IMG/VR virus record: IMGVR_UViG_3300033049_000066
Coordinates: 62,001 to 126,000 of that record
Length of the DNA: 64,000 nucleotides
Direction: 5' to 3' (one strand)
Origin: a virus
In this document: piece after piece, positions 1 through 64,000 of the stretch
Position numbering within the stretch: position 1 is the first letter of the stretch
How the letters are laid out: every line of letters starts with the position of its first letter
Translations under genes and position numbers: made by a program
The notes under the pieces: model-generated
Told to the model about the DNA's origin: nothing
Databases searched by the model: none
What the model saw: the letters and a program-made list of their open reading frames with translations, nothing else

Positions 1-1
1 A

Positions 2-121
2 GCAATGAAAACCACATTAACTTCAAATGTGAAAACTCGTATTAAAGACAAAACGCCGACAGATCCCCGAGTTGAGAAGTTTGTTGAAGCAAACCTCGAA
101 GCCGCTGGGTCGGAAAAGTAG
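2..121 (+). CDS. partial or very small hypothetical protein (3' end)
   Basis: The frame is open to the left edge and stops at the TAG at 119-121. An ATG at 5 would give a 38-residue, lysine- and threonine-rich peptide, but the region upstream is not visible, so this may equally be the tail of a longer gene. The stop directly abuts the next ATG at 122, as in coupled phage operons. Function not recognised. Confidence 0.45.
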   Translation, partial: AMKTTLTSNVKTRIKDKTPTDPRVEKFVEANLEAAGSEK

Positions 122-442
122 ATGCTCGAAAACCTGGAGCCAGCGATCCGCAACGCCCTAATGTTAATATTATCGGCAATATACGAAAGTGGACTTGTTG
201 AGGAAGTTGACCTTAGGGACGTGGTCCGCCTCTTTGGTGTTACTGACACTGGAAATGTCACCTCGAGATTCTCATTTAATGAGAGTGACTGGCTTGAGGC
301 ATATCGTGACTTTAACGAGCATCGCAAACTAAATGATAGTCAGATTGCAAGCATTGATCTGAGTGCGCTTCAAGATGAACTTAACCAATTTGATTTTGTT
401 TCTGAGCTAGAGTTTTGGGAGCCAGAAGGTAAGTCAAACTAA
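122..442 (+). CDS. hypothetical acidic phage protein
   Basis: This 106-residue acidic protein starts immediately after the preceding stop codon (TAGATG), which suggests translational coupling. The N-terminal half is predicted helical (LEPAIRNALMLILSAIYESG) and the C-terminal half is rich in Asp and Glu. There is no signal peptide, membrane segment or recognisable motif. It lies just upstream of structural genes and could be a small morphogenesis protein, but that is only context. Confidence 0.6.
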   Translation: MLENLEPAIRNALMLILSAIYESGLVEEVDLRDVVRLFGVTDTGNVTSRFSFNESDWLEAYRDFNEHRKLNDSQIASIDLSALQDELNQFDFVSELEFWEPEGKSN

Positions 443-468
443 AATAAAATCTACGCCGGTCGGCACAG

Positions 469-476
469 ACTAAATA
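469..476 (+). promoter_or_regulatory. possible late promoter (ACTAAATA)
   Basis: ACTAAATA resembles the T4 late promoter TATAAATA. It ends one base before the ATG at 478, closer than at the other sites in this window, so it may be a chance match. Confidence 0.3.
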
Positions 477-477
477 T

Positions 478-753
478 ATGGAACGAATTAAGAACGCATT
501 AATCAGAAGTTGGCAACACGATCACATTTCGTTTATGTGTGAAATGGTCGGAACGTTGTTTACAATTGCTGGTTCATTGCTGTTGGCATTAACTGCCAAC
601 GATCCAAACATGCTAGTTATATTTCCACTTTATGAAGTTGGTTCTGTAGCTCTTATGTACGCTTATTATCGCAGGCAAATGGTTTGGTCAATAATGTTAA
701 CTGGCTACTTCGTAGTTATTAATATCGTTGGGTTTATTATTGCGCTGCCGTAG
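478..753 (+). CDS. small membrane protein, three predicted TM helices
   Basis: 91 residues. Hydrophobic stretches at about 20-41, 45-63 and 70-90 are separated by short polar turns (TANDPN; YYRRQM), which suggests an inner-membrane protein with three helices. The N-terminus is basic (KNALIRSWQH). No enzymatic motif is visible. The gene sits between a small acidic gene and groES and ends with tandem stops TAG TAA. Holin-like or superinfection-exclusion roles are possible but not supported by any specific motif. Confidence 0.65.
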   Translation: MERIKNALIRSWQHDHISFMCEMVGTLFTIAGSLLLALTANDPNMLVIFPLYEVGSVALMYAYYRRQMVWSIMLTGYFVVINIVGFIIALP

Positions 754-774
754 TAAGAAATAACCGAGAAAAAT

Positions 775-1068
775 ATGACCACAATCTACCCATTACACGA
801 TAACGTTATCGTTCGTCGTGCCGAAGAACAAACTGAAACAGCTGGCGGTATCATTTTGCCAGGTGACACTACTGAAGAAAAACCGGCCGAGGGCAAGGTA
901 ATCGCAGTAGGCAAAGGCAAAACATTATCTAACGGCGAAGTTGACGCACTTGACGTGAAAGTTGGCGACCGGATAATTTTTGGTCAAAAAGCTGGAGAAG
1001 ACATTACCATCAACAGTGAAGAATTCCTTGTAATTATTGAAGATGAGATCATTGCTATTCTTAGATAA
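775..1068 (+). CDS. groES: GroES co-chaperonin
   Basis: At 97 residues this has the standard bacterial GroES length and layout. The opening strand is YPLHDNVIVRRAE. The mobile loop (TETAGGIILPG) carries the hydrophobic GroEL-binding tripeptide III. The core has GKVIAVGKGK and VKVGDRIIFG, and the C-terminus is EDEIIAILR. GroES caps GroEL in the cytoplasm; T4-type phages use their own cap (gp31) to fold capsid protein. This copy looks like bacterial GroES rather than gp31. A second, more phage-like GroES relative lies at 10596. It stands just before the fibre genes. Confidence 0.95.
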   Translation: MTTIYPLHDNVIVRRAEEQTETAGGIILPGDTTEEKPAEGKVIAVGKGKTLSNGEVDALDVKVGDRIIFGQKAGEDITINSEEFLVIIEDEIIAILR

Positions 1069-1090
1069 TTACCGATAGCTAAGCCAATGT

Positions 1091-1098
1091 GATAAATA
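1091..1098 (+). promoter_or_regulatory. late promoter (GATAAATA) for the fibre genes
   Basis: GATAAATA matches the T4 late promoter core. It stands 27 bases before the ATG at 1126, leaving room for the leader and the AGAGGA ribosome binding site. Confidence 0.6.
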
Positions 1099-1125
1099 TA
1101 CTGAACTAACAGAGGACAGTATATT

Positions 1126-1788
1126 ATGGCAAAACAAGAAATTAACATCGGCGCAGCAGCCAATGACGGAACAGGTGATCAACTCCGAACAGCATTCGAC
1201 AAGACAAATGACAATTTTGTTGAAGTTTATGGCGGCACCGCATCAATCGCACGTACAACAGTACCAGGCACACTTGTAGGCGCAGCTGGCGACATTGCTG
1301 GCATGATTGCCATTGACGCAACAAACATCTATGTATGTCACACAGATTATGATGGTTCAGCTACGATTTGGTCAACACTGACATTTGCTGAAGCGAATGA
1401 TTTAAGTGCAGCAGTTAACTGGATAGATGTGCCAGATGCAAATATTACAGAAACAGCCGTAGTTCAGCATCGAGCAGCAGTTCTAACAAAAGAAATAGTT
1501 GCTGAAGGATCAGCTGCTTATGCGCTAACACTATCAGACGCAGGCAAAATAATTCGCATGTCAAATGGCGGTGGTAATATTGTAACAATCCCAGCAAACG
1601 CGAGTGTCGCATTTCCAATTGGAACAGAAATTACAGTTATCCAAGAAGGTGCTGGAACAACTACAATTGCGATTACAACCGATACAGCAAACGCCAAGAA
1701 TTCACTAGCAATTTCACTTCAGTATGGTGTAGCAACATTAACTAAAGTTGATACGACTACATGGATAGTATCCGGCGACCTAACTTAA
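1126..1788 (+). CDS. virion structural / fibre-associated protein
   Basis: 220 residues. The N-terminus (INIGAAANDGTGDQLRTAF) is the short attachment module that opens many structural and fibre proteins of marine T4-like phages, where one asks for 'NFVEVY'-type helices next. The rest is Thr/Ala/Val-rich beta structure with no enzymatic motif. It is preceded by a late promoter and a good Shine-Dalgarno. It ends in tandem TAA TAA followed by GGT ATG, so the next structural gene lies in the same frame, two ochre codons and one sense codon downstream (see findings). Confidence 0.75.
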   Translation: MAKQEINIGAAANDGTGDQLRTAFDKTNDNFVEVYGGTASIARTTVPGTLVGAAGDIAGMIAIDATNIYVCHTDYDGSATIWSTLTFAEANDLSAAVNWIDVPDANITETAVVQHRAAVLTKEIVAEGSAAYALTLSDAGKIIRMSNGGGNIVTIPANASVAFPIGTEITVIQEGAGTTTIAITTDTANAKNSLAISLQYGVATLTKVDTTTWIVSGDLT

Positions 1789-1794
1789 TAAGGT

Positions 1795-4326
1795 ATGGGA
1801 GTATTAGCCCCGGTATGGATTTCCGAGGCCGGCAGTCTAGGCGTCGCACCAGAAGGAAAGTTTTACAGGATTCGACTTGAAGCCGAAGATCCTGACTTTC
1901 CGGGCGACCTCACTAAGGTAACATACTCACTAATCGCAGGTGCACTTCCGTCAGGAGTGCAAGTAAACACAAACGGTCTCATTGAAGGAATTCCTACTTC
2001 GGTAGCGGATGTCAAGGGCGTACCGACAGAGGTTGCTGAGGACATAACATCAAAATTTGCAATTCGCATAACTGATGATGATGGCAACATAGCCGACCGA
2101 ACATTTGAGATAACAATCACCGGGCAGGATAAACCTACATGGGTAACGCCTGCTGGTTCCATTGGGAGCTGGTTTGATGGTGAAGAACTGTCATTCCAGT
2201 TTGATGCTGCTGACGCTGATCCAGGCGACGAACTTACAATCTCGCTTATAACAGGCTTGCTACCGGCCGGCCTATCATTATCATCTACTGGATTGCTAAC
2301 TGGGGTCGTTACTCCAATTCCGTCCGGGAGTCAATTATTTACATTCACGTTACAACTGTCTGATGGCAAAGATGTTGTACTGCAAGTATTTGAAATGCTG
2401 ATATATGCGCAGAATACGTTAACCGCTGACAGCAGCATGTTAACTGCGGATACTGATACAATCACAGCAGACATCATTGCGACACGACCACCGTATATCG
2501 CAAACCACGTCCCAGACTTAGGTACATTTCGCCACGACAATTACTTTTCTTATAAATTTGATGGCACCGATTTAAATGGTGATACGCTTCAATACGTGCT
2601 TACATCAGGGGTATTGCCGTATGGACTGTCGCTAGATATCAACACTGGCTGGCTGTCGGGAATCCTGCCCGACATCGCGTTAACTGAACAAGATTACACA
2701 TTTGGCGTAGAAGTGTATAAGCTGCTAGTGCCAACTGTTAAATCTACAGAATACATTACCACCATGCACCTCATTGGGAATATCGACACTGAGATTGTGT
2801 GGGTATCGGACCCAGCACTTGGCACAGTCGACAACGGAGCGATAAGCACGTTGTCGGTAGAAGCCACGCACGCCACAGCCGACTTATTTTACAGCCTCAA
2901 AGGCGGCACGATTATATACGCACCGATTATCCCAGTACCGGACGCATCGCAAGGCAGTACGTTTCAAACCGCCGCAACAACCCTGCTCACTGCTGATTCG
3001 CTCGAAACCGTAAATGTCGCGGACATCACAGCAGACAGCTCCATCACCGCAGACGCGGCGAATGTGTTAGTTGCGTACGAGGCCGGCCCGTACAATAAGC
3101 TACCACAAGGCCTAGCACTTTTGCCAAGCGGAAACATTGCTGGACGAGTTAGCTTTAAAACGTTTAGCTTTGATTCTTGTACGACAACATTTGATTCTGA
3201 ATTTGACACTAGTCTGAATGTAGATCCAACGACGTTTGATTTAACTTACAGATTCACAGTTGAAGCACATTCCCCAGCAGTCGAGCCATATTTGATTTCT
3301 GTCACGAGAGAGTTTACAATAATAGTAAACGCAGAATCGTGTAGTCCGCATAATGAATTGTACTGCCGAGCATTGCCTCCGAGAGAAGACAGACTGTTCC
3401 TTGAAACATTCCTTGCAGATGAAACTATTATTCCAACCGAGACGTTATACAGAAGTGACGACCCTTATTTTGCGTCTGCCGGTGAGGTAATTTACACTCA
3501 CGCCTATGGGCTAACGCCATCTCTTATTACTAATTATGTAGCGGCATTAGAATTAAATCACTATAATAAAAATTTAGTACTTGGTGAAATTAAAACAGCT
3601 AGGGCACTAGATGAAAATGAAAATGTAGTGTATGAAGTAGTGTACAGTCAGATTGTCGACACTTATGTTAATGCCGCCGGTATTAGCCCGCCACTAGCAA
3701 TCGATATCAACTACCCAGCAATTGACGATGGTACGTTAGTAACTACGGTTTATCCAAATAGCTTAGCAAATATGCGTACTCGAGTAATAGACGAAATTGG
3801 ACAAACTTCAAAGTTATTGCCGAGGTGGATGCTGTCTAAACAAGAAGACGGTAACATATTAGGGTTTACTCCTGCTTGGATTATTGCGTATGCACAGCCA
3901 GGACAGGCAAGTTTATTGCAATACAAAATTCAAGAATCTATCGGAACCAAACTTAATTTAATTGATTTTGAAATTGATAGATACACTATAGATTCCAGCC
4001 TGTCTCTGAATTGGCAATATTTCACAGCTGACATGGATGAGATTACAGCTGACAACACCGTGCAACTTAACGCGCCAGGTCGATGGTTACCGGGCATACA
4101 AACAACATTTGATAGAACACAATCGACTGCTGACGACACATTACTTACAGCTGATGATGATCGTTACACAGCTGATGAGTTTATATTTACTGTGATTAAC
4201 GAAACAATATTTGATGGCGGTTCGTGCCGCTTCGTTTCACCAAGTGACACATTACTTGATAACTCGGATCTTGGAGACAGGTACGTAATGTTTCCAAAGA
4301 AAACAATAGTAAACAACAAACAATAA
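1795..4326 (+). CDS. large virion protein with cadherin/Ig-like repeats and Asp heptads
   Basis: 843 residues. Residues from about 20 to 320 hold three copies of a putative-Ig (He_PIG/cadherin-like) module, each with the signature LPSGVQVNTNGLIEG, LPAGLSLSSTGLLTG or LPYGLSLDINTGWLSG. Four patches (near residues 206, 395, 742 and 776) carry 'TAD' every seven residues. These modules are typical of extended tail or baseplate adhesins on the virion surface. Position, late expression and beta-rich composition support a tail fibre or baseplate-spike role. The exact structural position cannot be told. Tandem TAA TAA closes the gene. Confidence 0.8.
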   Translation: MGVLAPVWISEAGSLGVAPEGKFYRIRLEAEDPDFPGDLTKVTYSLIAGALPSGVQVNTNGLIEGIPTSVADVKGVPTEVAEDITSKFAIRITDDDGNIADRTFEITITGQDKPTWVTPAGSIGSWFDGEELSFQFDAADADPGDELTISLITGLLPAGLSLSSTGLLTGVVTPIPSGSQLFTFTLQLSDGKDVVLQVFEMLIYAQNTLTADSSMLTADTDTITADIIATRPPYIANHVPDLGTFRHDNYFSYKFDGTDLNGDTLQYVLTSGVLPYGLSLDINTGWLSGILPDIALTEQDYTFGVEVYKLLVPTVKSTEYITTMHLIGNIDTEIVWVSDPALGTVDNGAISTLSVEATHATADLFYSLKGGTIIYAPIIPVPDASQGSTFQTAATTLLTADSLETVNVADITADSSITADAANVLVAYEAGPYNKLPQGLALLPSGNIAGRVSFKTFSFDSCTTTFDSEFDTSLNVDPTTFDLTYRFTVEAHSPAVEPYLISVTREFTIIVNAESCSPHNELYCRALPPREDRLFLETFLADETIIPTETLYRSDDPYFASAGEVIYTHAYGLTPSLITNYVAALELNHYNKNLVLGEIKTARALDENENVVYEVVYSQIVDTYVNAAGISPPLAIDINYPAIDDGTLVTTVYPNSLANMRTRVIDEIGQTSKLLPRWMLSKQEDGNILGFTPAWIIAYAQPGQASLLQYKIQESIGTKLNLIDFEIDRYTIDSSLSLNWQYFTADMDEITADNTVQLNAPGRWLPGIQTTFDRTQSTADDTLLTADDDRYTADEFIFTVINETIFDGGSCRFVSPSDTLLDNSDLGDRYVMFPKKTIVNNKQ

Positions 4327-4332
4327 TAAATA
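4325..4332 (+). promoter_or_regulatory. late promoter (AATAAATA) for the 1186-aa fibre gene
   Basis: AATAAATA overlaps the tandem stop codons of the upstream gene and lies 22 bases before ATG 4355, with AAGGAA as ribosome binding site between them. Confidence 0.55.
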
Positions 4333-4354
4333 CAGCATAACAAGGAATTAACTA

Positions 4355-7300
4355 ATGGCATCAACAATTAATACATCAAACATTGATACAACATACCCGA
4401 TCGCTGGGCAAGACAACGACAGCCAGGGCTTTCGTGATAACTTCACGAATATTAACACTAATTTCGCATCTGCGAAGACTGAGATAGAAGACTTACAAGG
4501 TAAGGTCATTCTCAAGTCTGCACTGACCGGAACAACGTTAGATAATGACATGGCCGGCGCGCTAATAACAGCCGCGCAGATCCAGGGCTTCCGAGGCACA
4601 GTTAAAAACATCGCCTCAGTAGCAGCAGCCGCTGAAATCAACGTATCTGAAGGTCCGTATCAGCAAATCACGCCAACCGAAAGCACTACATTATCCTTTA
4701 CAAACTGGTCACCGAGCGGAACACATAGCGCGGTGCAAGTTGAAATTACAATAACTGACGTGTTGTTTACAGTTACCTTGCCAGGAACTGTAACCCTTGG
4801 CACAGATGGACTGCTGGGATTTGACGGCACTAAAATTACATTTGCGAGTCTCGGTACGTTTATCTTTGAATTCTCCACTGTAACTGCCGGTGGCACCATT
4901 GCAATAACTGACGTAACTAGAGGACGCTCACTCAACTTAGTCGACGATTTAACTCCCCAACTTGGCGGAAGCTTAGATGTTAACGGTAATTCAATTGTAT
5001 CAATTACTAATGGTGATATTATTATCGCGCCCGGTGGCACCGGTGACCTTATTCTTGATGGGCTTAGCTGGCCACAATCAGATGGCGGGATCGGCTATTT
5101 CTTACAAACTAATGGCTCGGGTCAACTTAGTTGGTCGGCATCCGCAGGAATCTCGAATATAATTGAAGATTCTAGTCCCCAGCTTGGTGGAACGTTAGAT
5201 GTTAACGGTAATTCAATTGTATCAATTACTAATGGTAATATTGCTATTACGCCAGATGGAATCGGCAGTATTGTTCTTGATGGACTTAACTGGCCACAAG
5301 CAGATGGAACAGCTTCTTATTTCTTACAAACAGATGGCTCGGGTCAACTTAGTTGGTCGGCCGCTGGTGGATTGCTAAATGTAGTTGAAGATTTAACACC
5401 TCAGCTTGGTGGAACGTTAGATGTTAACGGCTTTTCTATAATAACTACTGATGCAATCGAAGCCGCAGTTAGTCCGATCCTTATAACAGGCGGAAATGAA
5501 TCAGGCACCACCGGTCAATATGCAGGCCATGTAACATTGCAGGGTGGAAATGCCTCGCCCGGCACAGCCGGTAGCGTCAATCTATACGCTGGCAGCACCA
5601 CCAGCGGTTCATATTACGCCGGCAACGTTCGTGTATACGGGGGTGATGCGGCTAGTAACAAAGGTGGTGGCATCATTATAAAGAGCGGCGACGCCTTATC
5701 TGCTAATAGTAACTTCGACAGTGGCCTGATTTTTATAACCACACCTAGCCCAACTGCTGGCGGAAGCGGTGGTAACATTAATCTTACTACAGGCAATGGT
5801 AGCGGCCCATATGGCGACGGTGGCACCATTAATATCACAGCCGGTAACAGTGCCTTATATTTCGGCGGTGATGTTAACATCTCTGCTGGCTCTGGTGGCA
5901 CTGGGTACTTTGGAGGTCACGTTAACATCACCGCAGGTACCAGCAATGCCGGGTACGTAGGCGACATAGTATTAACTGCTGGCGCTGGTGGTGTAGCAGG
6001 TGAAGGTGCGGTAGAAATTAAAAATGCTAACTCTGCAATCTCAGGTCGAGTACACATTTACGAAAGTAGCGCAAATGGCACGAATAAAGTACAACTACTT
6101 GCCCCTGTCACATTAGCTGCCGACACGAATTTTGTATTCCCACCAACAGATGGTGCCAACGGTGAGGTACTGTCAACAGATGGTAGCGGTGTTACATCTT
6201 GGATTGCGGCCGGCGGGAGCAATAACTGGCTGACGGCAAACAATGGTTCAGATTTTTCAGTCGCACCGACTGCGGCGTTCCTTAATGCCATTACTATTGG
6301 CAATGGCGCATCTTCGGGATATAGAGATTCGATTGCCATCGGGACAAGCGCTAATGCATTAGGTAGAAGCGTATCAATTGGTGAGGGATCCAGTGGCACC
6401 GGATCGTATTGTGTGGCGATAGGTAAAGCAGCTCAAGCTAATTCGTCAACTACAACTGTAGTCGGGTATAACGCCGTTGCTAATGGGAATAGTGGTATAT
6501 CTTTAGGTCCAAATACTATCTCATCCGGTAGTAACTCTATTGTTATTGGTAATGGATCAAGTGCAGCACTTAATAATTCTATTGCTATTGGTAGCGATAC
6601 TGATGTTGTATTGGTGAATCAAACGGCAATTGGCTACCGGTGTGACGCAGGTGTAGTAACAACAGATGTTGCCTACTCAGTTAAGATTGGTGCAGGTAAT
6701 CCATTTGCGTCTACTGATAAAAACATGCTTCACTTATTCAGTAAGGGTAAACTTGAATTATATGGTGATGAAGCACAATATATATTACCTAATTATGCAA
6801 CTGGTTCAATTCCAGCTACTACCAATGAAGGTGGTGCTGTTTGGGATTCAACAACCAAAGAACTTAAGATATATAACGGAACTGCATTCACCGCTATCGG
6901 CGGTGGTGGAGCATCCAATAACTGGATAAGTGCGAACGTAGGCGTTGATTTTGCAACTGCGCCATCTTCTATTTCGACTAACTCAATTGTAATTGGTGAT
7001 AATGCCTTTGCTGGCAATGGTGTACTTGAAATCGAGGGTATTGCTATAGGTAAAGATGCAGGGGCTGGTCGTGCTTATAGTATCGCAATTGGATCAAATG
7101 CTGGACTGTTCACTGGCGCACCAACCACCAACTCAGCCAGTATCGCTATCGGGCAGAATGCACAAACTACCGGCGCATTTGATATTGTCGTTGGCCGAAA
7201 TTCTAGTTCAGAGGCAGGTAGCTCTAATGTAGCAATAGGTAACACCGCCCGAGCATACGGCACCGCCGTAGATAGTATTGTAATGGGGCGCGAATCGCTA

Positions 7301-7915
7301 AGTAACAAGTCAACACAAATTGCTATAGGTAGAGCTTGTAATGTAGCATCAGTTACAACAGATGTTGAATACTCAGTTAAGATTGGTGCAGGAACCCCAA
7401 CACTAGCTACTGATAAAAACATGCTTCACTTATTCAGTAAGGGCAAACTTGAATTATACGGAGATGAAGCACAATATATATTACCTGATTATGCAACTGG
7501 CAGCTTACCAGCAGGTGTTGAAGGCGGCATAGCTTATGACTCATCAACAAGTAGTGCGAAATTGTTTGATGGTACAAACTGGGGCGACATAGCCGGCAAT
7601 GATACTGCTGGCTCATATGGCACAACTGGGGCGATATCACTAAACACAGCAAATGATACTTACTTTTATCCAACTGCCACTACAACCGGCGTGATCACGT
7701 TTACATTTACTGGCGCGGCGATAAGTGGTAGAGTAACAACGTTTACTTTAGAAATGTTAGGTGCGGGCACCAATGCTCCGGTTTGGCCAGCAAGCGTTGA
7801 TTGGCCGGGTGGTACTGAACCAACTTGGACTGCGGGCGTTGACGTTGTAAGATTTACGACTAGAGATAACGGTACGACTTGGCTTGGTGTGCTTGACGGA
7901 ACAAATTTTTCATAA
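4355..7915 (+). CDS. tail fibre / adhesin with YadA-like head repeats
   Basis: 1186 residues. The N-terminus (YPIAGQDNDSQGFRDNF) is an attachment module common in phage fibres. Three tandem ~72-residue repeats then follow (PQLGG.LDVNG ... WPQ.DG ... LQT.GSGQLSWS; about 200-360), then Gly/Ser-rich beta repeats. Two blocks of left-handed beta-roll repeats like the YadA/trimeric autotransporter head come next (SIAIGTSANA, VAIGKAAQAN, IVIGNGSSAA; about 655-780 and 878-995). Each is followed by the same KIGAG/DKNMLHLFSKGKLEL cassette. The C-terminus is a beta-rich tip. A trimeric receptor-binding fibre is the best reading; the receptor is unknown. Confidence 0.85.
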   Translation: MASTINTSNIDTTYPIAGQDNDSQGFRDNFTNINTNFASAKTEIEDLQGKVILKSALTGTTLDNDMAGALITAAQIQGFRGTVKNIASVAAAAEINVSEGPYQQITPTESTTLSFTNWSPSGTHSAVQVEITITDVLFTVTLPGTVTLGTDGLLGFDGTKITFASLGTFIFEFSTVTAGGTIAITDVTRGRSLNLVDDLTPQLGGSLDVNGNSIVSITNGDIIIAPGGTGDLILDGLSWPQSDGGIGYFLQTNGSGQLSWSASAGISNIIEDSSPQLGGTLDVNGNSIVSITNGNIAITPDGIGSIVLDGLNWPQADGTASYFLQTDGSGQLSWSAAGGLLNVVEDLTPQLGGTLDVNGFSIITTDAIEAAVSPILITGGNESGTTGQYAGHVTLQGGNASPGTAGSVNLYAGSTTSGSYYAGNVRVYGGDAASNKGGGIIIKSGDALSANSNFDSGLIFITTPSPTAGGSGGNINLTTGNGSGPYGDGGTINITAGNSALYFGGDVNISAGSGGTGYFGGHVNITAGTSNAGYVGDIVLTAGAGGVAGEGAVEIKNANSAISGRVHIYESSANGTNKVQLLAPVTLAADTNFVFPPTDGANGEVLSTDGSGVTSWIAAGGSNNWLTANNGSDFSVAPTAAFLNAITIGNGASSGYRDSIAIGTSANALGRSVSIGEGSSGTGSYCVAIGKAAQANSSTTTVVGYNAVANGNSGISLGPNTISSGSNSIVIGNGSSAALNNSIAIGSDTDVVLVNQTAIGYRCDAGVVTTDVAYSVKIGAGNPFASTDKNMLHLFSKGKLELYGDEAQYILPNYATGSIPATTNEGGAVWDSTTKELKIYNGTAFTAIGGGGASNNWISANVGVDFATAPSSISTNSIVIGDNAFAGNGVLEIEGIAIGKDAGAGRAYSIAIGSNAGLFTGAPTTNSASIAIGQNAQTTGAFDIVVGRNSSSEAGSSNVAIGNTARAYGTAVDSIVMGRESLSNKSTQIAIGRACNVASVTTDVEYSVKIGAGTPTLATDKNMLHLFSKGKLELYGDEAQYILPDYATGSLPAGVEGGIAYDSSTSSAKLFDGTNWGDIAGNDTAGSYGTTGAISLNTANDTYFYPTATTTGVITFTFTGAAISGRVTTFTLEMLGAGTNAPVWPASVDWPGGTEPTWTAGVDVVRFTTRDNGTTWLGVLDGTNFS
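4950..5440 (+). repeat. three tandem ~220-bp coding repeats in the fibre gene
   Basis: The copies begin near 4960, 5178 and 5403. Each encodes PQLGG followed by LDVNG, and the first two are nearly identical over about 60 bases. Such repeats let fibres lengthen, shorten or exchange by recombination. Confidence 0.8.
6670..6815 (+). repeat. direct repeat in fibre gene, copy 1
   Basis: About 130 bases encoding YSVKIGAG through ILPNYATGS; copy 2 is at 7366-7505. The copies differ at a few third positions and in a short central segment, so this is a fairly recent internal duplication. Confidence 0.75.
7366..7505 (+). repeat. direct repeat in fibre gene, copy 2
   Basis: Second copy of the segment at 6670-6815, encoding the same DKNMLHLFSKGKLELYGDEA core. 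Each copy ends a YadA-like block. Confidence 0.75.
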
Positions 7916-7939
7916 CGTAAACTAAGATCACCAAAATAC

Positions 7940-7968
7940 TTGCATTTGTATTCTAGGTAGTGTATAAT
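7940..7968 (+). promoter_or_regulatory. sigma70-type promoter for the Fe-S carrier/mazG genes
   Basis: TTGCAT at 7940-7945 and TATAAT at 7963-7968 are separated by 17 bases. The start codon at 7996 follows with an AGG ribosome binding site. Confidence 0.75.
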
Positions 7969-7995
7969 ATAACTATTAACAAGCAGGTAACACTT

Positions 7996-8313
7996 ATGAG
8001 TCTAACATTAACAGAGAGTGCGGCTGAGCACATAAAAGCGTTCGGTGGCAAAGACAGAATTCGCCTCAGTGCGAAAACAGACGGGTGCGCAGGGTTAACT
8101 TATCATCTATCTATTATAAACCGGGTTGTCGAAGGCGATACCGTGTTTGAATCACGTGAGGTAGAGATTATTGTTGACGCTAAAAGCCTACCCTTCTTAG
8201 ACGGCACCGAAATTGATTATATAAGTGAAGGCGTCAATAAAATATTCGCATACAATAACCCACACGCCATCAACAATTGCGGTTGCGGCATGAGCTTTAC
8301 CACCGGAGAATAA
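7996..8313 (+). CDS. A-type iron-sulfur cluster carrier (IscA/ErpA/HesB family)
   Basis: 105 residues from ATG 7996; a longer reading from a GTG at 7960 would run through the -10 box. Family signature cysteines are present: DGCAGL near residue 30 and the C-terminal NCGCGMSF. A-type carriers bind Fe-S clusters and deliver them to apo-proteins. Possible clients in this window are the radical-SAM QueE (55611) and the endonuclease III-like protein (62581). A second, divergent family member lies on the other strand at 12977. It heads an apparent operon with mazG, whose start follows three bases after this stop. Confidence 0.9.
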   Translation: MSLTLTESAAEHIKAFGGKDRIRLSAKTDGCAGLTYHLSIINRVVEGDTVFESREVEIIVDAKSLPFLDGTEIDYISEGVNKIFAYNNPHAINNCGCGMSFTTGE

Positions 8314-8315
8314 AA

Positions 8316-8723
8316 TTGGATTTAAATGATTACGAAATGTTCGTGCAGAGTAAATTATCTGAGCCGAGCAAAAATTTCGAGACAATGATAGAAAGTCTTA
8401 CAACCTTGCAGAGCACCGGCGACAAGCTAGGTGTAAAAATCCCCGAGTTGCTTACAGCAGCCGTAGGTCTCACCGCCGAAGCTGGCGAATTCGATGAGAT
8501 CGTTAAGAAATTAATATTCCAAGGAAAACCACTTGACATAGCAAATACAATTCACTTAAAAAAAGAACTAGGTGATATATTTTTCTATACGATGGTCGCC
8601 TGCATAGCACTTGGCATCACAGCCGACGAAGTCATTGAAATGAACAAGGATAAGCTATCTGAACGGTTCAAGGAAGGATTCACTGTAAACGAATCAGAAA
8701 ATCGCGCTAAGGGCGACATCTAG
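8316..8723 (+). CDS. mazG: MazG-like nucleotide pyrophosphohydrolase
   Basis: 135 residues if translation starts at TTG 8316, which has GGAGA seven bases upstream; ATG 8337 is the alternative. The helical MazG core is clear: GLTAEAGEFDEIVKK supplies the first metal-binding acidic residues, and KKELGDIFFY supplies the second ExxxD. MazG enzymes hydrolyse NTPs/dNTPs or (p)ppGpp to the monophosphate. In aquatic phages they are thought to tune nucleotide pools or the host stringent response. Confidence 0.88.
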   Translation: MDLNDYEMFVQSKLSEPSKNFETMIESLTTLQSTGDKLGVKIPELLTAAVGLTAEAGEFDEIVKKLIFQGKPLDIANTIHLKKELGDIFFYTMVACIALGITADEVIEMNKDKLSERFKEGFTVNESENRAKGDI

Positions 8724-8736
8724 TATAATTACTAGT

Positions 8737-8976
8737 ATGGAACATCCAAATCTAGACGTAACGAAAATTAAATCTGATCTATCGCTTGAAGATATTCAGC
8801 AAAAAATCTTAGATCTTCGCCAGCGTATATCATTTGCGTACCAGATGAACAATCAGCCAATGCTACATCAACTTGAAATGATCCTTGCGGTTTACACACG
8901 TTCGCAAAATGAGATTCTTGAAGAAATGTACAAAAGTTCAGACCAAAACCTCGACGACCAAATTGATGTATCATAG
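8737..8976 (+). CDS. conserved small helical T4-like phage protein
   Basis: 79 residues, almost entirely helical, with the pattern LSLEDIQQKILDLRQRISFAYQ followed by MLHQLEMIL. Proteins with this pattern occur next to structural genes in T4-like phages of aquatic bacteria, but no function is established to my knowledge. It starts 13 bases after mazG and precedes a gene with a clean AGGAG ribosome binding site. Confidence 0.7.
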   Translation: MEHPNLDVTKIKSDLSLEDIQQKILDLRQRISFAYQMNNQPMLHQLEMILAVYTRSQNEILEEMYKSSDQNLDDQIDVS

Positions 8977-8985
8977 GAGAACTGC

Positions 8986-9660
8986 ATGGCGAGAATAAAA
9001 CATCATTATGAATTTATCTCAGGAATATCCATTGACGGCGAAGTATATTTTAACAAATACTCATTAATGATAGACTTGTATACACTTAGTGGAATCCCGG
9101 CTGATCAGAATGTAGCAATAGATCGCATGTCGTACTTTATACATAACACCGTCGCACGTAGTATTTTCATCAATGAGGCAGATACGAAAAACATAAAATT
9201 GTTAACGAAGGCTGGCCTGCCGGTGCTAACAGTACCCGAGCCGGGTGCGTTTGACCCAGTGGTACTGGCGGTAATTGTAACAAAACTGAACGCTATACTT
9301 GAAGATGTCCTCGTCATCACCACGGCAGAATTGATGAGTGAAATCAACGGTGCGATGACTCACGTCTGGGAGGTGATAGATCTCGAGGACGAAATTCACA
9401 GCATGGTGAATGGCGACGACGATACAAGATGGTGGTCATCCCCTGACCCACGCTTTGGTTCATACCCTGCCGGAATCGACGTAGATAAAATTGAGGAAAA
9501 GTCGCCATTTCCGTTGACATGGGAAATGCTCGACCTCGAGTGGGCTGGTGAATATGTAGACGAGACCGTGACGTACACTGCCGAGCCATCAACGAGCAAA
9601 TCAAGAAAAAAAGGCGTAATTATTAAAGCTAACTTTAACCGTGACACACCTAAGAAATGA
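8986..9660 (+). CDS. hypothetical protein
   Basis: 224 residues, with ATG preceded by AGGAGAACTGC. It is helical in the middle (VVLAVIVTKLNAILEDVLVI), followed by a Trp-rich segment (TRWWSSPDP) and a basic tail (TSKSRKKGVIIKANFN). No signal peptide or catalytic motif is recognised. The stop overlaps the next ATG (ATGA at 9657), so the two products are probably made together. Its place between small conserved genes of the T4-like backbone suggests an assembly or internal role, by context only. Confidence 0.65.
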   Translation: MARIKHHYEFISGISIDGEVYFNKYSLMIDLYTLSGIPADQNVAIDRMSYFIHNTVARSIFINEADTKNIKLLTKAGLPVLTVPEPGAFDPVVLAVIVTKLNAILEDVLVITTAELMSEINGAMTHVWEVIDLEDEIHSMVNGDDDTRWWSSPDPRFGSYPAGIDVDKIEEKSPFPLTWEMLDLEWAGEYVDETVTYTAEPSTSKSRKKGVIIKANFNRDTPKK

Positions 9661-10181
9661 AAACAGATAAGTTCGGTCAGATGATTTATAACGAAGATGA
9701 TGTATTTAATATCTTAATGCACGATGTCAATCCAAATAATCCCAATCATCAACCTGGGCCATTTATAGTTGATGGAAAGCTTACCGTCGTAGAAAAAACA
9801 AATGAAATTGCTGGTTACAATGTGCTTATTGCGCAAGTAGTCGATGATTTGTCTATTGAAGAATTTGACGCGAAAAATCACAAGGAGTGGTTTATGCCGG
9901 ACAGCTACAAAGAAATGGATATAGCAAAGCACGTATTATCACTATGTAAAACAGAACACGAGCTGCAACGATGTGGACAAGAATTATTGATGTATATGGA
10001 AAGGGATCTTTTTGACCTCTTACGGTACATGGTCTACTTAGTAGATACAATGGAATTAAATAATGTAACATGGGGTATTGGGCGCGGGTCAAGTGTCAGT
10101 TCATATGTATTGTACTTATTAAAAGTACATCGCGTAGACAGTATATTTTATAAACTTGACCCTAGTGAATTCCTGCGCTAA
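9657..10181 (+). CDS. orphan DnaE-like (DNA polymerase III alpha) fragment protein
   Basis: 174 residues. The C-terminal half resembles the start of the bacterial replicase DnaE polymerase domain. It has helices ending in LVDTMELNNV, then GIGRGSSVSSYVLYLL (compare the GPGRGSAAGSLVAY motif) and KLDPSEFLR (compare LLFERFLN). It stops just before the point where the PDFD catalytic aspartates would follow, so it cannot be a polymerase. The gene is intact, overlaps its upstream neighbour by ATGA, and looks maintained. It may bind DNA, clamp or host replisome, which is inference. Confidence 0.65.
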   Translation: MKTDKFGQMIYNEDDVFNILMHDVNPNNPNHQPGPFIVDGKLTVVEKTNEIAGYNVLIAQVVDDLSIEEFDAKNHKEWFMPDSYKEMDIAKHVLSLCKTEHELQRCGQELLMYMERDLFDLLRYMVYLVDTMELNNVTWGIGRGSSVSSYVLYLLKVHRVDSIFYKLDPSEFLR

Positions 10182-10184
10182 ATA
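10177..10184 (+). promoter_or_regulatory. late promoter (GCTAAATA)
   Basis: GCTAAATA overlaps the preceding stop codon and stands 26 bases before ATG 10211, with AGAGGAAG as ribosome binding site. Confidence 0.5.
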
Positions 10185-10210
10185 TATCTATATAACAAGA
10201 GGAAGAAAAC

Positions 10211-10585
10211 ATGGCAGGAAAACAGACATATAGGTCAGCAAATGGTCAGACAATTGACATGGAACGAATCATGTTAAAGAATGAAGGCGTGCGGGCAGTT
10301 GGGAACATGAGTGTCAATGCTCGTGGGGATGTAGTCGACAGCAATAATAAAACTATAGAGACACGCTCGGCACAAGTTAATAAGAATTATAGAAAACAAA
10401 CTGCAAACGTCGTAAAAGATACACCAATTAAGTCAAAGATAAATGTAGATAAAGTTGAAGAATCTATTACAGGGCTTGATGAGGTGCAAGAACCAGTTAA
10501 AGAACCAGTTAAAGAACCAGTTAAAGATACTACAAAAAAAGGCGGCCTAGCCGGCGCAATAGCGAAAGCATCCAAAAAGAAATGA
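10211..10585 (+). CDS. hypothetical basic protein with EPVK repeats
   Basis: 124 residues, polar and lysine-rich with few hydrophobic residues, and probably largely disordered. Near the C-terminus three perfect copies of EPVK arise from three perfect 12-base tandem repeats, then a Lys/Ala tail (AIAKASKKK). A late promoter and good ribosome binding site precede it. Small basic late proteins of this type are often packaged or scaffold-associated. Function is not recognised. Confidence 0.65.
   Translation: MAGKQTYRSANGQTIDMERIMLKNEGVRAVGNMSVNARGDVVDSNNKTIETRSAQVNKNYRKQTANVVKDTPIKSKINVDKVEESITGLDEVQEPVKEPVKEPVKDTTKKGGLAGAIAKASKKK
10489..10524 (+). repeat. three perfect 12-bp tandem repeats (AGAACCAGTTAA)
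   Basis: Three identical in-frame copies encode EPVK x3. The copy number is likely to vary by slippage. Confidence 0.9.
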
Positions 10586-10595
10586 GTGAGGAATC

Positions 10596-11018
10596 ATGGC
10601 AACAGTAGTAACATATAGAGCAAATAGCGTACACGCAATTAAAGACCACGTCTTAGTGAAGGGGATGGAATTTAACGAACGCATTACGCAAGGCGGAATC
10701 ATCATACCAGGCGACGACGGAAAGTCCTCAGGAATCAAACCACGATGGGCGGAAGTGATAGCCGTCGGCCCCAAGCAGAAAGATATAAAAGTGGGAGAGT
10801 GGGTGCTAGTGGACCACGGGCGATGGACACGAGGCATCACAATGGTGGTCGGCGGTGAAGATCTTGAGCTACGTCGAGTTGACGTTGACGATATACTTTT
10901 AGTCGATGACGAATCTCACAGCAATGAATCACAGTCCTCTGCGGTCATCGGAGATTCCAACATTCACAGAATTGAAGGGTCGATGCACAATCATGACGGT
11001 GGCGGCATACTTGATTGA
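10596..11018 (+). CDS. GroES-like co-chaperonin of the phage gp31 type
   Basis: 140 residues. The core is recognisable as a GroES beta-barrel: HAIKDHVLVKGMEF, a mobile loop with QGGIIIPGDDG (GroEL-binding III), RWAEVIAVGPKQ, and VGEWVLVDHGRW. After residue ~105 it carries a polar, His/Asp-rich extension absent from bacterial GroES. This matches the GroES-like proteins of T4-like aquatic phages, thought to replace the host cap for folding the major capsid protein. It is clearly different from the bacterial-type GroES at 775, so the phage has two caps. AGTGAGGA provides the ribosome binding site. Confidence 0.85.
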   Translation: MATVVTYRANSVHAIKDHVLVKGMEFNERITQGGIIIPGDDGKSSGIKPRWAEVIAVGPKQKDIKVGEWVLVDHGRWTRGITMVVGGEDLELRRVDVDDILLVDDESHSNESQSSAVIGDSNIHRIEGSMHNHDGGGILD

Positions 11019-11026
11019 GATAAATA
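11019..11026 (+). promoter_or_regulatory. late promoter (GATAAATA), near-leaderless
   Basis: GATAAATA begins right after the preceding stop and ends five bases before ATG 11032. The sequence ATAAATAACATTATGAA recurs exactly at 16369-16385. Confidence 0.55.
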
Positions 11027-11031
11027 ACATT

Positions 11032-11346
11032 ATGAAATCACTAAAACACATTATGGAAGACGTCATTGATGACGACATGCGCGACACCGATAAACGCCGA
11101 GCCCGTCTCAAAGCAGAAGTTGAAGCAGGCATGGTCCCCGGTATTTACAATGCCTCCAGCAACGCAGACCCAGTATACACAATGGGCGACTTAGAAGCAC
11201 TTGGGTGGATGAGTCAAACTTATACACACGATAGCAGCGGCGAAGTTGACGGATGGGAACGTGATTACTTCGGCCCCAAACCAGTTAAGATTCTCAACCG
11301 CGCTGGACGCTCACGTGTTCTCAACCCAGGCGATCTCCTAGATTAA
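11032..11346 (+). CDS. conserved hypothetical late protein with MKSLKHIMED leader
   Basis: 104 residues from ATG 11032; a longer in-frame reading from 10906 overlaps the groES-like gene and is less likely. The N-terminus (MKSLKHIMEDVIDDDM) resembles the short helical leaders of phage head-internal proteins. The middle contains YTMGDLEALGWMSQTY and the C-terminus KILNRAGRSRVLNPGDLLD. Expression from a late promoter supports a virion role. No catalytic motif was found. Confidence 0.65.
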   Translation: MKSLKHIMEDVIDDDMRDTDKRRARLKAEVEAGMVPGIYNASSNADPVYTMGDLEALGWMSQTYTHDSSGEVDGWERDYFGPKPVKILNRAGRSRVLNPGDLLD

Positions 11347-11364
11347 ATTACTTAGCCAGACTAC

Positions 11365-11394
11365 TTGACCTCCTCCCTGGACTTATGTTACAAT
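11365..11394 (+). promoter_or_regulatory. sigma70-type promoter for gene 44
   Basis: TTGACC at 11365-11370 and TACAAT at 11389-11394 have an 18-base spacer. The ribosome binding site TAGGAGAT precedes ATG 11414. Confidence 0.7.
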
Positions 11395-11413
11395 AAGCCA
11401 TAGGAGATTTTTA

Positions 11414-12346
11414 ATGGCAATAAAACAATTATGGACGGAATTATACCGGCCTAGCACAGTAGACGGATATGTTTTTCGAGACGACGCACAAAAAGTACAA
11501 ATTGAGAAGTGGATAGAAGAAAAATCAATTCCGCATCTTTTATTTAGCGGACCGGCCGGGACAGGGAAGACGTCACTTGCTAAGATTTTAATCAACGGCT
11601 GCGACGTTAACGAGTTTGACGTTAAGGAAATCAACGCAAGTAGAGACAACGGCGTAGATTACATTCGCGACACAATCGAAGGCTTCGTGCAGACAATGCC
11701 ATTTGGTGAATTTAAGGTGGTACTCTTAGATGAAGCAGATTATCTATCACCAAACGCACAAGCGGTACTTCGCGGCTTGATGGAAAAGTACGCACAATCA
11801 GCTCGCTTTATTTTAACGTGTAACTTTCCAAACAAAATTATCGGTGCCCTGCATTCACGCTGCCAGGGATTTCACATCAATAAAATTGACCCAACAGAAT
11901 TTACAGCACGGGTCGCAGAGGTTTGCATCGCCGAGGAAGTTGAATTCGACCTCGACACTTTAGACAGCTATGTAAAATCAACGTACCCGGACTTGCGAAA
12001 ATGTTTGAATCTTGTGCAAATGAATTCAACAACAGGCAAGCTAGACCAAGCTAACGTCAATGATACAGGCGGTGGAAGTGATGAGTGGAAACTCGCTGCG
12101 GTCGGACTGATGAAACAGCAGAAGTACACAAAGGCACGAGAAGTTATATGCGCAAGTATACGCCCAGAGGAGATTGAAGGCGTATACAGATGGATGTACG
12201 AGACACTTGAGCTATGGGGCGACACAGAAGAAAAACAAGATGCGGCGATACTAGTTATCCGCACCGGGTTAGTGAACCACACGCTAGTGGCCGACCCTGA
12301 AATAAACCTTGCTGCTTGCCTCATTGAATTAACACAACTAGATTAA
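11414..12346 (+). CDS. 44: clamp loader large subunit gp44 (AAA+)
   Basis: 310 residues (T4 gp44 is 319). It contains GPAGTGKTS (Walker A, residues 46-54), VVLLDEADYL (Walker B, about 103), the sensor-1 region LTCNFPNKI, and the SRC motif in LHSRCQGFHI, which supplies the arginine finger as in RFC/gp44 proteins. With gp62 it opens the sliding clamp gp45 (41499) and loads it on primer-template for gp43 (38679). The small subunit gp62 is not recognisable nearby. The gene ends with tandem TAA TAA followed by the next ribosome binding site. Confidence 0.95.
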   Translation: MAIKQLWTELYRPSTVDGYVFRDDAQKVQIEKWIEEKSIPHLLFSGPAGTGKTSLAKILINGCDVNEFDVKEINASRDNGVDYIRDTIEGFVQTMPFGEFKVVLLDEADYLSPNAQAVLRGLMEKYAQSARFILTCNFPNKIIGALHSRCQGFHINKIDPTEFTARVAEVCIAEEVEFDLDTLDSYVKSTYPDLRKCLNLVQMNSTTGKLDQANVNDTGGGSDEWKLAAVGLMKQQKYTKAREVICASIRPEEIEGVYRWMYETLELWGDTEEKQDAAILVIRTGLVNHTLVADPEINLAACLIELTQLD

Positions 12347-12358
12347 TAAGGAGAACAC

Positions 12359-12721
12359 ATGAGATATTTTATAGTATCGTACTACAAGCAACCAACCGGC
12401 AAGATTAATGAAGCAGTTAAACTTGACACAAAAGTTAGAATGAAAGACTTACAGCAATCATCCGTCATCCTGGACTACAAAACTCGCAAGGTCGTCAAGT
12501 CCAACTTTGAGGAAGAGCTCGGCAAAGACAGGCAGCACGACTTCGAGACCATCCACGATTTTTACAAAGGGCACTACACGCAACTAATTTCACAGCTCGA
12601 AGCGAAGTACGAGGTCCTTCAGCAAGCCCTAGACATGGCGAAAACTATTGTAGACGAAGAAAACATTGAGAAAGTGACAAAAACCTTGGAAAATGCTGCG
12701 AAGGACGAAGCAGGTGTTTAA
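12359..12721 (+). CDS. conserved T4-like hypothetical protein
   Basis: 120 residues. The N-terminus (MRYFIVSYYKQPTGKINEAV) and the segment LQQSSVILDYKTRKVVK are typical of a small protein family widely kept in T4-like aquatic phages. The C-terminal half is helical and charged. It directly follows gp44 with a strong AAGGAGA ribosome binding site. I do not see similarity to gp62 despite the position. Function unknown. Confidence 0.7.
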   Translation: MRYFIVSYYKQPTGKINEAVKLDTKVRMKDLQQSSVILDYKTRKVVKSNFEEELGKDRQHDFETIHDFYKGHYTQLISQLEAKYEVLQQALDMAKTIVDEENIEKVTKTLENAAKDEAGV

Positions 12722-12980
12722 TGGTCCGCTAGCGATGATGGCAGCATTTTGCGTGGTGAGCCTGCGGGCATTTCAGCAGCAAAATGTCATTCACGGATAT
12801 TATAAGTGGGCAGCCGCCACAAGTTATGCCCTGGCGTTTGCTGACATCGCCATCGTGCTGGCTGTGGTTCAAATTGGCTGGTCGGCTGTATTGTGGATTG
12901 GAAGCGGCGGCGCACTAGGCGTAACATTTGCGATGTTTATACATAAAAAGTACATATATAAAGAACGTGCATCAAATTAA
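12714..12980 (+). CDS. small membrane protein, three predicted TM helices
   Basis: 88 residues from GTG 12714, which has AAGGA eight bases upstream; ATG 12693 is an alternative. Hydrophobic segments fall near residues 7-20, 32-51 and 55-76, and a short basic tail (HKKYIYKERASN) should face the cytoplasm. Proteins of this layout follow gp44-region genes in other T4-like phages. It overlaps the upstream gene and ends with TAA TAA opposite the 3' end of the convergent Fe-S carrier gene, which it overlaps by four bases. Confidence 0.65.
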   Translation: MFNGPLAMMAAFCVVSLRAFQQQNVIHGYYKWAAATSYALAFADIAIVLAVVQIGWSAVLWIGSGGALGVTFAMFIHKKYIYKERASN

Positions 12981-13348
12981 TAATTACTACCACCAGCTGC
13001 GCTACAGCCACCGCAAGATCCGCCTTGTGCTGTATTTGAAAAAGCATTTTTAAATACAAAATGCGGATCGTTAGTTTTATCGTTGTAGTCGATTTGTACG
13101 CCACGCAAGAAACTTAGTGCCACGGCGTCGATATATAATAACAATCCATTTTGTTTAAGCACTGCATCGTACTCTGATGGCTTGTCAGAGAATGTCATTC
13201 CGTAAGTCATACCAGAACATCCACCTCCCGAAACAAAAATTCTTACACCGGTCTTATCATCTTCTTCTGCGATATATTGTACCAATGTTTCTGTAGCTAG
13301 ATCTGACACAATGACTTCGTCTGTTAATTTTGTTATAAATTTTGACAT
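12977..13348 (-). CDS. A-type iron-sulfur carrier (HesB/ErpA family), second copy
   Basis: 123 residues on the minus strand. GGGCSGMTYGMTF near residue 42 and the C-terminal SCGGC supply the three family cysteines, but the last pair is CGGC instead of the usual CGC. The C-terminal tail (SAAGGSNY) is extended. It probably carries Fe-S clusters like its relative at 7996, though the altered spacing may change cluster type. It is convergent with the upstream plus-strand operon and follows the secreted protein gene (13351) by two bases on the minus strand. Confidence 0.85.
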   Translation of the reverse strand: MSKFITKLTDEVIVSDLATETLVQYIAEEDDKTGVRIFVSGGGCSGMTYGMTFSDKPSEYDAVLKQNGLLLYIDAVALSFLRGVQIDYNDKTNDPHFVFKNAFSNTAQGGSCGGCSAAGGSNY

Positions 13349-13350
13349 TA

Positions 13351-14196
13351 CTAATCAATCACCGGTGGTTTTGGTAGTGCGGTTATCACTGCACTTGTAT
13401 CAGCTGAGATTGTAAAATTATCTATATAGAAATACGTGTTCTCATCGAATCCTGAATTCGACCAGCCAAAAATATACCCAGCGTCAAACCCTGTAATACC
13501 ATTGTCGGAATACCAATGCCCATTATGTATGTTGATTATCTTTGTAGTTATTCCGTTGCCGTTGGTCTTCCAGATTTCGTAAACACCGTCATTGTTTGCA
13601 CTGGTCGCATACTTCATGTGTATTTTCAAATGCATCCATTTGCCACGGTCCGCCCGTACAATGCCATTACTGGTTTGCCCGTTGCTACAAGTGCTACACC
13701 ACCAATTTACTGTATTCTTCTGACCATTTAATCCGTTCCGATGGTAGGCAATAAATCTACTGGTTCCATCACTATTTGCCCACAAATGTCCACCAAGTTT
13801 CGTAACAGTTTTATCACGATACTCACCTGTCCACATCCATACATAGGCTTTGTTGTTATCTGATCCAGGACCCTTGCGATGATAGTAATTTGATGGGACA
13901 TACAGATCATATTCGATCCACAACTCTCGATGCCTCGATGTTAGTTTAAACCGTTGTTCGGAAAAAGAGTCTTTGCCTATCGGTACCCCAGGGTAGCTAA
14001 ATTTCAGTGAGTATTTTCCACTTTTCGCCCTATCAGATGAGATGGATGATTTTACACCAGCCTGCCATCTAAATCCACTATTATTAACGAGTGAGCCAGA
14101 TTCAAAGCTAGTGGCATAAATTTCACCGGCTTGAACACTGCTAGCAAATATTAATAATAAAGCAGCAGTAAATTGTAATAATTTGTAAGTAAACAT
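13351..14196 (-). CDS. secreted polysaccharide lyase-like / lectin-fold protein
   Basis: 281 residues. A clear Sec signal peptide (about 1-23, cleavage after SSVQA) is followed by a beta-rich jelly-roll. Motifs such as FSYPGVPIGKD, LWIEYDLYVPSNYYHR, WMHLKIHMKYA and the final YFYIDNFTISAD resemble heparin-lyase-like and concanavalin-type carbohydrate-binding proteins. Catalytic residues cannot be assigned with confidence, so it may bind rather than cleave glycans. A signal peptide is unusual for phage proteins and implies export to periplasm or surface during infection. Two ATAAATA motifs on this strand precede it. Confidence 0.65.
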   Translation of the reverse strand: MFTYKLLQFTAALLLIFASSVQAGEIYATSFESGSLVNNSGFRWQAGVKSSISSDRAKSGKYSLKFSYPGVPIGKDSFSEQRFKLTSRHRELWIEYDLYVPSNYYHRKGPGSDNNKAYVWMWTGEYRDKTVTKLGGHLWANSDGTSRFIAYHRNGLNGQKNTVNWWCSTCSNGQTSNGIVRADRGKWMHLKIHMKYATSANNDGVYEIWKTNGNGITTKIINIHNGHWYSDNGITGFDAGYIFGWSNSGFDENTYFYIDNFTISADTSAVITALPKPPVID

Positions 14197-14230
14197 AATT
14201 TTATCCTAGTTGGGCAGTAATCTGCCATAG

Positions 14231-14238
14231 TATTTATG
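14231..14238 (-). promoter_or_regulatory. late promoter (CATAAATA, minus strand)
   Basis: CATAAATA on the minus strand, 34 bases before the start codon at 14196. A second CATAAATA lies at 14262-14269, over the stop of the phoH fragment. Confidence 0.55.
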
Positions 14239-14264
14239 CCGTTTTTGCTAGCTAATGAGGATAT

Positions 14265-14507
14265 TTATGCTATGTCTGCGTACATTCCTAGCACCGCGCC
14301 GATGATCTTGTGACGTTGTATGTCACAAGCGGTAAGCTCGCAGGTCGTGATCCCACCAACGGGGCTGTTGAGACGTTCGCACAGATCTATAAGCCCATTG
14401 TCTTTCTTACGTTTGTCAGTCTGTTCCACATCGCCAGTCACTACGATTTTACTACCCTCGCCTATGCGGGTGAGGAGCATTTTCATCTGACCGGGAGTAG
14501 CGTTCTG
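14265..14507 (-). pseudogene. phoH: phoH 3'-terminal fragment displaced by a homing endonuclease
   Basis: On the minus strand this encodes about 80 residues homologous to the C-terminal third of the intact PhoH at 15513 (MKMLLTRIGEGSKIVVTGD against MEMLLTRIGKGSKIVITGD). Homology runs upstream through QNATPGQ, the canonical PhoH sequence after the Walker B aspartate and glutamate, and stops at 14507 with an in-frame TAG just beyond. The fragment has no Walker A and cannot be an active ATPase. Translation from the internal ATG near 14486 is conceivable. The homing endonuclease's late promoter starts two bases away. Confidence 0.8.
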
Positions 14508-14508
14508 C

Positions 14509-14516
14509 TATAAATA
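14509..14516 (+). promoter_or_regulatory. perfect late promoter (TATAAATA) for the homing endonuclease
   Basis: Exact T4 late consensus TATAAATA, five bases before ATG 14522 and two bases from the end of phoH homology, so it probably arrived with the endonuclease gene. Confidence 0.7.
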
Positions 14517-14521
14517 AAAGT

Positions 14522-15535
14522 ATGGACATCTATAAACATTTATGCACGAAGCCTCATAATTCACACCATCTCAAGCGTTATTATCAATTTTTGATTGAAT
14601 GCAGAGAACACAATGTGACTATCATAACTAATAAAGAAGTACACCATATATGCCCTAAGGCATCTGATTTATTTCCGGAGTTTAGTAATCTAAATTTGTA
14701 TGACTGGAATAAAATTGAGTTAACCTATCGTCAACATTTAATCGCACATTGGATGCTCTGGAAAGCGTATGGTGGCTCACAAGCCTACGCATTCTATGCA
14801 ATGAACAATCAAGTGAGCAAACGAGATGGGTGTAGAGTATGTCATAGTAAAATATATGAACAGGCTAAACTTGATGCTAGTATTACAATATCAAATACAA
14901 ACAGAGGATTCGCAGTATATGTTGATTCTGAAGGGCACAAAATTCGGTGCAAAATTAATGATTACCGAGTTAAAAATGGAACGTTGACATCGACTAGCAA
15001 AGGCCGCCAGTATACAGCACGTAGTGAAGAATCAAGAGCCCGGACTAGTGCATCTCTTAAAGGTAAGACTTACGGGCCTATGCAGGTTAGGCATCGGATA
15101 TTACGAAGAAAAATAAAAGTCCAGAAAGAATTGTTTTTCGATCAAAAAGAATATAAGTTTGAAATGATAGATAACTTGTATATTAATGCAAATCATATAA
15201 AGGTATTTACAAACGGCAGGCAGGTGTGGAACACCGACGGTAAGTATCGGCGGGTTAGCATAAAATTACCAATTTCTCCTCCTGGATGGTCATTTATTAA
15301 TCCTAAAATAATAATCAAGGCATTGGATATTACCGACACTAACTTTACAAGTTATATTGAGTGTTTCGGGACCGATTTGCCAAGTAAATATCATACACTA
15401 AGTTTATGCAAAATAGGAAAAGTGATGTTATATTGCACAACATTAATGAAAAATATTTACATTGACAAGGACAGTATTGCTACATACGGAATTCCCAGTA
15501 ATTGTACTCTGCCTAATCGCTGTACATTGCGATAA
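14522..15535 (+). CDS. HNH homing endonuclease
   Basis: 337 residues. The HNH core is at about 40-80: EVHHICPKA (first His pair), the NLNLYDWNKIELT region and RQHLIAHWMLWKAYGG. A possible zinc pair follows (CRVCHS), then a NUMOD3-like DNA-binding patch (SEESRARTSASLKGK, about 177-192), and a C-terminal region of unknown fold. Such enzymes cut an intron- or insert-less allele and spread by repair. The gene lies between an intact phoH and a phoH fragment, both on the opposite strand, and its 3' end overlaps the 3' end of the intact phoH by 23 bases. Confidence 0.9.
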   Translation: MDIYKHLCTKPHNSHHLKRYYQFLIECREHNVTIITNKEVHHICPKASDLFPEFSNLNLYDWNKIELTYRQHLIAHWMLWKAYGGSQAYAFYAMNNQVSKRDGCRVCHSKIYEQAKLDASITISNTNRGFAVYVDSEGHKIRCKINDYRVKNGTLTSTSKGRQYTARSEESRARTSASLKGKTYGPMQVRHRILRRKIKVQKELFFDQKEYKFEMIDNLYINANHIKVFTNGRQVWNTDGKYRRVSIKLPISPPGWSFINPKIIIKALDITDTNFTSYIECFGTDLPSKYHTLSLCKIGKVMLYCTTLMKNIYIDKDSIATYGIPSNCTLPNRCTLR

Positions 15536-16244
15536 TACTATCAATTATTGGGTGCCTGCAAATATCCTTTCGTTCCAGCTGACACGCTGCAATTGCTTTA
15601 TTCGGGTGTTGTTTTAACCGAGCTAATAGATCGGTTAACCCGTTACCTTTTGTAAATTTCTTATCGACTTGCTCAAGATCTCCGGTTATTACGATTTTAC
15701 TTCCTTTGCCGATACGTGTTAGCAGCATCTCCATTTGATTAACTGATGTCGACTGAAACTCATCACCGATGATCCACGAGTGCTTGAAGGTACGACCCCT
15801 CATGAATGCTAGCGGAGCGATTTCCACGACCCCGGTCTCGAGCATTTTTGTAATTTCAAACGCGGAGTAATATTCGCGCATGACATCCAACAGGGGGCGC
15901 GTCCAGGGTGCCATCTTTTCTTCGAGTGTACCAGGTAAGAATCCGTGTTTTTCATCCTCAACGCCGACAGCTGGCCTAGTTAGCACGATACGTTCTATCT
16001 CACTTAGTCGTAATTTTTTAATCGCAGCTAGCATAGCAAGATAAGTCTTACCTGTGCCTGCCGGCCCATGCGCAATGACTATATCTTGCGTATCGTCTAG
16101 TAAGCCTATTATGTATTTTTCCTGGTTGAGCGATTTTGGAATTAGCTGAGTATCTCTAGCCTTGGTTTTTGCTTTTACAGCGTCATTGAAACTGACGACA
16201 CTGCGGGAATTCTTGTGTTGCATTTTCTTTCTAGGTTTTGCCAA
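15513..16244 (-). CDS. phoH: PhoH-like ATPase
   Basis: 243 residues on the minus strand, starting at TTG 16244 with GGAGA seven bases upstream; no in-frame ATG is nearby. Walker A is AHGPAGTGKTYLA (about 58-70). RPAVGVEDEKHGFLPG is the characteristic PhoH segment. The Walker B region reads IIGDEFQSTSVNQME where most relatives have DEAQNATPGQMK, a notable deviation at the position where the downstream fragment breaks. PhoH proteins are cytoplasmic P-loop ATPases common in aquatic phages; the function is unsettled (RNA or phosphate-stress roles proposed). Confidence 0.92.
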   Translation of the reverse strand: MAKPRKKMQHKNSRSVVSFNDAVKAKTKARDTQLIPKSLNQEKYIIGLLDDTQDIVIAHGPAGTGKTYLAMLAAIKKLRLSEIERIVLTRPAVGVEDEKHGFLPGTLEEKMAPWTRPLLDVMREYYSAFEITKMLETGVVEIAPLAFMRGRTFKHSWIIGDEFQSTSVNQMEMLLTRIGKGSKIVITGDLEQVDKKFTKGNGLTDLLARLKQHPNKAIAACQLERKDICRHPIIDSIIAMYSD

Positions 16245-16323
16245 TGAATATCTCCTGTGTTGTTAATTTATTTAACAATAAAACCACCACCGCAGTATGA
16301 GCACTTAAATGATGCTTTTCTAT

Positions 16324-16331
16324 GATAAATA
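16324..16331 (+). promoter_or_regulatory. possible late promoter (GATAAATA)
   Basis: GATAAATA in the divergent intergenic region, 49 bases before the start at 16381. A second, better placed motif follows at 16368. Confidence 0.35.
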
Positions 16332-16367
16332 TAGATGGTTCCATTAAATAGCAACCGCACATGAAGT

Positions 16368-16375
16368 CATAAATA
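16368..16375 (+). promoter_or_regulatory. late promoter (CATAAATA), near-leaderless
   Basis: CATAAATA ends five bases before ATG 16381. The 17 bases covering the motif and the start are identical to those at gene 11032. Confidence 0.55.
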
Positions 16376-16380
16376 ACATT

Positions 16381-16968
16381 ATGAATGACGAATTATTTAA
16401 ATCAGACACAGACTTTTGGGCAATCGCAGATACTATAAAAAATATTTATATGTCAGATGGCGCATTAACTACATTACTTGATTTTGAAGGGGTTTTAGAT
16501 GAGTGTGATATTTACGCATTTAAAAACTGGATACTAGGTGAATTAGTTGAGGGGCCGGAAATTAGCCGGTACTCAGTAGCATGTACTTTTATGTGGCCCG
16601 GTCATTTAATGCCAGATCCAAAAGGTGCAAAACGCTTGCTACCATTCGATTGCAAGGTTAAATTTAAAAAGACAAAAATGAAAGTACCGCGCAAGGTTGA
16701 AGATGAATCAGACTTCCGCCCAGGTATACACAAACCTATACTAGACGCTATGCCAATTTGGTTAGTTGAGATTACTATGCCAAAAGATTTAATTGCAGAT
16801 ATACGAAGCGGGAGTATCGAATTAGAGGGCCAAGAAATTGACCTTGAAGACTTAGACCTTGGTTATGAAGAAGATTTAGATCAAGCAGCAACTATCGATA
16901 ACAACGAAGAAGAGTTACAAGACGAAGCCCAAGAACAAGACGAAGCAGATGAAAATCCATTTGCGTAA
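16381..16968 (+). CDS. conserved T4-like hypothetical with acidic C-terminus
   Basis: 195 residues. It has a globular N-terminal part (WPGHLMPDPKGAKRLLPFDCKVKF) and the segment PIWLVEITMPKDLI, then a very acidic low-complexity tail (about 150-195). It forms a pair with the next gene (16984), an arrangement seen in T4-like phages of aquatic bacteria. Late expression suggests a role in virion assembly. No enzymatic motif is visible. Confidence 0.7.
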   Translation: MNDELFKSDTDFWAIADTIKNIYMSDGALTTLLDFEGVLDECDIYAFKNWILGELVEGPEISRYSVACTFMWPGHLMPDPKGAKRLLPFDCKVKFKKTKMKVPRKVEDESDFRPGIHKPILDAMPIWLVEITMPKDLIADIRSGSIELEGQEIDLEDLDLGYEEDLDQAATIDNNEEELQDEAQEQDEADENPFA

Positions 16969-16983
16969 TAGGCGATATGACAT

Positions 16984-17589
16984 ATGACTAAAAAATTAAA
17001 TGAAGGGTTGGAATATAAAGATATGGTGGATATGATTAAGCCTACAGTATACATTGATGAATTCACCAGCAAGGTTGGCGAAGATGATGCTTATGTTGTA
17101 CTGAGTTTTTATGTACACAATATTATTGTCGCAGAAGATCTAGTTAATTGGTTTGAAACTGGTTATACATTCATCGTAGATGCAGACCGCAGCCTAGGCG
17201 AAATTGAACCCAATCGTTACCTTGTTTTTGCGGAAATCCAGCGCAGAACCCAGCTTGTCGCTCAGCTTAAAGAGATGCTTGAAGATTTTAGCACACTAAC
17301 CGACCTAGAATTAGAGGATTGGGACATAAATTACGATGGAATTGACTACAAATTCGACGCCGACGTACTTGGCGAAGTCCTACTACTTAGCCCACAGTCT
17401 TACCGAGAAGTTCACGAAGTTGAGCTAAATGAAATGCGCATCGCAGCTGGGCTAAAACATAAAAACGTGTACAACAGCACCGACGCAGCAATCAATAATA
17501 TTCGCACAGCAGCAAACCTACCTACTAGGCAAAACCCAGTTACTGACGAAGATCTTAAACAAATGCAACGAAACGCACGAATTATCTAA
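16984..17589 (+). CDS. conserved T4-like hypothetical protein
   Basis: 201 residues. The pattern TVYIDEFTSKVGEDDAYVVL, DLVNWFETGYTFIVDADRSL and EPNRYLVFAEIQRR marks a family kept across T4-like aquatic phages, always near the acidic protein encoded just upstream. The C-terminal 50 residues are helical and polar. The ribosome binding site is weak (GGCGAT), so it may be coupled to its neighbour. Probably a virion assembly component; this is inferred from context. Confidence 0.72.
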   Translation: MTKKLNEGLEYKDMVDMIKPTVYIDEFTSKVGEDDAYVVLSFYVHNIIVAEDLVNWFETGYTFIVDADRSLGEIEPNRYLVFAEIQRRTQLVAQLKEMLEDFSTLTDLELEDWDINYDGIDYKFDADVLGEVLLLSPQSYREVHEVELNEMRIAAGLKHKNVYNSTDAAINNIRTAANLPTRQNPVTDEDLKQMQRNARII

Positions 17590-17613
17590 AAACATCTATT
17601 CTTCTTATCACAC

Positions 17614-17886
17614 GCTAACTCATTGATTTATATAAGGTTCTAGCATTTATTGAATCAGAGTAATATATTGGTAAGTTATTGATTTATATAAGAATACTGG
17701 TTCTTAGCGGCGTTTTTAAACGGCATTCACGTATCAGTACCAGTAAAACATAACAAAACAGCCCTAAAATAATCTAAAATAATTGCAAATAACCGCAAAT
17801 AGAGGTTGACCTTTGGCGCTAGTTGTCATATAATATATATAACAGTTAGGCAATGACGCTTTAACGCAACTTAAGAGATAAAGATT
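17614..17886 (+). repeat. repeated intergenic promoter cassette, copy A
   Basis: About 270 bases, near-identical to copies B (22866) and C (61473). The cassette has two ATTGATTTATATAAG boxes 56 bases apart (17622, 17678), a TACTGGT/ACCAGTA inverted repeat spanning about 51 bases with GCGGCGTTTTT inside, an AT-rich stretch, and a TTGACC-17-TATAAT promoter. Copies A and C also share the leader through GAGATAAAGATTATG. This region holds no ORF of note. Confidence 0.9.
17806..17834 (+). promoter_or_regulatory. sigma70-type promoter in cassette A
   Basis: TTGACC 17806-17811, 17-base spacer, TATAAT 17829-17834. It drives gene 17887 and probably the helicase-methyltransferase genes behind it. Confidence 0.8.
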
Positions 17887-18393
17887 ATGACTAAAATAGT
17901 AGACTATCGCATCACATCTTTCTTTAACCGTTATCATCAAAAGGTACTAAATAATCCGACATTGTACGTGTCGGGCGACTCAACCGTTAATGTCATACTA
18001 CCATCTGATTTGTTAGAGTATGCGAATGCAGCAGCTGGACATACTGGTTTTGGTTCTGGGGCAAGAGCTCGTGGTATTAGACAGCAGGTAAAAAATGCTA
18101 ACCTTGCCATTAAGGATATCTTCAATAGTATTGACAGTTTAATTACGTTTTTAGAATCTTCGGAATGCAACGCAGAAGCATATATTCAAGGGATAAAAGA
18201 AAAGCACCAAAGCGTTACTGTAAAAAATCAGTCGTTAGTTAGTGTTGACAATCGATCTGCCGATCAACATTTTAAATTGTTACATGCAAAGATTGATATT
18301 AACAGATTAGTGTTAAAATTCGGTTACGATGTAGTACTTGAGGCTCGAAAATTACTTACTATTAATGAATTTGAATTACGATTTGGAGTTTAG
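17887..18393 (+). CDS. hypothetical protein heading the helicase-methyltransferase operon
   Basis: 168 residues, not recognised. It has an Ala/Gly-rich stretch (EYANAAAGHTGFGSGARARG) and helical segments with no catalytic signature. It follows the strong promoter of cassette A, and the 1175-aa helicase-methyltransferase starts three bases after its stop, so the two should be co-expressed. A role as a partner or modulator of that enzyme is possible; nothing in the sequence proves it. Confidence 0.6.
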   Translation: MTKIVDYRITSFFNRYHQKVLNNPTLYVSGDSTVNVILPSDLLEYANAAAGHTGFGSGARARGIRQQVKNANLAIKDIFNSIDSLITFLESSECNAEAYIQGIKEKHQSVTVKNQSLVSVDNRSADQHFKLLHAKIDINRLVLKFGYDVVLEARKLLTINEFELRFGV

Positions 18394-18396
18394 ACA

Positions 18397-21300
18397 ATGT
18401 CGGTTAGGTATAAATTTAAGAGAATAATCTGGCTTTGTGATACAACAGATAAGAAACTTGCGACTGGTCAAGGTCTTCTTTACATGTGGCCTGATCCGAA
18501 TCCGTTAGTACCGCCGAAGTTCGGACTTATTAAGGCAAGTTCATATACTGGTGCAACGCCGGTCGAGGCATTCGAACGACGATATCCAAAATCATCCCAT
18601 AAAATTGATCAAGATAATATCGAACTTTTCGTGTATGAAATTGACGATAACAGGTTACACGATGATAAGATTAGAGCGGAGATCCACAAACGGTATATCC
18701 GTAACCCTGGGAGATTTCCGTTTGATGCTTATGATAAAGTTAATCATGTTGCACCGCAGGGTATTAATAACGAATCTTGCTTAGGTTATAATTACAATGA
18801 ACACAGCGGTGCCCTATTAGGATTAATCAAAGAATATTTCGGGATATTAGTAGTAGCAGACACGAGGGATCCGTGGATCCCTCGTGAAGCAGACCAAGAA
18901 AATACAGCAAAAGAAATCGCAAAAAAGTTAAAAACCAATGCACGGATTGCGTTAAACGGCCATACCGGATATGCGAAAATTATGATTACAATGGTCGCAA
19001 TACACCGGCATATATATCCATCAGATGGAGCATTTATTTTAGCAACTACGCCTGTAATTGACACGCTGTCGGGTATTATTTCGGATGCCACCGATTGGTA
19101 TTATGGTGGCAATCGGTGTAGACGAACTGTAGTCTATGACCGGGAGGCGCTAAATAATGGTAAAACCATTGCTGCAATGCGACAAGAAGCGGATAATGGC
19201 GACATAGTTTTCCTGAGCTTATCAGTTCAGGATATGCGATTTCAAGACAACGCATCATTGGTTATTGATGATAAAGAATTACGAGAAAAATACAAAGATT
19301 TAATTAGTGATGAGATTGAAATTGACCTATGGATAAGAGATGAAGCGCATTTTAACTATGCTGGCCTAGTAACCTCGAAGGTATTTGCTAGTTTGGATGA
19401 TCGGTGTCGATATATTATCGACACTAGCGCTAGCATTAACAAAATCGCTAACAATTACCACCCGGACTCAATAATAGACCGAGGCTTATTTTGGGCGCTT
19501 GCGCATGAAACAGAAAGGAAAACACCTCATATCCATATCGAGTCCCTTTCCGGAATGTGTTACGATACGCTAAGTCCCGACGTTCGTGAGGTATATAACG
19601 AAACCGAAGGATGGAGCCCATCAAAAATGACCGAACTTTTGCCGAACGGTCAGTTTAGAAGTTTAATCGCGATTAACTATATTTTAGAGAAACAGTATAT
19701 TTGCACCGATGAAAAGGAAGAAAATCCTTTGTCAATCATCAATGACATTGACTTACCGTATAAGTGTCGCCGCGTTGGCATGCATCTTTTTCCGGAGGGT
19801 GTCAACGGTACCCCTGCGAATATATACTTAAAAAAACTCGCAGATGATTTAAACGCAATGCCTCAATGGAGTCAGAAAGATGCATACGGGATAGCAAGGG
19901 CAATATTCATAACTCCTTATAATTTTAAAAAACATGCAGCAGCTCATACAAAGTCTAGCAACTCGTATCGCGATGTCATCGACTATCTCATGCAAACGTA
20001 TACTCATGTCGTTATTCTGACCCACAGGCGGTGGATCTTAGGTTCGAATATTCCGCCACTCGGACATGCAGTACAATGGGATAAAATTGTTGATCCATAC
20101 TGTCAAGAACAATTTGCCCCTGGAAGATTATTTAGAATCATGCCATGGAAAACTGCGATTAAGATATATGACCTGGCACCAGGCCACTATCTACAGAATT
20201 CAATATCGGAGATTGCGGCCAGCAGCAGTAAAATATTAAAGCAACCCGATGTTACGATCCTGTTACGTAATATTAGTTTTACAAGATATGAAAAAGGGAT
20301 CGGCATGAGATCTTGGACTCCGGAAGAGGTGTTTCGGCCATATAATAACATGCTTACTCGAAAATCCTTGTCGACGATTGGAGCCAGTATCTTAACAACA
20401 TTATCGTCCGTTGAGATTAATGCGTTGGCTTCGGCTTCATCTTCGTTAAAAAAGAACAAGGTGCTCGGAACAAACGAAAAAACTCAGCTTGTTGCTGAAA
20501 CCGGTACAGAGAAAGCTGCACCGAAGAACCAAAAAAGAAACAAGCAAGGCAAGGCGCCGGTTATGAATGACCGTAAAACATTAGATTTAATTAATAATAT
20601 ACTATTAGAAATCCCGTTTGTTGCTGTATCTACTAACATTTTGTTAATTGATGAAATATTAGATCATAGTATGATTCGGAGGATGTTTAATAGTATCATA
20701 GTTGACACTCTGCTAAATATCATAGCTAATAACCAAATTTTTAAACATGAATTACAGGATAAATTAACAGATATTCATTTAGCATTTGGGATATTGCCAT
20801 TTCTGGATATGCACGACGAGATATTTAAAAATACAACATTAAAAAAAGGTGAAGGCATTGTGTTTGTAAATTGCGAGGCCGCCGAATTTTTTGCAAATGA
20901 ATTTATTCGAGTATTTGCAATACCCAAACATACAACAGAAACAGTAGCAGTAGGAAACGCATTAAGTGGTAGTATACCGTTTTATTTGCAAAAACTGTTG
21001 CCTTGTGCTAATATAATATGTATTGAGAATAGTGATTACTATATTAGTCACTTAAAATCGTTGGGATTTACGTGTATAAAATACAACAACTTAAAGGAAA
21101 ACATGGTAAAAATTAAATACTGGGCCATTAACGCACCTTACCAAAAGGATGCGGGTGGTGTGAATGATAGCGGTAACAAACAGGGCAGCTATTGGTTTGC
21201 TTTCGTCGAAAAGATATTTGCGGTCGGACCCCCGGATGCGAAAATATTTAGTATCTCACCAAAGGCTATATTTGGAGCAGGCAATTATGGAAAATCAGCG

Positions 21301-21924
21301 TCAAAGGTAGCGAAAATATGCAATCATGGAAATTTTGTTCATATATGGCCGGACCTTGGGTCTCGGTTCCCTGGTGTAAGTATTCCAATTTGTGGATATG
21401 CAATAGATTTAGCAAAAACTACACCATATGCGACAGTTGATGGTTACGCTGACACCGATACGGTTATAATTAATAGCGATTACCCCGCCCCTTTTTATTT
21501 TTCTCCGGCTGCTGTTCGTATTATACAAAACTCATGGCAACAACACAAATCATTTGCGAATTTTGTAGAAAACTTGAACGCTAAGGACGACAATGTCGTC
21601 CTTAGAGTTAATGGTGGTCGTTTTAAACTCTGGAAGAAACTGTTTGTTGGGTTTGATCGAGATACCCAAAATAATCTTCAAGGAGCAGTAATCAACGATA
21701 ATGAACTCCCGGGGTATTTGTCAGCTAGTAAATGTAAACTATGGGAATATATCTTTAAAGTAATGGGTTGTGAAAAAGGTAATTCGGTTACTGGCGTATT
21801 CCAGCATTTACCAATAATGGACGATATGACCAGATCATATACTGATCAGGAATGGTTTTCTGCCTTTAACATCGATGAGCAAATGCAAAGAGAGATCGCA
21901 AAATTCCTACGTGAGGTCAAATGA
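18397..21924 (+). CDS. GIY-YIG-like / SF2 helicase / N6-adenine methyltransferase-like fusion
   Basis: 1175 residues in three parts. Residues 1-125 resemble T5orf172/GIY-YIG domains (FGLIKAS, VEAFERRYP, VYEIDDN, then HKRY). Residues about 170-640 are an SF2 helicase with an eroded Walker A (NGHTGYAKI instead of TGxGKT), an intact DEAH (WIRDEAHF) and a motif V/VI-like block (LTHRRWILGSNIPP, FAPGRLFR). Residues about 820-1175 resemble an adenine methyltransferase: motif I is degenerate (VGNALSGSIP), CIENSDYY is motif II-like and NAPYQ stands for NPPY. It resembles restriction or DarB-type antirestriction enzymes. Activity is uncertain. Confidence 0.7.
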   Translation: MSVRYKFKRIIWLCDTTDKKLATGQGLLYMWPDPNPLVPPKFGLIKASSYTGATPVEAFERRYPKSSHKIDQDNIELFVYEIDDNRLHDDKIRAEIHKRYIRNPGRFPFDAYDKVNHVAPQGINNESCLGYNYNEHSGALLGLIKEYFGILVVADTRDPWIPREADQENTAKEIAKKLKTNARIALNGHTGYAKIMITMVAIHRHIYPSDGAFILATTPVIDTLSGIISDATDWYYGGNRCRRTVVYDREALNNGKTIAAMRQEADNGDIVFLSLSVQDMRFQDNASLVIDDKELREKYKDLISDEIEIDLWIRDEAHFNYAGLVTSKVFASLDDRCRYIIDTSASINKIANNYHPDSIIDRGLFWALAHETERKTPHIHIESLSGMCYDTLSPDVREVYNETEGWSPSKMTELLPNGQFRSLIAINYILEKQYICTDEKEENPLSIINDIDLPYKCRRVGMHLFPEGVNGTPANIYLKKLADDLNAMPQWSQKDAYGIARAIFITPYNFKKHAAAHTKSSNSYRDVIDYLMQTYTHVVILTHRRWILGSNIPPLGHAVQWDKIVDPYCQEQFAPGRLFRIMPWKTAIKIYDLAPGHYLQNSISEIAASSSKILKQPDVTILLRNISFTRYEKGIGMRSWTPEEVFRPYNNMLTRKSLSTIGASILTTLSSVEINALASASSSLKKNKVLGTNEKTQLVAETGTEKAAPKNQKRNKQGKAPVMNDRKTLDLINNILLEIPFVAVSTNILLIDEILDHSMIRRMFNSIIVDTLLNIIANNQIFKHELQDKLTDIHLAFGILPFLDMHDEIFKNTTLKKGEGIVFVNCEAAEFFANEFIRVFAIPKHTTETVAVGNALSGSIPFYLQKLLPCANIICIENSDYYISHLKSLGFTCIKYNNLKENMVKIKYWAINAPYQKDAGGVNDSGNKQGSYWFAFVEKIFAVGPPDAKIFSISPKAIFGAGNYGKSASKVAKICNHGNFVHIWPDLGSRFPGVSIPICGYAIDLAKTTPYATVDGYADTDTVIINSDYPAPFYFSPAAVRIIQNSWQQHKSFANFVENLNAKDDNVVLRVNGGRFKLWKKLFVGFDRDTQNNLQGAVINDNELPGYLSASKCKLWEYIFKVMGCEKGNSVTGVFQHLPIMDDMTRSYTDQEWFSAFNIDEQMQREIAKFLREVK
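18861..18886. repeat. perfect 12-bp inverted repeat inside the helicase gene
   Basis: CACGAGGGATCC and its exact complement are separated by two bases. It lies in codons for TRDPWIPRE and is too long for a chance palindrome. Confidence 0.85.
21581..21605. repeat. perfect 12-bp inverted repeat inside the methyltransferase part
   Basis: CTAAGGACGACA, one central A, then the exact complement. It lies in codons for AKDDNVVLR in the same gene as the palindrome at 18861, with unrelated arm sequence. Confidence 0.85.
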
Positions 21925-22451
21925 TTGACAGCATTATTAAACATATTCGTGATCGACCGTATATGTCAGGAGTTAGTAGGGACAATGTTCGGGTGCGCTC
22001 AACGGCTGAAGTATTTACTAGAACAGATTTAGTTCTTGACTATATCAACTGGACTGATAAGAAATACCCCGATGCCTTTACAGATCCAAATAACAATTGG
22101 TGCGATAACTCAGCCGGCGATGGTCAATTATTGGGTGAGGTGCTAATCCGAAAAGTTGAACGAGCATTGGAGATAAGACAAATAACAAATTGCACAAAAG
22201 ACAGCATCGAAGGCTATGCAGCAATTTTTGAAAACGCTTTGCGTCATATATACGGTGTTGATAACCAACAATCTAATGTTGATTTATGTCGAGAGCGACT
22301 ACTATGTGGTCATGAAGAATTTAGGCACATTGTAGAAAATAATATAATCTGTGCCGACGCACTCGAATACGACTACAGCTTTGATGGGTCTTGGGAAAAG
22401 AAACAAGCCATGAATAAAAAGAAAGATGATCTATTTGATTTTGGTGACTAA
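21921..22451 (+). CDS. DNA methyltransferase N-terminal-type protein (motifs X and I)
   Basis: 176 residues overlapping the upstream gene by ATGA. RSTAEVFTRTDLVLDYI corresponds to motif X. WCDNSAGDGQLLGEVLIRK corresponds to the SAM-binding motif I of N6-adenine methyltransferases (usual form DPxxGxGxFL). IYGVDNQQSNVDLCRERLL is motif II. The protein ends before any NPPY motif. Since the upstream protein has NAPYQ but a poor motif I, the two might assemble into one methyltransferase. Either could also be an inactive relic. It ends in a DLFDFGD tail like that of the transglycosylase at 43008. Confidence 0.7.
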   Translation: MIDSIIKHIRDRPYMSGVSRDNVRVRSTAEVFTRTDLVLDYINWTDKKYPDAFTDPNNNWCDNSAGDGQLLGEVLIRKVERALEIRQITNCTKDSIEGYAAIFENALRHIYGVDNQQSNVDLCRERLLCGHEEFRHIVENNIICADALEYDYSFDGSWEKKQAMNKKKDDLFDFGD

Positions 22452-22452
22452 C

Positions 22453-22818
22453 ATGAAAACCACTGAGATTACAAATTATTTTAGGTCAGATTTATTCGAA
22501 ATGTCAAATTTTCAGCCTACAACGACAGGGCTGTCTAGTGGTACTAAGCTGTGGGTCCGAGAAGAGCCGTACGGATTATCACATAACAAATACAGAATTA
22601 AAATTAGCAATCCACAAAAAGGCTCAGCAGTGTTCGCAATCTGGGGTGATGAACCAATCCAAGTCGCTGGAGATTGGGAAGTCCAGGGCAAAGATTTAAA
22701 AGAATTAAACACGTTAGTTCAAAGCACGTACCTTGATATTCGAAAACACATCAACGGAGAAATTGATTCTGCCGAGCTTGGATATGCGTTTAAAAATACA
22801 ATACGACCATCAAAATAA
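22453..22818 (+). CDS. hypothetical protein
   Basis: 121 residues from ATG 22453; an upstream in-frame ATG at 22426 would overlap the methyltransferase gene by 26 bases. The sequence is mostly beta then helical (GTKLWVREEPYGLSHNKYR, SAVFAIWGDEP, DIRKHINGEIDSAEL). The C-terminal pattern resembles small phage proteins whose role is unknown. It is the last gene before promoter cassette B. Confidence 0.6.
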   Translation: MKTTEITNYFRSDLFEMSNFQPTTTGLSSGTKLWVREEPYGLSHNKYRIKISNPQKGSAVFAIWGDEPIQVAGDWEVQGKDLKELNTLVQSTYLDIRKHINGEIDSAELGYAFKNTIRPSK

Positions 22819-22865
22819 CACGAATTTAAATACTAACAAACAACGAGATCAGTGATCGCAGTAAT

Positions 22866-23065
22866 GCTAACTCATTGATTTATATAAGGTTCTAGCATTT
22901 ATTGAATCAGAGTAATATATTGGTAAGCTATTGATTTATATAAGAATACTGGTTCTTAGCGGCGTTTTTGGCCGGCATTCACGTATCAGTACCAGTAAAC
23001 ATATCAAAACCGCCCTAAAATAATCGCAATTAGAGGTTGACCTTTGGCGCTAAATGTCGTATAAT
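22866..23065 (+). repeat. repeated intergenic promoter cassette, copy B
   Basis: Same elements as copy A (ATTGATTTATATAAG boxes, TACTGGT/ACCAGTA arms), with GGCC replacing AAAC next to GCGGCGTTTTT and a shorter AT-rich spacer. The promoter follows at 23037, and the leader after it differs from copies A and C. Confidence 0.9.
23037..23065 (+). promoter_or_regulatory. sigma70-type promoter in cassette B
   Basis: TTGACC 23037-23042, 17 bases, TATAAT 23060-23065, ahead of gene 23104. Confidence 0.8.
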
Positions 23066-23103
23066 AGTTATACTATAAGCAATTAAGCAAAGGAAGAAAG
23101 ATC

Positions 23104-23481
23104 ATGAATACATTAAATATGAAGAATTTTAACAAATCACTTAAAATAGCAGCTGACCAGATGATTATGCGCAATTCAGCTATCGATTATGACGCTGATA
23201 CTGATCAGTCGGATCAGTATCAGACTGTAGCTAGTGTCTACATTGAGAAAGGATTGAGTAAAGATAATTTAAACGACTTACACATTTTTCGTGAAAAGAT
23301 GTATAAATTGCTTAAAAAGCGTTATAAAGTTAGCACAGACAGTATAACATCGTTTGCAGATCCAACAATAGCACTAAAAGCTAAAAAAGTGCCACAAAGA
23401 GCCCGAGTTATGCTGGGTATGATGGATATACTCATCGGTAAGCTAACACTAGCTGATGTACAGTTTGCTGAATTCGGTTAA
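23104..23481 (+). CDS. hypothetical early protein, paralogue of 23593
   Basis: 125 residues. It shares with the next gene a common plan: MKNFNKSLKIAADQM, IDYDADTD, a central KDNLNDLHIFREKM segment, then KKVPQRARVMLGMMDILIGKLT. The family is not recognised. Each copy has its own TTGACC-TATAAT promoter and the same GATCATG start context, which suggests early, dose-sensitive products such as host-takeover proteins. Confidence 0.65.
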   Translation: MNTLNMKNFNKSLKIAADQMIMRNSAIDYDADTDQSDQYQTVASVYIEKGLSKDNLNDLHIFREKMYKLLKKRYKVSTDSITSFADPTIALKAKKVPQRARVMLGMMDILIGKLTLADVQFAEFG

Positions 23482-23528
23482 ACTTAGCAAATAACCTCAT
23501 AATAATTAGCAATAAGGCCAATTAGCGG

Positions 23529-23557
23529 TTGACCTCTATAACTAAATGTCGTATAAT
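23529..23557 (+). promoter_or_regulatory. sigma70-type promoter for gene 23593
   Basis: TTGACC 23529-23534, 17 bases, TATAAT 23552-23557. The region is a short version of the repeated cassette that lacks the ATTGATTTATATAAG boxes. Confidence 0.8.
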
Positions 23558-23592
23558 AGTTACTATAAACAATTAAGCAATGGAAAAAGATC

Positions 23593-23967
23593 ATGGCTAA
23601 CCTCATAGTAAAGAACTTTGCAGAAACACTTAATCTCGCAGCAACTAGGATGATTTCAGTCGACCCGAGAGTTGACTACGGCGCAGATTCAGACGCGGAT
23701 GACCTCTACGGGGCAACAGTCCGGGCTTTCACAGATTCAGGTATTACTAAGGACGACCTTGAGAATTTACATACTGTAAAAGATGTCATTATGACAGCTC
23801 TCGCCAGCGCACATGAGGTCGACGCAAAACAGCTGGCCGCTAGTAGCAATAAACGAGATTTTTTAATATTTAAAAAAGTGCCTCAGACGGCACGGGTTAT
23901 GCTTGGTCTCATTGAGGTTATCATCTGTCAGGTGACAGTGGATTCTCATATGATTCAATTTGCATAA
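23593..23967 (+). CDS. hypothetical early protein, paralogue of 23104
   Basis: 124 residues. It aligns along its whole length with its upstream neighbour (VKNFAETLNLAATRM; VDYGADSDADDLYG; KKVPQTARVMLGLIEVIICQVT) at moderate identity, so this is an old tandem duplication that included the promoter. Mostly helical and acidic in the N-terminal half. Function not recognised. Confidence 0.65.
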   Translation: MANLIVKNFAETLNLAATRMISVDPRVDYGADSDADDLYGATVRAFTDSGITKDDLENLHTVKDVIMTALASAHEVDAKQLAASSNKRDFLIFKKVPQTARVMLGLIEVIICQVTVDSHMIQFA

Positions 23968-23995
23968 TCAATATTTTAACTACAAAGGAACCACC

Positions 23996-24193
23996 ATGAA
24001 ACGCACAGCAGAACACAGCGCAAAAATATCCAAGGCGTTAACCGGGCGCAAAATCTCAGCAGAGGCGAAACTTAATATGAGCCTAGCAAAGATGGGGCGA
24101 GCAAGAAAGCCATTTACAGCAGAACATCGTGCCAACATGCGACAAGCGCAGCAACGGCGCTGGGATCAGAAGCAAGCCCGAGAGGCGGTATAA
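23996..24193 (+). CDS. solo NUMOD3-type DNA-binding protein
   Basis: 65 residues from ATG 23996 with AAAGGA upstream. It consists almost wholly of NUMOD3-like repeats (HSAKISKALTGRKISAEAK, LNMSLAKMGR, FTAEHRANMRQAQQRRW), the DNA-binding module usually attached to HNH or GIY-YIG homing endonucleases. No nuclease domain follows. It may be the remnant of a homing endonuclease or a small domesticated DNA-binding regulator. The start and ribosome binding site look intact, which favours expression. Confidence 0.75.
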   Translation: MKRTAEHSAKISKALTGRKISAEAKLNMSLAKMGRARKPFTAEHRANMRQAQQRRWDQKQAREAV

Positions 24194-24194
24194 A

Positions 24195-24479
24195 ATGTCA
24201 CCGCATCAAAATTCAATAAAAACAATTTTAATTCGCTTTGTGATAATGCTAATTTTCGTCATGCTAATTTTCGTCGGCATAACGTATTTTGGGCTTACGA
24301 CATTAGTACCAATGGTGCATCTGCAAGTACTTGACAATCAACAACAGCAGCTAGATACAAAGATAAAAGACTTGGAGTTTGATATTAAATGCGTTGAAGC
24401 CGGCAATCAACATATAGTTGTTGGTGACACTCATCTTTGTATGACACCCGATTCGCTCATTGATCATTATAAATCTTAA
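24195..24479 (+). CDS. small membrane-anchored protein
   Basis: 94 residues from ATG 24195 (AGGCGG upstream). One strong transmembrane helix (about 10-36) contains a perfect MLIFV duplication, followed by a coiled-coil-like segment (LDNQQQQLDTKIKDLEFDI) and a C-terminal domain with two cysteines (KCVEAGNQH, HLCMTPDS), so the C-terminal part probably lies in the periplasm. Spanin-like or exclusion roles are possible; no specific motif is present. Confidence 0.65.
   Translation: MSPHQNSIKTILIRFVIMLIFVMLIFVGITYFGLTTLVPMVHLQVLDNQQQQLDTKIKDLEFDIKCVEAGNQHIVVGDTHLCMTPDSLIDHYKS
24246..24275 (+). repeat. perfect 15-bp tandem duplication (ATGCTAATTTTCGTC x2)
   Basis: In-frame duplication that doubles MLIFV within the transmembrane helix of gene 24195, so recent slippage has lengthened the helix. 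Confidence 0.9.
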
Positions 24480-24506
24480 CCGAACTAAAATTTGGAATTA
24501 TAACTT

Positions 24507-25280
24507 ATGTCAAATCCGTATAGTACACTTGGACTAACCTCGTCTGCCACTAGTGATGAAGTAAAACGTGCTTATAGAAAGCTGGCGATGAAATTCCACC
24601 CGGACCGCAATGACGGAAAGGATGCCAAGTTCAAGGAGATCAAGTCAGCGTACGATCAGATACAAAAAGGCCCGAGCCAAGACCCCGACGCGTGGTCGAC
24701 ATTTCGCAAGGAAGGTGGTTTTGCTGGAGCAGCCGGCCGGAGTTCAGTTTTTGATGATTTCTTCAATAATCGCAGACCGAACTACAAACCATCTACTGTA
24801 AATTTGTCAGCGCAAATACCATTCGCAGACGCTATATGCGGTAATCCTCAATTTTTAAAAATAAATGTCCATGGTAAATCAAAAACTGTTAAGGTTGAAA
24901 TACCTGCTGGGTTAACTCATGGTGAGAAGATAAAATACGCAAAGCTAGTCGATGGCATTGATGTTATCATTTCCTTTATAGTTGAGCCAACTCCTATGTG
25001 GGAATTGGACAAGCTAGATTTAATTCAAACACCAGATATAAGTATTTGGGATTTAATAACAGGCGGGGAGTTAGACGTTTCGTTAATTAATGGTAAAGTA
25101 ATACGCCTAAAGATTCCGGCCGGAACTCAACCTAACACCGTAATGCGGGTACAAGGAAAAGGAGTGCAATCACGTGTAACTAAAGTATTATACGGCGACA
25201 TGCTAGTTAAACTAAATGCCACGATACCAAAGGACATTCCAGCTGATCTTTTAAATATGATTAGGAAGGTCAACAGCTAA
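24507..25280 (+). CDS. DnaJ/CbpA-type co-chaperone
   Basis: 257 residues. The J domain (about 1-55) contains [19 protein letters not shown] and the HPD motif at 31-33, needed to stimulate Hsp70 (DnaK). A short Gly/Ser-containing linker follows ([15 protein letters not shown]). The two C-terminal substrate-binding beta domains ([24 protein letters not shown]-like) come next. There is no zinc-finger repeat, so it is a CbpA-like (type B) protein. It would direct host DnaK to phage substrates in the cytoplasm. ClpA and a deformylase-like protein follow. Confidence 0.92.
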
Positions 25281-25283
25281 ATA
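25276..25283 (+). promoter_or_regulatory. late promoter (GCTAAATA), near-leaderless
   Basis: GCTAAATA contains the dnaJ stop codon and ends five bases before ATG 25289. Confidence 0.45.
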
Positions 25284-25288
25284 TTTAC

Positions 25289-25669
25289 ATGCTACGAATA
25301 AAAACGAACCCTCTTAAGAAAATACCAGAACATGCAAAATTTGAAAATACAGAAGCACTTAGTCAAACAGGTATTGAAATGCTAATTGCACTAAACATGA
25401 CACAGAAAACGGTACTAACCGGACCGGAAGTTGGCATTGATTCTAAAATATTAGTAACAAAGGAACCACCACATTTCTTTTTCAATCCAATTCTTTCTGA
25501 GCCAAAAAACTTGCAATCTGAGGCGAAATCAAGTACAATAGCTATAACCTATACAAATTATTTAGGTGAAGTCTCCCAACATACACGAATAGATAGTGAC
25601 GGAAGTATTACAAAAGCAATCAATAATTTAAACAACGGCATAACACGTGCCAAACGAATACAGGAATAA
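25289..25669 (+). CDS. peptide deformylase-like pseudoenzyme
   Basis: 126 residues. The N-terminal half follows the deformylase plan: LRIKTNPLKKIPEHAKF, helix ALSQTGIEMLIALNM, then TVLTGPEVGIDSKILVT in place of GxGLAAxQVG, and HFFFNPILSE in place of the INP strand. The metal-binding motifs EGCLS and HExxH are not present, and the catalytic glutamine is a glutamate. It is therefore probably not a deformylase but a binding protein built on that fold, perhaps touching ribosome or ClpA functions. Weak similarity makes the family call tentative. Confidence 0.55.
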   Translation: MLRIKTNPLKKIPEHAKFENTEALSQTGIEMLIALNMTQKTVLTGPEVGIDSKILVTKEPPHFFFNPILSEPKNLQSEAKSSTIAITYTNYLGEVSQHTRIDSDGSITKAINNLNNGITRAKRIQE

Positions 25670-25672
25670 AAT

Positions 25673-27931
25673 ATGCAAATCAATCCAGAAATCGAGCAGA
25701 TAACCGACTACGCAATTGCTCTCGCAAAACGGCAGCATCAGGAATATGTATTAGTTGAACATTTGCTGGTCGCATTAATAAGTTACGAACCATTTTACAA
25801 TTGTTTAAAAGGTTACGGTGTTAATATCGACGCAATGGTGAATGACATTGAGCTGTACCTGCATAATTTACCGGCAGCTCCGAGCACTGTCGAAAAGCCA
25901 AAACGAACTAACAGCATAGAGCGAGTGTTCAACCGTGCTGTAACGCAGGTTATATTTAGTGGTCGGCGCTTTGTTACTACAATTGATTTATTCTTGGCGA
26001 TCTCGTCTGAGGCAAGCAGCCACGCATCATATTTTATTTTAAAATATGGCGTTGATGACAAGGAGGCGATCGCATCGTACTGGAATGATAACTACAGCGA
26101 TATCGGTGGGAAGATGAGCGATACGCAATCAGACGAGGTGCTTGAAGAACATTGCACAAACGTATCGGCCAAGGCAGCAGCAGGTGAGCTCGAGCCGCTT
26201 ATTGGGCGAGAGGCCGAAGTGAAGGACGCGATAGAAATCCTCGCTAAGAAATTTAAGTCCAATGTGCTGATGGTCGGGGAGCCAGGTGTAGGCAAAACCG
26301 TCATCTTAGAAGGGCTCGCACAGAAAATCAACGCCGACGAAGTGCCGACGTTCATGAAGGGACACACCGTCTGGGAGCTCAACATCGGTGACATGCTCGC
26401 TGGCAGCAAGTACCGAGGAGAATTTGAAGAGAAATTTAAGAAAGTGATCAAGGCCTTGGAAGCGTCGGGCAAGGGTATACTTTTTATCGACGAAGCTCAC
26501 ACTATGAAGGGTGCTGGCAGCGGCGCAGGATCATCGTTGGATTTCGCGAACATGCTGAAGCCGGTGATCACACGCGGCAAGATCAAGGTCGTCGCCTGCA
26601 CCACCTGGGACGAATACTACGAATCCTTCGAGAAAGATAAGGCATTGATGCGCAGATTTTACAAACTAATTGTCGACGAACCAGATCACGACACCACAGT
26701 GAAGATTTTAACGGGCGTGGCGAAACGTCTGTCAGCATATCACAATGTGAAAATCGACCCGAGTGCTATCGCGTCAACCGTGGACTTGAGTACTCGCTAC
26801 ATTCACGACAGATTCAACCCAGACAAATCAATCGACATCTTAGACGCGGCCTGCGCTAAGGAACGTGCGAGTGACAACCACGACACGCTAATTAAAACTG
26901 AACATATCATTCAGCAACTAAGCAAAGTCACCGGCGTACCTACAGAACGTCTAAGCAATGAAAAAAGCAAGACACTATTGACACTGCGTGGCAATATCGA
27001 CAGCAAATTATTCGGCCAAGAAGATGCGGTGGAAGAAGTACTTAATAAAATTTACATCAACTTTGGTGGATTAGCCGAAGAAAATAAACCAGTCGCAAGC
27101 TTCTTGTTTCTTGGGCCAACCGGCACAGGTAAAACCGAGCTAGCTAAGCTAATCAGTGAAAACTTAGACATGGAACTATTACGTTACGATATGTCCGAGT
27201 ACATGGAAAAACATACAGTGGCATCACTTATTGGTGCGCCACCGGGTTATGTCGGCTACGAAGAGTCAGGTGGTGGTGGCAAGCTAATCTCAGATATTAG
27301 CAAACATCCATTCTCTGTACTGTTACTTGACGAAGTTGAGAAAGCTCACCCTGACGTGTTCAACGTGCTGCTGCAGGTCCTGGACGAAGGTAAGATTACT
27401 AGTCGCAGCGGAAAATCAGTGTCACTGCGAAATACAATCGTCATCATGACGTCAAATCTTGGCGCAGCTGACAATGAGAAAAATAACATTGGTTTCACAG
27501 ACCTGGCCCGCAGCGGCGAAGAAGATAAAGCAGTTAAAGAATTCTTTAAACCTGAGTTCCGCAACAGACTTGACGGTATTGCTAAGTTCAAGAAACTTGA
27601 AGATATAAATGTGAAGAAAATTGTTGTCAAGTTCATAAACGAACTAAAAGTCAGCTTGAAATCTAAGGGGATTGCATTCAACGCAACAGAGGCGGCCATC
27701 AATCATATTGCTGATACTGGTTACGATTCAGCACTTGGAGCACGGCCAATTAAACGACAGATCTCAGATGTGTTTAAACAGCCACTAAGTAAACGAATAT
27801 TATTTGAAGAATTAAGCAATTGCACAATTACCGCAGATTATGTCGACGGAGAAATTGTATTTACTGACACATGCGTTCCGGTAATCCCAGAGCTAAATCC
27901 CGAACCACATATTTTAACCCAAGATATTTAA
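25673..27931 (+). CDS. clpA: ClpA-type AAA+ unfoldase
   Basis: 752 residues, the usual ClpA length. The N-domain (about 1-140) starts EIEQITDYAIALAKRQHQEYV. AAA1 has GEPGVGKT near 202 and FIDEAH. AAA2 has GPTGTGKTE near 481 and LLLDEVEKAHPDV. The ClpP-docking loop is preserved as IGF (residues 606-608, within NNIGFTDLA), where bacterial ClpA has IGL. That suggests it can dock host ClpP and redirect proteolysis. Codons are not unusual for the window. The stop is followed by a stem-loop. Confidence 0.93.
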   Translation: MQINPEIEQITDYAIALAKRQHQEYVLVEHLLVALISYEPFYNCLKGYGVNIDAMVNDIELYLHNLPAAPSTVEKPKRTNSIERVFNRAVTQVIFSGRRFVTTIDLFLAISSEASSHASYFILKYGVDDKEAIASYWNDNYSDIGGKMSDTQSDEVLEEHCTNVSAKAAAGELEPLIGREAEVKDAIEILAKKFKSNVLMVGEPGVGKTVILEGLAQKINADEVPTFMKGHTVWELNIGDMLAGSKYRGEFEEKFKKVIKALEASGKGILFIDEAHTMKGAGSGAGSSLDFANMLKPVITRGKIKVVACTTWDEYYESFEKDKALMRRFYKLIVDEPDHDTTVKILTGVAKRLSAYHNVKIDPSAIASTVDLSTRYIHDRFNPDKSIDILDAACAKERASDNHDTLIKTEHIIQQLSKVTGVPTERLSNEKSKTLLTLRGNIDSKLFGQEDAVEEVLNKIYINFGGLAEENKPVASFLFLGPTGTGKTELAKLISENLDMELLRYDMSEYMEKHTVASLIGAPPGYVGYEESGGGGKLISDISKHPFSVLLLDEVEKAHPDVFNVLLQVLDEGKITSRSGKSVSLRNTIVIMTSNLGAADNEKNNIGFTDLARSGEEDKAVKEFFKPEFRNRLDGIAKFKKLEDINVKKIVVKFINELKVSLKSKGIAFNATEAAINHIADTGYDSALGARPIKRQISDVFKQPLSKRILFEELSNCTITADYVDGEIVFTDTCVPVIPELNPEPHILTQDI

Positions 27932-27938
27932 TTGAAGG

Positions 27939-27968
27939 TTGCTAGCGTCGCAGATTCGGCGCTAGCAA
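27939..27968 (+). terminator. stem-loop after clpA
   Basis: Perfect 9-bp inverted repeat TTGCTAGCG / CGCTAGCAA with a 12-base loop, eight bases after the clpA stop. No T-tract follows, so it may be a weak terminator or an mRNA 3'-end stabiliser. Confidence 0.55.
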
Positions 27969-27994
27969 GTTACTCGATGTTTGATTTACAATAG

Positions 27995-28002
27995 CATAAA
28001 TA
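27995..28002 (+). promoter_or_regulatory. late promoter (CATAAATA), near-leaderless
   Basis: CATAAATA ends five bases before ATG 28008. Confidence 0.6.
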
Positions 28003-28007
28003 GTAAT

Positions 28008-28379
28008 ATGAAAACCTCATCAATTAATTTAATTCCGTACACCGCATTTGGTTCCGCCACAGGAAACTATGATCCGCTAGTCAACAGTGGAGATTTTAGC
28101 GGTGACCCCGGCAAGGCCGCAGCATATTATTCCAAGGACAAGAGCGTACAGACTGCCTCTTGGTACCTCATTGGATTCATCGGCGTCATCACCATCGAAG
28201 CTACACTTGAGAGCGATGGTACTACAGCAACATATTTTCCAATTCGTGTTATAGGCGATGGAGTAAATGCGTTAACTGAAAATGACTTCGAAAATTTAGA
28301 AGGTAATTATACTTGGCTTAGGGCTACTGTAACGCAGTTCACAGCTGGACAGATACAAAAAGTATCAATTGGGTACTAA
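28008..28379 (+). CDS. putative small virion protein
   Basis: 123 residues from ATG 28008, beta-rich and Thr/Gly/Ser-rich (YDPLVNSGDFSGDPGKAA, FIGVITIEATLESDG, GNYTWLRATVTQFTAGQIQ). The composition is like phage decoration or tail accessory proteins. Its own late promoter sits five bases before the ATG. No family is recognised with certainty. Confidence 0.65.
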   Translation: MKTSSINLIPYTAFGSATGNYDPLVNSGDFSGDPGKAAAYYSKDKSVQTASWYLIGFIGVITIEATLESDGTTATYFPIRVIGDGVNALTENDFENLEGNYTWLRATVTQFTAGQIQKVSIGY

Positions 28380-28389
28380 AAGGTAATCT

Positions 28390-29046
28390 ATGAAAACAAT
28401 AGTCGTTTACGGTGGAAGATTTCAGCCACCGCATTTAGGACATAAGGGGTCGTATGATTGGCTTGTAAATGAATTCCCAAATGCTGATGTATACATGTCA
28501 TCGGCAGAAAAAGCCCCCGGTCCAAAAGATCCATTTATGTGGTCGGAGAAGAAACGTCTAGCAGTCGCAATGGGTGTTCCACCTAGCAAATTTATTAAAA
28601 TTAAAAATGCGTACGTTGAAGAATTGATTCGCAGTGTCATCCCTTACAATCCAAAAACTACGGTATTAATTATCGCACTAAGCCAGAAAGATGGTGATCG
28701 TTTAGTTAGCAAAAACGTTGACGATGAAGGATACGCAATTAAAAAGAATGGTGACCGCGCACCGATACAGTGGTTACCTAAGAACCCAGAGCCTGTAGTC
28801 AACGGCCACTTTTACGTCGTTGCAACCCCCACCGTCACTTTCAAGGTTGCCGGCAAAAACATCACCGGCGCAACAGAAATCCGTGATATGTATACAAACG
28901 GGGATGAGAAAACACGAGATCGCATTTTAAAAGATTTATACGGTGAGGTCAAGCCAGCGGTAAGAAAGCTATTTGATCGTAGACTTGGTGCGATACAAAC
29001 TGAAGATGTCCTTAGAGAATTTATAGAATTCGTTAACAAATTTTAA
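28390..29046 (+). CDS. NMNAT/cytidylyltransferase-like nucleotidyltransferase
   Basis: 218 residues. The HxGH superfamily signature GGRFQPPHLGH occupies residues 8-18, and the C-terminal ITGATEIRDMY matches the ISSTxxR motif that contacts the nucleotide phosphates. Members adenylylate or cytidylylate phosphorylated substrates; the nearest cellular type is nicotinamide-mononucleotide adenylyltransferase, which makes NAD. Substrate specificity cannot be told from sequence. T4-like aquatic phages often carry such genes near head-internal proteins, as here. It might restore NAD during infection (inference). Confidence 0.85.
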   Translation: MKTIVVYGGRFQPPHLGHKGSYDWLVNEFPNADVYMSSAEKAPGPKDPFMWSEKKRLAVAMGVPPSKFIKIKNAYVEELIRSVIPYNPKTTVLIIALSQKDGDRLVSKNVDDEGYAIKKNGDRAPIQWLPKNPEPVVNGHFYVVATPTVTFKVAGKNITGATEIRDMYTNGDEKTRDRILKDLYGEVKPAVRKLFDRRLGAIQTEDVLREFIEFVNKF

Positions 29047-29065
29047 AAACATCAGAACTCAATGG

Positions 29066-29073
29066 CATAAATA
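29066..29073 (+). promoter_or_regulatory. late promoter (CATAAATA), near-leaderless
   Basis: CATAAATA ends six bases before ATG 29080 and heads the operon of the 1705-aa protein. Confidence 0.6.
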
Positions 29074-29079
29074 CTGCTA

Positions 29080-32000
29080 ATGAATATCACAGAGCTCGAC
29101 AATTATAAGCTTGCGAAAGCAATTGATTTTAACACTGATTTAAACCCACAGATTTTCGTCAACGACAAAATGCGGCCGGTAGTGCGTGAGAAATTGATGG
29201 AGATAGCAGATCATTTTCGTGAATTCTTAGGCGTACAAAATATTGCCTTAGTAGATATAGAAGTTAGCGGATCCAATGCTGCTTACAGCTACACTCCGCA
29301 TAGCGACATTGACTTACACCTAATCGTAGATTTTACGCAACTTCCAGACAGTGATGTTTACAGAGAGCTATTCGACGCGAAAAAATATCAATATAACAAT
29401 CACCACGATATAAAAATTAAAGGGTACGAAGTTGAATTGTACGTCCAAGACGCAGCACAAAAACATCATTCCCTCGGCAGCTACAGCGTTCTGAATGACA
29501 AGTGGAATAAAATTCCAACAAAGCAACGCGCAAATCTCGACGACGACGCCACACTTTTAAAATATGAAAAATTAAAGGACCTTGCCATCCGCGCCTTGGC
29601 AGCCGATGACAACGAGTACTTAAATAAAGTGCTTGACGTAGTGAAGAAATACAGACAGGCTGGGCTTGATCAGCACGGTGAGTTCGGCCCTGAGAATTTA
29701 GCATTTAAAATGCTTCGCACTGATGGCTACTTTGCTAAGCTATGGACGAAGAAACGCAATCACGTAGATACCGAGCTTAGCCTAGAAACCGCTGTAGAAG
29801 AGCCGGACACCTTAGCCCAAGAATTGATGGCAGAATTTGTCAGCGGCGTATCACCTCAACAAACAGAAAGTATGATCAAGCGCATGTTCAAAGCTCGCTC
29901 AGGTCTGTTTGAAGATTTTGATTACACCTACATTCAAGACAGTGCCGCCAAGCTAGTGACCTTTGAAGCATCGTACGCAGGCAACCTCGGTGCCATGGAA
30001 GTTATGCAATTTTATCGTGACGCCCCAACCGATCACGTGGACCTACTAACGAGACTTATTGCCGCTGACAAAACTAAAGAAGCATGGCAGCTTATACAAA
30101 AAGTAACCGGCACCCAGTTACAAGGACAAGAGTTCAACGAAAGCGAAGCTAAATTTATCGCTGGCATGCGGTCAACCTTTGGTGCTGCCCTAGATGACAC
30201 TAGCGATACAGCCATAATTGAAGCATGGGACGTATCTAACCAGACGCCGGTGCCATCACCAGGCTACAATAAAATTATCGCTATGAGCACGACAGTACTA
30301 GAAGACGGTACTAGATGTACCGATATGGGGCTTGTAGCAAATTTCCTGGTTGCTGAAGCTAGTAGGAATAATCCGAAGGTCTTAGAGTCAAACACAGAAG
30401 AGACAATCACTAATATCGTACAAGAATTATTTAATTCAATGTCCGGGGTGACTCCGGTAGTTGGCAATTCATACGCAATTTTACAAATAATCGCACTAGC
30501 CTCAGGAGAGTCGATAATATTAAATGGGTCACGGACTCCACTTACGATAACAGAAGTAAATCAAAAAGATACCTATGTTGAGTACGTGTTTAAGACACAT
30601 GACGGTATTGTGCGCAAATTCCCAGACGAGTTGCATCTTGGAGCTCGTGTTGACAAAACATTCCTCTTTGAAACACGTGAACAATTAGGATCGATGGAAT
30701 CATTTTTAAGACTTAAAATGTCAAACTGGGCCATTACTGATCGGTTCTTAACTGAGGTAAGTACTGGCATCTGCGAAGACCCCATGACATGGATCCAAGA
30801 CGACGACCAAGATTTTATTAACCCGGTGCCAATTATTACCGACACCGAAGTATTTAACTTCATGGATGAAATAGACAGAACAGCCTATGAGATGTTCCCT
30901 GAGAATAAAGGTTTATCAGGCTCGGCATACGGCATGGCAATGAAAAAAGCTCGGGCAAAAATAGGAACAGTTGAGCAAGTGCCGATGCAGCAAATTGTTT
31001 CAACAGAAAAATATTTAAAGACAAGTCAACTTGCCGCAATTTTAAATGGCAAAGCAAAATCATCAAGTGACTATCCTATATTATATAAGCAAGGTAACAC
31101 ATATATCGCAGGTGATGGCAACCACCGCATTGCGGCACAGTTTATTAAACAACAACCTACAATTAAAGCCTTGGTCCTAGACGGCGCAAAAATACTGGAT
31201 GAAAATTTCATCGTCAATGAACAAGACATCGACTTAGTGGAAGAGATCCGGGCAGAATTTGAAGTACATAAAAATATCAAAGAGAATTTCATTGTCAACG
31301 AACAAGGTCGCATTGTTAAAGGATCGAATACAACAGATGACGTTGGCGTAGACGAAATTAAAATCCAAGCTAAAAAGATGGGCTTCAACGTATCAATTGA
31401 TGGCGTACCTGAAATTCCAAAGAACGGTGTACCTAAGATAATTAATTATACTGCTAAGATAGAAAACGCACATGCATCCGCATTGCGAGAGTTTCTAAAT
31501 AGTAATCAGTCATTGCTTGAATCACAAGACGATTTTAAATCAGTAAGAGAATTTACAAATTCGTACAAAACTAGTCCAATTATCGGTGAGAAATATGTGT
31601 ACACATCATTGATGATTACTCCGGCGATGGGATTTATAAACCTTGCACATACCGAAGAGGCAGAGTTAATTAAAATCAAAGCTGGTTATGTTTATTTTCG
31701 ATTAGCTAGCGGCAAGATTGCACAATATCCAAAAAACGACTCCGATTTAAATTCATCACTACAGCAAATATTATTTTTTAAAACCCTGACCGAGTTTGAT
31801 CAGTTTAAGGCCGCACTTATTTTAAAATTCGGACAATGGCGTATAACCCACAAGTTACTTGAAGATGCAGAACCTAAAATATTCAAATCAGCCGCGGTAC
31901 GCGAGATGAAGTGGGAAGACTCTGCTCACATTGAGTACATGGATGATCGCCTTGCTTGGGTCGAATCACAAATTGTCGAAGGCGTTACGTTGTTTGATTC

Positions 32001-34197
32001 AAACAGCAACGCTAATACTGATTATTTTTTAAATATCAATAGTGACGCTCCAGTAATAAACAAAAAATTTATACTAGCCTTCCAAGCTCTTGTTAATAAT
32101 AGAATAATTATTAGCGAAGTACATACCGGTAGATTAATCGACTTTAATGACACCGAGTATAAAATTAAACTTGACAGTGGCAAAATTCTAACGTACCCGG
32201 ATTGTAGCAGCTCTAAAAAGATGCTTACTAAATCATTCTTGTTTGACTCCAATGACAAATATAATAAGTTCCGTACAATAATCCAACTTAAATTTAAAAA
32301 GACACTGCCGCAGATTAGTCTCGCAGCGAGTAGCATACAGCAAGACAACTTAACTGAATCGTTTCTTACAGAACTCAACATGGCCCCGGGTAATTTACAG
32401 AAGGCCGTAAATAAAATACTAAGTTCCGCTGATCCGCACGTTGGTGTTGAGTTTGAAGTAATTATGCCCGCCGACGCTGAGATGAATCCGGAAATCAACC
32501 TCCGCACAACACGGCAAGATATCTTAGATTTCTTTACGTACGACGACGAAGAATCATTTGAGAACTTTAATGATGTTTACCAAGAATGGCTACAAGAACA
32601 AGAGTCGGCGTGGTCCGAACAAAAAACAAATGAAATACTAAATGATCCGACTGAGGAGTACGACGACAAGCGTGAGTTCATGGTTGACTATACCCTGAGC
32701 GACAATGCCACCTCGCAGCTAAAAAGTATTTACAAAAAGTTAAAAATTAAAGACGACTTAGAAATTACAGATGAAATTGCGGAGTCTGTGCTTGACATGG
32801 CAGAACTCGCATATAAAGATTACGGATCCGCAGATAACTGGCCGACATCGGACGGTATGAGTCCGTACGTATTATTGTATCATGAAATATTCGTTGTTGA
32901 TAAAGAAGACGCTACAGAAAAGTTTAAAGAGATGGCCACTGAGGAATTTTATTCTACCGAAATGCTAGTAGACGAAGATGAGTACTCCATTGGTGCGTGG
33001 CTTCAGTCACTTCAGATATCAAGTATGGGTGACCTATATAGAGAGTTTGATTACGACTTAACGTGGACAGGTGGTACTAACGTTAGTGCCAATTTTGATG
33101 AAGAAATCGCCTATCAAATAGCAGATGAGCTAGGAAATCTTATTGGTGAGGACGTAACAGTTGCTGGTGAAGATAGCGACGATAGCGACAACGCGCCGGA
33201 CACGAGCGTGAACTGGGTTATTACAAATGACTCGTCAATTCGACCTAATAACGATGATGATTCTGCTCTTGAAATTATTACGCCAGTAATGGATTATTCT
33301 ACCGGGATAAAAACACTCAATAAGGTCTTTGATTTTCTAAGTGAGAAAAATGCTTACGCAAATGACTCTACAGGCCTGCACATTAATGTAAGTCTAGGAA
33401 ATATAGATCACACAAAATTAAATTACACTAAATTAATCGTTATGCTCGGCGATTCACATATATTAAAACAGTACAATAGAGAATTCAACGAATACGCTGT
33501 AGACGCATTGACTAATTTAAGTACGATGCTAGATGCAAAGCAAGGATACGATCAAGATAAGAAAGCTAAAGCCGTGTCCTTTGCAAATATGATGGGCAAA
33601 ATGAAAAGTGATTTTAACAATGCTGTAGCAAGCTCATTTGACAAAATTGATTTCGGCAAGTACAATTCAATCGGGCTCAAAGATAATTATATTGAATTTA
33701 GATCCGGCGGCGGCGCTAATTATCTTGACGACTTTGGAGATATTGTCGGAATGATTAACCGGTTCGTTGTAGCGTACGCAGTAGCAGCTGACCCAGACGC
33801 ATATAAGAATGAGTACGGTAAGAAATTATATAAACTTGCTACAAATGTCGGTCTAAGTCCGGCCTCACCTACAGCAATGCAATTATTTGCGAAATTTAGT
33901 TCCGGCATGATGACAAAGGAAGAGCTTATCCGGCAGGTTAAGATGTCAAAGACCATCTCAGACGAGCCGGTGGACACTGGTGATCGTTTAAGAACTGCGA
34001 AGAGCACCGCGACTGAAGCATTCATAGAAATTTCTGACAAGTGGGATCTATCAGCCGTCGAGACAGACAGACTGTGGAACAACGCGATTGCTATCGAGCT
34101 CGAGAGACTAGCAGATTTAAGAAATTATCTCAGGCCACCACGAGCTGCAAAAGCAGCATACACCAATTTAATGAACGATAAAGGATACTATGAATGA
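29080..34197 (+). CDS. 1705-aa multidomain (polyvalent-type) protein: NTase, ParB-like, amidoligase-like
   Basis: Domains in order: residues 1-235, a MNT/Pol-beta-type nucleotidyltransferase (SGSNAAYSYTPHSDIDLHL, the two Asp near 75-77; GYEVELYVQD). About 630-710, a ParB/sulfiredoxin-like domain (SSDYPILYKQGNTYIAGDG, then NHRIAA). Three degenerate ~100-residue repeats (about 459-556, 832-927, 989-1084) share VVGNSY/IIGEKY, a YPxx turn and K.FLF/ILFFK. About 1115-1560, an amidoligase-like ATP-grasp domain (VGVEFEV, TGLHINVS, YIEFRSGGG). Such multi-enzyme proteins can be carried in virions and injected. Late promoter and neighbours support packaging. Confidence 0.8.
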   Translation: MNITELDNYKLAKAIDFNTDLNPQIFVNDKMRPVVREKLMEIADHFREFLGVQNIALVDIEVSGSNAAYSYTPHSDIDLHLIVDFTQLPDSDVYRELFDAKKYQYNNHHDIKIKGYEVELYVQDAAQKHHSLGSYSVLNDKWNKIPTKQRANLDDDATLLKYEKLKDLAIRALAADDNEYLNKVLDVVKKYRQAGLDQHGEFGPENLAFKMLRTDGYFAKLWTKKRNHVDTELSLETAVEEPDTLAQELMAEFVSGVSPQQTESMIKRMFKARSGLFEDFDYTYIQDSAAKLVTFEASYAGNLGAMEVMQFYRDAPTDHVDLLTRLIAADKTKEAWQLIQKVTGTQLQGQEFNESEAKFIAGMRSTFGAALDDTSDTAIIEAWDVSNQTPVPSPGYNKIIAMSTTVLEDGTRCTDMGLVANFLVAEASRNNPKVLESNTEETITNIVQELFNSMSGVTPVVGNSYAILQIIALASGESIILNGSRTPLTITEVNQKDTYVEYVFKTHDGIVRKFPDELHLGARVDKTFLFETREQLGSMESFLRLKMSNWAITDRFLTEVSTGICEDPMTWIQDDDQDFINPVPIITDTEVFNFMDEIDRTAYEMFPENKGLSGSAYGMAMKKARAKIGTVEQVPMQQIVSTEKYLKTSQLAAILNGKAKSSSDYPILYKQGNTYIAGDGNHRIAAQFIKQQPTIKALVLDGAKILDENFIVNEQDIDLVEEIRAEFEVHKNIKENFIVNEQGRIVKGSNTTDDVGVDEIKIQAKKMGFNVSIDGVPEIPKNGVPKIINYTAKIENAHASALREFLNSNQSLLESQDDFKSVREFTNSYKTSPIIGEKYVYTSLMITPAMGFINLAHTEEAELIKIKAGYVYFRLASGKIAQYPKNDSDLNSSLQQILFFKTLTEFDQFKAALILKFGQWRITHKLLEDAEPKIFKSAAVREMKWEDSAHIEYMDDRLAWVESQIVEGVTLFDSNSNANTDYFLNINSDAPVINKKFILAFQALVNNRIIISEVHTGRLIDFNDTEYKIKLDSGKILTYPDCSSSKKMLTKSFLFDSNDKYNKFRTIIQLKFKKTLPQISLAASSIQQDNLTESFLTELNMAPGNLQKAVNKILSSADPHVGVEFEVIMPADAEMNPEINLRTTRQDILDFFTYDDEESFENFNDVYQEWLQEQESAWSEQKTNEILNDPTEEYDDKREFMVDYTLSDNATSQLKSIYKKLKIKDDLEITDEIAESVLDMAELAYKDYGSADNWPTSDGMSPYVLLYHEIFVVDKEDATEKFKEMATEEFYSTEMLVDEDEYSIGAWLQSLQISSMGDLYREFDYDLTWTGGTNVSANFDEEIAYQIADELGNLIGEDVTVAGEDSDDSDNAPDTSVNWVITNDSSIRPNNDDDSALEIITPVMDYSTGIKTLNKVFDFLSEKNAYANDSTGLHINVSLGNIDHTKLNYTKLIVMLGDSHILKQYNREFNEYAVDALTNLSTMLDAKQGYDQDKKAKAVSFANMMGKMKSDFNNAVASSFDKIDFGKYNSIGLKDNYIEFRSGGGANYLDDFGDIVGMINRFVVAYAVAADPDAYKNEYGKKLYKLATNVGLSPASPTAMQLFAKFSSGMMTKEELIRQVKMSKTISDEPVDTGDRLRTAKSTATEAFIEISDKWDLSAVETDRLWNNAIAIELERLADLRNYLRPPRAAKAAYTNLMNDKGYYE

Positions 34198-34790
34198 AAC
34201 CGCAAGAATTTATAACAGAAGCCCGAAGCGATAGTATTATATTGATTGACTTTCAGCCAGCGTATCAAAGCGAGGATTTCGGCTATGACGATGCCATCGA
34301 CCAGGCTGTTAACTACATTAATAAAAAACAGCCATCCGTGACTGCTTTTTATAACGGACAGGATGTAGGCATTGAGGATACTCCCTCAGAGGTTCTTTGG
34401 CATTACATGGAACATGGACTAAACGAAGATCTCGGACATTTATTTACGTTCAAAGAGAAGTCATACGCTTGGTTAAGATCATGGATAGACGAAGGGGTTG
34501 ACGAAGCATTGATTATTAAAGTTATTCGGTACTTGGTTATGAATGACATGAATGATAGTCGAAGCATAGAAGATGAAGACTGGTTAAAACTAGTTGGTGA
34601 AGATTTTGACTTCTACGAAGATAGAGAGATGGGAATTTTTATACCTGAGATTAATATTGCTACATTACAAACACTAAACAAATCACTACTTGGTGGAGGT
34701 GGTCAACATGAATGCCTTAAGGAAATGCAGGTGCTAATGAATGCGTTTAATATTAAATATAAATTAGTACAAGAATGGATTTACGGTTAA
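34194..34790 (+). CDS. putative injected internal head protein with capsid-targeting leader
   Basis: 198 residues, overlapping the previous gene by ATGA. The first ten residues, MKPQEFITEA, match the T4 capsid-targeting sequence of internal proteins (MKTYQEFIAE followed by A) and contain the I-x-E/A cleavage site of the T4 gp21 prohead protease. By analogy the protein should enter the prohead, lose the leader after Glu9, and be injected with DNA. The mature part begins ARSDSIILIDFQPAYQSEDF and is acidic and mainly helical; its action in the host is unknown. Confidence 0.75.
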   Translation: MKPQEFITEARSDSIILIDFQPAYQSEDFGYDDAIDQAVNYINKKQPSVTAFYNGQDVGIEDTPSEVLWHYMEHGLNEDLGHLFTFKEKSYAWLRSWIDEGVDEALIIKVIRYLVMNDMNDSRSIEDEDWLKLVGEDFDFYEDREMGIFIPEINIATLQTLNKSLLGGGGQHECLKEMQVLMNAFNIKYKLVQEWIYG

Positions 34791-34841
34791 CATCCTGGGC
34801 GTAACGCACCCGCTGATTTAAAAGCGAAAACAACGACTTAC

Positions 34842-34849
34842 CATAAATA
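34842..34849 (+). promoter_or_regulatory. late promoter (CATAAATA)
   Basis: CATAAATA 20 bases before ATG 34870, opening a new late transcription unit. Confidence 0.6.
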
Positions 34850-34869
34850 GTATTAAATGGAAACTCATT

Positions 34870-35040
34870 ATGAAAGTAAATGAAATTATAAAAGAAACAA
34901 CAACCGCTGGTGGTATTGCTACAGTAGTGGGTGGCATCGCGCCAGCAATCACTCGTAATGCCTCAATTTACGGTAATGATAAGCCCAAAAAGAAGAAAAA
35001 GAAATCCGGCAAATATGCCAACAGCCCAGGTAACGAATAA
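34870..35040 (+). CDS. small late protein with Gly/Ala centre and poly-Lys tail
   Basis: 56 residues: a leader-like N-terminus (MKVNEIIKETTTAGG), a hydrophobic Gly/Ala/Val middle (IATVVGGIAPAI), a lysine run (KPKKKKKKSGKYANS) and the last codon overlapping the next ATG (TAATG). Similar small proteins with TTTAGxIATV cores occur in T4-like aquatic phages. The leader and strong positive charge suggest a DNA-binding head-internal peptide. Confidence 0.65.
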   Translation: MKVNEIIKETTTAGGIATVVGGIAPAITRNASIYGNDKPKKKKKKSGKYANSPGNE

Positions 35041-36011
35041 TGAATGACATGAACAGTATATTAAAGAATTTTAACAGCGCTGGCTCGGACCAGTCCAAAG
35101 AAGGCACACCGAGTGAGCAAGGAGCAATGCAATCATTGCTTGAAGGACTCGATTCAGCACAGCAAAGTGTAAATCAAATGCCAGGGACACATACGATGGC
35201 AAAGAGTACAGACACAGCGCATCCAGCAGAAAAATTCCTAGTAGGCGGCGAGCACGACAAAGAAACTAATTTAGCAGAAGTAACTCCAGATGAAGTAGCA
35301 GCGATATGGAAAGAAGTATTTCCGCATAGCTCAGTACAAATTAACAAATTACAAAACGGCGCAGCTTTTAAATTTCGACTAGCAGCTGGCCCAAGTGAAG
35401 TATCCGGTGGTATAATGGACAATGATCCATTAAATTACATGGTAATGTTACGTGGTAAAGAATGGAAGGAAAATTTAACGTCACTAACTGTTGCTCCGGA
35501 AGAAGGTTCGCATATGGCTTTTGGAAGTGTTAAGCTTCGTAAAAAGACAGCTAAAAATATTACTACTGATTTAATCCGCAACCGTTTTAACCAAATAAAA
35601 GACTTCATTACTGCTAATGCGTCAAAGTTGCACCAAATTGATTTTGACATCAATGAGAAATTAGGAACTACAGTTACAGAATCAGATACATACGAAGATA
35701 CTATTGCAAAACGCAACCCAGTCAACAATGTCCATAAAAAACAATCGTTTAAAGATATTTTCCGATCAATGGAAGAAACAGAAGAAGACCTAGCAACCCG
35801 ATTTAAGAAAGAGTTGCATGACGAACTAGATGAAACAGCGAAAGACCCCGAACTTAGAACTACTGGAAGTATGAGCGGGATGCTAGATGATATAAAACGT
35901 CTTATTCGACAAGGCAAGACAGTCCAGGTAACTGCCAGGGGCTTGCCAACTGACAGATATAGACTCGGTGCAATTGTATCTTATTCATTGTCACATGAAG
36001 AAACTAAATAA
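35040..36011 (+). CDS. hypothetical late protein, probably head-internal
   Basis: 323 residues, starting in the TAATG overlap. The N-terminal 60 residues are polar, Gln/Ser-rich and likely disordered. A globular alpha/beta part follows (ATPDEVAAIWKEVFPHSS-like, NYMVMLRGKEWKENL), then a helical acidic segment (SMEETEEDLATRFKKELHDE) and a basic C-terminus (LIRQGKTVQVTARGLPTDRYR). No known catalytic motif. It lies between two proteins with leader-like N-termini in a late operon. Confidence 0.6.
   Translation: MNDMNSILKNFNSAGSDQSKEGTPSEQGAMQSLLEGLDSAQQSVNQMPGTHTMAKSTDTAHPAEKFLVGGEHDKETNLAEVTPDEVAAIWKEVFPHSSVQINKLQNGAAFKFRLAAGPSEVSGGIMDNDPLNYMVMLRGKEWKENLTSLTVAPEEGSHMAFGSVKLRKKTAKNITTDLIRNRFNQIKDFITANASKLHQIDFDINEKLGTTVTESDTYEDTIAKRNPVNNVHKKQSFKDIFRSMEETEEDLATRFKKELHDELDETAKDPELRTTGSMSGMLDDIKRLIRQGKTVQVTARGLPTDRYRLGAIVSYSLSHEETK
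36003..36010 (+). promoter_or_regulatory. possible late promoter (ACTAAATA)
   Basis: ACTAAATA over the preceding stop codon, 20 bases before ATG 36031. It could be a chance match to Thr-Lys-stop codons. Confidence 0.35.
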
Positions 36012-36030
36012 CTAAACAAAGGAAAGTAAA

Positions 36031-37635
36031 ATGAAATTACACGAAATGTTCAACGGTGACGTCAAAGAAAACAAAGAAGCCGACGTTAAGCCAACGTACC
36101 TACAAGATGAAATCCTCGAACGTTTAAAGGCGTCAGGTGGTAGCGTGTACACAGGTAACGCAAGATTGGTAAAAGACGGCGTTACAGCGATCCTAGCAAT
36201 CAACGGTCAACGCAGATTCGCAATCTTCCCAGATGGCACGTACAAAGCAAGTAAAAAATTCATTGACTTTCAACGTGATGGTTGGGAATTAGAAATTGCT
36301 AACTTTGAAAGCGTAGAAGAAGCCAAAGGAAAAAGTCCAAAGTCTGATATTCGTGTAGACAATGCCGGTAACAAGAAATGGTACAAAGATGGTGAATTAC
36401 ACAGAGAAGACGGACCAGCAATTGAGTTCGCGGATGGTGACCGGTGGTGGTACAAGAACGGTAAACAGCACCGAGATGATGGGCCAGCTGTTGAACAGGT
36501 AAATTCCACAAAGGGCTGGTACATAAATGGTAAGTTACACAGAGAAGATGGCCCAGCAATTGAATACGAAAATGGTGATCAATATTGGTACATAAATGGC
36601 AAATTACATAGAGAAGATGGCCCGGCTGTTGAACGTGCGGATGGCAGTAAAGAGTGGTACTTAAATGGCGTAAAACAAGAACCTAACGTTTCAGAAGAAA
36701 GAGAAGTGCGCACTGGCGTAGAAGAAGCCAAAGGAAAAAGTCCAAAGTCTGATATTCGTGTAGACAAAGATGGTAACAAAAGATGGTACGTAAATGGCGT
36801 ATTACATCGAGAAGATGGCCCTGCTATTGAACTCGCAGTTGGCTCCAAATTTTGGTTCATAAATGGCAAAAGACACAGAGAAGATGGCCCTGCTATTGAA
36901 CTCGCGAATGGCGACCGCCATTGGTACAAAAACGGCAAAAGACACAGAGATGATGGGCCGGCTATTGAGTACGCGGAAGGTGACCGCCATTGGTACATAA
37001 ATGGTGAAAGACACAAAGAAGATGGGCCAGCTGCAGAACAAGCAAATGGCTCCAAATTTTGGTTCGTACATGGCAAAAAACACAGAGAAGATGGCCCTGC
37101 TATTGAACTCGCAGATGGTGAAAAACAGTGGTTCATAAATGACAAAAAACACAGAGAAGATGGGCCAGCCGTTATACAAAAAGCCGGCTCCAAATTTTGG
37201 TACATAAATGGCGTAAAACAAGAACGTAACGTCTCTGAAGAAATAGTTCCTTACACTAAAAATGGTGATACCGATCAAGGCGAATATATTGATGATGAAA
37301 CTGGTCAAATATATGACCAAAATGAAATTGAGACAGTACACGGCAAGAATCGAGAAAAACAACACCACGCTATTAATAACTCAAATCGATCCGAAGATGA
37401 TTACGTGGCCGAGCCTGAAGTTACTCCGAAAAATCCCTTAGCCGTTAGCATGTTTGGCGATATCGCAGCAGGTGGTGGTGATCCAATTGATCATTTAATG
37501 ACCTCACATAACATGACGATGGATCAGGTTGATGCACTAGCACGTGAGCAAGGGTATACTGATGCTTATGAATGGGCAGAAAGTTTTATTGAAATGGAAT
37601 CAATTCTTAGGAACGCAGGTATTCAAAAATCATGA
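36031..37635 (+). CDS. MORN-like repeat protein, late
   Basis: 534 residues. After a ~110-residue N-terminal domain (MKLHEMFNGDV leader), two blocks of tandem ~22-residue repeats follow (about 115-213 and 251-390). The consensus is WYxNGKxHREDGPAxExAxG, which resembles MORN-type/YwqK-like beta-hairpin repeats. Each block is introduced by VEEAKGKSPKSDIRVD and closed by NGVKQEPNVSEE or a variant. The C-terminal 140 residues are different (DHLMTSHNMTMDQVDALAR). MORN-like repeats bind lipids or proteins or form scaffolds. A virion-delivered effector or structural filler are both possible. Confidence 0.75.
   Translation: MKLHEMFNGDVKENKEADVKPTYLQDEILERLKASGGSVYTGNARLVKDGVTAILAINGQRRFAIFPDGTYKASKKFIDFQRDGWELEIANFESVEEAKGKSPKSDIRVDNAGNKKWYKDGELHREDGPAIEFADGDRWWYKNGKQHRDDGPAVEQVNSTKGWYINGKLHREDGPAIEYENGDQYWYINGKLHREDGPAVERADGSKEWYLNGVKQEPNVSEEREVRTGVEEAKGKSPKSDIRVDKDGNKRWYVNGVLHREDGPAIELAVGSKFWFINGKRHREDGPAIELANGDRHWYKNGKRHRDDGPAIEYAEGDRHWYINGERHKEDGPAAEQANGSKFWFVHGKKHREDGPAIELADGEKQWFINDKKHREDGPAVIQKAGSKFWYINGVKQERNVSEEIVPYTKNGDTDQGEYIDDETGQIYDQNEIETVHGKNREKQHHAINNSNRSEDDYVAEPEVTPKNPLAVSMFGDIAAGGGDPIDHLMTSHNMTMDQVDALAREQGYTDAYEWAESFIEMESILRNAGIQKS
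36370..37245 (+). repeat. tandem 66-bp coding repeats (MORN-like), two blocks
   Basis: About eleven copies of a 66-base unit, many identical over 20 or more bases, in two blocks separated by a repeated VEEAKGKSPKSDIRVD segment (36310 and 36720). Whole-block duplication plus unit-level expansion is apparent. Confidence 0.9.
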
Positions 37636-38186
37636 AAATTTCTGAACTAGAAAAAAATGATGCAGTAACAAAAGATAAAACACTTGAAGCATCGCTCGCA
37701 CTATGCGAAGGTATTATATCAATGTTAACCGGACGTATATCCAAAGCAACACGGAACTTTTTAAAAACACAAGGTGGTAATATTGACCGAGCAATTAGAG
37801 TTGCAAGAGGTATGCTAAGTGGCATCGGTCGCAACAGTAATTGGGATAATATTGTACTTGAGCTGTCTGGCTTGAAGACAGGCAGATTGCACGAAGCAGA
37901 ATACGAAGGTGGCATTGATTTTGAGGCACAACCAGACTACGCAAATGTTAAGGGCGTGAATCTCGACAATCCAAGATCCCACATTGATTCAGTAGCAGCA
38001 AATAAAAAGCAAGCAGCAAAATTAAATAAGGCGTGGGTAAGACTCGTTGGAAATTTAAGCAAGCTGAACGCAATGGATCCTAAGTCTGCACAGACGTTGA
38101 AGATGAATTTACGTAGCTTAGCACATACCGCAAAAGAAAATAATTTCAACTTAGTTCCATCCCCGGAACAAGTATTTGGCGACTAA
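37632..38186 (+). CDS. hypothetical late protein
   Basis: 184 residues overlapping the previous stop by ATGA. The N-terminus (MKISELEKNDAV) again resembles a head-targeting leader. The body is helical and basic (ISKATRNFLKTQGGNIDRAIRVARGMLSGIG; NKKQAAKLNKAWVRLVGNLSKL). No motif is recognised. It is the last gene of the late unit and is followed by a strong terminator. Confidence 0.62.
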   Translation: MKISELEKNDAVTKDKTLEASLALCEGIISMLTGRISKATRNFLKTQGGNIDRAIRVARGMLSGIGRNSNWDNIVLELSGLKTGRLHEAEYEGGIDFEAQPDYANVKGVNLDNPRSHIDSVAANKKQAAKLNKAWVRLVGNLSKLNAMDPKSAQTLKMNLRSLAHTAKENNFNLVPSPEQVFGD

Positions 38187-38203
38187 TTAATTTCTCCGAA
38201 CTA

Positions 38204-38237
38204 CAAAAATAGGCCCAATTAGGGTCTATTTTTTTGC
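38204..38237 (+). terminator. rho-independent terminator
   Basis: AAATAGGCCC / GGGTCTATTT stem (one G-T pair) with a five-base loop and a run of seven T, separating the late head-protein unit from the dsbA-polymerase unit. Confidence 0.85.
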
Positions 38238-38245
38238 CAAAGGCA

Positions 38246-38274
38246 TTGACCTTTAGCGTGTACTATTGTATAAT
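38246..38274 (+). promoter_or_regulatory. sigma70-type promoter for dsbA and gene 43
   Basis: TTGACC 38246-38251, 17 bases, TATAAT 38269-38274; AAAGGAG precedes ATG 38300. Confidence 0.85.
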
Positions 38275-38299
38275 AGCACAACAAAGGAGAATAACAATA

Positions 38300-38563
38300 A
38301 TGTCAGATAACAAAATATTCAATCAAGAAGAAAAAGCTAAATTAAAACACCTCATGTCAGAAGGCATGTCTGTACTATCGGAAATTGAAGCACTAAGCGG
38401 TGGCCTGGCTGATACAGCTAAAGCAATTGCAGAAGAAATGGATATCAAACCAGGAGTGCTAAAGAAAGCAATTAAAACGGCTTATAAATCTTCGTTCACA
38501 CAAACCACAACGGACTACGAGTTACTGGAAAATATTTTAGAAACTGTAGGTCGTACTGAGTAG
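38300..38563 (+). CDS. dsbA: double-stranded DNA-binding protein DsbA-like
   Basis: 87 residues from ATG 38300; a longer frame from 38234 runs through the promoter. The helical protein has LKHLMSEGMSVLSEIEALSGGL followed by AIAEEMDIKPGVLKKAIKTAYKS, the pattern of DsbA-like proteins of T4-like aquatic phages (T4 DsbA is 89 aa). In T4, DsbA binds dsDNA and favours late transcription. It shares a promoter with the polymerase gene here, an early/middle-type promoter. Confidence 0.8.
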   Translation: MSDNKIFNQEEKAKLKHLMSEGMSVLSEIEALSGGLADTAKAIAEEMDIKPGVLKKAIKTAYKSSFTQTTTDYELLENILETVGRTE

Positions 38564-38682
38564 TGTCGGTACCAGCCGAAGGCAAGCTGAAAGGTGGCAA
38601 TGGCGCTGTAAAGAAACAAAAAACTTCACAGCGGCCAACGCAGCCACCTGCTCCGGGTAAATCAAAAGGTGCTACACTATGA
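38563..38682 (+). CDS. very small basic protein between dsbA and polymerase
   Basis: 39 residues from GTG 38563, which overlaps the dsbA stop by one base; its TGA overlaps the polymerase ATG (ATGA). The sequence is Lys/Pro/Gln-rich (KLKGGNGAVKKQKTSQRPTQ) and probably disordered. The two exact junction overlaps suggest it is translated and couples polymerase translation. No strong ribosome binding site is visible. Confidence 0.5.
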   Translation: MSVPAEGKLKGGNGAVKKQKTSQRPTQPPAPGKSKGATL

Positions 38683-41435
38683 GCTTTGTAGATGCGATAT
38701 ACGTTAAAGATAAAGATCTCGTACGAGTCGTAGAGCGTGTAAATGGCAAGCGAATCTTTGTTGACTATCCCGCGGAGTACACATTTTATTATGAGGATCC
38801 TCGAGGCAAGTACAAAACTGTCTATGATAAAAATGTCAGCAAATTTACAACGAAATCAGCGAACGAATATCAGAAAGAAAAGAGAATGCACAGCGGCACA
38901 ACCTTGTACGAAAGCGATTTCTTGCCCGTGGCGCGCTGTCTTGAGCGCAATTACAGTGGTGCTGAGATTCCTGATTTACAAACCGCATTTTTCGACATTG
39001 AGGTTGACTTTGATAAAGTCAAGGGATTTAGTCCGACCTCGGACCCTTTCAACAAAGTTACAGCAATTTCAACGTACTTGAACTGGAATAATACTCGCCT
39101 CACGCAAGTGGTCGCACCACTACACATGTCACCGCAAGAAGCTCAAGAAATATGTTCGCACTTCACAAACGTCGTTCTGTACACTGATGAAAAAGAGATG
39201 CTCAAAGATTTCCTTGATATTATCGACGATGCTGATGTGCTTAGCGGTTGGAACAGTGAAGGGTACGATATTCCGTACATGGTAAATCGCATTACACGTG
39301 AGCTATCTAAGAATGACACCCGGCGGTTCTGCTTGTGGGATAAATTTCCAAAGAAACGTATCTTTGAACGATTTGGTGCTGAGCAAATGACGTATGATTT
39401 AATAGGCCGAGTTCATATGGACTATATGCAATTATACAGAAAATACACTTACATCGAAATGCCGTCGTACAGCTTGGATTCAATTGCTGAGCACGAGCTA
39501 GGCGAAACTAAAGTTGCGTACGAAGGCTCGCTTGACAAGTTGTACAACAAGGATTTCAGAAAGTTTATTGAGTACAATATCCAAGATACAATGCTATTAC
39601 ACAAGTTAGATTTGAAATTAAAATTTATTGATTTGGCGAATTCCGTGGCACATGAAAACACAGTTCTTATCCCGAGGACCATGGGCGCGGTTGCTGTTAC
39701 AGAACAAGCGATTATCAACGAGGCGCACATGCAGGGATTCATTGTGTCGGACAAGGTGCGACACGCTGATGATGATAACACGCAGGCAGCAGGTGCGTAC
39801 GTAGCATATCCTAAGAAAGGTTTACACAAGTGGGTGGGGTCGGTTGACATCAACAGTCTGTACCCGTCAGCAATTCAAGCTTGTAACATGGCGCCTGAGA
39901 CAATTGTCGGGCAGCTACGACCGATAGAAACCGACAAGTACATTGAAGAAAAGATGGCAGATAAGCTTGTAACAAATGCTAAGGGCAAGACCAGGTCCAA
40001 GAAGGGAACCTCGTTTGCTATGGCGTGGGAAGGACTATTTGGATCGCTTGAATACACTGCGGTAATGGAACGACGAGAGGATGTGCAGGTCACCATTGAC
40101 TGGGAACCCAAGACCTCCGGTGATTTGTCTACGTTTGCTAAATTAGCCGGGGACTCGACATTGTCAGCCAAGGACGCCAACGACCTGATCTTCAACAGCG
40201 GGCAACCGTGGGTAGTATCTGCTAACGGCACGATCTTCTCACTTGAAACTGCTGGCATCATTCCCGGCCTTTTGAAACGCTGGTATTCGGAGAGACAGGA
40301 AATGCAGGCAAAGCTAAAACAAGCTATTGCTGCTGGGAATAAAGACGATATTGCGTACTGGGACAAGAGGCAGCTCGTGAAAAAAATTAACTTGAACTCC
40401 CTGTATGGTGCGATTTTAAATCAACATTGTAGATTCTTTGACAAACGCATTGGTCAGTCTACGACCCTTACAGGACGAGCCATTGCGCAGCACATGGATG
40501 CTCATCTCAACCAATGCCTCACCGGCGAATACGACCATGCCGGACAATGTATTATATATGGTGACACAGACTCAGCCTATTTTACAGCATGGCCTGTAGT
40601 AGAAAAATCCGTCAAAGATGGTACGCAGGAATGGGATAGAAGTATTGCGATCGCGTTATACGATAGCTTAGCAGATGAGTGTAATACAAGCTTTCCGCTC
40701 TTTATGAGCAGGGCATTTAACTGCCCGACAGAGTACGGAAAGTTAATTAAATGTGGCCGAGAAGTTGTAGCATCCAACGGATTATTTATTACAAAGAAAC
40801 GCTATGCGTTGATGGTAATTGATAATGAAGGAAAGCAACTTGATGTAGACGGCAAGCCAGGGAAAGTCAAAGCGATGGGGCTTGACTTAAAACGTTCAGA
40901 CACCATGCCGATAGTACAAGAATTCTTAAAAACTATTCTTGATTCAACGCTAAACGAGCTCGGCAAAGAAAAAGTAATTGAACAGATTCTTGCGTTCAAG
41001 ACAGAGTTCAAGGCGCTACCAAGCTGGGAGAAAGGTTCTCCCAAGCGCATTAATAATTTAACAATGTACACAGCAAAGGAGCTAAATGGCAGAGCAACGG
41101 GCGAAAAAGCCACCCTGCCCGGGCATGTACGTGCTGGATTTAATTATAATAATCTTCGTGACCTGCACAACGATAATTTTACCATGGCGCTAACTGATGG
41201 CGACAAAGCAATTATATGTAAATTAAAAGACAATGCGATGAATATAACTAGCGTAGCAAGACCAACAGATGAAAAGCAGATACCTCAATGGTTTAAAGAT
41301 TTACCATTTGACGATGAGTTAATGCAAGCAATGGCAATAGATCAAAAAGTTGATAACTTGCTAGGTGTGCTGGACTGGGATCTTGCTGCTCATACAGACA
41401 CAACGAGCACATTCGGAAAACTATTTGAATTTTAG
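38679..41435 (+). CDS. 43: family B DNA polymerase gp43
   Basis: 918 residues (T4 gp43 is 898). Exonuclease motifs are FFDIEVDF (Exo I, about 104), LSGWNSEGYDIPYM (Exo II) and YNIQDTMLLHKLD (Exo III). Polymerase motifs are DINSLYPSAI (A, about 391), KINLNSLYGA (B) and YGDTDSAYF (C, about 626). The C-terminus ends FGKLFEF, a short hydrophobic tail like the clamp-binding tail of T4 gp43. It replicates the genome with gp44/62 and gp45. All catalytic aspartates are present. Confidence 0.98.
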   Translation: MSFVDAIYVKDKDLVRVVERVNGKRIFVDYPAEYTFYYEDPRGKYKTVYDKNVSKFTTKSANEYQKEKRMHSGTTLYESDFLPVARCLERNYSGAEIPDLQTAFFDIEVDFDKVKGFSPTSDPFNKVTAISTYLNWNNTRLTQVVAPLHMSPQEAQEICSHFTNVVLYTDEKEMLKDFLDIIDDADVLSGWNSEGYDIPYMVNRITRELSKNDTRRFCLWDKFPKKRIFERFGAEQMTYDLIGRVHMDYMQLYRKYTYIEMPSYSLDSIAEHELGETKVAYEGSLDKLYNKDFRKFIEYNIQDTMLLHKLDLKLKFIDLANSVAHENTVLIPRTMGAVAVTEQAIINEAHMQGFIVSDKVRHADDDNTQAAGAYVAYPKKGLHKWVGSVDINSLYPSAIQACNMAPETIVGQLRPIETDKYIEEKMADKLVTNAKGKTRSKKGTSFAMAWEGLFGSLEYTAVMERREDVQVTIDWEPKTSGDLSTFAKLAGDSTLSAKDANDLIFNSGQPWVVSANGTIFSLETAGIIPGLLKRWYSERQEMQAKLKQAIAAGNKDDIAYWDKRQLVKKINLNSLYGAILNQHCRFFDKRIGQSTTLTGRAIAQHMDAHLNQCLTGEYDHAGQCIIYGDTDSAYFTAWPVVEKSVKDGTQEWDRSIAIALYDSLADECNTSFPLFMSRAFNCPTEYGKLIKCGREVVASNGLFITKKRYALMVIDNEGKQLDVDGKPGKVKAMGLDLKRSDTMPIVQEFLKTILDSTLNELGKEKVIEQILAFKTEFKALPSWEKGSPKRINNLTMYTAKELNGRATGEKATLPGHVRAGFNYNNLRDLHNDNFTMALTDGDKAIICKLKDNAMNITSVARPTDEKQIPQWFKDLPFDDELMQAMAIDQKVDNLLGVLDWDLAAHTDTTSTFGKLFEF

Positions 41436-41447
41436 TTGCCGAAAAAC

Positions 41448-41476
41448 TTGATTAAAAGTACAAGATCAAGTATAAT
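41448..41476 (+). promoter_or_regulatory. sigma70-type promoter for gene 45
   Basis: TTGATT 41448-41453, 17 bases, TATAAT 41471-41476, with AGAGGA before ATG 41499. Confidence 0.75.
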
Positions 41477-41498
41477 ATATTATATAGAGGAATAATAA

Positions 41499-42221
41499 AT
41501 GATTGATAATTTAAAAGATTTAATAGCACATACACACGATCTTGGCTGCATAGATTTAGTTAAGATAATCGGTACTGATACCGAAACTACTGTTGAAGGT
41601 AAAGCTGAAGACCGTAGTGTAGTAATTCAAGCAAAATTCAATACTCCAATTACTGAGTTTAAGGGCACCTTTGGCATGCCGAATATGTCAACGCTTAAAA
41701 CTATCCTAGGCATTGAGGAGTACTCGGCAGATGCAAAGATTACAATTAAGCACGATGCCGTGAAAGGTCCAGTAAGCTTAAACTTTCTTAATAAGGTTGG
41801 TGACTTTACTAATGATTACCGCTTTATGACAAAAGAACTAATTGAAGACCAGCTTAAAACAGTTAAATTTAAAGGTGTTACGTGGCACGTGGAACTTGAA
41901 CCAAGCATGTCAAGCATCCAACGCTTGAAGTTCCAAGCACTAGCAAACCCAACCGAAACGACCTTCCTTGCTAAAACAGAAGGGACAGACTTAATATTTT
42001 ACTTCGGCGACCACAGCACTCATGCAGGCAACTTTATCTTTGCTAGCGGCATTACTGGCAGCTTATCACATGCTTGGCATTGGCCAATTGCGCATGTAAT
42101 TAACATCCTTAGCTTGCCTGGCGATAAAGTACTTCGATTCAGCAATGATGGCGCGGCACAGATTATTGTCGATAGTGGCATAGCTGAATACACTTATATC
42201 TTACCGGCACAAGCTAAGTAG
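41499..42221 (+). CDS. 45: sliding clamp gp45
   Basis: 240 residues (T4 gp45 is 228). It starts LKDLIAHTHDLGCIDLVKI, has the central KGTFGMPNMSTLKTILGIEEY strand-loop and ends GIAEYTYILPAQAK. The two-domain subunit forms a trimeric ring that tethers gp43 to DNA. In T4 it also activates late promoters with gp33/gp55, which fits the ATAAATA promoters of this window. It has its own promoter and is followed by three small coiled-coil genes. Confidence 0.95.
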   Translation: MIDNLKDLIAHTHDLGCIDLVKIIGTDTETTVEGKAEDRSVVIQAKFNTPITEFKGTFGMPNMSTLKTILGIEEYSADAKITIKHDAVKGPVSLNFLNKVGDFTNDYRFMTKELIEDQLKTVKFKGVTWHVELEPSMSSIQRLKFQALANPTETTFLAKTEGTDLIFYFGDHSTHAGNFIFASGITGSLSHAWHWPIAHVINILSLPGDKVLRFSNDGAAQIIVDSGIAEYTYILPAQAK

Positions 42222-42243
42222 CTAAAATGCTAAAATGCTAAAA
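42221..42243 (+). repeat. 8-bp tandem repeat (GCTAAAAT) over the start of gene 42235
   Basis: Two exact copies and a partial third create two candidate ATGs (42227, stopped after four codons, and 42235). Slippage here could change translation initiation. Confidence 0.8.
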
Positions 42244-42513
42244 ATTATAGCCGGGCCATTGATTGATGTTATCACCGCCCAGGGGTGGGATTCATCAGGG
42301 CAACCCGAGCTTCAGGTTACAGTGGCTGCGAATGGTCAACTTGAATCGATGCTGCAAGAAATTAAAACGCTTCGCATTCAAGTTGACCAAATGTTAGCAA
42401 AATCACGTCGGGATGACGAGCTGTGCGCGAGGCATCCGGGATTACAAGATTTACGTAACCAGTACTTATTGGTTTATAAATTAGTAGAGGAAGAACATGG
42501 CGAAAAACTTTAG
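42235..42513 (+). CDS. small coiled-coil protein, C-terminal 'PaLxDxxxxY' family
   Basis: 92 residues. A short beta N-terminus (IIAGPLIDVITAQGWDSSG) precedes a helical region and the C-terminal module CARHPGLQDLRNQYLLVYKLVEE. The same C-terminal module ends the next two proteins and four others in the window, so it is a mobile helical tag or interaction domain. It overlaps the next gene by 17 bases. Function unknown. Confidence 0.65.
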   Translation: MLKIIAGPLIDVITAQGWDSSGQPELQVTVAANGQLESMLQEIKTLRIQVDQMLAKSRRDDELCARHPGLQDLRNQYLLVYKLVEEEHGEKL

Positions 42514-42682
42514 AGAAGAAAACTACGGTAAATCATACACAAGTGTAATCGATGGACTTGAGAAACGTATTACGATCTTAGAACAGCAATTATCATGGGA
42601 CCGAAGCCTTAGAGAAAAGAACCCAGTCTTACAAGATCTTTACGAGAAGTACATCGCAACGCTATTGTTGGTAAAAAAATGA
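42497..42682 (+). CDS. small coiled-coil protein, same family
   Basis: 61 residues, nearly all helix: VIDGLEKRITILEQQLSWD, then REKNPVLQDLYEKYIATLLLV. It overlaps both neighbours, so the three genes are translationally coupled behind the clamp gene. Function unknown. Confidence 0.65.
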   Translation: MAKNFREENYGKSYTSVIDGLEKRITILEQQLSWDRSLREKNPVLQDLYEKYIATLLLVKK

Positions 42683-42900
42683 ACGATTTACGAGACTGCC
42701 TGGATCTTCAATATAATCAAGATGGTGACCAAATTGACAATCGGAATCAAATTATCCAATCATTACGGTCGCACATTGAAGGCACAGAAAGGGATATGCG
42801 TATTGAAAAAGAGAAACGAGAAAGATCACCTGCATTGAAAGCCGCATGGGAACAGTACCACGTACTATTGAGGTTAACTGATGAAACCAAATCAAAGTAA
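42679..42900 (+). CDS. small coiled-coil protein, same family
   Basis: 73 residues, charged helix (QIIQSLRSHIEGTERDMRIE) with the C-terminal module RERSPALKAAWEQYHVLLRL. It starts in an ATGA overlap with the upstream gene. Third member of the tandem set behind gp45. Function unknown. Confidence 0.65.
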   Translation: MNDLRDCLDLQYNQDGDQIDNRNQIIQSLRSHIEGTERDMRIEKEKRERSPALKAAWEQYHVLLRLTDETKSK

Positions 42901-43007
42901 ATGAGCTAACGGCTACACGATTAAATAAGAATTAATGTTTCAAAATACTAGCTATAAATCATTGTATATGTTATAATAGTACCAGCACGAATAGAATGGA
43001 AAAGTAA

Positions 43008-44600
43008 ATGAAAGATAAAATAAATTATAACCTAACCGATAAACAAGATGATTACGCCTTGTTCTTACCGGCAATTTCGTCATTTTATTCGACGTACATT
43101 GGCAAGCAGCAAACCGATCCGAATTATGTACCGGCGAGTAGGATGCCCGCCGGTATTCCAGATATGGAAATGATGAACTTCTTTAATAACCAAAAAGGAC
43201 TATTTAAATATCGTTGGGGCTTATACAGCGCAGGACATGCCAACTTAGATTTAACTAAAGAAGTGCCCAAGGAAGATATGATCCGCAAACGCAGCAGTGA
43301 CACTCTATTACTAGCTGACTCAGGCGGGTTTCAAATTGCGAAGGGTGTTTGGGAAGGTGAGTGGAATAACCCAAACTGTCCAAAAGCTGAAAAGTACAGA
43401 AGTACCGTGCTAAAGTGGTTATGTAGTATTAGTGATTACAGCATGACACTTGATATACCAACCTGGACGTTTACAAATCCTGAGTCGGCGAAAAAATCCG
43501 GCATTTACAGCTATGAAGATGCTGTGAGTGCTACACGGTACAATCACGAATACTTCATGAAGAATAGCACAGGTGATGCTAAATTCTTAAATGTTATGCA
43601 GGGTGGTAATCACACTGAGGCAGAAGCGTGGTACGAAGAAATGAAAGAGTTTAGTGATCCTACTAAACACGAGAAGTATTTTAGAGGCTGGGCGATGGGT
43701 GGTGCTAACATGGCCGACCCACACCTCGCCATTAAAAGAGTAGTAACATTGATACATGATGGCTTACTTGAAGAAGGCAAACAAGACTGGATGCATTTCT
43801 TAGGAACAAGTAAACTAGAATGGGCAGTGCTATTGACCGCTCTACAACGAGCAGTTCGAAGAACCCATAACAAAAACTTTACGATTAGTTTTGATTGTGC
43901 AAGTCCTTTTTTAGCTACTGCCAATGGACAGATATACCATGAGACCGTTACCCCGGACTATAGAAACTTAACTAATAACAATAAAAGCGGTAAATGGTCA
44001 TATCGGATGAGTCCCACTGCTGACAACAAACAATACGCGAATGATACTCGCATGTTCAGCCGTGGGACAGTTGCAGATGGAATACATGATATTTTTGAAG
44101 ATAGCCCCATAAGCGAGCATCTAACAATGAAAGATATATGTATATACGCACCTGGTGACCTAAACAAGATCGGCAAGGAAGGCCGAACTTCTTGGGATAG
44201 TTTCTCTTATGCACTAATGATGGGCCATAATGTTTGGCATCATATCAACAGTGTACAAGAAGCAAACCGCCAATACGATAATGGTTGTCTGCCTAAGATG
44301 TTAGTCGACGAGAAAACTGGTGTCACAATAACAAATATAATAGACGCCGTTTTCTCTACAAATATATTTGAAGAGCGACTGGAAATACTTGAAGTGTATT
44401 CTAAGTTCTTCATGGGTATCAGCGGTGCCCGAGGCATGGGCGGAAAGAAGGCAATCAATGCTGCCGCGAAATTTGACGCGATGTTTGATTTAGACATGAC
44501 ACAATCAGAATTGCTGGAAGAAGCGCATTTAATTATGCACCCAGTTAAAGCACCTACTAAAATAGCAGATGATACCAATCTGTTTGATTTTGGAGAATAA
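43008..44600 (+). CDS. dpdA: 7-deazaguanine DNA transglycosylase DpdA-like
   Basis: 530 residues of the tRNA-guanine transglycosylase superfamily. The general-base motif is LLADSGGFQ (Asp104) and the nucleophile motif ISFDCASP (Asp296, compare FDCV in TGT). MGGANMADP and FLGTSKLEW line the TIM barrel. The CxCxxC zinc site of tRNA TGT is not seen, as in phage DpdA enzymes. DpdA swaps guanine in DNA for a 7-deazaguanine and so protects phage DNA from restriction. FolE, QueD and QueE in this window supply precursors. It ends in an acidic DLFDFGE tail. Upstream only a good -10 (TATAAT 42972) is visible. Confidence 0.88.
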   Translation: MKDKINYNLTDKQDDYALFLPAISSFYSTYIGKQQTDPNYVPASRMPAGIPDMEMMNFFNNQKGLFKYRWGLYSAGHANLDLTKEVPKEDMIRKRSSDTLLLADSGGFQIAKGVWEGEWNNPNCPKAEKYRSTVLKWLCSISDYSMTLDIPTWTFTNPESAKKSGIYSYEDAVSATRYNHEYFMKNSTGDAKFLNVMQGGNHTEAEAWYEEMKEFSDPTKHEKYFRGWAMGGANMADPHLAIKRVVTLIHDGLLEEGKQDWMHFLGTSKLEWAVLLTALQRAVRRTHNKNFTISFDCASPFLATANGQIYHETVTPDYRNLTNNNKSGKWSYRMSPTADNKQYANDTRMFSRGTVADGIHDIFEDSPISEHLTMKDICIYAPGDLNKIGKEGRTSWDSFSYALMMGHNVWHHINSVQEANRQYDNGCLPKMLVDEKTGVTITNIIDAVFSTNIFEERLEILEVYSKFFMGISGARGMGGKKAINAAAKFDAMFDLDMTQSELLEEAHLIMHPVKAPTKIADDTNLFDFGE

Positions 44601-44601
44601 G

Positions 44602-44883
44602 ATGATAACAAATGTAAATGATCTAGTGGAATTTATGGAAGCTGAATCAATTGCATGGGCCCGTGATGAGAATGATACTAAAACAGATTCAGGGACCGGC
44701 GCCGGAATAAAAAGACAATGGGAAAACAGAGATACGTTTCCGTGTCCGATATATTACTTAGCAGGTAAAGAAATAGCTAGCGACCCGACTAAATCTGATG
44801 GCGAGCGGCGGATAATACTTGAGGTTAATATTGCATGGTTTGACGAAGATGGAAATGTAACAGATAAGCCTAATGGAACCTGA
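44602..44883 (+). CDS. hypothetical protein in the deazaguanine cluster
   Basis: 93 residues from ATG 44602 with GGAGA upstream, two bases after the dpdA stop. Helical and acidic at the start (VNDLVEFMEAESIAWARDEN), then FPCPIYYLAGKEIA and EVNIAWFDEDGNVTDKPNG. No family recognised. Tight coupling to dpdA suggests a related role. Confidence 0.6.
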   Translation: MITNVNDLVEFMEAESIAWARDENDTKTDSGTGAGIKRQWENRDTFPCPIYYLAGKEIASDPTKSDGERRIILEVNIAWFDEDGNVTDKPNGT

Positions 44884-45085
44884 GGTTGACAAAATAAAAC
44901 GTGATGTGCTATCCGAAGCCGGCATCGCCTGGCATATTTTAAAATATCAAGCAGCGCCGAAAATGCGACTTGAAATGAGATGTTGTCACGATCCGGCTCG
45001 TAAACTTGGCGAACAGAATTATGTAGATTATATAGTAACTAACAAGCACAATGATGACATAAATTGGGATGAGAAATATGAATAG
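44873..45085 (+). CDS. hypothetical small protein in the deazaguanine cluster
   Basis: 70 residues overlapping both neighbours. Contains LEMRCCHDPARKLGEQNYVDY. Two adjacent cysteines are the only notable residues. Function not recognised. Confidence 0.55.
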   Translation: MEPEVDKIKRDVLSEAGIAWHILKYQAAPKMRLEMRCCHDPARKLGEQNYVDYIVTNKHNDDINWDEKYE

Positions 45086-45602
45086 AGAATATGAAAATCA
45101 AGATCATAACGAAGACACAAACTTTTTCGTAGGGTACGAGGTCGAACATACGCCCGCACATAAGTTGAAAACCTTGTTTGTAGTTGGCATTCAGCCCCTC
45201 AGAGAAATATTGTCTAGAGCAAACGCGCTCGGATGTGTTGCAGTATATTTTGGAGCGAATATGAGTTTTAACGCTGCGACAAATGATGAGATTACTGAGT
45301 GGGTTAAGATGATAGATGCTGTGCTAATGCATCCGGATGATTTTTGGTGTACGCTCGACTTTGACGTTCGCTATAGTGAAGACATCGTACAGACAGTGTT
45401 AGTTGATAAGCCTAACTTTATTCCGATGATTAGTGTTAAGATCCCGTATGCCGGGCAAATGGGTTATAACGCAACAGTTAAAATTGATGACAAAGATTTT
45501 GAAGCAAGTAACCCAGGGGTGTGGTGTCATAAGTTACACAGTTTAATGGATCCGGACAAATACACCAACTGGAAAAAATACAAAGAAGATAAAATCATTT
45601 AA
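45078..45602 (+). CDS. conserved T4-like hypothetical protein
   Basis: 174 residues from ATG 45078 (GGATGAG upstream); ATG 45069 is also in frame. Strongly patterned segments FFVGYEVEHTPAHKLKTLFV, VAVYFGANMSF, WCTLDFDVRY and SNPGVWCHKLHSL belong to a family kept across T4-like phages of aquatic bacteria, frequently near deazaguanine genes. The conserved Trp, Cys and His could form an active site. Function unknown. Confidence 0.72.
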   Translation: MNREYENQDHNEDTNFFVGYEVEHTPAHKLKTLFVVGIQPLREILSRANALGCVAVYFGANMSFNAATNDEITEWVKMIDAVLMHPDDFWCTLDFDVRYSEDIVQTVLVDKPNFIPMISVKIPYAGQMGYNATVKIDDKDFEASNPGVWCHKLHSLMDPDKYTNWKKYKEDKII

Positions 45603-45612
45603 GGATAATATT

Positions 45613-45819
45613 ATGAGCAACATTGAAACAACAGAAGACACTAGTGAAATTTTAGAAACTCGGATTAAAATACCAATGCCAGCAAAAGAAGGCGAGTCAA
45701 TCCAGTACGTAGATCTAAAGTTTACGCGACCAAATGCCGACCATAATACACTTTGGACGTGCTGGGCAACAAACGAGTTTATTGCTGAAGCACTAGAAAT
45801 ATTCAACAACATTGCCTAA
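45613..45819 (+). CDS. hypothetical small protein
   Basis: 68 residues, acidic N-terminus (ETTEDTSEILETR), then IPMPAKEGESIQYVDLKF and LWTCWATNEFIAEALEIF. It has an AAGGAT ribosome binding site and lies between two conserved genes. Function unknown. Confidence 0.55.
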   Translation: MSNIETTEDTSEILETRIKIPMPAKEGESIQYVDLKFTRPNADHNTLWTCWATNEFIAEALEIFNNIA

Positions 45820-45823
45820 ATAG

Positions 45824-45852
45824 TTGACAATCCCTACTAACTACTATAAAAT
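45824..45852 (+). promoter_or_regulatory. sigma70-type promoter for gene 45859
   Basis: TTGACA 45824-45829, 17 bases, TAAAAT 45847-45852. The ATG lies only seven bases after the -10, so this mRNA would be leaderless or nearly so. Confidence 0.6.
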
Positions 45853-45858
45853 ATAACT

Positions 45859-46290
45859 ATGAGAGACAGCATTAATATTGATGATCAACTTGCTAGCAGC
45901 CGGCGTAACAAAATTGTACAACGTACGGCTAACGCAGGAAAATCTATATGGGTTCGCTTCCAGCGTGAAGGCATCCATTGTTACCCAGCAGCAGCTACGG
46001 ATCCAAATTTAGCAGATGTTGCTTTCCTTGCTCACCCGCACCGCCACATTTTTCACTTTGAAGTACAGATAGCTGTTGTACACGATGATCGTGACATTGA
46101 ATTTATACAGTTTAAACGATGGCTTGAAAGTATGTTTGACGACAAGATTTTGCAATTAGACGAAAAATCATGTGAGATGATCTCCAATGATATGTTCGCT
46201 ATGATTGCAGAAAAATATCCCAACCGGGAGGTTATCATTAGCGTGAGCGAAGATGCCGAGAATGGATCATTGATCCATTATACATTATAA
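45859..46290 (+). CDS. QueD-like T-fold protein (second copy)
   Basis: 143 residues. HPHRHIFHFEVQIAVVHDDR supplies the His-x-x-His-type metal ligands, IEFIQFKRWLESMF matches the DF..LK helix of QueD, and a C-terminal VSEDAENGSLIHY matches the glutamate-bearing last strand. I read it as a divergent 6-carboxytetrahydropterin-synthase (T-fold) relative, distinct from the canonical QueD at 53700. It could process a pterin or 7-deazaguanine intermediate. The family is common in aquatic T4-like phages. Enzymatic activity is inferred. Confidence 0.6.
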   Translation: MRDSINIDDQLASSRRNKIVQRTANAGKSIWVRFQREGIHCYPAAATDPNLADVAFLAHPHRHIFHFEVQIAVVHDDRDIEFIQFKRWLESMFDDKILQLDEKSCEMISNDMFAMIAEKYPNREVIISVSEDAENGSLIHYTL

Positions 46291-46316
46291 TTTTTTAACT
46301 ACACAAGGAGCCTGCA

Positions 46317-46592
46317 ATGGCCTATAATAAGAAAAAGAAAAACCCACGTACCGAGCAAGTTTGGAAAGACCTTGACACCTACCGCGCATTTTGCGTGAGT
46401 CATGGTTATCGGTTTAACGAAAAGGACTTGTATAATATGCGTACATATCCTTTCCAGCAGTTTAACAAGTTCCGTAATGGAAAGAACTGTAAGAATCAAT
46501 GGGACTTTGATTTAAATCGATTCCACAGCAAGCCGGTTTATAAAGGTAAAGGTGGTGGATATAAAGGTAAAAAGCCTTTTGTGAACCGATAA
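46317..46592 (+). CDS. small basic protein
   Basis: 91 residues, highly basic at both ends (AYNKKKKNPRTEQ; KGKGGGYKGKKPFVNR), with an aromatic centre (YRAFCVSHGYRFNEKDLYN). It has AAGGAG before the ATG and the glycosyltransferase starts 12 bases after. The charge suggests nucleic-acid binding. Function unknown. Confidence 0.65.
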   Translation: MAYNKKKKNPRTEQVWKDLDTYRAFCVSHGYRFNEKDLYNMRTYPFQQFNKFRNGKNCKNQWDFDLNRFHSKPVYKGKGGGYKGKKPFVNR

Positions 46593-46603
46593 GGAGATAT
46601 AAC

Positions 46604-47779
46604 ATGCGAAAACTAATTTATTGCGGTTTGGAAAGTTACGAAGGTCGCTACACTCTACAGTTACAAGACTGGAGTGAACGCGCCTTTAAGAAGCGTGGTA
46701 TCGACTACATTGTGGTGCCTGGACAGGAAATAGATAATACTAAATCCATCCAGGTCGGGCAGGTGCTTGATGCTCACGGGCGGTCATTCTTTAGTATGTC
46801 GCAGATGATGAATCTCGTACAGATGATGCGCAGTGGTGAGGTCACAGGAGAGGATTGTATTTTCTTTGAAGATATGTTCACTCCTGGCATTGAGTCACTG
46901 GGCTATATCATGAATCAGATCCCTGAGGTTGATAGGCCACAAATTTATGTACGTTGCCTAGCACAGCGAGTAGACCCCGATGATTTTGTTCATGTATGGG
47001 GCATGGACTGGATGTCAACGTATGAAAAAATGGTTAACGAATTGCCCAACGTACATGTACTTGCAACTAATGAAGAAATGATTGCTAACATGAAAATAGT
47101 TGGGTGGTCGGCACCACTGTATAACATTAGCGGACTAGCATTTGGCAAAGAAGAAGTACAGGAACGGGTTGGTGAAATTAGACCGTTTAACAAAAGAACA
47201 AACCGTGTAGTATTTGGCGCCAGATGGGACCAGGAAAAACAGCCCGATTTCTTTATGGATTTAGCTGAGCTGTACCATGACACCAGCATAGACCCAGCAA
47301 TCTTTACAATATGCCAAGGTGGGCCACTCCGTAGCAACAATCAAAAGTATATTGACCGGGCACGAAAATTACAAGAAGAAGGCAAACTTGAAATACTTGA
47401 AAATTTAAAGAAAAATGAGTACTACGAGGTCTTGAATGATAGCAGGGTGTTATTTAATTGTGCTTTGCAGGATTGGGTTAGTAACACAGTATCGGAAGCT
47501 GATACCTGTGGTGCGAACGTGTTGTATCCTGCGTACAGATCGTTTCCAGAAACATTTGCTAACGACGCATCACGGTTATACGTGCCGTGGAGCATGGACG
47601 ATGCCTATGAAAAATTAAGTCAGTTGTTAAACGCACCGAGCCCGAACATGGGCAAGATAAGTGATTGGACAAATGGTACTATTGATCGGTGTATTGATAT
47701 TATGGAAGGTAACGGTGAAGAATGGCTACGTGATGATATGCGTTACCGAGATCACATTGTTGATAGAAAATATAAATGA
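46604..47779 (+). CDS. glycosyltransferase-like protein (GT-B type)
   Basis: 391 residues with a GT-B two-lobe layout. The N-terminal lobe has YCGLESYEGRYTLQLQDW, LDAHGRSFFSM and DCIFFEDMFTPGIESL. The C-terminal lobe has VVFGARWDQEKQPDFFMDL, QGGPLRSNN and SRVLFNCALQDWVSNTVSEA, which contains the sugar-nucleotide site. Proteins of this type occur in T4-like aquatic phages and may glycosylate modified DNA bases, host surface or virion. GalE nearby could supply UDP-sugar. GDEKY ribosome binding site AAGGAGA is strong. Confidence 0.78.
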   Translation: MRKLIYCGLESYEGRYTLQLQDWSERAFKKRGIDYIVVPGQEIDNTKSIQVGQVLDAHGRSFFSMSQMMNLVQMMRSGEVTGEDCIFFEDMFTPGIESLGYIMNQIPEVDRPQIYVRCLAQRVDPDDFVHVWGMDWMSTYEKMVNELPNVHVLATNEEMIANMKIVGWSAPLYNISGLAFGKEEVQERVGEIRPFNKRTNRVVFGARWDQEKQPDFFMDLAELYHDTSIDPAIFTICQGGPLRSNNQKYIDRARKLQEEGKLEILENLKKNEYYEVLNDSRVLFNCALQDWVSNTVSEADTCGANVLYPAYRSFPETFANDASRLYVPWSMDDAYEKLSQLLNAPSPNMGKISDWTNGTIDRCIDIMEGNGEEWLRDDMRYRDHIVDRKYK

Positions 47780-48045
47780 TTGATCCAGATCTTACTCATT
47801 ATGGCGTATTCTTACAGGAGATACACTCTATTAGAGATACGCCTGATGAGTTATCAGCAACCACTACCATTACCATAAAAAGCACGGCGACTGCCACTAA
47901 TGTTAATGCAGAGCAATTGATACGTGACCTCGCTTTGATGAGCGCGGTGCGCGGAACTGCTGATCCAGCAGTAAAAGACGCGTTTGAAAAATTATTAACA
48001 ATAATGGCACTTACACAATCTACTAGCACAAGGCCACAATTTTAA
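47776..48045 (+). CDS. small protein with C-terminal 'dPAvkdaf' helical module
   Basis: 89 residues, starting in an ATGA overlap with the glycosyltransferase. A beta-rich middle (SATTTITIKSTATATNVNAE) resembles part of gene 48049, followed by the module GTADPAVKDAFEKLLTIMAL. First of three adjacent paralogues. Function unknown. Confidence 0.62.
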   Translation: MIDPDLTHYGVFLQEIHSIRDTPDELSATTTITIKSTATATNVNAEQLIRDLALMSAVRGTADPAVKDAFEKLLTIMALTQSTSTRPQF

Positions 48046-48048
48046 AAT

Positions 48049-48330
48049 ATGAAAGACGTGAATGGCAAGTCGTTAAAACGTGAGCACTATATGCTCTTAA
48101 AGGACTTAGGAATAGAGATTGTTATGTACGACTTAAGAACGTATATCGAAAAAAATCAACACCATTACGGATTTGAAGTGCATGGATCTTTAACGACCGG
48201 TGTTGATTTTGACGAGATACTCGCCCTGTTAAGACTTATGAAATCAGCCACGAATACGTCGAATCCAGCTATCGTCGACGCACTTGATCGATTAAGACTA
48301 GTTATTGGAATAACAGATGGACATAACTGA
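48049..48330 (+). CDS. small protein, same helical-module family
   Basis: 93 residues. DLGIEIVMYDLRTYIEKN and GFEVHGSLTTGVDFDEILAL precede the module TSNPAIVDALDRLRLVIGI. It is intact, overlaps the next gene, and is a clear paralogue of both neighbours at its C-terminus. Confidence 0.62.
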   Translation: MKDVNGKSLKREHYMLLKDLGIEIVMYDLRTYIEKNQHHYGFEVHGSLTTGVDFDEILALLRLMKSATNTSNPAIVDALDRLRLVIGITDGHN

Positions 48331-48574
48331 ACAAGAATTGTTTAAGAAGCTTGGAATTATTATTACCGGACTCCGATATGAGCATACTGGCATGCGAACT
48401 AAAAACGCCATGCTACTTAGATCTGGAACTTTTCTAATAGAAGATGAAAAGTTCGCTGAAAGTTGCAAACTAATCGAACTCATTGACGAAATTCATAAGT
48501 CAGCAAATCCAGCAATAAAGGAACAGCTTAATCACTTAATTACACTAATCGAATTAACAAAGGAAGAAAAATGA
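48317..48574 (+). CDS. small protein, same helical-module family
   Basis: 85 residues. ELFKKLGIIITGLRYEHTGM is followed by SCKLIELIDEIHKSANPAIK and EQLNHLITLIELT. It overlaps dCMP deaminase by ATGA. Third adjacent paralogue. Function unknown. Confidence 0.62.
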   Translation: MDITEQELFKKLGIIITGLRYEHTGMRTKNAMLLRSGTFLIEDEKFAESCKLIELIDEIHKSANPAIKEQLNHLITLIELTKEEK

Positions 48575-49017
48575 ATAAATGGGATAAGCGATTCCTAGAT
48601 ATGGCGAAGTTGGTCTCAACTTGGTCGAAGGATCCGAGTACGCAAGTCGGTGCGGTAATTGTGCGGCCGGACAAAAGCGTAGCATCAGTTGGGTTCAACG
48701 GGTTCCCTATTGGCATGCCGGACAACGAAAAATTATACAATGATCGTGAGGAAAAGTACAGCAGAATTATTCATGCTGAGATGAATGCGTTAAACTTTTC
48801 GCAAGATGCTTCGCTTGCTGGTTATACATTATACTCATATCCATTTTTATCCTGTAACAGATGTTACCCACAAATTGTACAAGCCGGCATTACACGGATT
48901 GTGGCGCCAATATGCCCGGTGGCACTAGAAGAACGCTGGGGAGATGCATTTGCAAAAGTACGCGGTTACGCAACCGAGCACATAGGAATTACCGTAGATG
49001 AGGTCGACTATGAGTGA
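48571..49017 (+). CDS. deoxycytidylate (dCMP) deaminase
   Basis: 148 residues. Zinc-site motifs are complete: IIHAEMNAL (HAE) and SCNRCYPQIV (the CxxC of PCxxC, with Ser replacing Pro). QVGAVIVRP and GFNGFPIGM match the dCMP deaminase family (ComEB/T4 Cd). It converts dCMP to dUMP for dTTP synthesis. A longer C-terminal part compared with cytidine deaminases fits. It is cotranscribed with the small paralogues and galE. Confidence 0.92.
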   Translation: MNKWDKRFLDMAKLVSTWSKDPSTQVGAVIVRPDKSVASVGFNGFPIGMPDNEKLYNDREEKYSRIIHAEMNALNFSQDASLAGYTLYSYPFLSCNRCYPQIVQAGITRIVAPICPVALEERWGDAFAKVRGYATEHIGITVDEVDYE

Positions 49018-49222
49018 ATATCAGGCTATTGCTGCGGTTTTGTGCTCAGACATAGATATACTAGCGACCGTAGCAGAAATGGATTCATGGTCAAAGGATG
49101 ACCTTAAAGAACTAATATTTCGGTTAAAAAAGCAAAAGGATTTGCTCATAACGGATGACAAGCACCGAAAAATGCGTTATAATGCTATGCAAGCATTATT
49201 TAATACAGGACAGAACACATGA
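49010..49222 (+). CDS. hypothetical small protein
   Basis: 70 residues from ATG 49010, overlapping the deaminase by eight bases. Helical: YQAIAAVLCSDIDILATVAE then LKELIFRLKKQKDLLI. It overlaps galE by ATGA. A TATAAT within the gene (49178) could serve galE. Function unknown. Confidence 0.55.
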   Translation: MSEYQAIAAVLCSDIDILATVAEMDSWSKDDLKELIFRLKKQKDLLITDDKHRKMRYNAMQALFNTGQNT

Positions 49223-50202
49223 ATTTACGAGGACGGAAAATTTTAGTAACGGGCGGACGTGGCTACATTGGTAGCCACACAGCAAAGACGTTGATCGCTG
49301 CCGACGCAGAAGTTTTTATTATTGACAAAAGATATGTATCTAAGAACAAAGTAAAAGGTACGACACTTTATGGCATGGGTGACTACGACGACCCTGAGAT
49401 ACTTAATAATTTACGAGAGAAAGGTGTAGATGGAGTTGTGCATTGTGCTGGCACAAGCCTTGTCGGGCCTAGTGTTGACAATCCTAGCGAATATTATAAT
49501 AACAACGTAATAAGAACTATTCGTATGTTGGATCACTTGAAGGAATGGGATACACCACCATTTGTTGTATTCAGTAGCAGTGCCGCAGTATACGGAGAGC
49601 CATCCGAAGTACCAATCTTAGAAACCGCCGAGTTACGGGCGAAGTCACCATACGGTAATTCAAAACTAATGATTGAGCGTGTACTGCAGGATTACGAAAC
49701 TGCTTACGGTATTAGAAGTTGGTGTTTTCGATATTTCAATGCGGTAGGCGCAGCTATGCCAACATCAAACCTTGGGCCAGAGGAAGGTGATACGCATATA
49801 ATTCCTCGGATATTTGACGCGTATTACAATAACAAACCATTTAAATTATACGGTACCGGCTACAACACACCTGACGGTACTTGCATCCGCGATTATGTAC
49901 ACGTAGAGGACATTGCCACCGCGCATATGACAGCGTGTCATTATTTAGCCTCCGGAAATCAATCTAAGATTTATAATTTAGGTACCGGCACCGGATATAG
50001 CAACTCCGAAATACTTACAGCATTTACTAATATAATTGGCCCCGTTGATATACGAATTGAAGGACAACGCACCGGTGATCCAGATCAGCTCATAGCAAGC
50101 TCAAGTAAATTTACCGCCGACACTAAATGGCTTCCGCAGTTTAGTGACGTTACCACGATTTTAACCTCATACAGAGACTATTATGAAAAAAGAAATAACT
50201 GA
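49219..50202 (+). CDS. galE: UDP-glucose 4-epimerase-like (GalE) SDR enzyme
   Basis: 327 residues. Rossmann motif VTGGRGYIGSHT at residues 9-20, active-site SSSAAVYG with YGNSK (YxxxK), and RDYVHVEDIA typical of GalE. It interconverts UDP-glucose and UDP-galactose (or N-acetyl forms) with bound NAD. It overlaps the next gene, a DegT-like protein, a pairing typical of nucleotide-sugar pathways. It could feed the glycosyltransferase at 46604. Confidence 0.92.
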   Translation: MNLRGRKILVTGGRGYIGSHTAKTLIAADAEVFIIDKRYVSKNKVKGTTLYGMGDYDDPEILNNLREKGVDGVVHCAGTSLVGPSVDNPSEYYNNNVIRTIRMLDHLKEWDTPPFVVFSSSAAVYGEPSEVPILETAELRAKSPYGNSKLMIERVLQDYETAYGIRSWCFRYFNAVGAAMPTSNLGPEEGDTHIIPRIFDAYYNNKPFKLYGTGYNTPDGTCIRDYVHVEDIATAHMTACHYLASGNQSKIYNLGTGTGYSNSEILTAFTNIIGPVDIRIEGQRTGDPDQLIASSSKFTADTKWLPQFSDVTTILTSYRDYYEKRNN

Positions 50203-50818
50203 TTACGCTAACCCTTTTGACGCCAACGATGAATTTGAAAAAGTATTAGGTGAGTTCACCGGTGCGAAAGGGGTCATTGCTACTGACAGTTGTACACATG
50301 CGGTTGAGCTTGGGCTACGTTGGTCAATGCCTAAAATGTACGCAACGATACCGCCGCACGTACATCACACCATCCCAATGACATTGAAAAAGCTTGGCAT
50401 TGAATACATGTTTTCTGAGGATGACTGGGAGAATGAACACAGAATACAAGGCTCCACCGTGTACACTTCAGCCAAGCATCTGTCTAAGGATATGTTCCAG
50501 ACAGAAAATCCAAACCAGCTGAAAATATTGTGCGTATCATTTGCTGACGATGCCGCACTAGCGATCGGCCATGGTGGCGCAATATTAACAAACGACAAGA
50601 AAGCTTATAACTGGCTTAAACTAGCAGCGTACGACGGCAGGGATCGTCAGGCTATTGACTTGTCAAAAGATAGTGACACTACAGATGGTTATCATTACGG
50701 CATGCGGCCATCGGATGCGTTAATTGGACTTGAGAAATTAGCAAACGGAGAAATTCTTGATCTTAGAGATCGGTATAAAGATTATTCCAATATGCAGGAG
50801 GTTTTGCTAAATAAGTAG
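50183..50818 (+). CDS. truncated DegT/DnrJ/EryC1-like protein lacking the PLP lysine
   Basis: 211 residues against about 370 for full aminotransferases. GAKGVIATDSCTHAVELGL matches the PLP-phosphate segment, and AIGHGGAILTNDKKAYNWLK with AAYDGRDR match the region after the active site. The usual SFxxxKxLxxGxGG motif reads SFADDAALAIGHGG, so the PLP-binding lysine is gone and the C-terminal domain is short. It is probably not a transaminase; it may bind GalE or sugar nucleotides. Similar short versions exist in T4-like phages. Confidence 0.75.
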   Translation: MKKEITDYANPFDANDEFEKVLGEFTGAKGVIATDSCTHAVELGLRWSMPKMYATIPPHVHHTIPMTLKKLGIEYMFSEDDWENEHRIQGSTVYTSAKHLSKDMFQTENPNQLKILCVSFADDAALAIGHGGAILTNDKKAYNWLKLAAYDGRDRQAIDLSKDSDTTDGYHYGMRPSDALIGLEKLANGEILDLRDRYKDYSNMQEVLLNK

Positions 50819-50822
50819 GTAA

Positions 50823-51044
50823 TTGCACAAAGGTGATTACCCAGGCAATGCCTCGTTACACATAAACGTTAGATGTGATGGAAAGAGAATGAACTTAACA
50901 ATACCAATGAGCTTAACGAAAATCTCATATCACAATTTGGACATAACCGTGTCCAATAATCTAACACTAAATCAAACAGGCACCTCAGAGGTCTTTGGCG
51001 AAACTAATACGTACATTGACAAATCTGAGTACAATATTGATTGA
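50823..51044 (+). CDS. hypothetical beta-rich protein
   Basis: 73 residues if translation starts at TTG 50823; ATG 50889, with GGAAAG upstream, would give 51 residues. The sequence is Asn/Thr/Ser-rich beta (LHINVRCDGKRMNLTIPMSL; DITVSNNLTLNQTG). The stop overlaps the folE operator and promoter. Function unknown. Confidence 0.45.
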   Translation: MHKGDYPGNASLHINVRCDGKRMNLTIPMSLTKISYHNLDITVSNNLTLNQTGTSEVFGETNTYIDKSEYNID

Positions 51045-51058
51045 CATAATATGTCAAT
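51040..51058. promoter_or_regulatory. palindromic operator candidate over the folE promoter
   Basis: ATTGACATA, one base, then its exact complement TATGTCAAT. The left arm contains the -35 hexamer of the folE promoter, so a bound dimer would block RNA polymerase. Confidence 0.6.
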
Positions 51059-51070
51059 CTCTGCTATACT
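51041..51070 (+). promoter_or_regulatory. sigma70-type promoter for folE
   Basis: TTGACA 51041-51046, 18 bases, TATACT 51065-51070; CAGGAG precedes ATG 51124. Confidence 0.8.
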
Positions 51071-51123
51071 ATTAGTAGAAAAGTTACTAGCAGAAGCTAA
51101 CTAGCACATAAACAGGAGTACAA

Positions 51124-51807
51124 ATGAGTTTCAATAAAATAAAAACAAATCCAGAGCTGGGGCACGAAATTGCTAAGCATCTTGAAAAAATAGGTGTACA
51201 AACACCAATGAAAGACAACGGTCTAGATCGGACAACAAAAATTGATATTATTACACAAAAAATGACCGATATTATGACAACGTTAGGGCTTGATCTAACC
51301 GATGACAGCTTAATGGATACACCAAAACGTGTGGCAAAAATGTACGTTAACGAAATATTTTGGGGGCTAGATGCAGACGCATTTCCAAAATGTACCGCGG
51401 TAGAAAACAAAATGAATTACGATGCTATGGTTGTAGAACGTAACATTAATGTTCAGTCAAATTGCGAACATCACTTTGTTGTAATTGATGGTTTCGCAAC
51501 CGTCGCGTACATTCCGGGAAAAACTGTAATTGGTCTTAGTAAGATTAATCGTGTAGTTGAATACTTCGCGAAGCGACCACAAATACAAGAACGACTAACG
51601 GCGCAAATTTATTATGCACTAGCGTATATACTAAACACAGAAGATGTTGGTGTTATTATTGACGCCCAGCATTTTTGTGTAAAATCAAGGGGCGTCGAAG
51701 ATGTAGGTAGTAGCACCGTCACTAGTAAATTAGGTGGCGCATTTAAAAACGATCCAGCAACTAGAGCTGAATTCCTTGCAATTTTTAACAACAACGGTAA
51801 TCATTAA
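51124..51807 (+). CDS. folE: GTP cyclohydrolase I
   Basis: 227 residues. DTPKRVAKMYVNEIFWG, then the zinc/active-site motif SNCEHHFVVIDG, VIGLSKINRVVEYFAKRPQ, QERLTAQI and AQHFCVKSRGV are all as in FolE. It makes 7,8-dihydroneopterin triphosphate from GTP, the first step toward 7-deazaguanines (and folate). The N-terminal 60 residues are longer than in the minimal enzyme. It is followed two bases later by a small gene. Transcription starts at an apparently repressible promoter. Confidence 0.95.
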   Translation: MSFNKIKTNPELGHEIAKHLEKIGVQTPMKDNGLDRTTKIDIITQKMTDIMTTLGLDLTDDSLMDTPKRVAKMYVNEIFWGLDADAFPKCTAVENKMNYDAMVVERNINVQSNCEHHFVVIDGFATVAYIPGKTVIGLSKINRVVEYFAKRPQIQERLTAQIYYALAYILNTEDVGVIIDAQHFCVKSRGVEDVGSSTVTSKLGGAFKNDPATRAEFLAIFNNNGNH

Positions 51808-51809
51808 TT

Positions 51810-52142
51810 ATGATATTTTTTAAAAAACTATTAGCTAGGTGGGCGGCGGAAGGAACGCAAGCATACGAATACAACGGAGAACCGTTGTATACCTCGGCGA
51901 CATCCGCAGCTAATGCTAAGCGGCCATACAACGGTGAATCACGTGGAGAGGAATTTAAGAATCCAATGAACATTACATTGTACAACGCAATGGGCGGGCG
52001 AATTATTAAATTTCATAGTTACAATCGCAAGTTGGAGCAATCGCAAGAAACCACGTACATCGTTCCGAGTGATGAAGATTTTGAAAGTGCGCTAGGACAG
52101 TTTATTACGATTGAAGCAATGAAGCACACTAACAATGAGTAA
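51810..52142 (+). CDS. hypothetical protein
   Basis: 110 residues. The basic, aromatic N-terminus (MIFFKKLLARWAAEG) may associate with membrane. The rest includes YNGEPLYTSATSAANAKRPY and ITLYNAMGGRIIKFHSYNRK, then an acidic end. It starts two bases after folE and overlaps the next gene. Not recognised. Confidence 0.58.
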   Translation: MIFFKKLLARWAAEGTQAYEYNGEPLYTSATSAANAKRPYNGESRGEEFKNPMNITLYNAMGGRIIKFHSYNRKLEQSQETTYIVPSDEDFESALGQFITIEAMKHTNNE

Positions 52143-52464
52143 TTCATCTGACTTACATAATTTATATAATTTACCGGATGATCAATTTTTATGGCCGACG
52201 GGCAAGCCGGTTGTGGGCAGCACCGTACAGGTTACTACACAGAACGGGACTATCCCCGTCTACGATCGTGGGCTAGTTGTCAAAGATGCAGACGGAAACG
52301 ACGTTGATGTTGGTGAGTTTATAACCTCGGTCAATAAACGTTTATGTATAATACAACCAAGTCTTGAAGCGCACGAGAAATATCCGGCGTTGAAGGATGC
52401 GTATGATCAATATAAAATGTTAGAAAAATTGCTAATGGAAGGTGATAATGCTAACAAAGATTAA
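52135..52464 (+). CDS. small protein ending in the 'PALkDaydqY' helical module
   Basis: 109 residues. The N-terminal part (QFLWPTGKPVVGSTVQVTTQ, VYDRGLVVKDADGNDVDVG) is beta-rich. The C-terminal helix HEKYPALKDAYDQYKMLEKL is the same module found in genes 42235-42900 and 47776-48574. It overlaps both neighbours. Function unknown. Confidence 0.62.
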   Translation: MSNSSDLHNLYNLPDDQFLWPTGKPVVGSTVQVTTQNGTIPVYDRGLVVKDADGNDVDVGEFITSVNKRLCIIQPSLEAHEKYPALKDAYDQYKMLEKLLMEGDNANKD

Positions 52465-52657
52465 AATTTTCGTGCAATGTAAATTGTTCGGCCTGCACGA
52501 TTGGACCTGTGCTAGAGAACAAGGCATTCCCGCCACCCAGGATCAGATCTCCGGCGGAGTTCAAGGTTTTACTAATTATGCGAAACTGTATTGTAAGGAT
52601 TGCGGTACGATTAGCAGGCTGTCACAAAGACAGATTGATGATGTCTTTAAACGTTAA
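52448..52657 (+). CDS. small protein with possible zinc-binding cysteines
   Basis: 69 residues from ATG 52448 (GGAAGG upstream). IFVQCKLFGLHDWTC and KLYCKDCG provide four cysteines in two pairs, a zinc-ribbon-like arrangement. The C-terminus is charged (SQRQIDDVFKR). Its TAA stop lies one base before the tRNA, so the tRNA may be processed from this transcript. Confidence 0.6.
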   Translation: MLTKIKIFVQCKLFGLHDWTCAREQGIPATQDQISGGVQGFTNYAKLYCKDCGTISRLSQRQIDDVFKR

Positions 52658-52658
52658 A

Positions 52659-52732
52659 GTCTGCGTAGCTAAGAGGCCTAGCAAGGGATTTTAAATCTCT
52701 GCACGTGGGTTCGACCCCCACCGCAGGCACCA
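52659..52732 (+). tRNA. tRNA with anticodon UUA (putative ochre suppressor), CCA encoded
   Basis: 74 bases forming a full class I cloverleaf: acceptor 52659-52665 with 52722-52728 (7 bp, one G-U), D stem GCTA/TAGC, anticodon stem AGGGA/TCTCT with loop TTTTAAA, 4-base variable region, perfect T stem GTGGG/CCCAC with loop TTCGACC, discriminator A and CCA at 52730-52732. The five-bp anticodon stem places UUA at 34-36, which reads UAA. It lacks the long variable arm of tRNA-Leu. Shifting the loop to read UUU (Lys) or UAA (Leu) breaks two stem pairs. Confidence 0.85.
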
Positions 52733-52779
52733 AATATTATACTAACATTAATCACTCATTAATCACTTCAGGAACTACA

Positions 52780-53484
52780 ATGAATCAAGATATTAAAGAA
52801 CAATTTTTGCGTGATACTAAAAATCACACCATGGAGGTCCTGCACGAAGATGGACTGTATCGTCACCTAAGATTTACAAAAGGTGGCTCACAGTGCTATC
52901 GCTTCGACATCCATACCTGGCCTGGATTTTTATGTATTTGTCAAGACATGGGAACTTACGTTTTTAGTCGCACACCCGACATGTTTGATTTCTTCCGGCT
53001 GAAGGACAATGACTGGAGCAAAAAGCATATTATCAACACGGGGTACTGGGCAGAAAAGTTACAAGCGGTAGATCGTGACTCGGCGCGAGGTGATGGTAGC
53101 GGCGCGACGGAATTCTCGCAAGAAAAATTTGCCGAGCACGTAAAGGAAGAATATGACAATTTCTGCGAAGGGCTAGCGGACCATGATGAAGACGAACTTA
53201 CAGAAGCGTTTGACGATGACCGCTCGATGAAATCACAGCTTGCGGAATTGTGGGAATGTCTTGAATCGGAGGTGATTGCGCAGTCTTACGATGGGCAACT
53301 TAGAGCGTATGATGCGGCGATGGGATTTGAGTGGCAAGACGATAACGGCAACCTCGCGTTCGACATGCATGACTTTTGGGATCATAACTGCACGGAATAT
53401 ACATTTCACTTTATTTGGTTGCTACACGCAATCGTGTACGGAATTGGGGAATACGATAAACTGAATTTAGTAAATGATACCTAA
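52780..53484 (+). CDS. conserved phage hypothetical protein
   Basis: 234 residues from ATG 52780; an upstream in-frame start would lie inside the tRNA. LYRHLRFTKGGSQCYRFDI, then TWPGFLCICQDMGTYVFSR and MFDFFR are the hallmarks of a family present in many tailed phages, never characterised to my knowledge. The C-terminal part is acidic with FHFIWLLHAIVYGIGEYDKL. It overlaps the next gene by 11 bases. Confidence 0.72.
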   Translation: MNQDIKEQFLRDTKNHTMEVLHEDGLYRHLRFTKGGSQCYRFDIHTWPGFLCICQDMGTYVFSRTPDMFDFFRLKDNDWSKKHIINTGYWAEKLQAVDRDSARGDGSGATEFSQEKFAEHVKEEYDNFCEGLADHDEDELTEAFDDDRSMKSQLAELWECLESEVIAQSYDGQLRAYDAAMGFEWQDDNGNLAFDMHDFWDHNCTEYTFHFIWLLHAIVYGIGEYDKLNLVNDT

Positions 53485-53656
53485 TTCCAAATTTTCAAAT
53501 TATGAAGTATTCGTACAAGAGGTAATAATTAAATTCATTACCGAATGCGATGATCCAACTGAAATACGATGTATTGCTGAATTTTACAGAGTTGATTTAG
53601 ATCAATTTAAGATTGATCATTATGAAGAAATACTATTTGCGTTATTGAAGAAATGA
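53474..53656 (+). CDS. hypothetical small protein
   Basis: 60 residues, helical and acidic (VFVQEVIIKFITECDDPTEI; YEEILFALLKK). It starts inside the end of the preceding gene. The stop region overlaps the queD promoter. Function unknown. Confidence 0.55.
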   Translation: MIPNSKFSNYEVFVQEVIIKFITECDDPTEIRCIAEFYRVDLDQFKIDHYEEILFALLKK

Positions 53657-53665
53657 TGTTATAAT
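53637..53665 (+). promoter_or_regulatory. sigma70-type promoter for queD
   Basis: TTGCGT 53637-53642, 17 bases, TATAAT 53660-53665; TTAGGAG precedes ATG 53700. Confidence 0.6.
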
Positions 53666-53699
53666 ACAGTATGCGTAAACAAATTATTAGGAGTATTAT

Positions 53700-54293
53700 A
53701 TGAAGTGGACAATAGATAAAAGTTTTGACTGGTGCTATGGTCACCGCGTACATAATCAGTCGTTGAATGCAGATTTCACCGGCGCGGACGGTGCCTGCCT
53801 CGCATGTAGACATTTACACGGTCATCAAGGACAGCTTAAGGTTATGCTAGAGGGCGATGAACTAATCCGTGGAATGGTCACGGATTTTAAACATCTGGGC
53901 TGGATGAAAACGTTCATAGACGATGTCTTAGATCATAAGTTCATCATGGACATCAATGATCCTCTGTTACCACACGAGGTACCGGATTACTACGGAAATG
54001 CGATTGCGACTAGCGACAGTCACATTGCAGCAGGCGGGCTGCTGCTGAGTAGATGTACAGAATATCCCGAGGGGTACTGGACGCCACGCTTAGATTTGCT
54101 ACCATCCGACACGATACAGGCCGTCCGTGAAAAATATGAAGGCATTATATTCGTTGATTTCGTACCGACCTCAGAGAACTTGGCAGCGTGGTTGCTTGGC
54201 ATAGCACAGAAAAAGATGAAGGAACTAGATGTTAAGGTGGTAGCCGTAGAATTTTGGGAGACCCCAAAGAGCCATTGCAGGGTGGAAATATAA
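53700..54293 (+). CDS. queD: 6-carboxytetrahydropterin synthase QueD
   Basis: 197 residues. Zinc ligands and catalytic residues are visible: GHRVHNQ, CLACRHLHGHQGQLKV (catalytic Cys, then HxH), MVTDFKHLGWM, VLDHKFIMDIND (catalytic Asp-His) and a final VEFWETPKSHCRV. QueD turns FolE product into 6-carboxytetrahydropterin, the second step of 7-deazaguanine synthesis. A ~25-residue insertion before LDH and an insert after (DSHIAAGG) make it longer than bacterial QueD. Confidence 0.92.
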   Translation: MKWTIDKSFDWCYGHRVHNQSLNADFTGADGACLACRHLHGHQGQLKVMLEGDELIRGMVTDFKHLGWMKTFIDDVLDHKFIMDINDPLLPHEVPDYYGNAIATSDSHIAAGGLLLSRCTEYPEGYWTPRLDLLPSDTIQAVREKYEGIIFVDFVPTSENLAAWLLGIAQKKMKELDVKVVAVEFWETPKSHCRVEI

Positions 54294-54303
54294 TCCATAT
54301 CAG

Positions 54304-54311
54304 ACTAAATA
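54304..54311 (+). promoter_or_regulatory. late promoter (ACTAAATA)
   Basis: ACTAAATA 17 bases before ATG 54329, with TAGGAGAG between; it would express the two membrane/secreted genes late. Confidence 0.5.
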
Positions 54312-54328
54312 CTTGATAGGAGAGTATA

Positions 54329-54688
54329 ATGTTTGATCGTTACACGAAAAATTTCAGAGAAAAACCATTTGCGACTATAAGCGGTACTGTCGCATTTGCG
54401 GTCGGCGTAGTTGGATTAATTACAGCTGGCAATCAAGCTGCGGAACATGTTGGTGAATACTTTGTTTCGGCGGCAGAATTAGAGATCGCCAAGACAGAAG
54501 TGATCAGCGTTATACGCAAGGAAGCAATTATAACAAGAAATGTAATTGTTGGAGAAATTTTAGTGCGAAAGTCTGAATTGCAACGTGAACTTGAAGATAC
54601 AAAAGATGCCGGGCGTATCAGCTCAATCTTAGAAGATATCACGGTGCTGAACCACCGACTAAATAAGATAAGAGGAATAGATGAATGA
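54329..54688 (+). CDS. membrane protein with coiled-coil tail
   Basis: 119 residues. One transmembrane helix (about 17-37: ATISGTVAFAVGVVGLITAG) is followed by a long charged coiled coil (about 48-115). The positive N-terminus suggests the N-terminus stays in the cytoplasm and the coiled coil extends into the periplasm. The next gene, a secreted protein, overlaps by ATGA. The pair looks like an inner-membrane/periplasm two-component set such as spanins, but the second protein lacks a lipobox. Confidence 0.65.
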   Translation: MFDRYTKNFREKPFATISGTVAFAVGVVGLITAGNQAAEHVGEYFVSAAELEIAKTEVISVIRKEAIITRNVIVGEILVRKSELQRELEDTKDAGRISSILEDITVLNHRLNKIRGIDE

Positions 54689-54960
54689 AGTACATTATAC
54701 TCGCAACATTATTATTTATTAGCGCAGCCCAAGCTGGCGGTTATAAAAATCAATCTATTCAGCAAGAGCTTCGGAGTACTCCTGAAATGTCAGCTCGATG
54801 CAACGCAAATATTAATTACTTCGAGCGAAAAGTTTTTAAGTACAGCACAAAAGTTCATATTGGAACCGGAGAAAAAATAAAACTCCGGTACTACAGAGAT
54901 GAACTAGAATCATGGATAGATTACTGCGTCAATGATGCGGCAGATCCAGACTTTCAATAA
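54685..54960 (+). CDS. secreted periplasmic small protein
   Basis: 91 residues. Sec signal peptide MKYIILATLLFISAAQA (cleavage before GGYKN). The mature part has two cysteines (SARCNANINYF and WIDYCVND) that could form a disulfide. No lipobox or enzymatic motif. It overlaps the membrane protein gene before it, so they may act together in lysis or superinfection exclusion. Confidence 0.65.
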   Translation: MKYIILATLLFISAAQAGGYKNQSIQQELRSTPEMSARCNANINYFERKVFKYSTKVHIGTGEKIKLRYYRDELESWIDYCVNDAADPDFQ

Positions 54961-55052
54961 ATTAACTATAGTCCACAAAGAATATCCACAGTAACAACTA
55001 CTTAGAATGAATTATTAACATTCATTACGGCTCATTGATTTAAAAATAGAGG

Positions 55053-55081
55053 TTGACAGAACTAATATAATATCGTATAAT
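55053..55081 (+). promoter_or_regulatory. consensus sigma70 promoter for the phosphoribosyltransferase-queE unit
   Basis: Perfect TTGACA 55053-55058 and TATAAT 55076-55081 with 17 bases between. Just upstream, CTCATTGATTTA is a relic of the repeated promoter cassette. Confidence 0.88.
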
Positions 55082-55102
55082 ATAACCATAGGAGAATTTT
55101 TA

Positions 55103-55624
55103 ATGAATAAAACTTATTTAAATTACAATGACGTGGAAGCGCATTGTCTAGAAATCGCACAAAATATTTCGCGTGACGATTGGCACCCGGATTATATCAT
55201 CGGCTTGACCCGTGGTGGGCTGCTACCGGCAACGCTGCTAAGTCATCGACTAAACGTGCCGATGTCCTCACTGGATGTAAGTTTGCGTGATGGCGGCATG
55301 GAATCGTGTAGTAATTGCTGGATGGCCGAAGACGCGTTCAATGGAAAAAATTTACTAATTGTCGACGATATAAATGATACAGGTGCGACACTACAGTGGA
55401 TTGTAGATGACTGGATGTCGAGCAATTTGCCCAACGATCCCAAATGGGGGACGATTTTTGGTGACAACGCTCGCTTCGCCACTATTGTAAATAATGCCGG
55501 TAGTGATTTTAAAAACGTTTCCTACAGTGGGCTACAAATTAATAAAGATGAAGATGATTCCTGGATTGTTTTTCCGTGGGAGGAGTGGCAGCCAGCAATA
55601 GGAGAGAAAGATGGCGAAGATTAA
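55103..55624 (+). CDS. phosphoribosyltransferase (Gpt/Hpt-like)
   Basis: 173 residues. The PRPP-binding motif is LLIVDDINDTGAT (about 89-101). The flexible loop and N-terminal GLTRGGLLPATLLSHRL match xanthine-guanine phosphoribosyltransferases. It would convert a purine base plus PRPP to a nucleotide in the cytoplasm. It is directly upstream of and overlapping queE, so it may handle a 7-deazaguanine or guanine base. Substrate is not determinable from sequence. Confidence 0.85.
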   Translation: MNKTYLNYNDVEAHCLEIAQNISRDDWHPDYIIGLTRGGLLPATLLSHRLNVPMSSLDVSLRDGGMESCSNCWMAEDAFNGKNLLIVDDINDTGATLQWIVDDWMSSNLPNDPKWGTIFGDNARFATIVNNAGSDFKNVSYSGLQINKDEDDSWIVFPWEEWQPAIGEKDGED

Positions 55625-56489
55625 AGTAGCAGAGGTGTTTCATAGCCTCCAGGGTGAAGGATTACACACCGGCATACCGTCAGTTTTCGTAAGGACATTC
55701 GGATGCAATTTTCAATGTGCTGGATTTGGTATGCCGCCAGGTAAGAAAACAACTGAGCCGGATGAAATTGCTGCGAACTTTTTAAAAGAAAACCCAAGCA
55801 CGACATATACTGGCCTTCCACTTGCTTTGACTGGGTGTGACAGCTATGCAAGCTGGCACCCAAAGTTTAAATCACTTAGCCCGGTACAGGCAGTTACAGA
55901 AATTGTCACCAGGATGGAAGATACACGCAAAGAAGATAGTGGCATGCGGTACAACAACGGCAGTACGCATCTTGTCATAACTGGTGGTGAACCGCTACTG
56001 GGTTGGCAGAGAGCATATCCTGAATTATTTGATGAGGTAGCCAACAAAGGCTATCGTCACATAACCTTTGAGACCAACGGAACACAGAAAATCACAGATA
56101 AATTTGCAGATTATTTACTGCTGCGACAGATTAAAAAAACAAAGGATGAGAACACAATCACGTTCAGTGTTAGTCCCAAGTTGTCGTGCTCCGGCGAACT
56201 ACAAGAAGAAGCACTACGGCCTGAAATTGTAGCAAGCTATCAAAAATTTGGTACAGTGTACTTAAAATTTGTAGTCGCAAGCAATGATGACATGGCTGAT
56301 GTTGTAACTTTTGTAAATGCCTATAAGGAAGCTGGTTGGGATGGTGAAGTTTATCTTATGCCATGCGGTGGCGACACTGAATTATATAATTTAAATGCCC
56401 CTGAGGTCGCCAAGCTTGCGATGACATACGGCATGAGATACAGCGCACGGCTACAGGTTGACCTTTGGAAAAATGCCCACGGCACCTAA
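55611..56489 (+). CDS. queE: 7-carboxy-7-deazaguanine synthase QueE-like (radical SAM)
   Basis: 292 residues. VAEVFHSLQGEGLHTGIPSV is the QueE opening. The radical-SAM cysteines are C32 and C36 (FGCNFQCAGFG), but the third Cys expected at C39 is Phe, and the next cysteine is C76 in LTGCDSYASW. GGEPLLGW is the SAM-binding GGE motif. It converts 6-carboxytetrahydropterin to 7-carboxy-7-deazaguanine. This C-x3-C-x39-C spacing matches a phage variant of QueE. It lies in one unit with the phosphoribosyltransferase; QueC is not seen in the window. Confidence 0.88.
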   Translation: MAKIKVAEVFHSLQGEGLHTGIPSVFVRTFGCNFQCAGFGMPPGKKTTEPDEIAANFLKENPSTTYTGLPLALTGCDSYASWHPKFKSLSPVQAVTEIVTRMEDTRKEDSGMRYNNGSTHLVITGGEPLLGWQRAYPELFDEVANKGYRHITFETNGTQKITDKFADYLLLRQIKKTKDENTITFSVSPKLSCSGELQEEALRPEIVASYQKFGTVYLKFVVASNDDMADVVTFVNAYKEAGWDGEVYLMPCGGDTELYNLNAPEVAKLAMTYGMRYSARLQVDLWKNAHGT

Positions 56490-56707
56490 TAAAAACTTAC
56501 TACGGTGATGTTGATCTTAGAGGGGCTGAGTGGCAAGTGACACGCGCCAGGATTCCGCACAAATGTATTTTTACAGGCAGGTGGATTCTCCCAGGAGAGT
56601 TGGCAATGCGGTGTTTCCGCTATCCTGAGAGGTATGTTTTAGAAAGCCAGGTTTGCTGGGCCTCTACGGCTGAATATGTAATGCAACGACTAAGAGGAAA
56701 TGTTTAA
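56465..56707 (+). CDS. small W/C-rich protein, first of five tandem paralogues
   Basis: 80 residues if the TTG at 56465, inside the end of queE, is used; no in-frame ATG is suitably placed, so the start is uncertain. Core pattern: WQVTRARIPHKCIFTGRWIL, then the end MQRLRGN. The next four genes share W...P.KC...S...I.P.. followed by W......Y...KLKGN. Function unknown; the cysteines may bind zinc. Confidence 0.6.
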   Translation: MEKCPRHLIKTYYGDVDLRGAEWQVTRARIPHKCIFTGRWILPGELAMRCFRYPERYVLESQVCWASTAEYVMQRLRGNV

Positions 56708-56951
56708 CATGAATTGCACAGAAGACATAGCCAACGTTGTAATAAGTACAAACATATTAGCCGAGCCGAACATCACTATACAAAAGTGCCGCGTCTACAG
56801 GAAGGCTGAATGCAGTATTACAGGCGCAAAGATACCGAGATTCACTAGGGCATATAAGAAAACCACCACAATTTATATTTACGGTGATCCAATTTACTAC
56901 AGTGAATGGCTCTCAGCAAAAGGCCATACTTTCTACAACCTAACAAAATGA
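56700..56951 (+). CDS. small tandem paralogue 2
   Basis: 83 residues (start at ATG 56700, or ATG 56709 with AGAGG upstream). ITIQKCRVYRKAECSITGAK resembles the KC...S..I core of its neighbours, and YYSEWLSAKGHTFYNLT the C-terminal part. It is the most divergent member, lacking the KLKGN tail. Overlaps both neighbours. Confidence 0.6.
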   Translation: MFNMNCTEDIANVVISTNILAEPNITIQKCRVYRKAECSITGAKIPRFTRAYKKTTTIYIYGDPIYYSEWLSAKGHTFYNLTK

Positions 56952-57184
56952 TTTTGCCAGATCACATAACCAACGAGACTATACGCAGGATGAATTCGTA
57001 TGTATGGAACCGTACATTATCTATATGGCCTCGCCGTTGCAAATTATCTAAGGAATACATACCGATGTTTTCCTATGCTTATCACGGTACGCGCACGATC
57101 CTCGGGCCCGGTACCCCAGTGTACTACACGCGCTGGCTGTCAGTAGATTCGTACTTAATTCAAAAATTAAAAGGTAATCTTTGA
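56948..57184 (+). CDS. small tandem paralogue 3
   Basis: 78 residues, starting in an ATGA overlap. LSIWPRRCKLSKEYIPMFSY, then YYTRWLSVDSYLIQKLKGN. Good agreement with the family consensus. Function unknown. Confidence 0.65.
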   Translation: MILPDHITNETIRRMNSYVWNRTLSIWPRRCKLSKEYIPMFSYAYHGTRTILGPGTPVYYTRWLSVDSYLIQKLKGNL

Positions 57185-57402
57185 TGAGTCAAAAACAATG
57201 CCGCCGACTGTCGAATTACCATTGGGAGATAACCTTATTGTTTTGGCCTCGAAAATGCATGGCATCGCGTAAATGGATTCTCCCATTTACGTATGCGGTT
57301 AAAGGAACATGCACATTACAAGGTATGTGCTCAAAGATACGTATAGTTCATTGGGTAGACCCCAATGCATTTTTAATTCAAAAATTAAAAGGAAATATAT
57401 GA
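57184..57402 (+). CDS. small tandem paralogue 4
   Basis: 72 residues from ATG 57184 (a TTG one codon earlier is also in frame). LLFWPRKCMASRKWILPFTY, then HWVDPNAFLIQKLKGN. Closest to paralogue 3. Confidence 0.65.
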   Translation: MSQKQCRRLSNYHWEITLLFWPRKCMASRKWILPFTYAVKGTCTLQGMCSKIRIVHWVDPNAFLIQKLKGNI

Positions 57403-57665
57403 TGAAAAAACGACCAAAATTATGGGATGAATACGACGCAGAGGATGCACGTACTATGCCTGTACCCAACGGGCAGTGGAAATTAAAACGTACGTGGAAA
57501 TTACAAAAGTGTAAGGTAACTAGCGTGTTAATTCTTCCAAGCACTATGGCGTGGTGTAAGAGATTTCGCAACGCACAAAATGGCCTGCGACTGCCTGATG
57601 TTTGGGTAACGGAAGAGGCATATCTATTTGAAAAATTAAAAGGCTCAAAAAGATTGACAGACTAG
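57399..57665 (+). CDS. small tandem paralogue 5
   Basis: 88 residues from ATG 57399, overlapping the previous stop, with AAAAGG upstream. TWKLQKCKVTSVLILPSTMA, then VWVTEEAYLFEKLKGSK. It has a longer polar N-terminus than the others. A consensus promoter for the next gene starts within its last codons. Confidence 0.65.
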   Translation: MMKKRPKLWDEYDAEDARTMPVPNGQWKLKRTWKLQKCKVTSVLILPSTMAWCKRFRNAQNGLRLPDVWVTEEAYLFEKLKGSKRLTD

Positions 57666-57682
57666 TAGAAAAAGTTTATACT
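57654..57682 (+). promoter_or_regulatory. sigma70-type promoter for gene 57747
   Basis: TTGACA 57654-57659, 17 bases, TATACT 57677-57682; AAAGGAAT before ATG 57747. Confidence 0.8.
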
Positions 57683-57746
57683 ATATAGATAATAATTCGC
57701 TACGGTGAGAACCTTGTAACGAAGATGAACTAAAGGAATTATATAA

Positions 57747-58151
57747 ATGTTTAAAACAATAAAAGCAGCATGGCGCGTATGGCGTAGAAAAGATATTAAC
57801 GGCATCATTAAAGTTAAGAAACGCACAACAAAAGAAATTGCCGAGCATTTAGCAATGATGCAGCGACAGAAGGATGCAGCCACTGATCGTGATGAGCCGT
57901 GGGTCGGTATGCTCGACATGGACGTCGACTACAACAATTTAAACGCTGGCAGTTTTAATCTTGACTGGAATGACAAATTCATCGCGCAGCTAGCACGGGC
58001 TGGCTATGTTGGTGCGGTTGATGCAGATCTAATTGACCAATGGTTTACGGATGTTTGCAGAAACGTGGTACTAGAAACATACGAACAAGTCCAAGCAGAT
58101 CCGATAAATAGGGCAAAAGACTTGGGCAACGGCCGTCGGTCATACAAATAA
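57747..58151 (+). CDS. conserved T4-like hypothetical protein
   Basis: 134 residues. DEPWVGMLDMDVDYNNLNAG, then FNLDWNDKFIAQLARAGYVG and DQWFTDVCRNVVLETYEQV are the recognisable core of a family kept across T4-like aquatic phages. The N-terminus is basic (KAAWRVWRRK). Function unknown. Confidence 0.72.
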   Translation: MFKTIKAAWRVWRRKDINGIIKVKKRTTKEIAEHLAMMQRQKDAATDRDEPWVGMLDMDVDYNNLNAGSFNLDWNDKFIAQLARAGYVGAVDADLIDQWFTDVCRNVVLETYEQVQADPINRAKDLGNGRRSYK

Positions 58152-58161
58152 AGGAGCAACC

Positions 58162-58551
58162 ATGTCCCGAAAACTAACTATGTCGTGTCGATCATTTTAT
58201 GATTTAAAGAACAAAATCGATGCAATAAAAGGGGTTCGCACAGTTACAAACTCATCCCTAAGAGAAGCAAAAGCTCTAGTTGAAGGTATTACACCTGGAC
58301 ACAGCGAAACATTGCACGTCACCCACAAATTACTCGGTCACGATTTTTCAGAGGGGGTGCGATTAATTAAAGCTAGTGGATTAACTGTACAAGTTAGTCG
58401 TATTGAACCAGCTGACGAGATTGTTCGAGGTGATATAGCAGACCAGATACGACAGATAATAACGTTCGCGACAATGGCGGCGCAATACGACATTAGCAAA
58501 TCATTGCTAGATGTTTTGGAAACACACTGCACGGTACATATAGAAGAATAA
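58162..58551 (+). CDS. hypothetical protein with L7/L12 C-terminal-like motif
   Basis: 129 residues. IKGVRTVTNSSLREAKALVE resembles the GLGLKEAKDLVE helix-turn of ribosomal protein L7/L12 C-terminal domains, a fold that also occurs in phage proteins. A second similar stretch follows (FSEGVRLIKASGLTVQV). The C-terminus (ITFATMAAQYDISKSLLDVL) is helical. It might mimic L7/L12 contacts with translation factors; this is tentative. AAGGAG precedes the ATG. Confidence 0.55.
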   Translation: MSRKLTMSCRSFYDLKNKIDAIKGVRTVTNSSLREAKALVEGITPGHSETLHVTHKLLGHDFSEGVRLIKASGLTVQVSRIEPADEIVRGDIADQIRQIITFATMAAQYDISKSLLDVLETHCTVHIEE

Positions 58552-58563
58552 ACGGAGAAAATA

Positions 58564-58920
58564 ATGGATGAAAACGTACGATTTGAAAAAACTGAATGGG
58601 CAGATGACGAGGCGGCAATAGCTAATAGTCAAGCTGCTAATTTAGAGAAGAAACATGCCCGTGGCACCTCACATCGCGATGTGAACACGAAGGAAGTTAG
58701 TGATGGTAGCTCAGCGGACTATTACATCCTCCCGGCTGGTGCTAAGCAGCTTCAAGATTTAATTAGTCATCGCAACATGAATTCGCAAATTGGGGAAATC
58801 TTTAGAGAAAGTTATCGTTACGGTCTAGCAGCACATTGCGATCAAATGCGTGGCGCGAAGAAAATACAATTTTACATAAAGGCGGAAATTGCGCGCCTTG
58901 AGAAACTAGGATTACAATGA
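58564..58920 (+). CDS. DUF3310-type protein
   Basis: 118 residues. The C-terminal 65 residues match the DUF3310 (SaV-like) pattern: YYILPAGAKQLQDLISHRN, IGEIFRESYRYG and IQFYIKAEIARLEKLG. The N-terminal half is polar with many Ala and Asp. DUF3310 proteins are common in phages and sometimes called nucleotide-kinase-like without firm evidence. It overlaps RNase H by ATGA. Confidence 0.8.
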   Translation: MDENVRFEKTEWADDEAAIANSQAANLEKKHARGTSHRDVNTKEVSDGSSADYYILPAGAKQLQDLISHRNMNSQIGEIFRESYRYGLAAHCDQMRGAKKIQFYIKAEIARLEKLGLQ

Positions 58921-59987
58921 AATATTTAATAGTCGACACAATGAATTTATTCTTCCGGGCACGGCATGTTGTACACCGCGGCGCCGACCTCTCAGAAAAG
59001 CTCGGGCTAAGCATGCACATGATGATCGCTGCTGCGAACAAGCTCGCGAGGCGTGAAGGCATTGACCACGTTGTCTTCGCCTTAGAGGGTGGTAACAACT
59101 GGCGTAAGGATGTGTATCCGCCGTACAAGAAACAGCGAGCAGACGCACGACAGAAGCGCACAGAGGCCGAGGTTGAGGAAGATACACTGTACTTTGAGGT
59201 GTACAATCAATTCGTTGAATATCTAAATGAAAAAACAAACGCTTCCGTTATCGCGGTCCCGGGCATCGAAGGCGATGATGTTATCGCAAGATTTATCGCC
59301 CTGCATCCGGATGACGAACACATGATTCTAAGTAGTGATACAGACTTTTATCAGCTTATTAATGAAAGGATACACATGTACAATGGCATAACGAAAGAGC
59401 TAATTACCGATAAGGGTAACTTTGACGACAACAACAAACCTATTATGGATAAGAAAACCCAACAGTTCAAGCACATTGGCGATCCTGAATGGTTATTGTT
59501 TGAAAAGTGTATACGTGGTGATAAGTCCGACAATATCTTTAGTGCGTATCCGGGCGTAAGAAAGAAAGGCACAAAAAATAAAACTGGGTTGATTGAAGCA
59601 TTTGCCGATAAAGATAAGAAGGGTTTTAACTGGAATAATTTAATGTTACAACGATGGACTGATCACCTCGGCGAGGAACACAGGGTACTTGACGATTACG
59701 AGCGCAATTGTAAATTGATTGATTTGTCGCGTCAACCACAGGACATCATCAACAAGGTGGATGAAGCAATCATCAACGCATTATTAATAAATAGCACAAC
59801 TCCAATATTACCAAGGGACGTAGCATTTCAGTTTATGAAATTCTGCGGTGTACACGACTTAGTCAGATTATCCGAGCACCCCGAATCTGTTGTTAAGTGG
59901 ATGGCAAAAGCATACGATGGACACATTGTAAATTTATCAGGAATAGACGAATGGAAGACATACAAAAAATTAGGGCAAAGTCAGTAA
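58917..59987 (+). CDS. rnh: 5'-3' exonuclease / RNase H (T4 Rnh-like, FEN family)
   Basis: 356 residues (T4 RNase H is 305). PIN/FEN acidic motifs: LIVDTMNLFFRA at the N-terminus, VFALEGGNNWRKDVYPPYKK, GIEGDDVIARF, LSSDTDFYQL and EKCIRGDKSDNI with the H3TH-type segment next (AYPGVRKKGTKNKTGLIEAF). It removes RNA primers and flaps during lagging-strand synthesis. Metal-binding aspartates are all present. The 3' end overlaps the next gene by 37 bases. Confidence 0.93.
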   Translation: MKYLIVDTMNLFFRARHVVHRGADLSEKLGLSMHMMIAAANKLARREGIDHVVFALEGGNNWRKDVYPPYKKQRADARQKRTEAEVEEDTLYFEVYNQFVEYLNEKTNASVIAVPGIEGDDVIARFIALHPDDEHMILSSDTDFYQLINERIHMYNGITKELITDKGNFDDNNKPIMDKKTQQFKHIGDPEWLLFEKCIRGDKSDNIFSAYPGVRKKGTKNKTGLIEAFADKDKKGFNWNNLMLQRWTDHLGEEHRVLDDYERNCKLIDLSRQPQDIINKVDEAIINALLINSTTPILPRDVAFQFMKFCGVHDLVRLSEHPESVVKWMAKAYDGHIVNLSGIDEWKTYKKLGQSQ

Positions 59988-60424
59988 TAAAAAACAAGTT
60001 CTGGATCCTTCAACAAAACAATGTTAAGGTAGGACAGGCTAAACGAACCAACAAAAATATTGAAATTCGCATATACGGTTCTCCAGTTGGCAGGTACGCA
60101 AATTTTGCTGAGATGAAAAAGTCTGGCTTGTTTGAATTTACAGAACTGCCAAAGGCGGACGCTACCCCTAGCGAAGATGTACACGGGTACCCTATCGCGG
60201 GGATTGCGTACAACGCGGTATGGAATGTAAAATATAAACTGCCGTTGTATACGCAATCCTCGGACAGCAAATCATGGTTCGCTGCCGGCTATTATAAAGT
60301 TAATATAAATGGGATCTGGATAGTTCAATTATGCCCAAAACTTATATCATTGCAACGAAACACATACGAAGGACCATTCCGGACAAGCCCTGGGCTCAAT
60401 CAGTACAACGAGATATTTGAATGA
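59951..60424 (+). CDS. conserved T4-like hypothetical protein
   Basis: 157 residues from ATG 59951; the in-frame ATG at 59897 lies deeper inside RNase H. AKSVIKNKFWILQQNNVKVG, then HGYPIAGIAYNAVWNVKYKL, then SWFAAGYYKVN and CPKLISLQRNTYEGPF are strongly patterned and typical of a family in T4-like aquatic phages. Many Tyr and Lys suggest nucleic-acid contact. Function unknown. Confidence 0.7.
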   Translation: MEDIQKIRAKSVIKNKFWILQQNNVKVGQAKRTNKNIEIRIYGSPVGRYANFAEMKKSGLFEFTELPKADATPSEDVHGYPIAGIAYNAVWNVKYKLPLYTQSSDSKSWFAAGYYKVNINGIWIVQLCPKLISLQRNTYEGPFRTSPGLNQYNEIFE

Positions 60425-60588
60425 GTGACGATGAGCTATTAGTACTAATAAAATACGGCACCAAGGGTACTGCTATATTTCAGTGGTGGGGCAGAACCCC
60501 CACCACTGAAGACCAATGGGAACTCGCAATAGTAAAGCATTGGCAGTACGTAGCACATCTAACACGTCAAGGGAGAACAAAGGAATGA
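60421..60588 (+). CDS. small hypothetical protein
   Basis: 55 residues starting in an ATGA overlap and ending in an ATGA overlap with the next gene. It is acidic then basic (MSDDELLVLIKYGTKGTA; WQYVAHLTRQGRTKE). The middle (QWWGRTPTTEDQW) is encoded by a perfect 13-bp hairpin. Exact overlaps at both ends support translation. Confidence 0.6.
   Translation: MSDDELLVLIKYGTKGTAIFQWWGRTPTTEDQWELAIVKHWQYVAHLTRQGRTKE
60479..60510 (+). other. perfect 13-bp GC-rich hairpin inside gene 60421
   Basis: TTCAGTGGTGGGG, six-base loop CAGAAC, then the exact complement. No T-run follows, so it is not a classical terminator. It could control ribosomes or RNase processing between RNase H and downstream genes. 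Confidence 0.85.
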
Positions 60589-60806
60589 GCGGATTACATA
60601 TTTCACGATTTATTGATAAGATAAAGATGTTTGAGGCGAAAAACGCAAAAACATTCACTATGTCAATTCGCGACGCGAAAGATCTACATGCTGATATAAC
60701 AAAACTGCTAATTGGACTCCAGGTATTACAAGCTGTAAAACCTAAGGTTGAACCCGACGAAGTGCAACAGATTGAAATATCTGGTGGTGGCTTTATTGAT
60801 AAATAA
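60585..60806 (+). CDS. small helical phage protein
   Basis: 73 residues from ATG 60585 (AAAGGA upstream). FTMSIRDAKDLHADITKLLI is the conserved core, seen in many T4-like aquatic phages, followed by an acidic segment and GGGFIDK. Function unknown. The stop lies inside an 18-bp palindrome. Confidence 0.66.
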   Translation: MSGLHISRFIDKIKMFEAKNAKTFTMSIRDAKDLHADITKLLIGLQVLQAVKPKVEPDEVQQIEISGGGFIDK

Positions 60807-60820
60807 TGTACGTACATTAT
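60803..60820. promoter_or_regulatory. perfect 18-bp palindrome, operator candidate
   Basis: ATAATGTAC directly joined to GTACATTAT, covering the stop codon of gene 60585 and lying 22 bases before ATG 60842. The size and lack of spacer suit a dimeric repressor; a hairpin would be poor because there is no loop. Confidence 0.55.
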
Positions 60821-60841
60821 ATACCCACAGAGGAATCAATA

Positions 60842-61129
60842 ATGGCAAGACCGAAACCTAAAATTATAGCTGAGGTAACAAACAAAGCAACATACAAAAC
60901 CGACCAAATACTAGCAAGTGATGGAGTATGGGCGGTTTATTTCCAAAACCGGGCAATTAACATAAAGACGCAAAATATGCTAGTTCAGTACCCCGGCCCC
61001 AAGTATAAGAAAGTATCCTTTAGCAACAAAGGTCACGCAATTAACCTAGCTAAGAAGCTCAATCGACAATTTAAATCCGACGAGTTCACAGTTATGTTTT
61101 TATCCGAGGGCGAGCAGGTTTATCCGTAA
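60842..61129 (+). CDS. conserved T4-like hypothetical protein
   Basis: 95 residues from ATG 60842 (AGAGGA upstream; an earlier ATG at 60806 lies in the palindrome). YKTDQILASDGVWAVYFQ, then LVQYPGPKYKKVSFSNKGHA and NLAKKLNRQFK mark a family kept in aquatic T4-like phages. Basic overall. Function unknown; shares its last base with the next ATG (TAATG). Confidence 0.7.
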   Translation: MARPKPKIIAEVTNKATYKTDQILASDGVWAVYFQNRAINIKTQNMLVQYPGPKYKKVSFSNKGHAINLAKKLNRQFKSDEFTVMFLSEGEQVYP

Positions 61130-61470
61130 TGGATAAACGTACCATCACTGAAGAAGTTTTAAAGGAGATAGATTCTCAGTACGATTTAGAATCAGCGCTA
61201 AAATCTTGGTGGTGGTTCAGCTACAGCAACGTCAATTCTGTCAGATTAACAAAAGCCGGTCATGCCGCAATTAATCAGGTTATGAAACCTTTTGTCTTTG
61301 ATTGTACGCTAAACAACACTGGCACCGGCATAAAGCAACTAATTAAGCTAGGCACTCCATTCTATGCTGATTTTCAAAATCAGCAAATCACTATATATAG
61401 TGCAAAATTAGCAACAATGATAAAAATATATCCGAGCTTTAATAGATACATTGAAATAATAAACAAATAA
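61129..61470 (+). CDS. hypothetical protein
   Basis: 113 residues. The most striking stretch is ALKSWWWFSYSNVNSVRLTK with three adjacent Trp. AAINQVMKPFVFDCTLNNTG and YADFQNQQITIYSAKLATMI follow. Probably a small alpha/beta domain. Its gene precedes cassette C. Not recognised. Confidence 0.62.
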   Translation: MDKRTITEEVLKEIDSQYDLESALKSWWWFSYSNVNSVRLTKAGHAAINQVMKPFVFDCTLNNTGTGIKQLIKLGTPFYADFQNQQITIYSAKLATMIKIYPSFNRYIEIINK

Positions 61471-61472
61471 TG

Positions 61473-61743
61473 TAAGTCATTGATTTATATAAGGTTCTAG
61501 CATTTATTAAATCAGAGTAATATATTGGTAAGTTATTGATTTATATAAGAATACTGGTTTTTAGCGGCGTTTTTGGCCGGCATTCACGTAGCAGTACCAG
61601 CAAAACATAACAAAAGAGCCCTTAAATAATCTAAAATAATCTTAAATATCTGCAATTAGAGGTTGACCTTTAGAGTTAGATGTCATATAATGTATATAAC
61701 AGTTAGGCAATGACGCTTTAACGCAAATTAAGAGATAAAGATT
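61473..61743 (+). repeat. repeated intergenic promoter cassette, copy C
   Basis: Third copy, about 44 kb from copy A and with the same leader as A through AAGATTATG. It keeps both ATTGATTTATATAAG boxes; the inverted repeat is slightly altered (ACTGGTTT, ACCAGCA). Confidence 0.9.
61663..61691 (+). promoter_or_regulatory. sigma70-type promoter in cassette C
   Basis: TTGACC 61663-61668, 17 bases, TATAAT 61686-61691, ahead of gene 61744. Confidence 0.8.
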
Positions 61744-62151
61744 ATGCCAAAGATTACAAAATTAACTCGCGCAAACATTAACACACTTCGCAACGACATG
61801 GATGCTGCACTAGCATCAGTTCTTAAAACCCATGGTCTTACTGCCGATTTAGGTCGCATGACTTTCTCAGATAGCGAAGTTCGCTGTAAATTAACAGTTA
61901 TTGTTGGTACAGGTAGTATAGAATCAGTTGCTACTATTAATCTTGCTGACGAACGTAAATTTAAGCAGTACGCAAGCAAATTTGGCTTAACTGGCTCAGA
62001 ATTTGGCAAGTCCTTTAAGGTACGTGGCAAAACATTCACTATTGTTCGCATTAATCCAAAAGCAAAAGTTGGCGGTTACCCAATTATCGCTAAAAACGCA
62101 AATGGCACATCTTATAAGTTTCCAGCATCATCAGCTATAGAGGCAGTATAA
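61744..62151 (+). CDS. conserved phage hypothetical protein
   Basis: 135 residues. ITKLTRANINTLRNDMDAAL, then KFGLTGSEFGKSFKVRGKTF and IVRINPKAKVGGYPIIAKN with YKFPASSAIEAV match a widespread phage family of unknown role. Basic. Driven by the strong promoter of cassette C, so likely abundant early. It directly precedes a Lys/Ala-rich protein and the glycosylase. Confidence 0.72.
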   Translation: MPKITKLTRANINTLRNDMDAALASVLKTHGLTADLGRMTFSDSEVRCKLTVIVGTGSIESVATINLADERKFKQYASKFGLTGSEFGKSFKVRGKTFTIVRINPKAKVGGYPIIAKNANGTSYKFPASSAIEAV

Positions 62152-62152
62152 C

Positions 62153-62581
62153 ATGAAAGCGTACACTACACTTATCGCAAACGCCCTTTATTGTAACGAG
62201 GAACGTGCTATTAACGTCGAGCGTTATATAAACGAAGGTAATATGATAAATTGGGCAGACGCAAGCGCCCAACTAATAAACACGATCGCTCGTGCTGTAA
62301 ATGAAAAACTAATACGTGAGGTGGTCGCTCGCCCAGCAAGGAAAACAGCAACCACTTCGGCGCCATCGGCTGCGAGGAAGGCTAAAGCCGCGCCGAAAGC
62401 CGCTAAGAAAGCGACAAAAACAGGCACGAAAATCGCACACGCTATGATAATTTACAAAGAAATGTTCGTAGATGGTACGCAGTGTAGTCGTCAGGACGTG
62501 ATTAGCGCACTAACAAACAGCATGGGCATTTCGCGCCAGCAAGCTGCTGGCTATTACCAGACCTGCAAGAAGAGAGTATAA
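62153..62581 (+). CDS. Lys/Ala-rich protein with histone H1-like linker
   Basis: 142 residues. The N-terminal 55 residues are helical. Residues about 60-95 form a Lys/Ala/Pro-rich low-complexity segment (ARKAKAAPKAAKKATKTGTK) like histone-H1 tails. The C-terminus (CSRQDVISALTNSMGISRQQ, then AAGYYQTCKK) resembles a helix-turn-helix unit. DNA binding is likely. The stop overlaps the next ATG (TAATG). Confidence 0.65.
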   Translation: MKAYTTLIANALYCNEERAINVERYINEGNMINWADASAQLINTIARAVNEKLIREVVARPARKTATTSAPSAARKAKAAPKAAKKATKTGTKIAHAMIIYKEMFVDGTQCSRQDVISALTNSMGISRQQAAGYYQTCKKRV

Positions 62582-63408
62582 TGTTAAATAAAACAATAGC
62601 AAAAACGCTTACAGCACGTTACACTCTGCCTAATCGTACATTTGGACTTGGTACTAGCAAGGCAACCAGCAACGAGTGTCGCTTCCGCAGGTTAGTCACG
62701 AACATAATCGTTGGTGGCTCACTCGAGGAAAATGCACTAGCCGCCCAAGGAGATATATTTGAAAAATACAATGATTGCGAAGCGATTGCCGATGCAAGGC
62801 TTGGCATACTCACAGCAATTTTACAAGCAAATGGTATAAGATTTGCGAAGCGTAAGGCAGAGTACCTTATACAAACTGCTATAAACATTATGCATCAGCA
62901 CAAGGGACAAGTTCCGGACACTCGAGCGGCACTAGAGCGATTCCGTGGCGTTGGTCGACATGTTGCTAGCATCGTCTTAGCACTTGGATTTGGTCAAAAT
63001 CACTTCGCGGTTGATTTGCATGTAAAGCGGGTTGCGTATCGGTTAGGATTGGTGGGCAAAAAAGACTCAGAACGTGTAATTGAGAAGAAGCTTACCGAAG
63101 GGGTTGCTCCTGAGGATTGGGCAAAATACTCACGCGCATTTGTTGACTTCGGTAAAGAATTTTGTACAAAGACTCCAAATTGTAACAAATGCTTTCTGAA
63201 AAAGAAATGCGAAAAAGTCCAAGAACCCATTGCTACCGCTAAGAGTTCGGCGCAAGCAGTTAAAATTGGTGATGGCGTTTATAAAATTGTAGCAGGCAGT
63301 TCAGCAATTCCGTACAATGTTACAGTTAAACAAGGTGCAGTCTCGTGTAATTGCAAAGGCTACAGATTCCGTAGAACCTGCTCGCATCTTGCAGAAATTT
63401 CGCAATAA
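62581..63408 (+). CDS. endonuclease III-like HhH-GPD protein fused to a SWIM zinc finger
   Basis: 275 residues. Residues about 20-210 are HhH-GPD: FRRLVTNIIVGGS, FRGVGRHVASIVLALGFGQ (hairpin), AVDLHVKRV with the catalytic Asp, and the Fe-S site FCTKTPNCNKCFLKKKC (C-x5-C-x2-C-x5-C). The lysine of bifunctional Nth (GVGRK) is His here, so it may be a monofunctional glycosylase or a binding protein. Residues about 240-275 add a SWIM finger (SCNCKGYRFRRTCSHL). The fusion is unusual. A similar SWIM tail ends the next protein. Confidence 0.82.
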   Translation: MLNKTIAKTLTARYTLPNRTFGLGTSKATSNECRFRRLVTNIIVGGSLEENALAAQGDIFEKYNDCEAIADARLGILTAILQANGIRFAKRKAEYLIQTAINIMHQHKGQVPDTRAALERFRGVGRHVASIVLALGFGQNHFAVDLHVKRVAYRLGLVGKKDSERVIEKKLTEGVAPEDWAKYSRAFVDFGKEFCTKTPNCNKCFLKKKCEKVQEPIATAKSSAQAVKIGDGVYKIVAGSSAIPYNVTVKQGAVSCNCKGYRFRRTCSHLAEISQ

Positions 63409-63412
63409 TAGG

Positions 63413-63441
63413 TTGACACATAACACAAGTTCGTCTATAAT
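63413..63441 (+). promoter_or_regulatory. consensus sigma70 promoter
   Basis: Perfect TTGACA 63413-63418 and TATAAT 63436-63441, 17-base spacer, ahead of gene 63471. Confidence 0.88.
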
Positions 63442-63470
63442 ACTATTATACAATACAGGATACAAGCACA

Positions 63471-63869
63471 ATGTCAACACCTAATCCAGAAATTGGGACA
63501 GTGATCACGCTTACAACTCGGTATTCGAACGAATACATGTTTGCGGATTCACAGTACAATGACACTACCTACGAAAATGTAACTGTATTGAGCCCAGAAC
63601 CATGGATGAAATCAGATCAAATAAAGATATCAAGTTGTACTGATCGGATGCCGTTCCGGGTTATTGCTATGAAAAATATTCATTCAATAGACAATACAGT
63701 AATTGAGTCATTTGTTTCCAGCATTAGAGAAATTCTAGTACAGGGTTCAAAAGATAATCAGTACACGGTTGTCGTAGATAACAGCATAGCAATATCATGT
63801 ACATGCCCAGGATACACATTCCGAGGTAAGTGTAAACATTTAACCGCAGCTGAACTAGAAGTAGCATGA
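63471..63869 (+). CDS. SWIM zinc-finger protein
   Basis: 132 residues. The last 40 residues (QYTVVVDNSIAISCTCPGY, then TFRGKCKHL) match the SWIM pattern CxC...CxH and closely resemble the tail of the preceding glycosylase-like protein. The N-terminal 85 residues are beta-rich and unrecognised. SWIM fingers bind DNA or proteins. It has its own consensus promoter, suggesting early synthesis. Confidence 0.7.
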   Translation: MSTPNPEIGTVITLTTRYSNEYMFADSQYNDTTYENVTVLSPEPWMKSDQIKISSCTDRMPFRVIAMKNIHSIDNTVIESFVSSIREILVQGSKDNQYTVVVDNSIAISCTCPGYTFRGKCKHLTAAELEVA

Positions 63870-64000
63870 ATTCAGAGATTATCACAAAATGCAAGACTTT
63901 AGAAGCTCAAGTAATTATGTGTACCTTAAAAGGATTGAACACGAAAGCCATGTTATTACGCGGCATAATACAAGCTATTAAATATACACCCAAGAACGCA
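63866..64000 (+). CDS. hypothetical protein, 5' part (runs off the window)
   Basis: Starts in an ATGA overlap with the SWIM gene and remains open for 45 codons to the right edge. The visible part is helical (NSEIITKCKTLEAQVIMCTL). Not recognised. Confidence 0.5.
   Translation, partial: MNSEIITKCKTLEAQVIMCTLKGLNTKAMLLRGIIQAIKYTPKNA

Follow-up and report, generated by a model that had tools for sequence, protein, structure and literature searches.

The phoH gene in the window, by which we mean the whole 64-kb stretch analysed here out of a 293-kb virus record, appears to have been entered by a homing element of a kind that swaps the end of the gene it enters for one of its own. The element is made up of an HNH endonuclease gene and a substitute 3′ end for phoH in which the target sequence is altered, and we put the probability of this reading at roughly 0.87. 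Homing is indicated by two findings from a second phage lineage that carries the element at the same codon: an empty allele that is near-isogenic with an occupied one, and a footprint of co-conversion. The original prediction held that the endonuclease gene had arrived within phoH together with a replacement 3′ end, and it is borne out by the chimeric host gene, the breakpoint at a codon, the empty allele, and the footprint.

Layout of the locus and its two phoH 3′ ends

The full-length phoH gene (15513-16244, minus strand) has a TTG start and encodes 243 residues that match the Pfam PhoH family with an E-value of 4e-68. A second phoH-derived stretch is found at 14265-14507 on the same strand, running from QNATPGQ to a stop, with a coding part (14268-14507) of 80 residues. 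It matches positions 129-204 of the 205 in the PhoH profile, which is the last third (E=2.4e-18). Aligned with the C-terminal 80 residues of the full-length protein, it shows 54% identity. PhoH homology had been predicted to end at 14507, at QNATPGQ, and the profile match agrees, with the fragment beginning exactly at the Q of (DEM)QNATPGQ and an in-frame TAG (14510-14508) immediately before it. An intact phoH with an unusual Walker B region had likewise been expected beyond the HNH gene. The full-length gene does read DEFQSTSVNQ there, whereas the uninterrupted relatives (L003-L008 and L055), each of which has a single phoH and not two full tandem copies, have the canonical DEMQNATPGQ.

The HNH endonuclease gene lies between the two at 14522-15535 on the plus strand. 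It encodes 337 residues, is antisense to phoH, and overlaps the phoH 3′ end tail to tail by 23 bp. By homology, the whole inserted unit spans 14508-15758 (1251 bp), with junctions taken from the empty-allele comparison discussed below. Besides the HNH gene, it would include the substitute phoH 3′ end (15513-15758, minus strand; FQSTSVNQ to the stop), which is joined to a native 5′ part (15759-16244, minus strand) that runs through the Walker B residues DE. At this junction the intact gene reads GAT GAG followed by TTT CAG TCG, while the displaced fragment starts with CAG AAC GCT. When occupied and empty alleles are aligned, the replaced Met codon of DEMQNAT, which marks the presumed cut region, falls at 15756-15758 (minus strand). 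The ATG of the empty allele is TTT at this position in the window, and no ATG precedes the displaced fragment.

The word TATAAATA is present ahead of the HNH gene (14509-14516, plus strand), as had been noted earlier, but a role as a promoter is not supported, and the late-promoter reading was rejected. The word is no evidence of promoter function because it sits only 5 bases from the HNH ATG and is less frequent across the window than base composition predicts (2 occurrences against about 8.5 expected).

The relatives provide insight into which of the two 3′ ends is native. At the amino acid level the 5′ part of the window phoH is 82-83% identical to those of L003, L004, and L005, while its 3′ part reaches only 56-58%; the displaced fragment, by comparison, is 78-84% identical to the 3′ ends of the same three relatives. 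Separate trees of the 5′ and 3′ parts, which had been proposed as a check, give discordant histories, in that they conflict with support and the breakpoint can be located to the codon. In the 3′ tree the displaced fragment groups with L004 (97/89) on a branch of 0.18. The phoH 5′ part has an end branch of 0.24 in the 5′ tree, and the intact gene's 3′ part one of 1.09 in the 3′ tree, where it falls within the host clade on a long branch whose exact position is unsure given the few columns of that tree. Gene order points the same way. L003-L005 carry, in order, a 201-aa ORF, a 195-aa ORF, phoH, a 95-aa ORF, a 120-aa ORF, and a clamp loader gene, and the window retains this order around the phoH 5′ part and beyond the fragment. 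The 195-aa and 201-aa ORFs are at 16381-17589 (plus strand; same order in L003-L009 and, more distantly, MIJ3), and the clamp loader, 120-aa, and 95-aa ORFs, which directly follow phoH in L003-L005, are at 11414-12980 (plus strand). On the basis of segment identities, trees, and conserved gene order, we read the displaced fragment as the native tail and the 3′ end of the intact gene as the substitute. Synonymous sites in the fragment were saturated in the dN/dS analysis. No close allele that could have donated the 3′ end in the window turned up in a search. Since this 3′ part falls inside the host clade, on a long branch, it may, for the window copy only, be a diverged allele from that clade or have changed rapidly once inserted.

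The phoH fragment is followed, at 12977-14196, by two further genes: an ORF of 281 aa that matches no family and has a signal-like N-terminus, and a gene for iron-sulphur assembly (Fe-S_biosyn). By gene order, neither occurs at the corresponding place in L003-L005, where phoH is followed directly by the conserved neighbours.

Empty, occupied, and decayed alleles

A second lineage (L048, L049, and L050), in which the phoH 5′ part is 57% identical to that of the window, also pairs phoH with an antisense HNH gene and has the element at the same codon. In L048 and L050, whose contigs extend far enough, the displaced fragment can be seen, and it starts at the same codon as in the window. Because it recurs at the same codon in this second lineage, the arrangement of phoH, HNH gene, and fragment is not a matter of chance. 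The insert is 1251 bp in the window, 1244 bp in L050, and 452 bp in L048. One could suppose that assembly has simply joined two phages, since the occupied alleles are all metagenomic contigs and both L048 and L049 end in or just past the element. However, the complete layout is present on a 293-kb and a 27.6-kb contig, the gene order flanking the window's element is intact, and the junction codon is identical across different datasets and lineages, which leaves such an artefact with next to no credibility.

The base-level proof comes from the second lineage, in which L183 is a near-isogenic empty allele of a kind not known for the window copy. L183 is 96.4% identical to L048 over 3.6 kb of nucleotide sequence (L048 being read as L179 in this comparison). 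The two are about 100% identical through phoH up to GCT GAT GAA and then diverge abruptly. After GAT GAA, L048 continues with the foreign codons GTT CAA GGA ACA ACC, whereas L183 continues with ATG CAA AAT GCA ACA. The displaced fragment of L048 starts with CAA AAT GCA ACA and is 98.8% identical to L183, leaving the ATG alone unaccounted for. The single 3′ end of L183 thus matches the displaced fragment, in the comparison with L050 as well as with L048. In the trees, the 5′ part of L048 is identical to that of L183, and its 3′ part belongs to a different, well-supported clade. These comparisons fix the junctions to the base, and the insertion codon in the window is identical.

The same evidence bears on a simpler explanation, in which phoH was duplicated in tandem, one copy was truncated, and the HNH gene landed between the copies by chance with no coupled replacement. 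This would account for an HNH gene flanked by two phoH-derived stretches, but it is refuted for L048 and L050 by the comparison with L183. For the locus as a whole we consider it very improbable, as the intact gene is a chimera of a native 5′ part and a foreign 3′ part, the fragment is the native 3′ end, the join is at one codon in two lineages, and two full copies are present in no relative examined.

The preferred reading, a homing element that brings its own 3′ end, gains further support from the distribution of identity around the insertion point. L050 and the L048/L183 pair come from diverged phages, with about 75% identity in nearby DNA. Toward the insertion site identity rises through 95, 97, and 99 to 100%, the inserts of L050 and L048 are 98-100% identical where present in both, and to the right of the insert identity drops again (100, 99, 87, and 70%). 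In control pairs of comparable background, identity over the final 235 bp of phoH ahead of the site is no higher than 81-88%. We read this island of identity, centred on the insertion point, as the footprint that double-strand-break repair with co-conversion would leave.

Co-conversion is also known from ordinary intronless homing, in which a free-standing nuclease such as SegF or MobE sits beside its target (PMC2988022), and the difference between phoH copies could in that case be an allelic replacement by recombination. The nuclease here is indeed a Mob-like HNH protein, and in L083 and L174 related HNH genes are convergent with a distant phoH and have no fragment beside them. The element discussed here, by contrast, is located within a coding sequence, with the native 3′ end displaced to its far side, and its exact junctions indicate insertion and not replacement alone. 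Intronless homing of the ordinary kind is therefore improbable, if somewhat less so than the other rival explanations.

A range of allelic states is found among these phages. The lineage of L050 includes empty alleles (L183, L186, and L204) as well as the full element in L050 itself. The element of L048 has lost about 790 bp of its HNH gene in frame, with phoH intact. L128 and L141, also with an intact phoH, combine a related variant 3′ end with an HNH C-terminal remnant that contains a stop, and L147 and L170 have the variant 3′ end without any HNH gene. Taken together, these empty, full, and decayed alleles fit the cycle of gain, degeneration, and loss expected of a homing element. Downstream of the variant phoH in L128 (L128:4449-5366), another NUMOD3/HNH-like gene adjoins the decayed C-terminal remnant of the phoH-specific HNH.

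A LAGLIDADG intein is present in the phoH of L170 (L170:6451-8223), and also in L250 and L255, at MRGR^TFKN. In L170, whose phoH has the variant 3′ end as well, the intein is 13 codons upstream of the HNH insertion site. Its proximity could suggest that the HNH gene is what remains of a group I intron or intein whose splicing part was lost. Yet phoH is one open frame that needs no splicing, and the HNH gene is on the opposite strand and is not fused to phoH, so that an origin of this kind is most unlikely.

The HNH protein and the proposed homing cycle

The HNH protein matches phrog_655, annotated as homing endonuclease (E=2e-24), and phrog_12434, annotated as HNH endonuclease (E=1e-11); a Pfam search with it gave no family match. 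The HHICPK...N...H motif is invariant in an alignment of eight HNH relatives. By motif and family match, we assign the nuclease to the Mob-like HNH homing endonucleases. Its predicted structure is poor (mean pLDDT 61), a Foldseek search of the PDB with it returned noise, and the model gives no confirmation of the fold; a sequence search of the PDB had no match. A scan of GTDB returned one HNH relative, which is not near a phoH.

The window and L050 proteins, which occupy the same place in both loci, are 54% identical overall and 56% identical in the C-terminal domain. HNH relatives at other sites have the N-terminal nuclease part in common and a different C-terminal part. In IMG/VR, the C-terminal domain shared by the window and L050 proteins was found only at phoH, in a pattern search that reaches fairly close relatives only. 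Because relatives at other sites differ in this domain and it is found only at phoH, we infer that it recognises the phoH site.

The HNH protein presumably cuts the sequence encoding DEMQNAT, and the DEFQST version presumably resists it. The insertion codon shared by the two lineages supports site-specific cleavage indirectly. On coinfection with a phage whose phoH is ordinary, the nuclease would cut that gene at the Walker B codons GAY GAR ATG CAR AAY GC. Repair of the break would take the occupied genome as template, using the phoH 5′ part and the displaced native 3′ fragment as homology arms, and would copy the substitute 3′ end and the HNH gene into the recipient. The recipient would thereby gain the HNH gene along with a chimeric, uninterrupted, and presumably cut-resistant phoH, the product of which would presumably be active. 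Its own former 3′ end would become the new displaced fragment. The fragment would thus be more than a scar, acting as the working right homology arm and forming part of the machine.

Relation to known systems and other HNH loci

The closest parallel is provided by the WHO elements of Torulaspora and Lachancea yeasts, in which each homing event replaces the 3′ end of FBA1 and the displaced FBA1 fragment acts as the second region of homology (Coughlan et al. 2020, PMC7282813), the same role proposed here for the phage fragment. In both systems the 3′ end of a conserved single gene is replaced, the nuclease gene is located between a chimeric full gene and a displaced native 3′ fragment, and nuclease genes decay without loss of an intact host gene. 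An orientation antisense to the host gene, as in the phage HNH gene, is also known for some WHO genes. However, WHO proteins are intein-derived, of LAGLIDADG type with a C-terminal zinc finger, and membership of the Mob-like phage protein in the WHO family was rejected, even though its element works like a WHO element. WHO elements also form tandem clusters, which are not seen in the phage loci, and their cleavage has been demonstrated experimentally, whereas that by the phage HNH protein is inferred.

A similar arrangement is known from the mORF gene hybrids of fungal mitochondria, namely Allomyces atp6 and Glomus atp6, atp9, cox2, and nad3 (PMC3630166). Like the phage element, these consist of a native 5′ part, an inserted foreign C-terminal part, an endonuclease ORF, and a displaced native C-terminal part, and in both cases the displaced part is closer to near relatives than the inserted one. 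The hybrids differ in residing in organelle DNA, in using LAGLIDADG or GIY-YIG nucleases instead of HNH, and in having an ORF that is often in phase or co-transcribed with the host gene, where the phage HNH gene is antisense.

Among phages, the free-standing Mob and Seg homing endonucleases of T4-like phages include Aeh1 mobE in nrdA and T4 mobA in gene 60 (PMC2988022). They too target conserved phage genes with co-conversion of flanking DNA, and mobE and mobA resemble the phoH element in lying inside coding sequence, as Mob proteins do in being HNH nucleases. The difference is that mobE and mobA split the host gene into two coding parts, while phoH stays in one piece by way of the 3′ end that comes with the nuclease. 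No phage report of the gene-end-replacing type was found in the literature searched, which did not cover most subscription journals. The principle is known from yeast and fungal mitochondria, and what appears to be new here is the HNH nuclease family and the phage setting. Its occurrence in phages on an HNH protein, when unrelated nucleases are used elsewhere, suggests an independent origin. Beside introns and inteins, it would offer a homing endonuclease a third route into a conserved phage gene, which is to bring a substitute for the part it separates. It would also account for the different histories of the two ends of a gene as conserved as phoH. Care must be taken with phoH as a marker gene, as its trees can be chimeric. 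The element could also serve as a tractable laboratory model.

Related HNH genes are found at other loci. At L176:3472-6754 (IMGVR_UViG_3300046008_000242, a 249-kb contig), one sits between a 5′ fragment and a complete copy of nampt, which encodes nicotinamide phosphoribosyltransferase. At the break point the complete copy has the non-canonical LPCSTATTS in place of the PITSAT retained by the fragment and the nearest relatives. The 5′ fragment and the N-terminal part of the intact gene are about equally distant from most relatives, and a search for an empty-site relative found none. This locus is possibly a version that replaces the 5′ end. A test for flank duplication was negative at the other HNH loci, leaving L176 as the exception. 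It is conceivable, though we lean slightly against it, that gene-end-replacing elements with a Mob-like HNH protein as their nuclease form a wider class in phages, acting on several genes and at either end, with nampt in L176 as the 5′ version. Were this so, nucleases would be able to settle in the best-conserved codons of single-copy genes with no need of introns or inteins, and such genes would evolve as chimeras.

The phage of the window has a second phrog_655 HNH gene (G000:C1:263651-264493, L339), which abuts a NUDIX-like ORF; a duplicated flank was not noticed there. Three related HNH genes are arranged tail to tail with a neighbour, overlapping or abutting its 3′ end, this neighbour being a distant phoH at L083:1537-3082 and L174:3884-5710 and an nrdB-like gene at L173:839-2669, with no displaced fragment seen at these three loci. 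Two more, at L172:2441-5239 and L175:2463-4258, are directly downstream of a putative gp23-like major capsid protein gene and on the same strand.

Follow-up and report, generated by a model that had tools for sequence, protein, structure and literature searches.

Type ISP restriction enzymes such as LlaGI and LlaBIII combine on one chain, and in this order, a nuclease, an SF2 ATPase, a helical coupler, a methyltransferase and a recognition domain (PMC4666363). The methyltransferases M.BseCI, M.TaqI and CamA are likewise each complete in one chain. In the permuted (beta-order) adenine methyltransferases, motifs IV-VIII and the recognition region come first and are followed by X-I-II-III; the model of permutation by duplication (Jeltsch 1999) and the methyltransferase classes are cited here through PMC6158711 and PMC5944983. 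A survey of jumbo phages mentions a circularly permuted M.EcoKI-like methylase (PMC7824862). Among phage proteins, P1 DarB is large and is annotated as helicase and methyltransferase. We found no description of a split series of such enzymes, or of cassette swapping among them, in the literature searched, which covers the field in part.

Here we describe a gene pair from a 64,000-nucleotide stretch of DNA (the window), which spans 62001-126000 of a virus record of 293 kb. We propose that the two overlapping genes probably encode one N6-adenine methyltransferase in two chains, built onto a restriction-like ATPase.

Results

The locus and its two genes

A giant ORF (18397-21924, 1175 aa) and a small ORF (21921-22451, 176 aa) overlap by the four letters ATGA, and a GAGG ends 4 bases ahead of the ATG of the small gene. 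The features are:

18397..21924, + strand: giant gene, 1175 aa; a GIY-YIG-like domain, then SF2 ATPase and helical linker, then a methyltransferase that includes motif IV and the recognition domain
18397..18846, + strand: GIY-YIG-like N-terminal domain, about residues 1-150; Y29, K41-x-G43, R62 and N124-x-E126 kept in relatives
18874..20271, + strand: SF2 helicase-type ATPase, about residues 160-625; structural matches to Snf2h and RadD
18958..18981, + strand: Walker A, altered to GHTGYAKI (residues 188-195) where relatives have GKT
19339..19350, + strand: DEAH box, residues 315-318
20320..20871, + strand: helical linker from ATPase to methyltransferase, about residues 642-825, from the secondary structure of the model
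20872..21111, + strand: the giant's own methyltransferase N-half, about residues 826-905; NALSG (854-858) replaces SAM motif I
21112..21921, + strand: catalytic cassette, from motif IV NAPYQ (912-916) through the target-recognition domain
21913..21916, + strand: GAGG, likely ribosome-binding site of the small gene, within the giant gene
21921..22451, + strand: small SAM-binding half, 176 aa; motifs X, I, II and III, without IV
22104..22124, + strand: SAM motif I of the small protein, intact as DNSAGDG (residues 62-68)

All the motifs named in an earlier note on this DNA (GHTGYAKI, DEAH and NAPYQ in the giant; motif X, DNSAGDG and no motif IV in the small gene) were confirmed. The small protein carries FTRTDLV (X, residues 32-38), DNSAGDG (I, 62-68), GVDNQ (II, 112-116) and CADAL (III, 144-148) and ends ahead of motif IV, which in the giant reads NAPY, the usual form being NPPY. 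Pfam and PADLOC scans assigned neither protein to a family.

The giant resembles Type ISP enzymes in the order of its parts, its nuclease being recognised by residue pattern only. It seems to differ from them in its nuclease, for which this pattern is GIY-YIG-like and not Mrr as in Type ISP; it further differs in that its Walker A is non-canonical (AKI for the GKT that its relatives keep), and in that its SAM motif I is replaced by NALSG, an intact one lying in the second gene. Consistent with the common order, when the giant was modelled with AlphaFold (mean pLDDT 68) its best whole-chain fold match was the Type ISP enzyme LlaBIII (4xqk, E 4.3e-14). The methyltransferase part is Eco57I/TaqI-like with a target-recognition domain; in the model, the fold of residues 813-1164 matches those of M.BseCI (Z 17.7 over 335 residues, 813-1163), M.TaqI and CamA. 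For P1 DarB, which the earlier note had offered as a parallel, BLASTP found nothing (best E 0.61), so that the two are comparable only by analogy, in the domains they contain.

The earlier note had also described the motifs of the giant as eroded. Motif I is indeed replaced and Walker A altered, but the sequence at motif I, NALxGxxP, is common to the four nearest giants (L047, L066, L071 and L080, 27-28% identical to that of the window) and to one S-CAM7 protein, which argues against random erosion. The Walker A change from GKT to AKI, in contrast, occurs in the window giant only, its relatives reading TSRGKT, TARGKT or PSFGKT. The same holds for helicase motif III, where TAT has become SAS in the window while remaining intact in the four nearest relatives. 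The helicase retains DEAH and GRxxR, and the N-half of the methyltransferase retains the acidic residue (IENS) that follows strand 2.

The residues of the GIY-YIG-like pattern (Y, KxG, R and NxE) are kept both in the window and across the relatives of the giant. The domain gave a weak domain model and no Pfam match, and hhalign against another nuclease group was not significant; one relative, L020, matches PF10544 (T5orf172/GIY-YIG) at 3.3e-10. The proposal that the protein is a restriction-enzyme mimic that has lost cutting is therefore unsupported as it was put, since the GIY-YIG-like residues are kept and the changes lie in the ATPase, at Walker A and at motif III.

The small protein and its family

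Neither tblastn of the giant against phage records nor a direct scan of viral contigs gave a match, and relatives were therefore reached through the small protein. Its residues 2-159 match L002 at 42%, and it also matches PHROG families of phage methyltransferase fragments as well as distant cyanophage and Aeromonas phage proteins. With a profile of 15 members, 521 relatives were found in viral contigs; only 5 were found in 84,980 prokaryotic genomes, some of them on short metagenome-bin contigs, a ratio that is rough because the two scans used different alignments.

The unfused small proteins examined contain X, I, II and III and stop before motif IV. Their profile matches residues 11-105 of M.BseCI, and the X-III region resembles M.TaqI and CamA in sequence as well. 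Small proteins match PF02384 (N6_Mtase) and large ones PF07669 (Eco57I), the profile of the large proteins matching TaqI, BseCI and CamA through the catalytic half. The C-terminal part of the giant matches family profile A7 at 6.9e-64, a value inflated because the window is itself one of the 14 rows of that profile. Taken with those to L002, PHROG and M.BseCI, this match indicates that the motifs in the window are more than chance.

Split, fused and permuted forms

At the family level, X-III and the region from IV onward lie on separate, adjacent chains that are conserved together, the small gene being adjoined by an Eco57I-type protein with motif IV. A separate gene of this kind stands beside 61 of 73 non-redundant small genes, and 3 more small genes are fused to one. 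The remaining 9 have no motif-IV neighbour, and 5 of these are at contig ends. As a rule a helicase lies upstream, in several loci together with a domain of GIY-YIG or T5orf172-like type; within the DNA covered, 55 of the 72 non-redundant loci show the helicase. In 12 loci the helicase is fused to the methyltransferase, giving single giants of 1097-1237 aa like that of the window.

Several of these loci have features of their own. The small SAM-half genes L019 8968 (from a Prevotella Lak megaphage), L043 5989 and L048 5935 have no adjacent motif-IV gene, and their partner, if any, is elsewhere. At L008 1502-8540, one small gene follows a tandem run of five large methyltransferase genes, which are nearly identical in their N-halves but have different cassettes and recognition ends. 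At L018 2182-8127 (Vibrio phage PVA23) the split pair lies among genes for 7-deazaguanine synthesis, a GIY-YIG domain being present in the first gene of the two. A possible Mrr-like (PD-(D/E)XK) nuclease gene adjoins the split genes of three cyanophage-type loci (L002 2118-2705, L003 6416-7054 and L014 6403-6966).

The two chains treat motif I very differently. Its pattern is matched by 71 of the 73 small proteins, and the other two have a one-residue insertion. Among the 61 paired large proteins, which were chosen by having motif IV so that its presence there is no result, motif I is kept in 16, the N-half is altered in 42 and there is none in 3. Motif I is good in the large proteins of L008, L013 and L040, which might work alone. 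In other lineages the N-halves lack any glycine loop (FNVEFV types) or are absent altogether. In the P-SSM2 pair (AAX44414 and AAX44415), the cleanest split, the large protein (193 aa) begins at its NPPY motif IV and the overlapping next gene holds X-III; L041 is arranged likewise. Aeromonas T4-like phages have one chain of 384-415 aa with NPPY and IV-VIII first and X-III last, exactly the circularly permuted order. The model of this fusion was poor (pLDDT 48), and the joined fold was not visible in it.

Those large proteins in which motif I is intact have N-halves homologous to the small protein (hhalign 98.9%), as would be left by a partial duplication. The N-halves of the window clade are in turn homologous to these intact ones (hhalign 97.5%, a value helped by shared motif IV columns). 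The family differs from described permuted enzymes in having two chains, and in that the first N-half is often still present but altered, much as the intermediate of the duplication model would be. Overall, this family-level comparison supports the earlier suggestion of one methyltransferase divided over two chains.

Cassette swapping and selection

In a tree of the region from motif IV onward, intact and altered N-halves are intermixed. Of the 26 pairs whose identity after motif IV is 42% or more, 17 have at most 32% before it, against a median background of 21%; cassettes 42-83% identical sit on N-halves of background identity. Conversely, among 134 pairs with similar N-halves, the cassettes are dissimilar in 113. 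Pairs inside one clade are not independent in any of these counts. One such pair is L040 and L042, which share 83% identity past motif IV but 28% ahead of it. At the breakpoint, nucleotide identity jumps from about 50% to 80% at motif IV. Since similar cassettes thus occur on unrelated N-halves with the break at motif IV, we conclude from the alignments that the module of motif IV and recognition domain is a swappable cassette, for which the small protein is the constant partner.

Motif I changes 24 times on the tree of cassettes. A reading of these changes as erosion in place was rejected because cassettes move between N-halves. The identity of the small protein correlates weakly with that of the N-half (0.16) and of the cassette (0.22), and is uninformative as to which of them it travels with.

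Where pairs of relatives allowed dN/dS to be computed, it was 0.05-0.08 for the giants and 0.07-0.14 for the small genes. Purifying selection thus acts on both genes in these measurable pairs, contradicting a decay of both in relatives, which the earlier note had named as part of what would count against its proposal.

Discussion

We suggest that the giant contributes motif IV for catalysis together with the recognition domain, and that the 176-aa protein contributes the cofactor half (X, I, II and III), docking on the giant to complete an active site that would act on adenine. That SAM is supplied in trans by the small protein seems the simplest reading, because cassettes occur with or without a SAM motif in the N-half while the small protein is constant. 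The ATGA overlap with its GAGG inside the giant gene, and the purifying selection in relatives, also speak for a single enzyme. The altered N-half of the giant would then be a remnant of an ancestral complete enzyme, now serving mainly as a joint between the ATPase linker and the cassette. Most likely, the pair would methylate phage DNA within a phage-borne system resembling restriction-modification, either protecting the phage or attacking unmodified DNA of a competitor or host. A more elaborate version, which we regard as decidedly unlikely, makes the small protein a switch: the giant alone would recognise and act on its sites, methylating only once the SAM half docks, so that one cassette serves restriction and modification by subunit exchange and is traded between phages by recombination at motif IV.

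What weighs most against the split enzyme is the model of the giant, in which the altered N-half lies beside NAPY, so that the small half would have to push it aside or bind in another way. The unusual NAPY itself, the large proteins with a good motif I and the three small genes without a large neighbour count against it too. An alternative is that the giant methylates without a partner, its N-half still binding SAM by an unorthodox mode, and that the small protein is a separate SAM-binding regulator. As a whole domain the N-half does match M.BseCI, TaqI and CamA, it keeps the acidic residue of IENS and the NALxG of its clade, and some large proteins keep motif I itself. However, the N-halves of other lineages lack any glycine loop or are missing, whereas motif I of the small protein is always kept, and we consider activity of the giant alone possible but on the unlikely side. 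That the small protein completes a different methyltransferase elsewhere in the phage, its neighbourhood being incidental, is extremely improbable: three small genes (L019, L043 and L048) do lack a large neighbour, but adjacency or fusion is the rule among the 73, five of the nine exceptions lie at contig ends, and no second copy of the cassette or of the small part was found elsewhere in the 293-kb record, which may be incomplete.

The changes peculiar to the window raise another question, namely whether its system is dying, with ATPase and methylation lost and its genes persisting through inertia or in the role of a DNA-binding mimic. Both ATPase substitutions occur only here, and the branch of the giant is very long (4.29). 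Yet a frame of 1175 codons has stayed open at 27-28% identity, with the GIY-YIG-like residues, DEAH, GRxxR and motif IV kept; the small gene is fully intact, and relatives are under purifying selection. We therefore hold decay to be very unlikely, and favour the two-chain enzyme.

If the two-chain enzyme is real, the family offers a natural series of adenine methyltransferases from complete through split to circularly permuted, on which the duplication model could be tested with natural enzymes. It would also represent a phage-specific modification system whose target specificity is changed by a cassette swap cut at the catalytic motif, and with it a new way of reading and predicting phage DNA methylation.

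Other features of the window

Upstream of the pair, a 73-aa fragment (14265-14486, - strand) resembles the C-terminal end of a PhoH-like ATPase gene (15513-16244, - strand), and an HNH-like ORF (14522-15535, + strand) lies between the two. Such a layout could stem from insertion of a homing endonuclease gene, with duplication of the PhoH-like end. Downstream, the phage carries a DnaJ-like gene (24507-25280) near a gene for a ClpA/ClpB-like AAA+ chaperone (25673-27931).

Follow-up and report, generated by a model that had tools for sequence, protein, structure and literature searches.

The 1705-aa protein P0001, encoded by a jumbo phage with a T4-type set of head genes, is probably a head-targeted precursor polyprotein, which the prohead protease would cut into separate cargo proteins that are ejected into the host. 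We analyzed a window of 64,000 nucleotides (positions 62001-126000 in a virus record 293,278 bases long). The open reading frame of P0001 is intact, starts with ATG on the plus strand and has exactly the coordinates and the length of 1705 residues that the first-pass annotation had reported (Table 1). The head genes lie outside the window, at record positions of about 243.8-250.6 kb. They include genes for a portal (phrog_213, E = 2.9e-104), the head maturation protease gp21 (phrog_207, E = 1.6e-55; record 247032-247664) and the major capsid protein gp23 (phrog_138, E = 5e-99), with a phrog_10922 protein occupying the scaffold position between gp21 and gp23.

P0001 had also been described as a late gene, which its surroundings do not bear out: some 150 kb separate it from the head genes, its neighbors are a ClpA-like protease/cytidylyltransferase on one side and a DNA polymerase on the other, and its genome shows no enrichment of T4 late-promoter octamers. 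The ClpA-like ATP-dependent protease (window 25673-27931, plus strand; phrog_4871, 1.5e-234) is 5' of P0001 and is in the same place in a sister phage, L018.

Table 1. Features of P0001 and the gene downstream. Positions are those of the window; a slash marks the predicted cleavage position after Glu.
Feature	Residues (aa)	Position	Strand	Basis or remark
Modular cargo polyprotein P0001	1705 aa	29080..34197	+	predicted
N-terminus M-N-I-T-E/L	[IL]xE at 3-5	29080..29094	+	conserved; resembles T4 Alt ITE-6
NTase module, pol-beta type	1-354	29080..30141	+	phrog_36119, motif
Uncharacterized spacer module, ends NFLVAE/A	355-426	30142..30357	+	motif-only junction
Repeat copy A, ends RFLTE/VS	454-559	30439..30756	+	leave-one-out HMM
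ParB/Srx-like domain (plausible), GDGNHR at 678-683	~600-712	30877..31215	+	phrog_17560, motif
Two NFIVNE/ copies	ending 714 and 741	31207..31302	+	second precedes module stand-alone in L021
Small module (VKGSNTTDDVG...IQAKKMGFNVSIDGVPEI), ends SLLE/S	742-814	31303..31521	+	common to L018, L019, stand-alone L021
Repeat copy B, then KLLE/DA	829-929	31564..31866	+	leave-one-out HMM; predicted beta-beta-beta-alpha
Repeat copy C, then NLTE/ and SFLTE/	986-1083	32035..32328	+	leave-one-out HMM; predicted beta-beta-beta-alpha
Junction NLTE/SFLTE/LNM preceding amidoligase	1090-1098	32347..32373	+	relatives aligned there: [LIM]xE
Amidoligase (GS-like) module	1099-1650	32374..34029	+	PF12224, conserved residues, predicted structure
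Downstream cargo gene, leader MKPQEFITE/A		34194..34790	+	T4-type leader; body fused behind DLAE/ in L050

Domains and repeats of P0001

The first-pass annotation had listed three domain types, two of which stand. Residues 13-235 match the NTase profile phrog_36119 (E = 1.9e-37), and the features of a pol-beta NTase (G[GS]...[DE]h[DE]h plus a third carboxylate) are present and conserved as GSN...SDIDLH (SDIDLH at aa 75-80) and E119; P0001 also has VELYV. The Pfam NTP_transf_2 match is below cut-off in P0001 (E = 0.018), and 21 of 32 family members match it at E-values up to 0.01. Cyanophages, Lak phages and Maribacter phages have single-domain NTase homologs (~33-38% identity). The amidoligase matches Pfam PF12224 (Amidoligase_2) with 37.9 bits against a cut-off of 22 (E = 2.4e-9) and has the conserved residues E1124, E1126, E1398, H1434, E1539 and R1541; the E, H and EFR columns are invariant or almost so in an alignment of 28 sequences. 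Loss of the catalytic residues in relatives had been named beforehand as a point against the earlier interpretation, and they are kept: SDIDLH is intact in 70 of 70 non-redundant family members, and the amidoligase E, H and R positions are conserved as just described.

The third domain is only plausibly ParB/Srx-like and is below threshold, because P0001 has no match to Pfam ParB. Its sole profile match is phrog_17560, which has no named function (E = 4.6e-5), and its DGNHR-type motif ([DE]G[NHYT]HR) recurs in about 20 similar module copies of related loci. Structure prediction, suggested earlier as a check, succeeded for the amidoligase, whose AlphaFold model matches models of phage amidoligases with E-values down to 3.5e-24; when aa 742-1705 were compared with PDB folds, glutamine synthetases alone matched, and weakly (E of at least 0.4). 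The model of aa 427-741 is poor (pLDDT 44), so we make no fold claim for the ParB-like part or for repeat copy A, which looks beta-beta-beta-alpha like the other two copies, but in a model of insufficient quality to be trusted.

The three ~100-aa repeat copies reported earlier were confirmed by a leave-one-out procedure tested against ~900 decoy ORFs, in which each was recovered by an HMM made from the other copies and one from locus L068 (E = 1e-8 to 2e-14). The copies are mutually divergent, and their alignment is too divergent for use as a search query. The proposal that the repeat is a linker or packaging module is not supported. It has no match in annotated phages and only one further copy (in L068) among 80 loci, for which reason we rejected a phage-wide packaging role, and each copy in P0001 lies between [LIV]xE sites just as a cargo module does. 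The modules are separated by a protease-type site.

Relatives of the NTase module

Searching IMG/VR with an NTase alignment yielded 509 relatives, of which we fetched 80 loci; these gave 70 non-redundant proteins of 236-2060 aa, including the window's own and a few that end at contig ends. IMG/VR searches with the whole of P0001, or with its ParB piece, found no relatives. The N-terminal NTase is constant in the 70 members (start M[ND][IL]xELDSY...) and the remainder is swapped, with modules that include amidoligase, zincin, ART and lysozyme-like types among others. The zincin motif HExxH is present in 37 of the 70 members, 22 of which also have an amidoligase, and is absent from P0001. Pfam matches found in single members include ART-PolyVal, Glyco_hydro_19, SLT and LysM. 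In the sister phage L018 the genes are arranged as they are around P0001 (ClpA-like, cytidylyltransferase, NTase protein, leader genes, DNA polymerase), but the NTase protein of L018 is only 527 aa long, and the L019 protein has another module order, from NTase through a small GVG-type module to amidoligase. Because of these differences P0001 is, to judge from its sequence relationships, part of a family that rearranges rapidly. A gp21 gene is present in each of the 11 relatives of more than 300 kb that were searched; the 7 relatives without a gp21 match are smaller records and probably fragments.

Leaders, junctions and candidate cleavage sites

In phage T4, gp21 removes the capsid-targeting sequence (CTS) of the internal proteins IPII and IPIII, both of which start MKTYQEFIAE/A, and the 65-residue propeptide of gp23. 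Asp at CTS residue 10 prevents this processing in T4. Residues 4 and 7 of the IPIII CTS serve targeting and residues 8 and 10 processing, and the gp21 cleavage motif is L/I-X-E, with the cut after Glu (PMC9026906). The T4 protein Alt is cleaved at ITE-6 and LTE-619 (PMC5694885).

Leaders of this type are common around P0001 and its relatives. At the family loci, M[KR]x(1-3)[EDQ]F[ILV]xE occurs at the start of 103 plus-strand ORFs versus 5 minus-strand ORFs (counts are ORF-based), and no ORF matches when the Glu is replaced by K. A search for leaders with a degenerate DNA pattern, which was probably too strict, gave no matches. In 42 of 75 relatives, leader-bearing genes start no more than 2.5 kb downstream. 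The earlier observation of neighbors with head-targeting leaders holds for the gene right after P0001, at 34194 (MKPQEFITE), and several further genes of this genome carry the leader; a gene starting MKSTEFITE lies directly between portal and gp21 (record 245764). P0001 itself lacks the IP-type leader MxxxEFIxE, and thus an N-terminal CTS of the T4 kind, but its N-terminus (MNITELDNYKL) has an L/I-x-E site, ITE at aa 3-5, whose E5 has a conservation of at least 90% across the family, with Q or D in some relatives.

Modules that stand alone behind a leader M[RK]xxEF[IVL]xE/ in one place are fused within long proteins in others. We defined the mature module as everything that follows the leader Glu, sought the same modules inside longer proteins, and counted as independent only those contexts with unrelated upstream sequences. 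In 80 of 131 independent contexts [LIVM]xE stands exactly before the fused module (positions P3-P1), and in 104 of 131 it is within one residue, compared with control counts of 0-9 at offsets -30 to -1 and 16 at +1 (control mean 2.3). Leaving out the most frequent module gives 56 of 105, and leaving out both that module and the amidoligase, the two largest groups, gives 44 of 74 (control mean 1.4). For 9 of the 33 modules, no internal copy has a site within one residue. As an example, the stand-alone MRAHEFVTE/NFADG (L026) recurs in fused form behind DMTE/, ALSE/, TVAE/ and GVAE/, and about twenty more.

The leader Phe (P4, equivalent to CTS residue 7) is present in 40 of 97 N-terminal but only 7 of 125 internal copies (p = 9e-11), whereas P3 and P1 show no significant difference in frequency between N-terminal leaders and internal junctions. 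As read from these residues, the internal junctions keep the processing half of the leader and have lost its targeting half, and their motif is the T4 gp21 prohead-protease motif. Loss of Phe, with P3 and P1 staying at leader frequency, points to selection for processing; the loss of P4/P5 with retention of P3/P1 likewise disfavors shared leader DNA as a pure recombination point. The most frequently fused cargo unit is the module 'NFADG[KR]VKGKSRPG' (~57 aa; L026:14757-14957 and about 25 other places), which has no match among annotated phages.

Within P0001, the comparison supports junctions 354, 741 and 1098. The junctions at 426, 559, 714, 814, 928, 967 and 1650 are motif-only and weak, because three-residue motifs are common and P0001 has dozens of the hydrophobic-x-E type. 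The motif F[ILV]x(1-2)E occurs 7 times versus 2.4 (p = 0.009), and one of the seven sites (FLFE, aa 528-531) falls within a repeat; since this enrichment is only modest, we place the weight on the comparative test. At junction 354, P0001 has EFNE/S where L018 and L019 have F[AV]xE/GVGLIRKG, with a different module next. Junction 741 reads NFIVNE/QGRIVKGSN, against MKVSEIINE/GVGRI in the stand-alone L021 protein, the Glu being off by one in the BLAST register. In the model, the linker leading up to site 1098 is of low confidence and the amidoligase fold starts right after it. FLTE, at aa 556-559 and 1095-1098, is the tetrapeptide of T4 gp23 residues 62-65.

Stand-alone amidoligases carry leaders in L038 (MRFREFIRE/S) and L069 (MRLREFIVE/T), and in Agrobacterium phage Atu_ph07 (L004, 7614-9116) the start is MRWQDISSKKLTE/LKM; in these three and L084 a leader or leader-like start is followed by LxE/[VL]xM. 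Atu_ph07 is a cultured phage, and its amidoligase gene is near the genes for a portal and for a gp21-like protein, the latter bearing the annotation 'prohead core protein'.

We suggest that P0001 would be made as a single chain and would enter the prohead core by means of its constant N-terminal part, the NTase module. The phage's own gp21-type prohead protease would cut it after [LIV]xE sites between modules, freeing the NTase, the repeat-domain proteins, the ParB-like protein and the amidoligase inside the head, where they would be retained until they are ejected, together with the DNA, into the new host, their site of action. There the NTase may nucleotidylate a host molecule, the amidoligase may make amide bonds and the ParB-like protein may work as a nuclease/NTPase. 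The sequences themselves show the modules, the leader-bearing neighbors, gp21 in this phage and its relatives, and [LIVM]xE kept where modules are fused in many relatives; we infer packaging, cutting, ejection and biochemical activities, with the post-ejection functions deduced from the families to which the modules belong. Injected proteins that counter restriction or modify the host have precedents in T4 IPI* and Alt.

Alternative readings and known systems

P0001 could instead be a classical polyvalent protein, packaged and injected uncut, with its [LIV]xE junctions being relics of leader-gene fusion. Its architecture and module types agree with Iyer et al. 2017, and the N4 virion RNAP is packaged without cleavage, but we consider this unlikely: relics should decay evenly, yet Phe has been lost and P3 and P1 remain at leader frequency. 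It is quite improbable that P0001 acts in the infected cell only, expressed with the replication genes, as no virion component and with the leader genes as unrelated neighbors. The ClpA-like protease, cytidylyltransferase and DNA polymerase beside it, the same order in the sister phage, and the cyanophage single-domain NTases that also adjoin replication genes would all suit such a role, but leader genes closely follow in 42 of 75 relatives and the same modules bear head leaders elsewhere. A very small probability attaches to P0001 being a component of the scaffold core, like gp22 or gp67, whose fragments are discarded and have no effector function. Although gp21 also degrades T4 core proteins (PMC9958956), the enzymatic residues of the NTase and amidoligase are conserved, the gene content is highly variable where a scaffold is conserved, and the genome has its own scaffold-position gene (phrog_10922).

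The cargo-polyprotein reading has parallels in several known systems. T4 IPI, IPII and IPIII have diverse bodies behind a constant leader (MKTYQEFIAE/A, versus MRAQEFIxE/ in P0001's neighbors and relatives) and a gp21-type protease, and IPI* is an injected anti-restriction protein; they are single small proteins, whereas the P0001 family fuses modules and has only the processing half at junctions. Alt, a packaged and injected ADP-ribosyltransferase, shares the short ITE-type N-terminus and is also processed by gp21 near its C-terminus (LTE-619), but it loses terminal propeptides only, whereas cuts in P0001 would part several folded modules. In phiKZ and SPN3US, a gp21-related protease cuts inner-body and ejection proteins C-terminal to Glu before DNA packaging; there the motif is S/A-x-E or A-x-E, long propeptides are removed, and the proteins are not modular polyproteins.

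Polyvalent proteins (Iyer et al. 2017; P1 DarB/DdrB, N4 vRNAP, MuF fusions) likewise combine disparate domains, including pol-beta NTase and ParB-like ones. P0001 has at least two (NTase and amidoligase, with the ParB-like one weaker) in a genome with a portal/terminase-type head, and its relatives add zincin (37 of 70) and, in one, ART-PolyVal. The earlier label 'polyvalent' is supported in part: it fits the disparate enzymatic domains, the leader-bearing neighbors, the catalytic residues retained in relatives and the ART-PolyVal, zincin and lysozyme-type modules of relatives, whereas the role given to the repeat is not supported. For polyvalent proteins, processing by an in-chain zincin has been proposed, whereas the sites in P0001 fit the prohead protease and it has no zincin; that domain is frequent but not universal among them, and its absence is not disqualifying.

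On balance we lean towards a wider view, in which large T4-related phages have a general cargo-polyprotein system and any module flanked by [LIV]xE could be fused, co-targeted, freed by the protease and injected. If so, module shuffling at [LIV]xE sites would bring injected effectors together in new combinations, the phage equivalent of viral polyproteins, and one targeting signal would explain how many effectors are loaded into large-phage heads. A leader or [LIV]xE junction would be a sequence rule for candidate injected proteins and their mature boundaries, and many uncharacterized modules would be probable injected anti-defense or host-takeover proteins. The T4 CTS would be split into targeting and processing halves in a way that is visible in evolution and testable. 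Polyvalent proteins and T4 internal proteins are already known; in the literature we covered, which is incomplete and leaves priority unproven but includes a 2026 jumbo-phage review, we found no report of head-cargo polyproteins that are modular and have prohead-protease sites at their shuffled junctions.

The window has several other features. A 1175-aa protein at 18397-21924 (plus strand) is helicase-like by eye only. A tRNA-like gene at 52659-52732 (plus strand), with CCA encoded and an anticodon TTA that would read UAA, is possibly an ochre suppressor, although 24 of 35 ORFs >150 aa end in TAA, more than in any other stop codon. The gene at 36031-37635 (plus strand) has a leader-like N-terminus, MKLHEMFNGDVKE, and ~10 near-identical units around 'W[YF]xNGKxHREDGPAIE', and the antisense ORFs 36579-37205 and 36802-37368 resemble shadows of these repeats.
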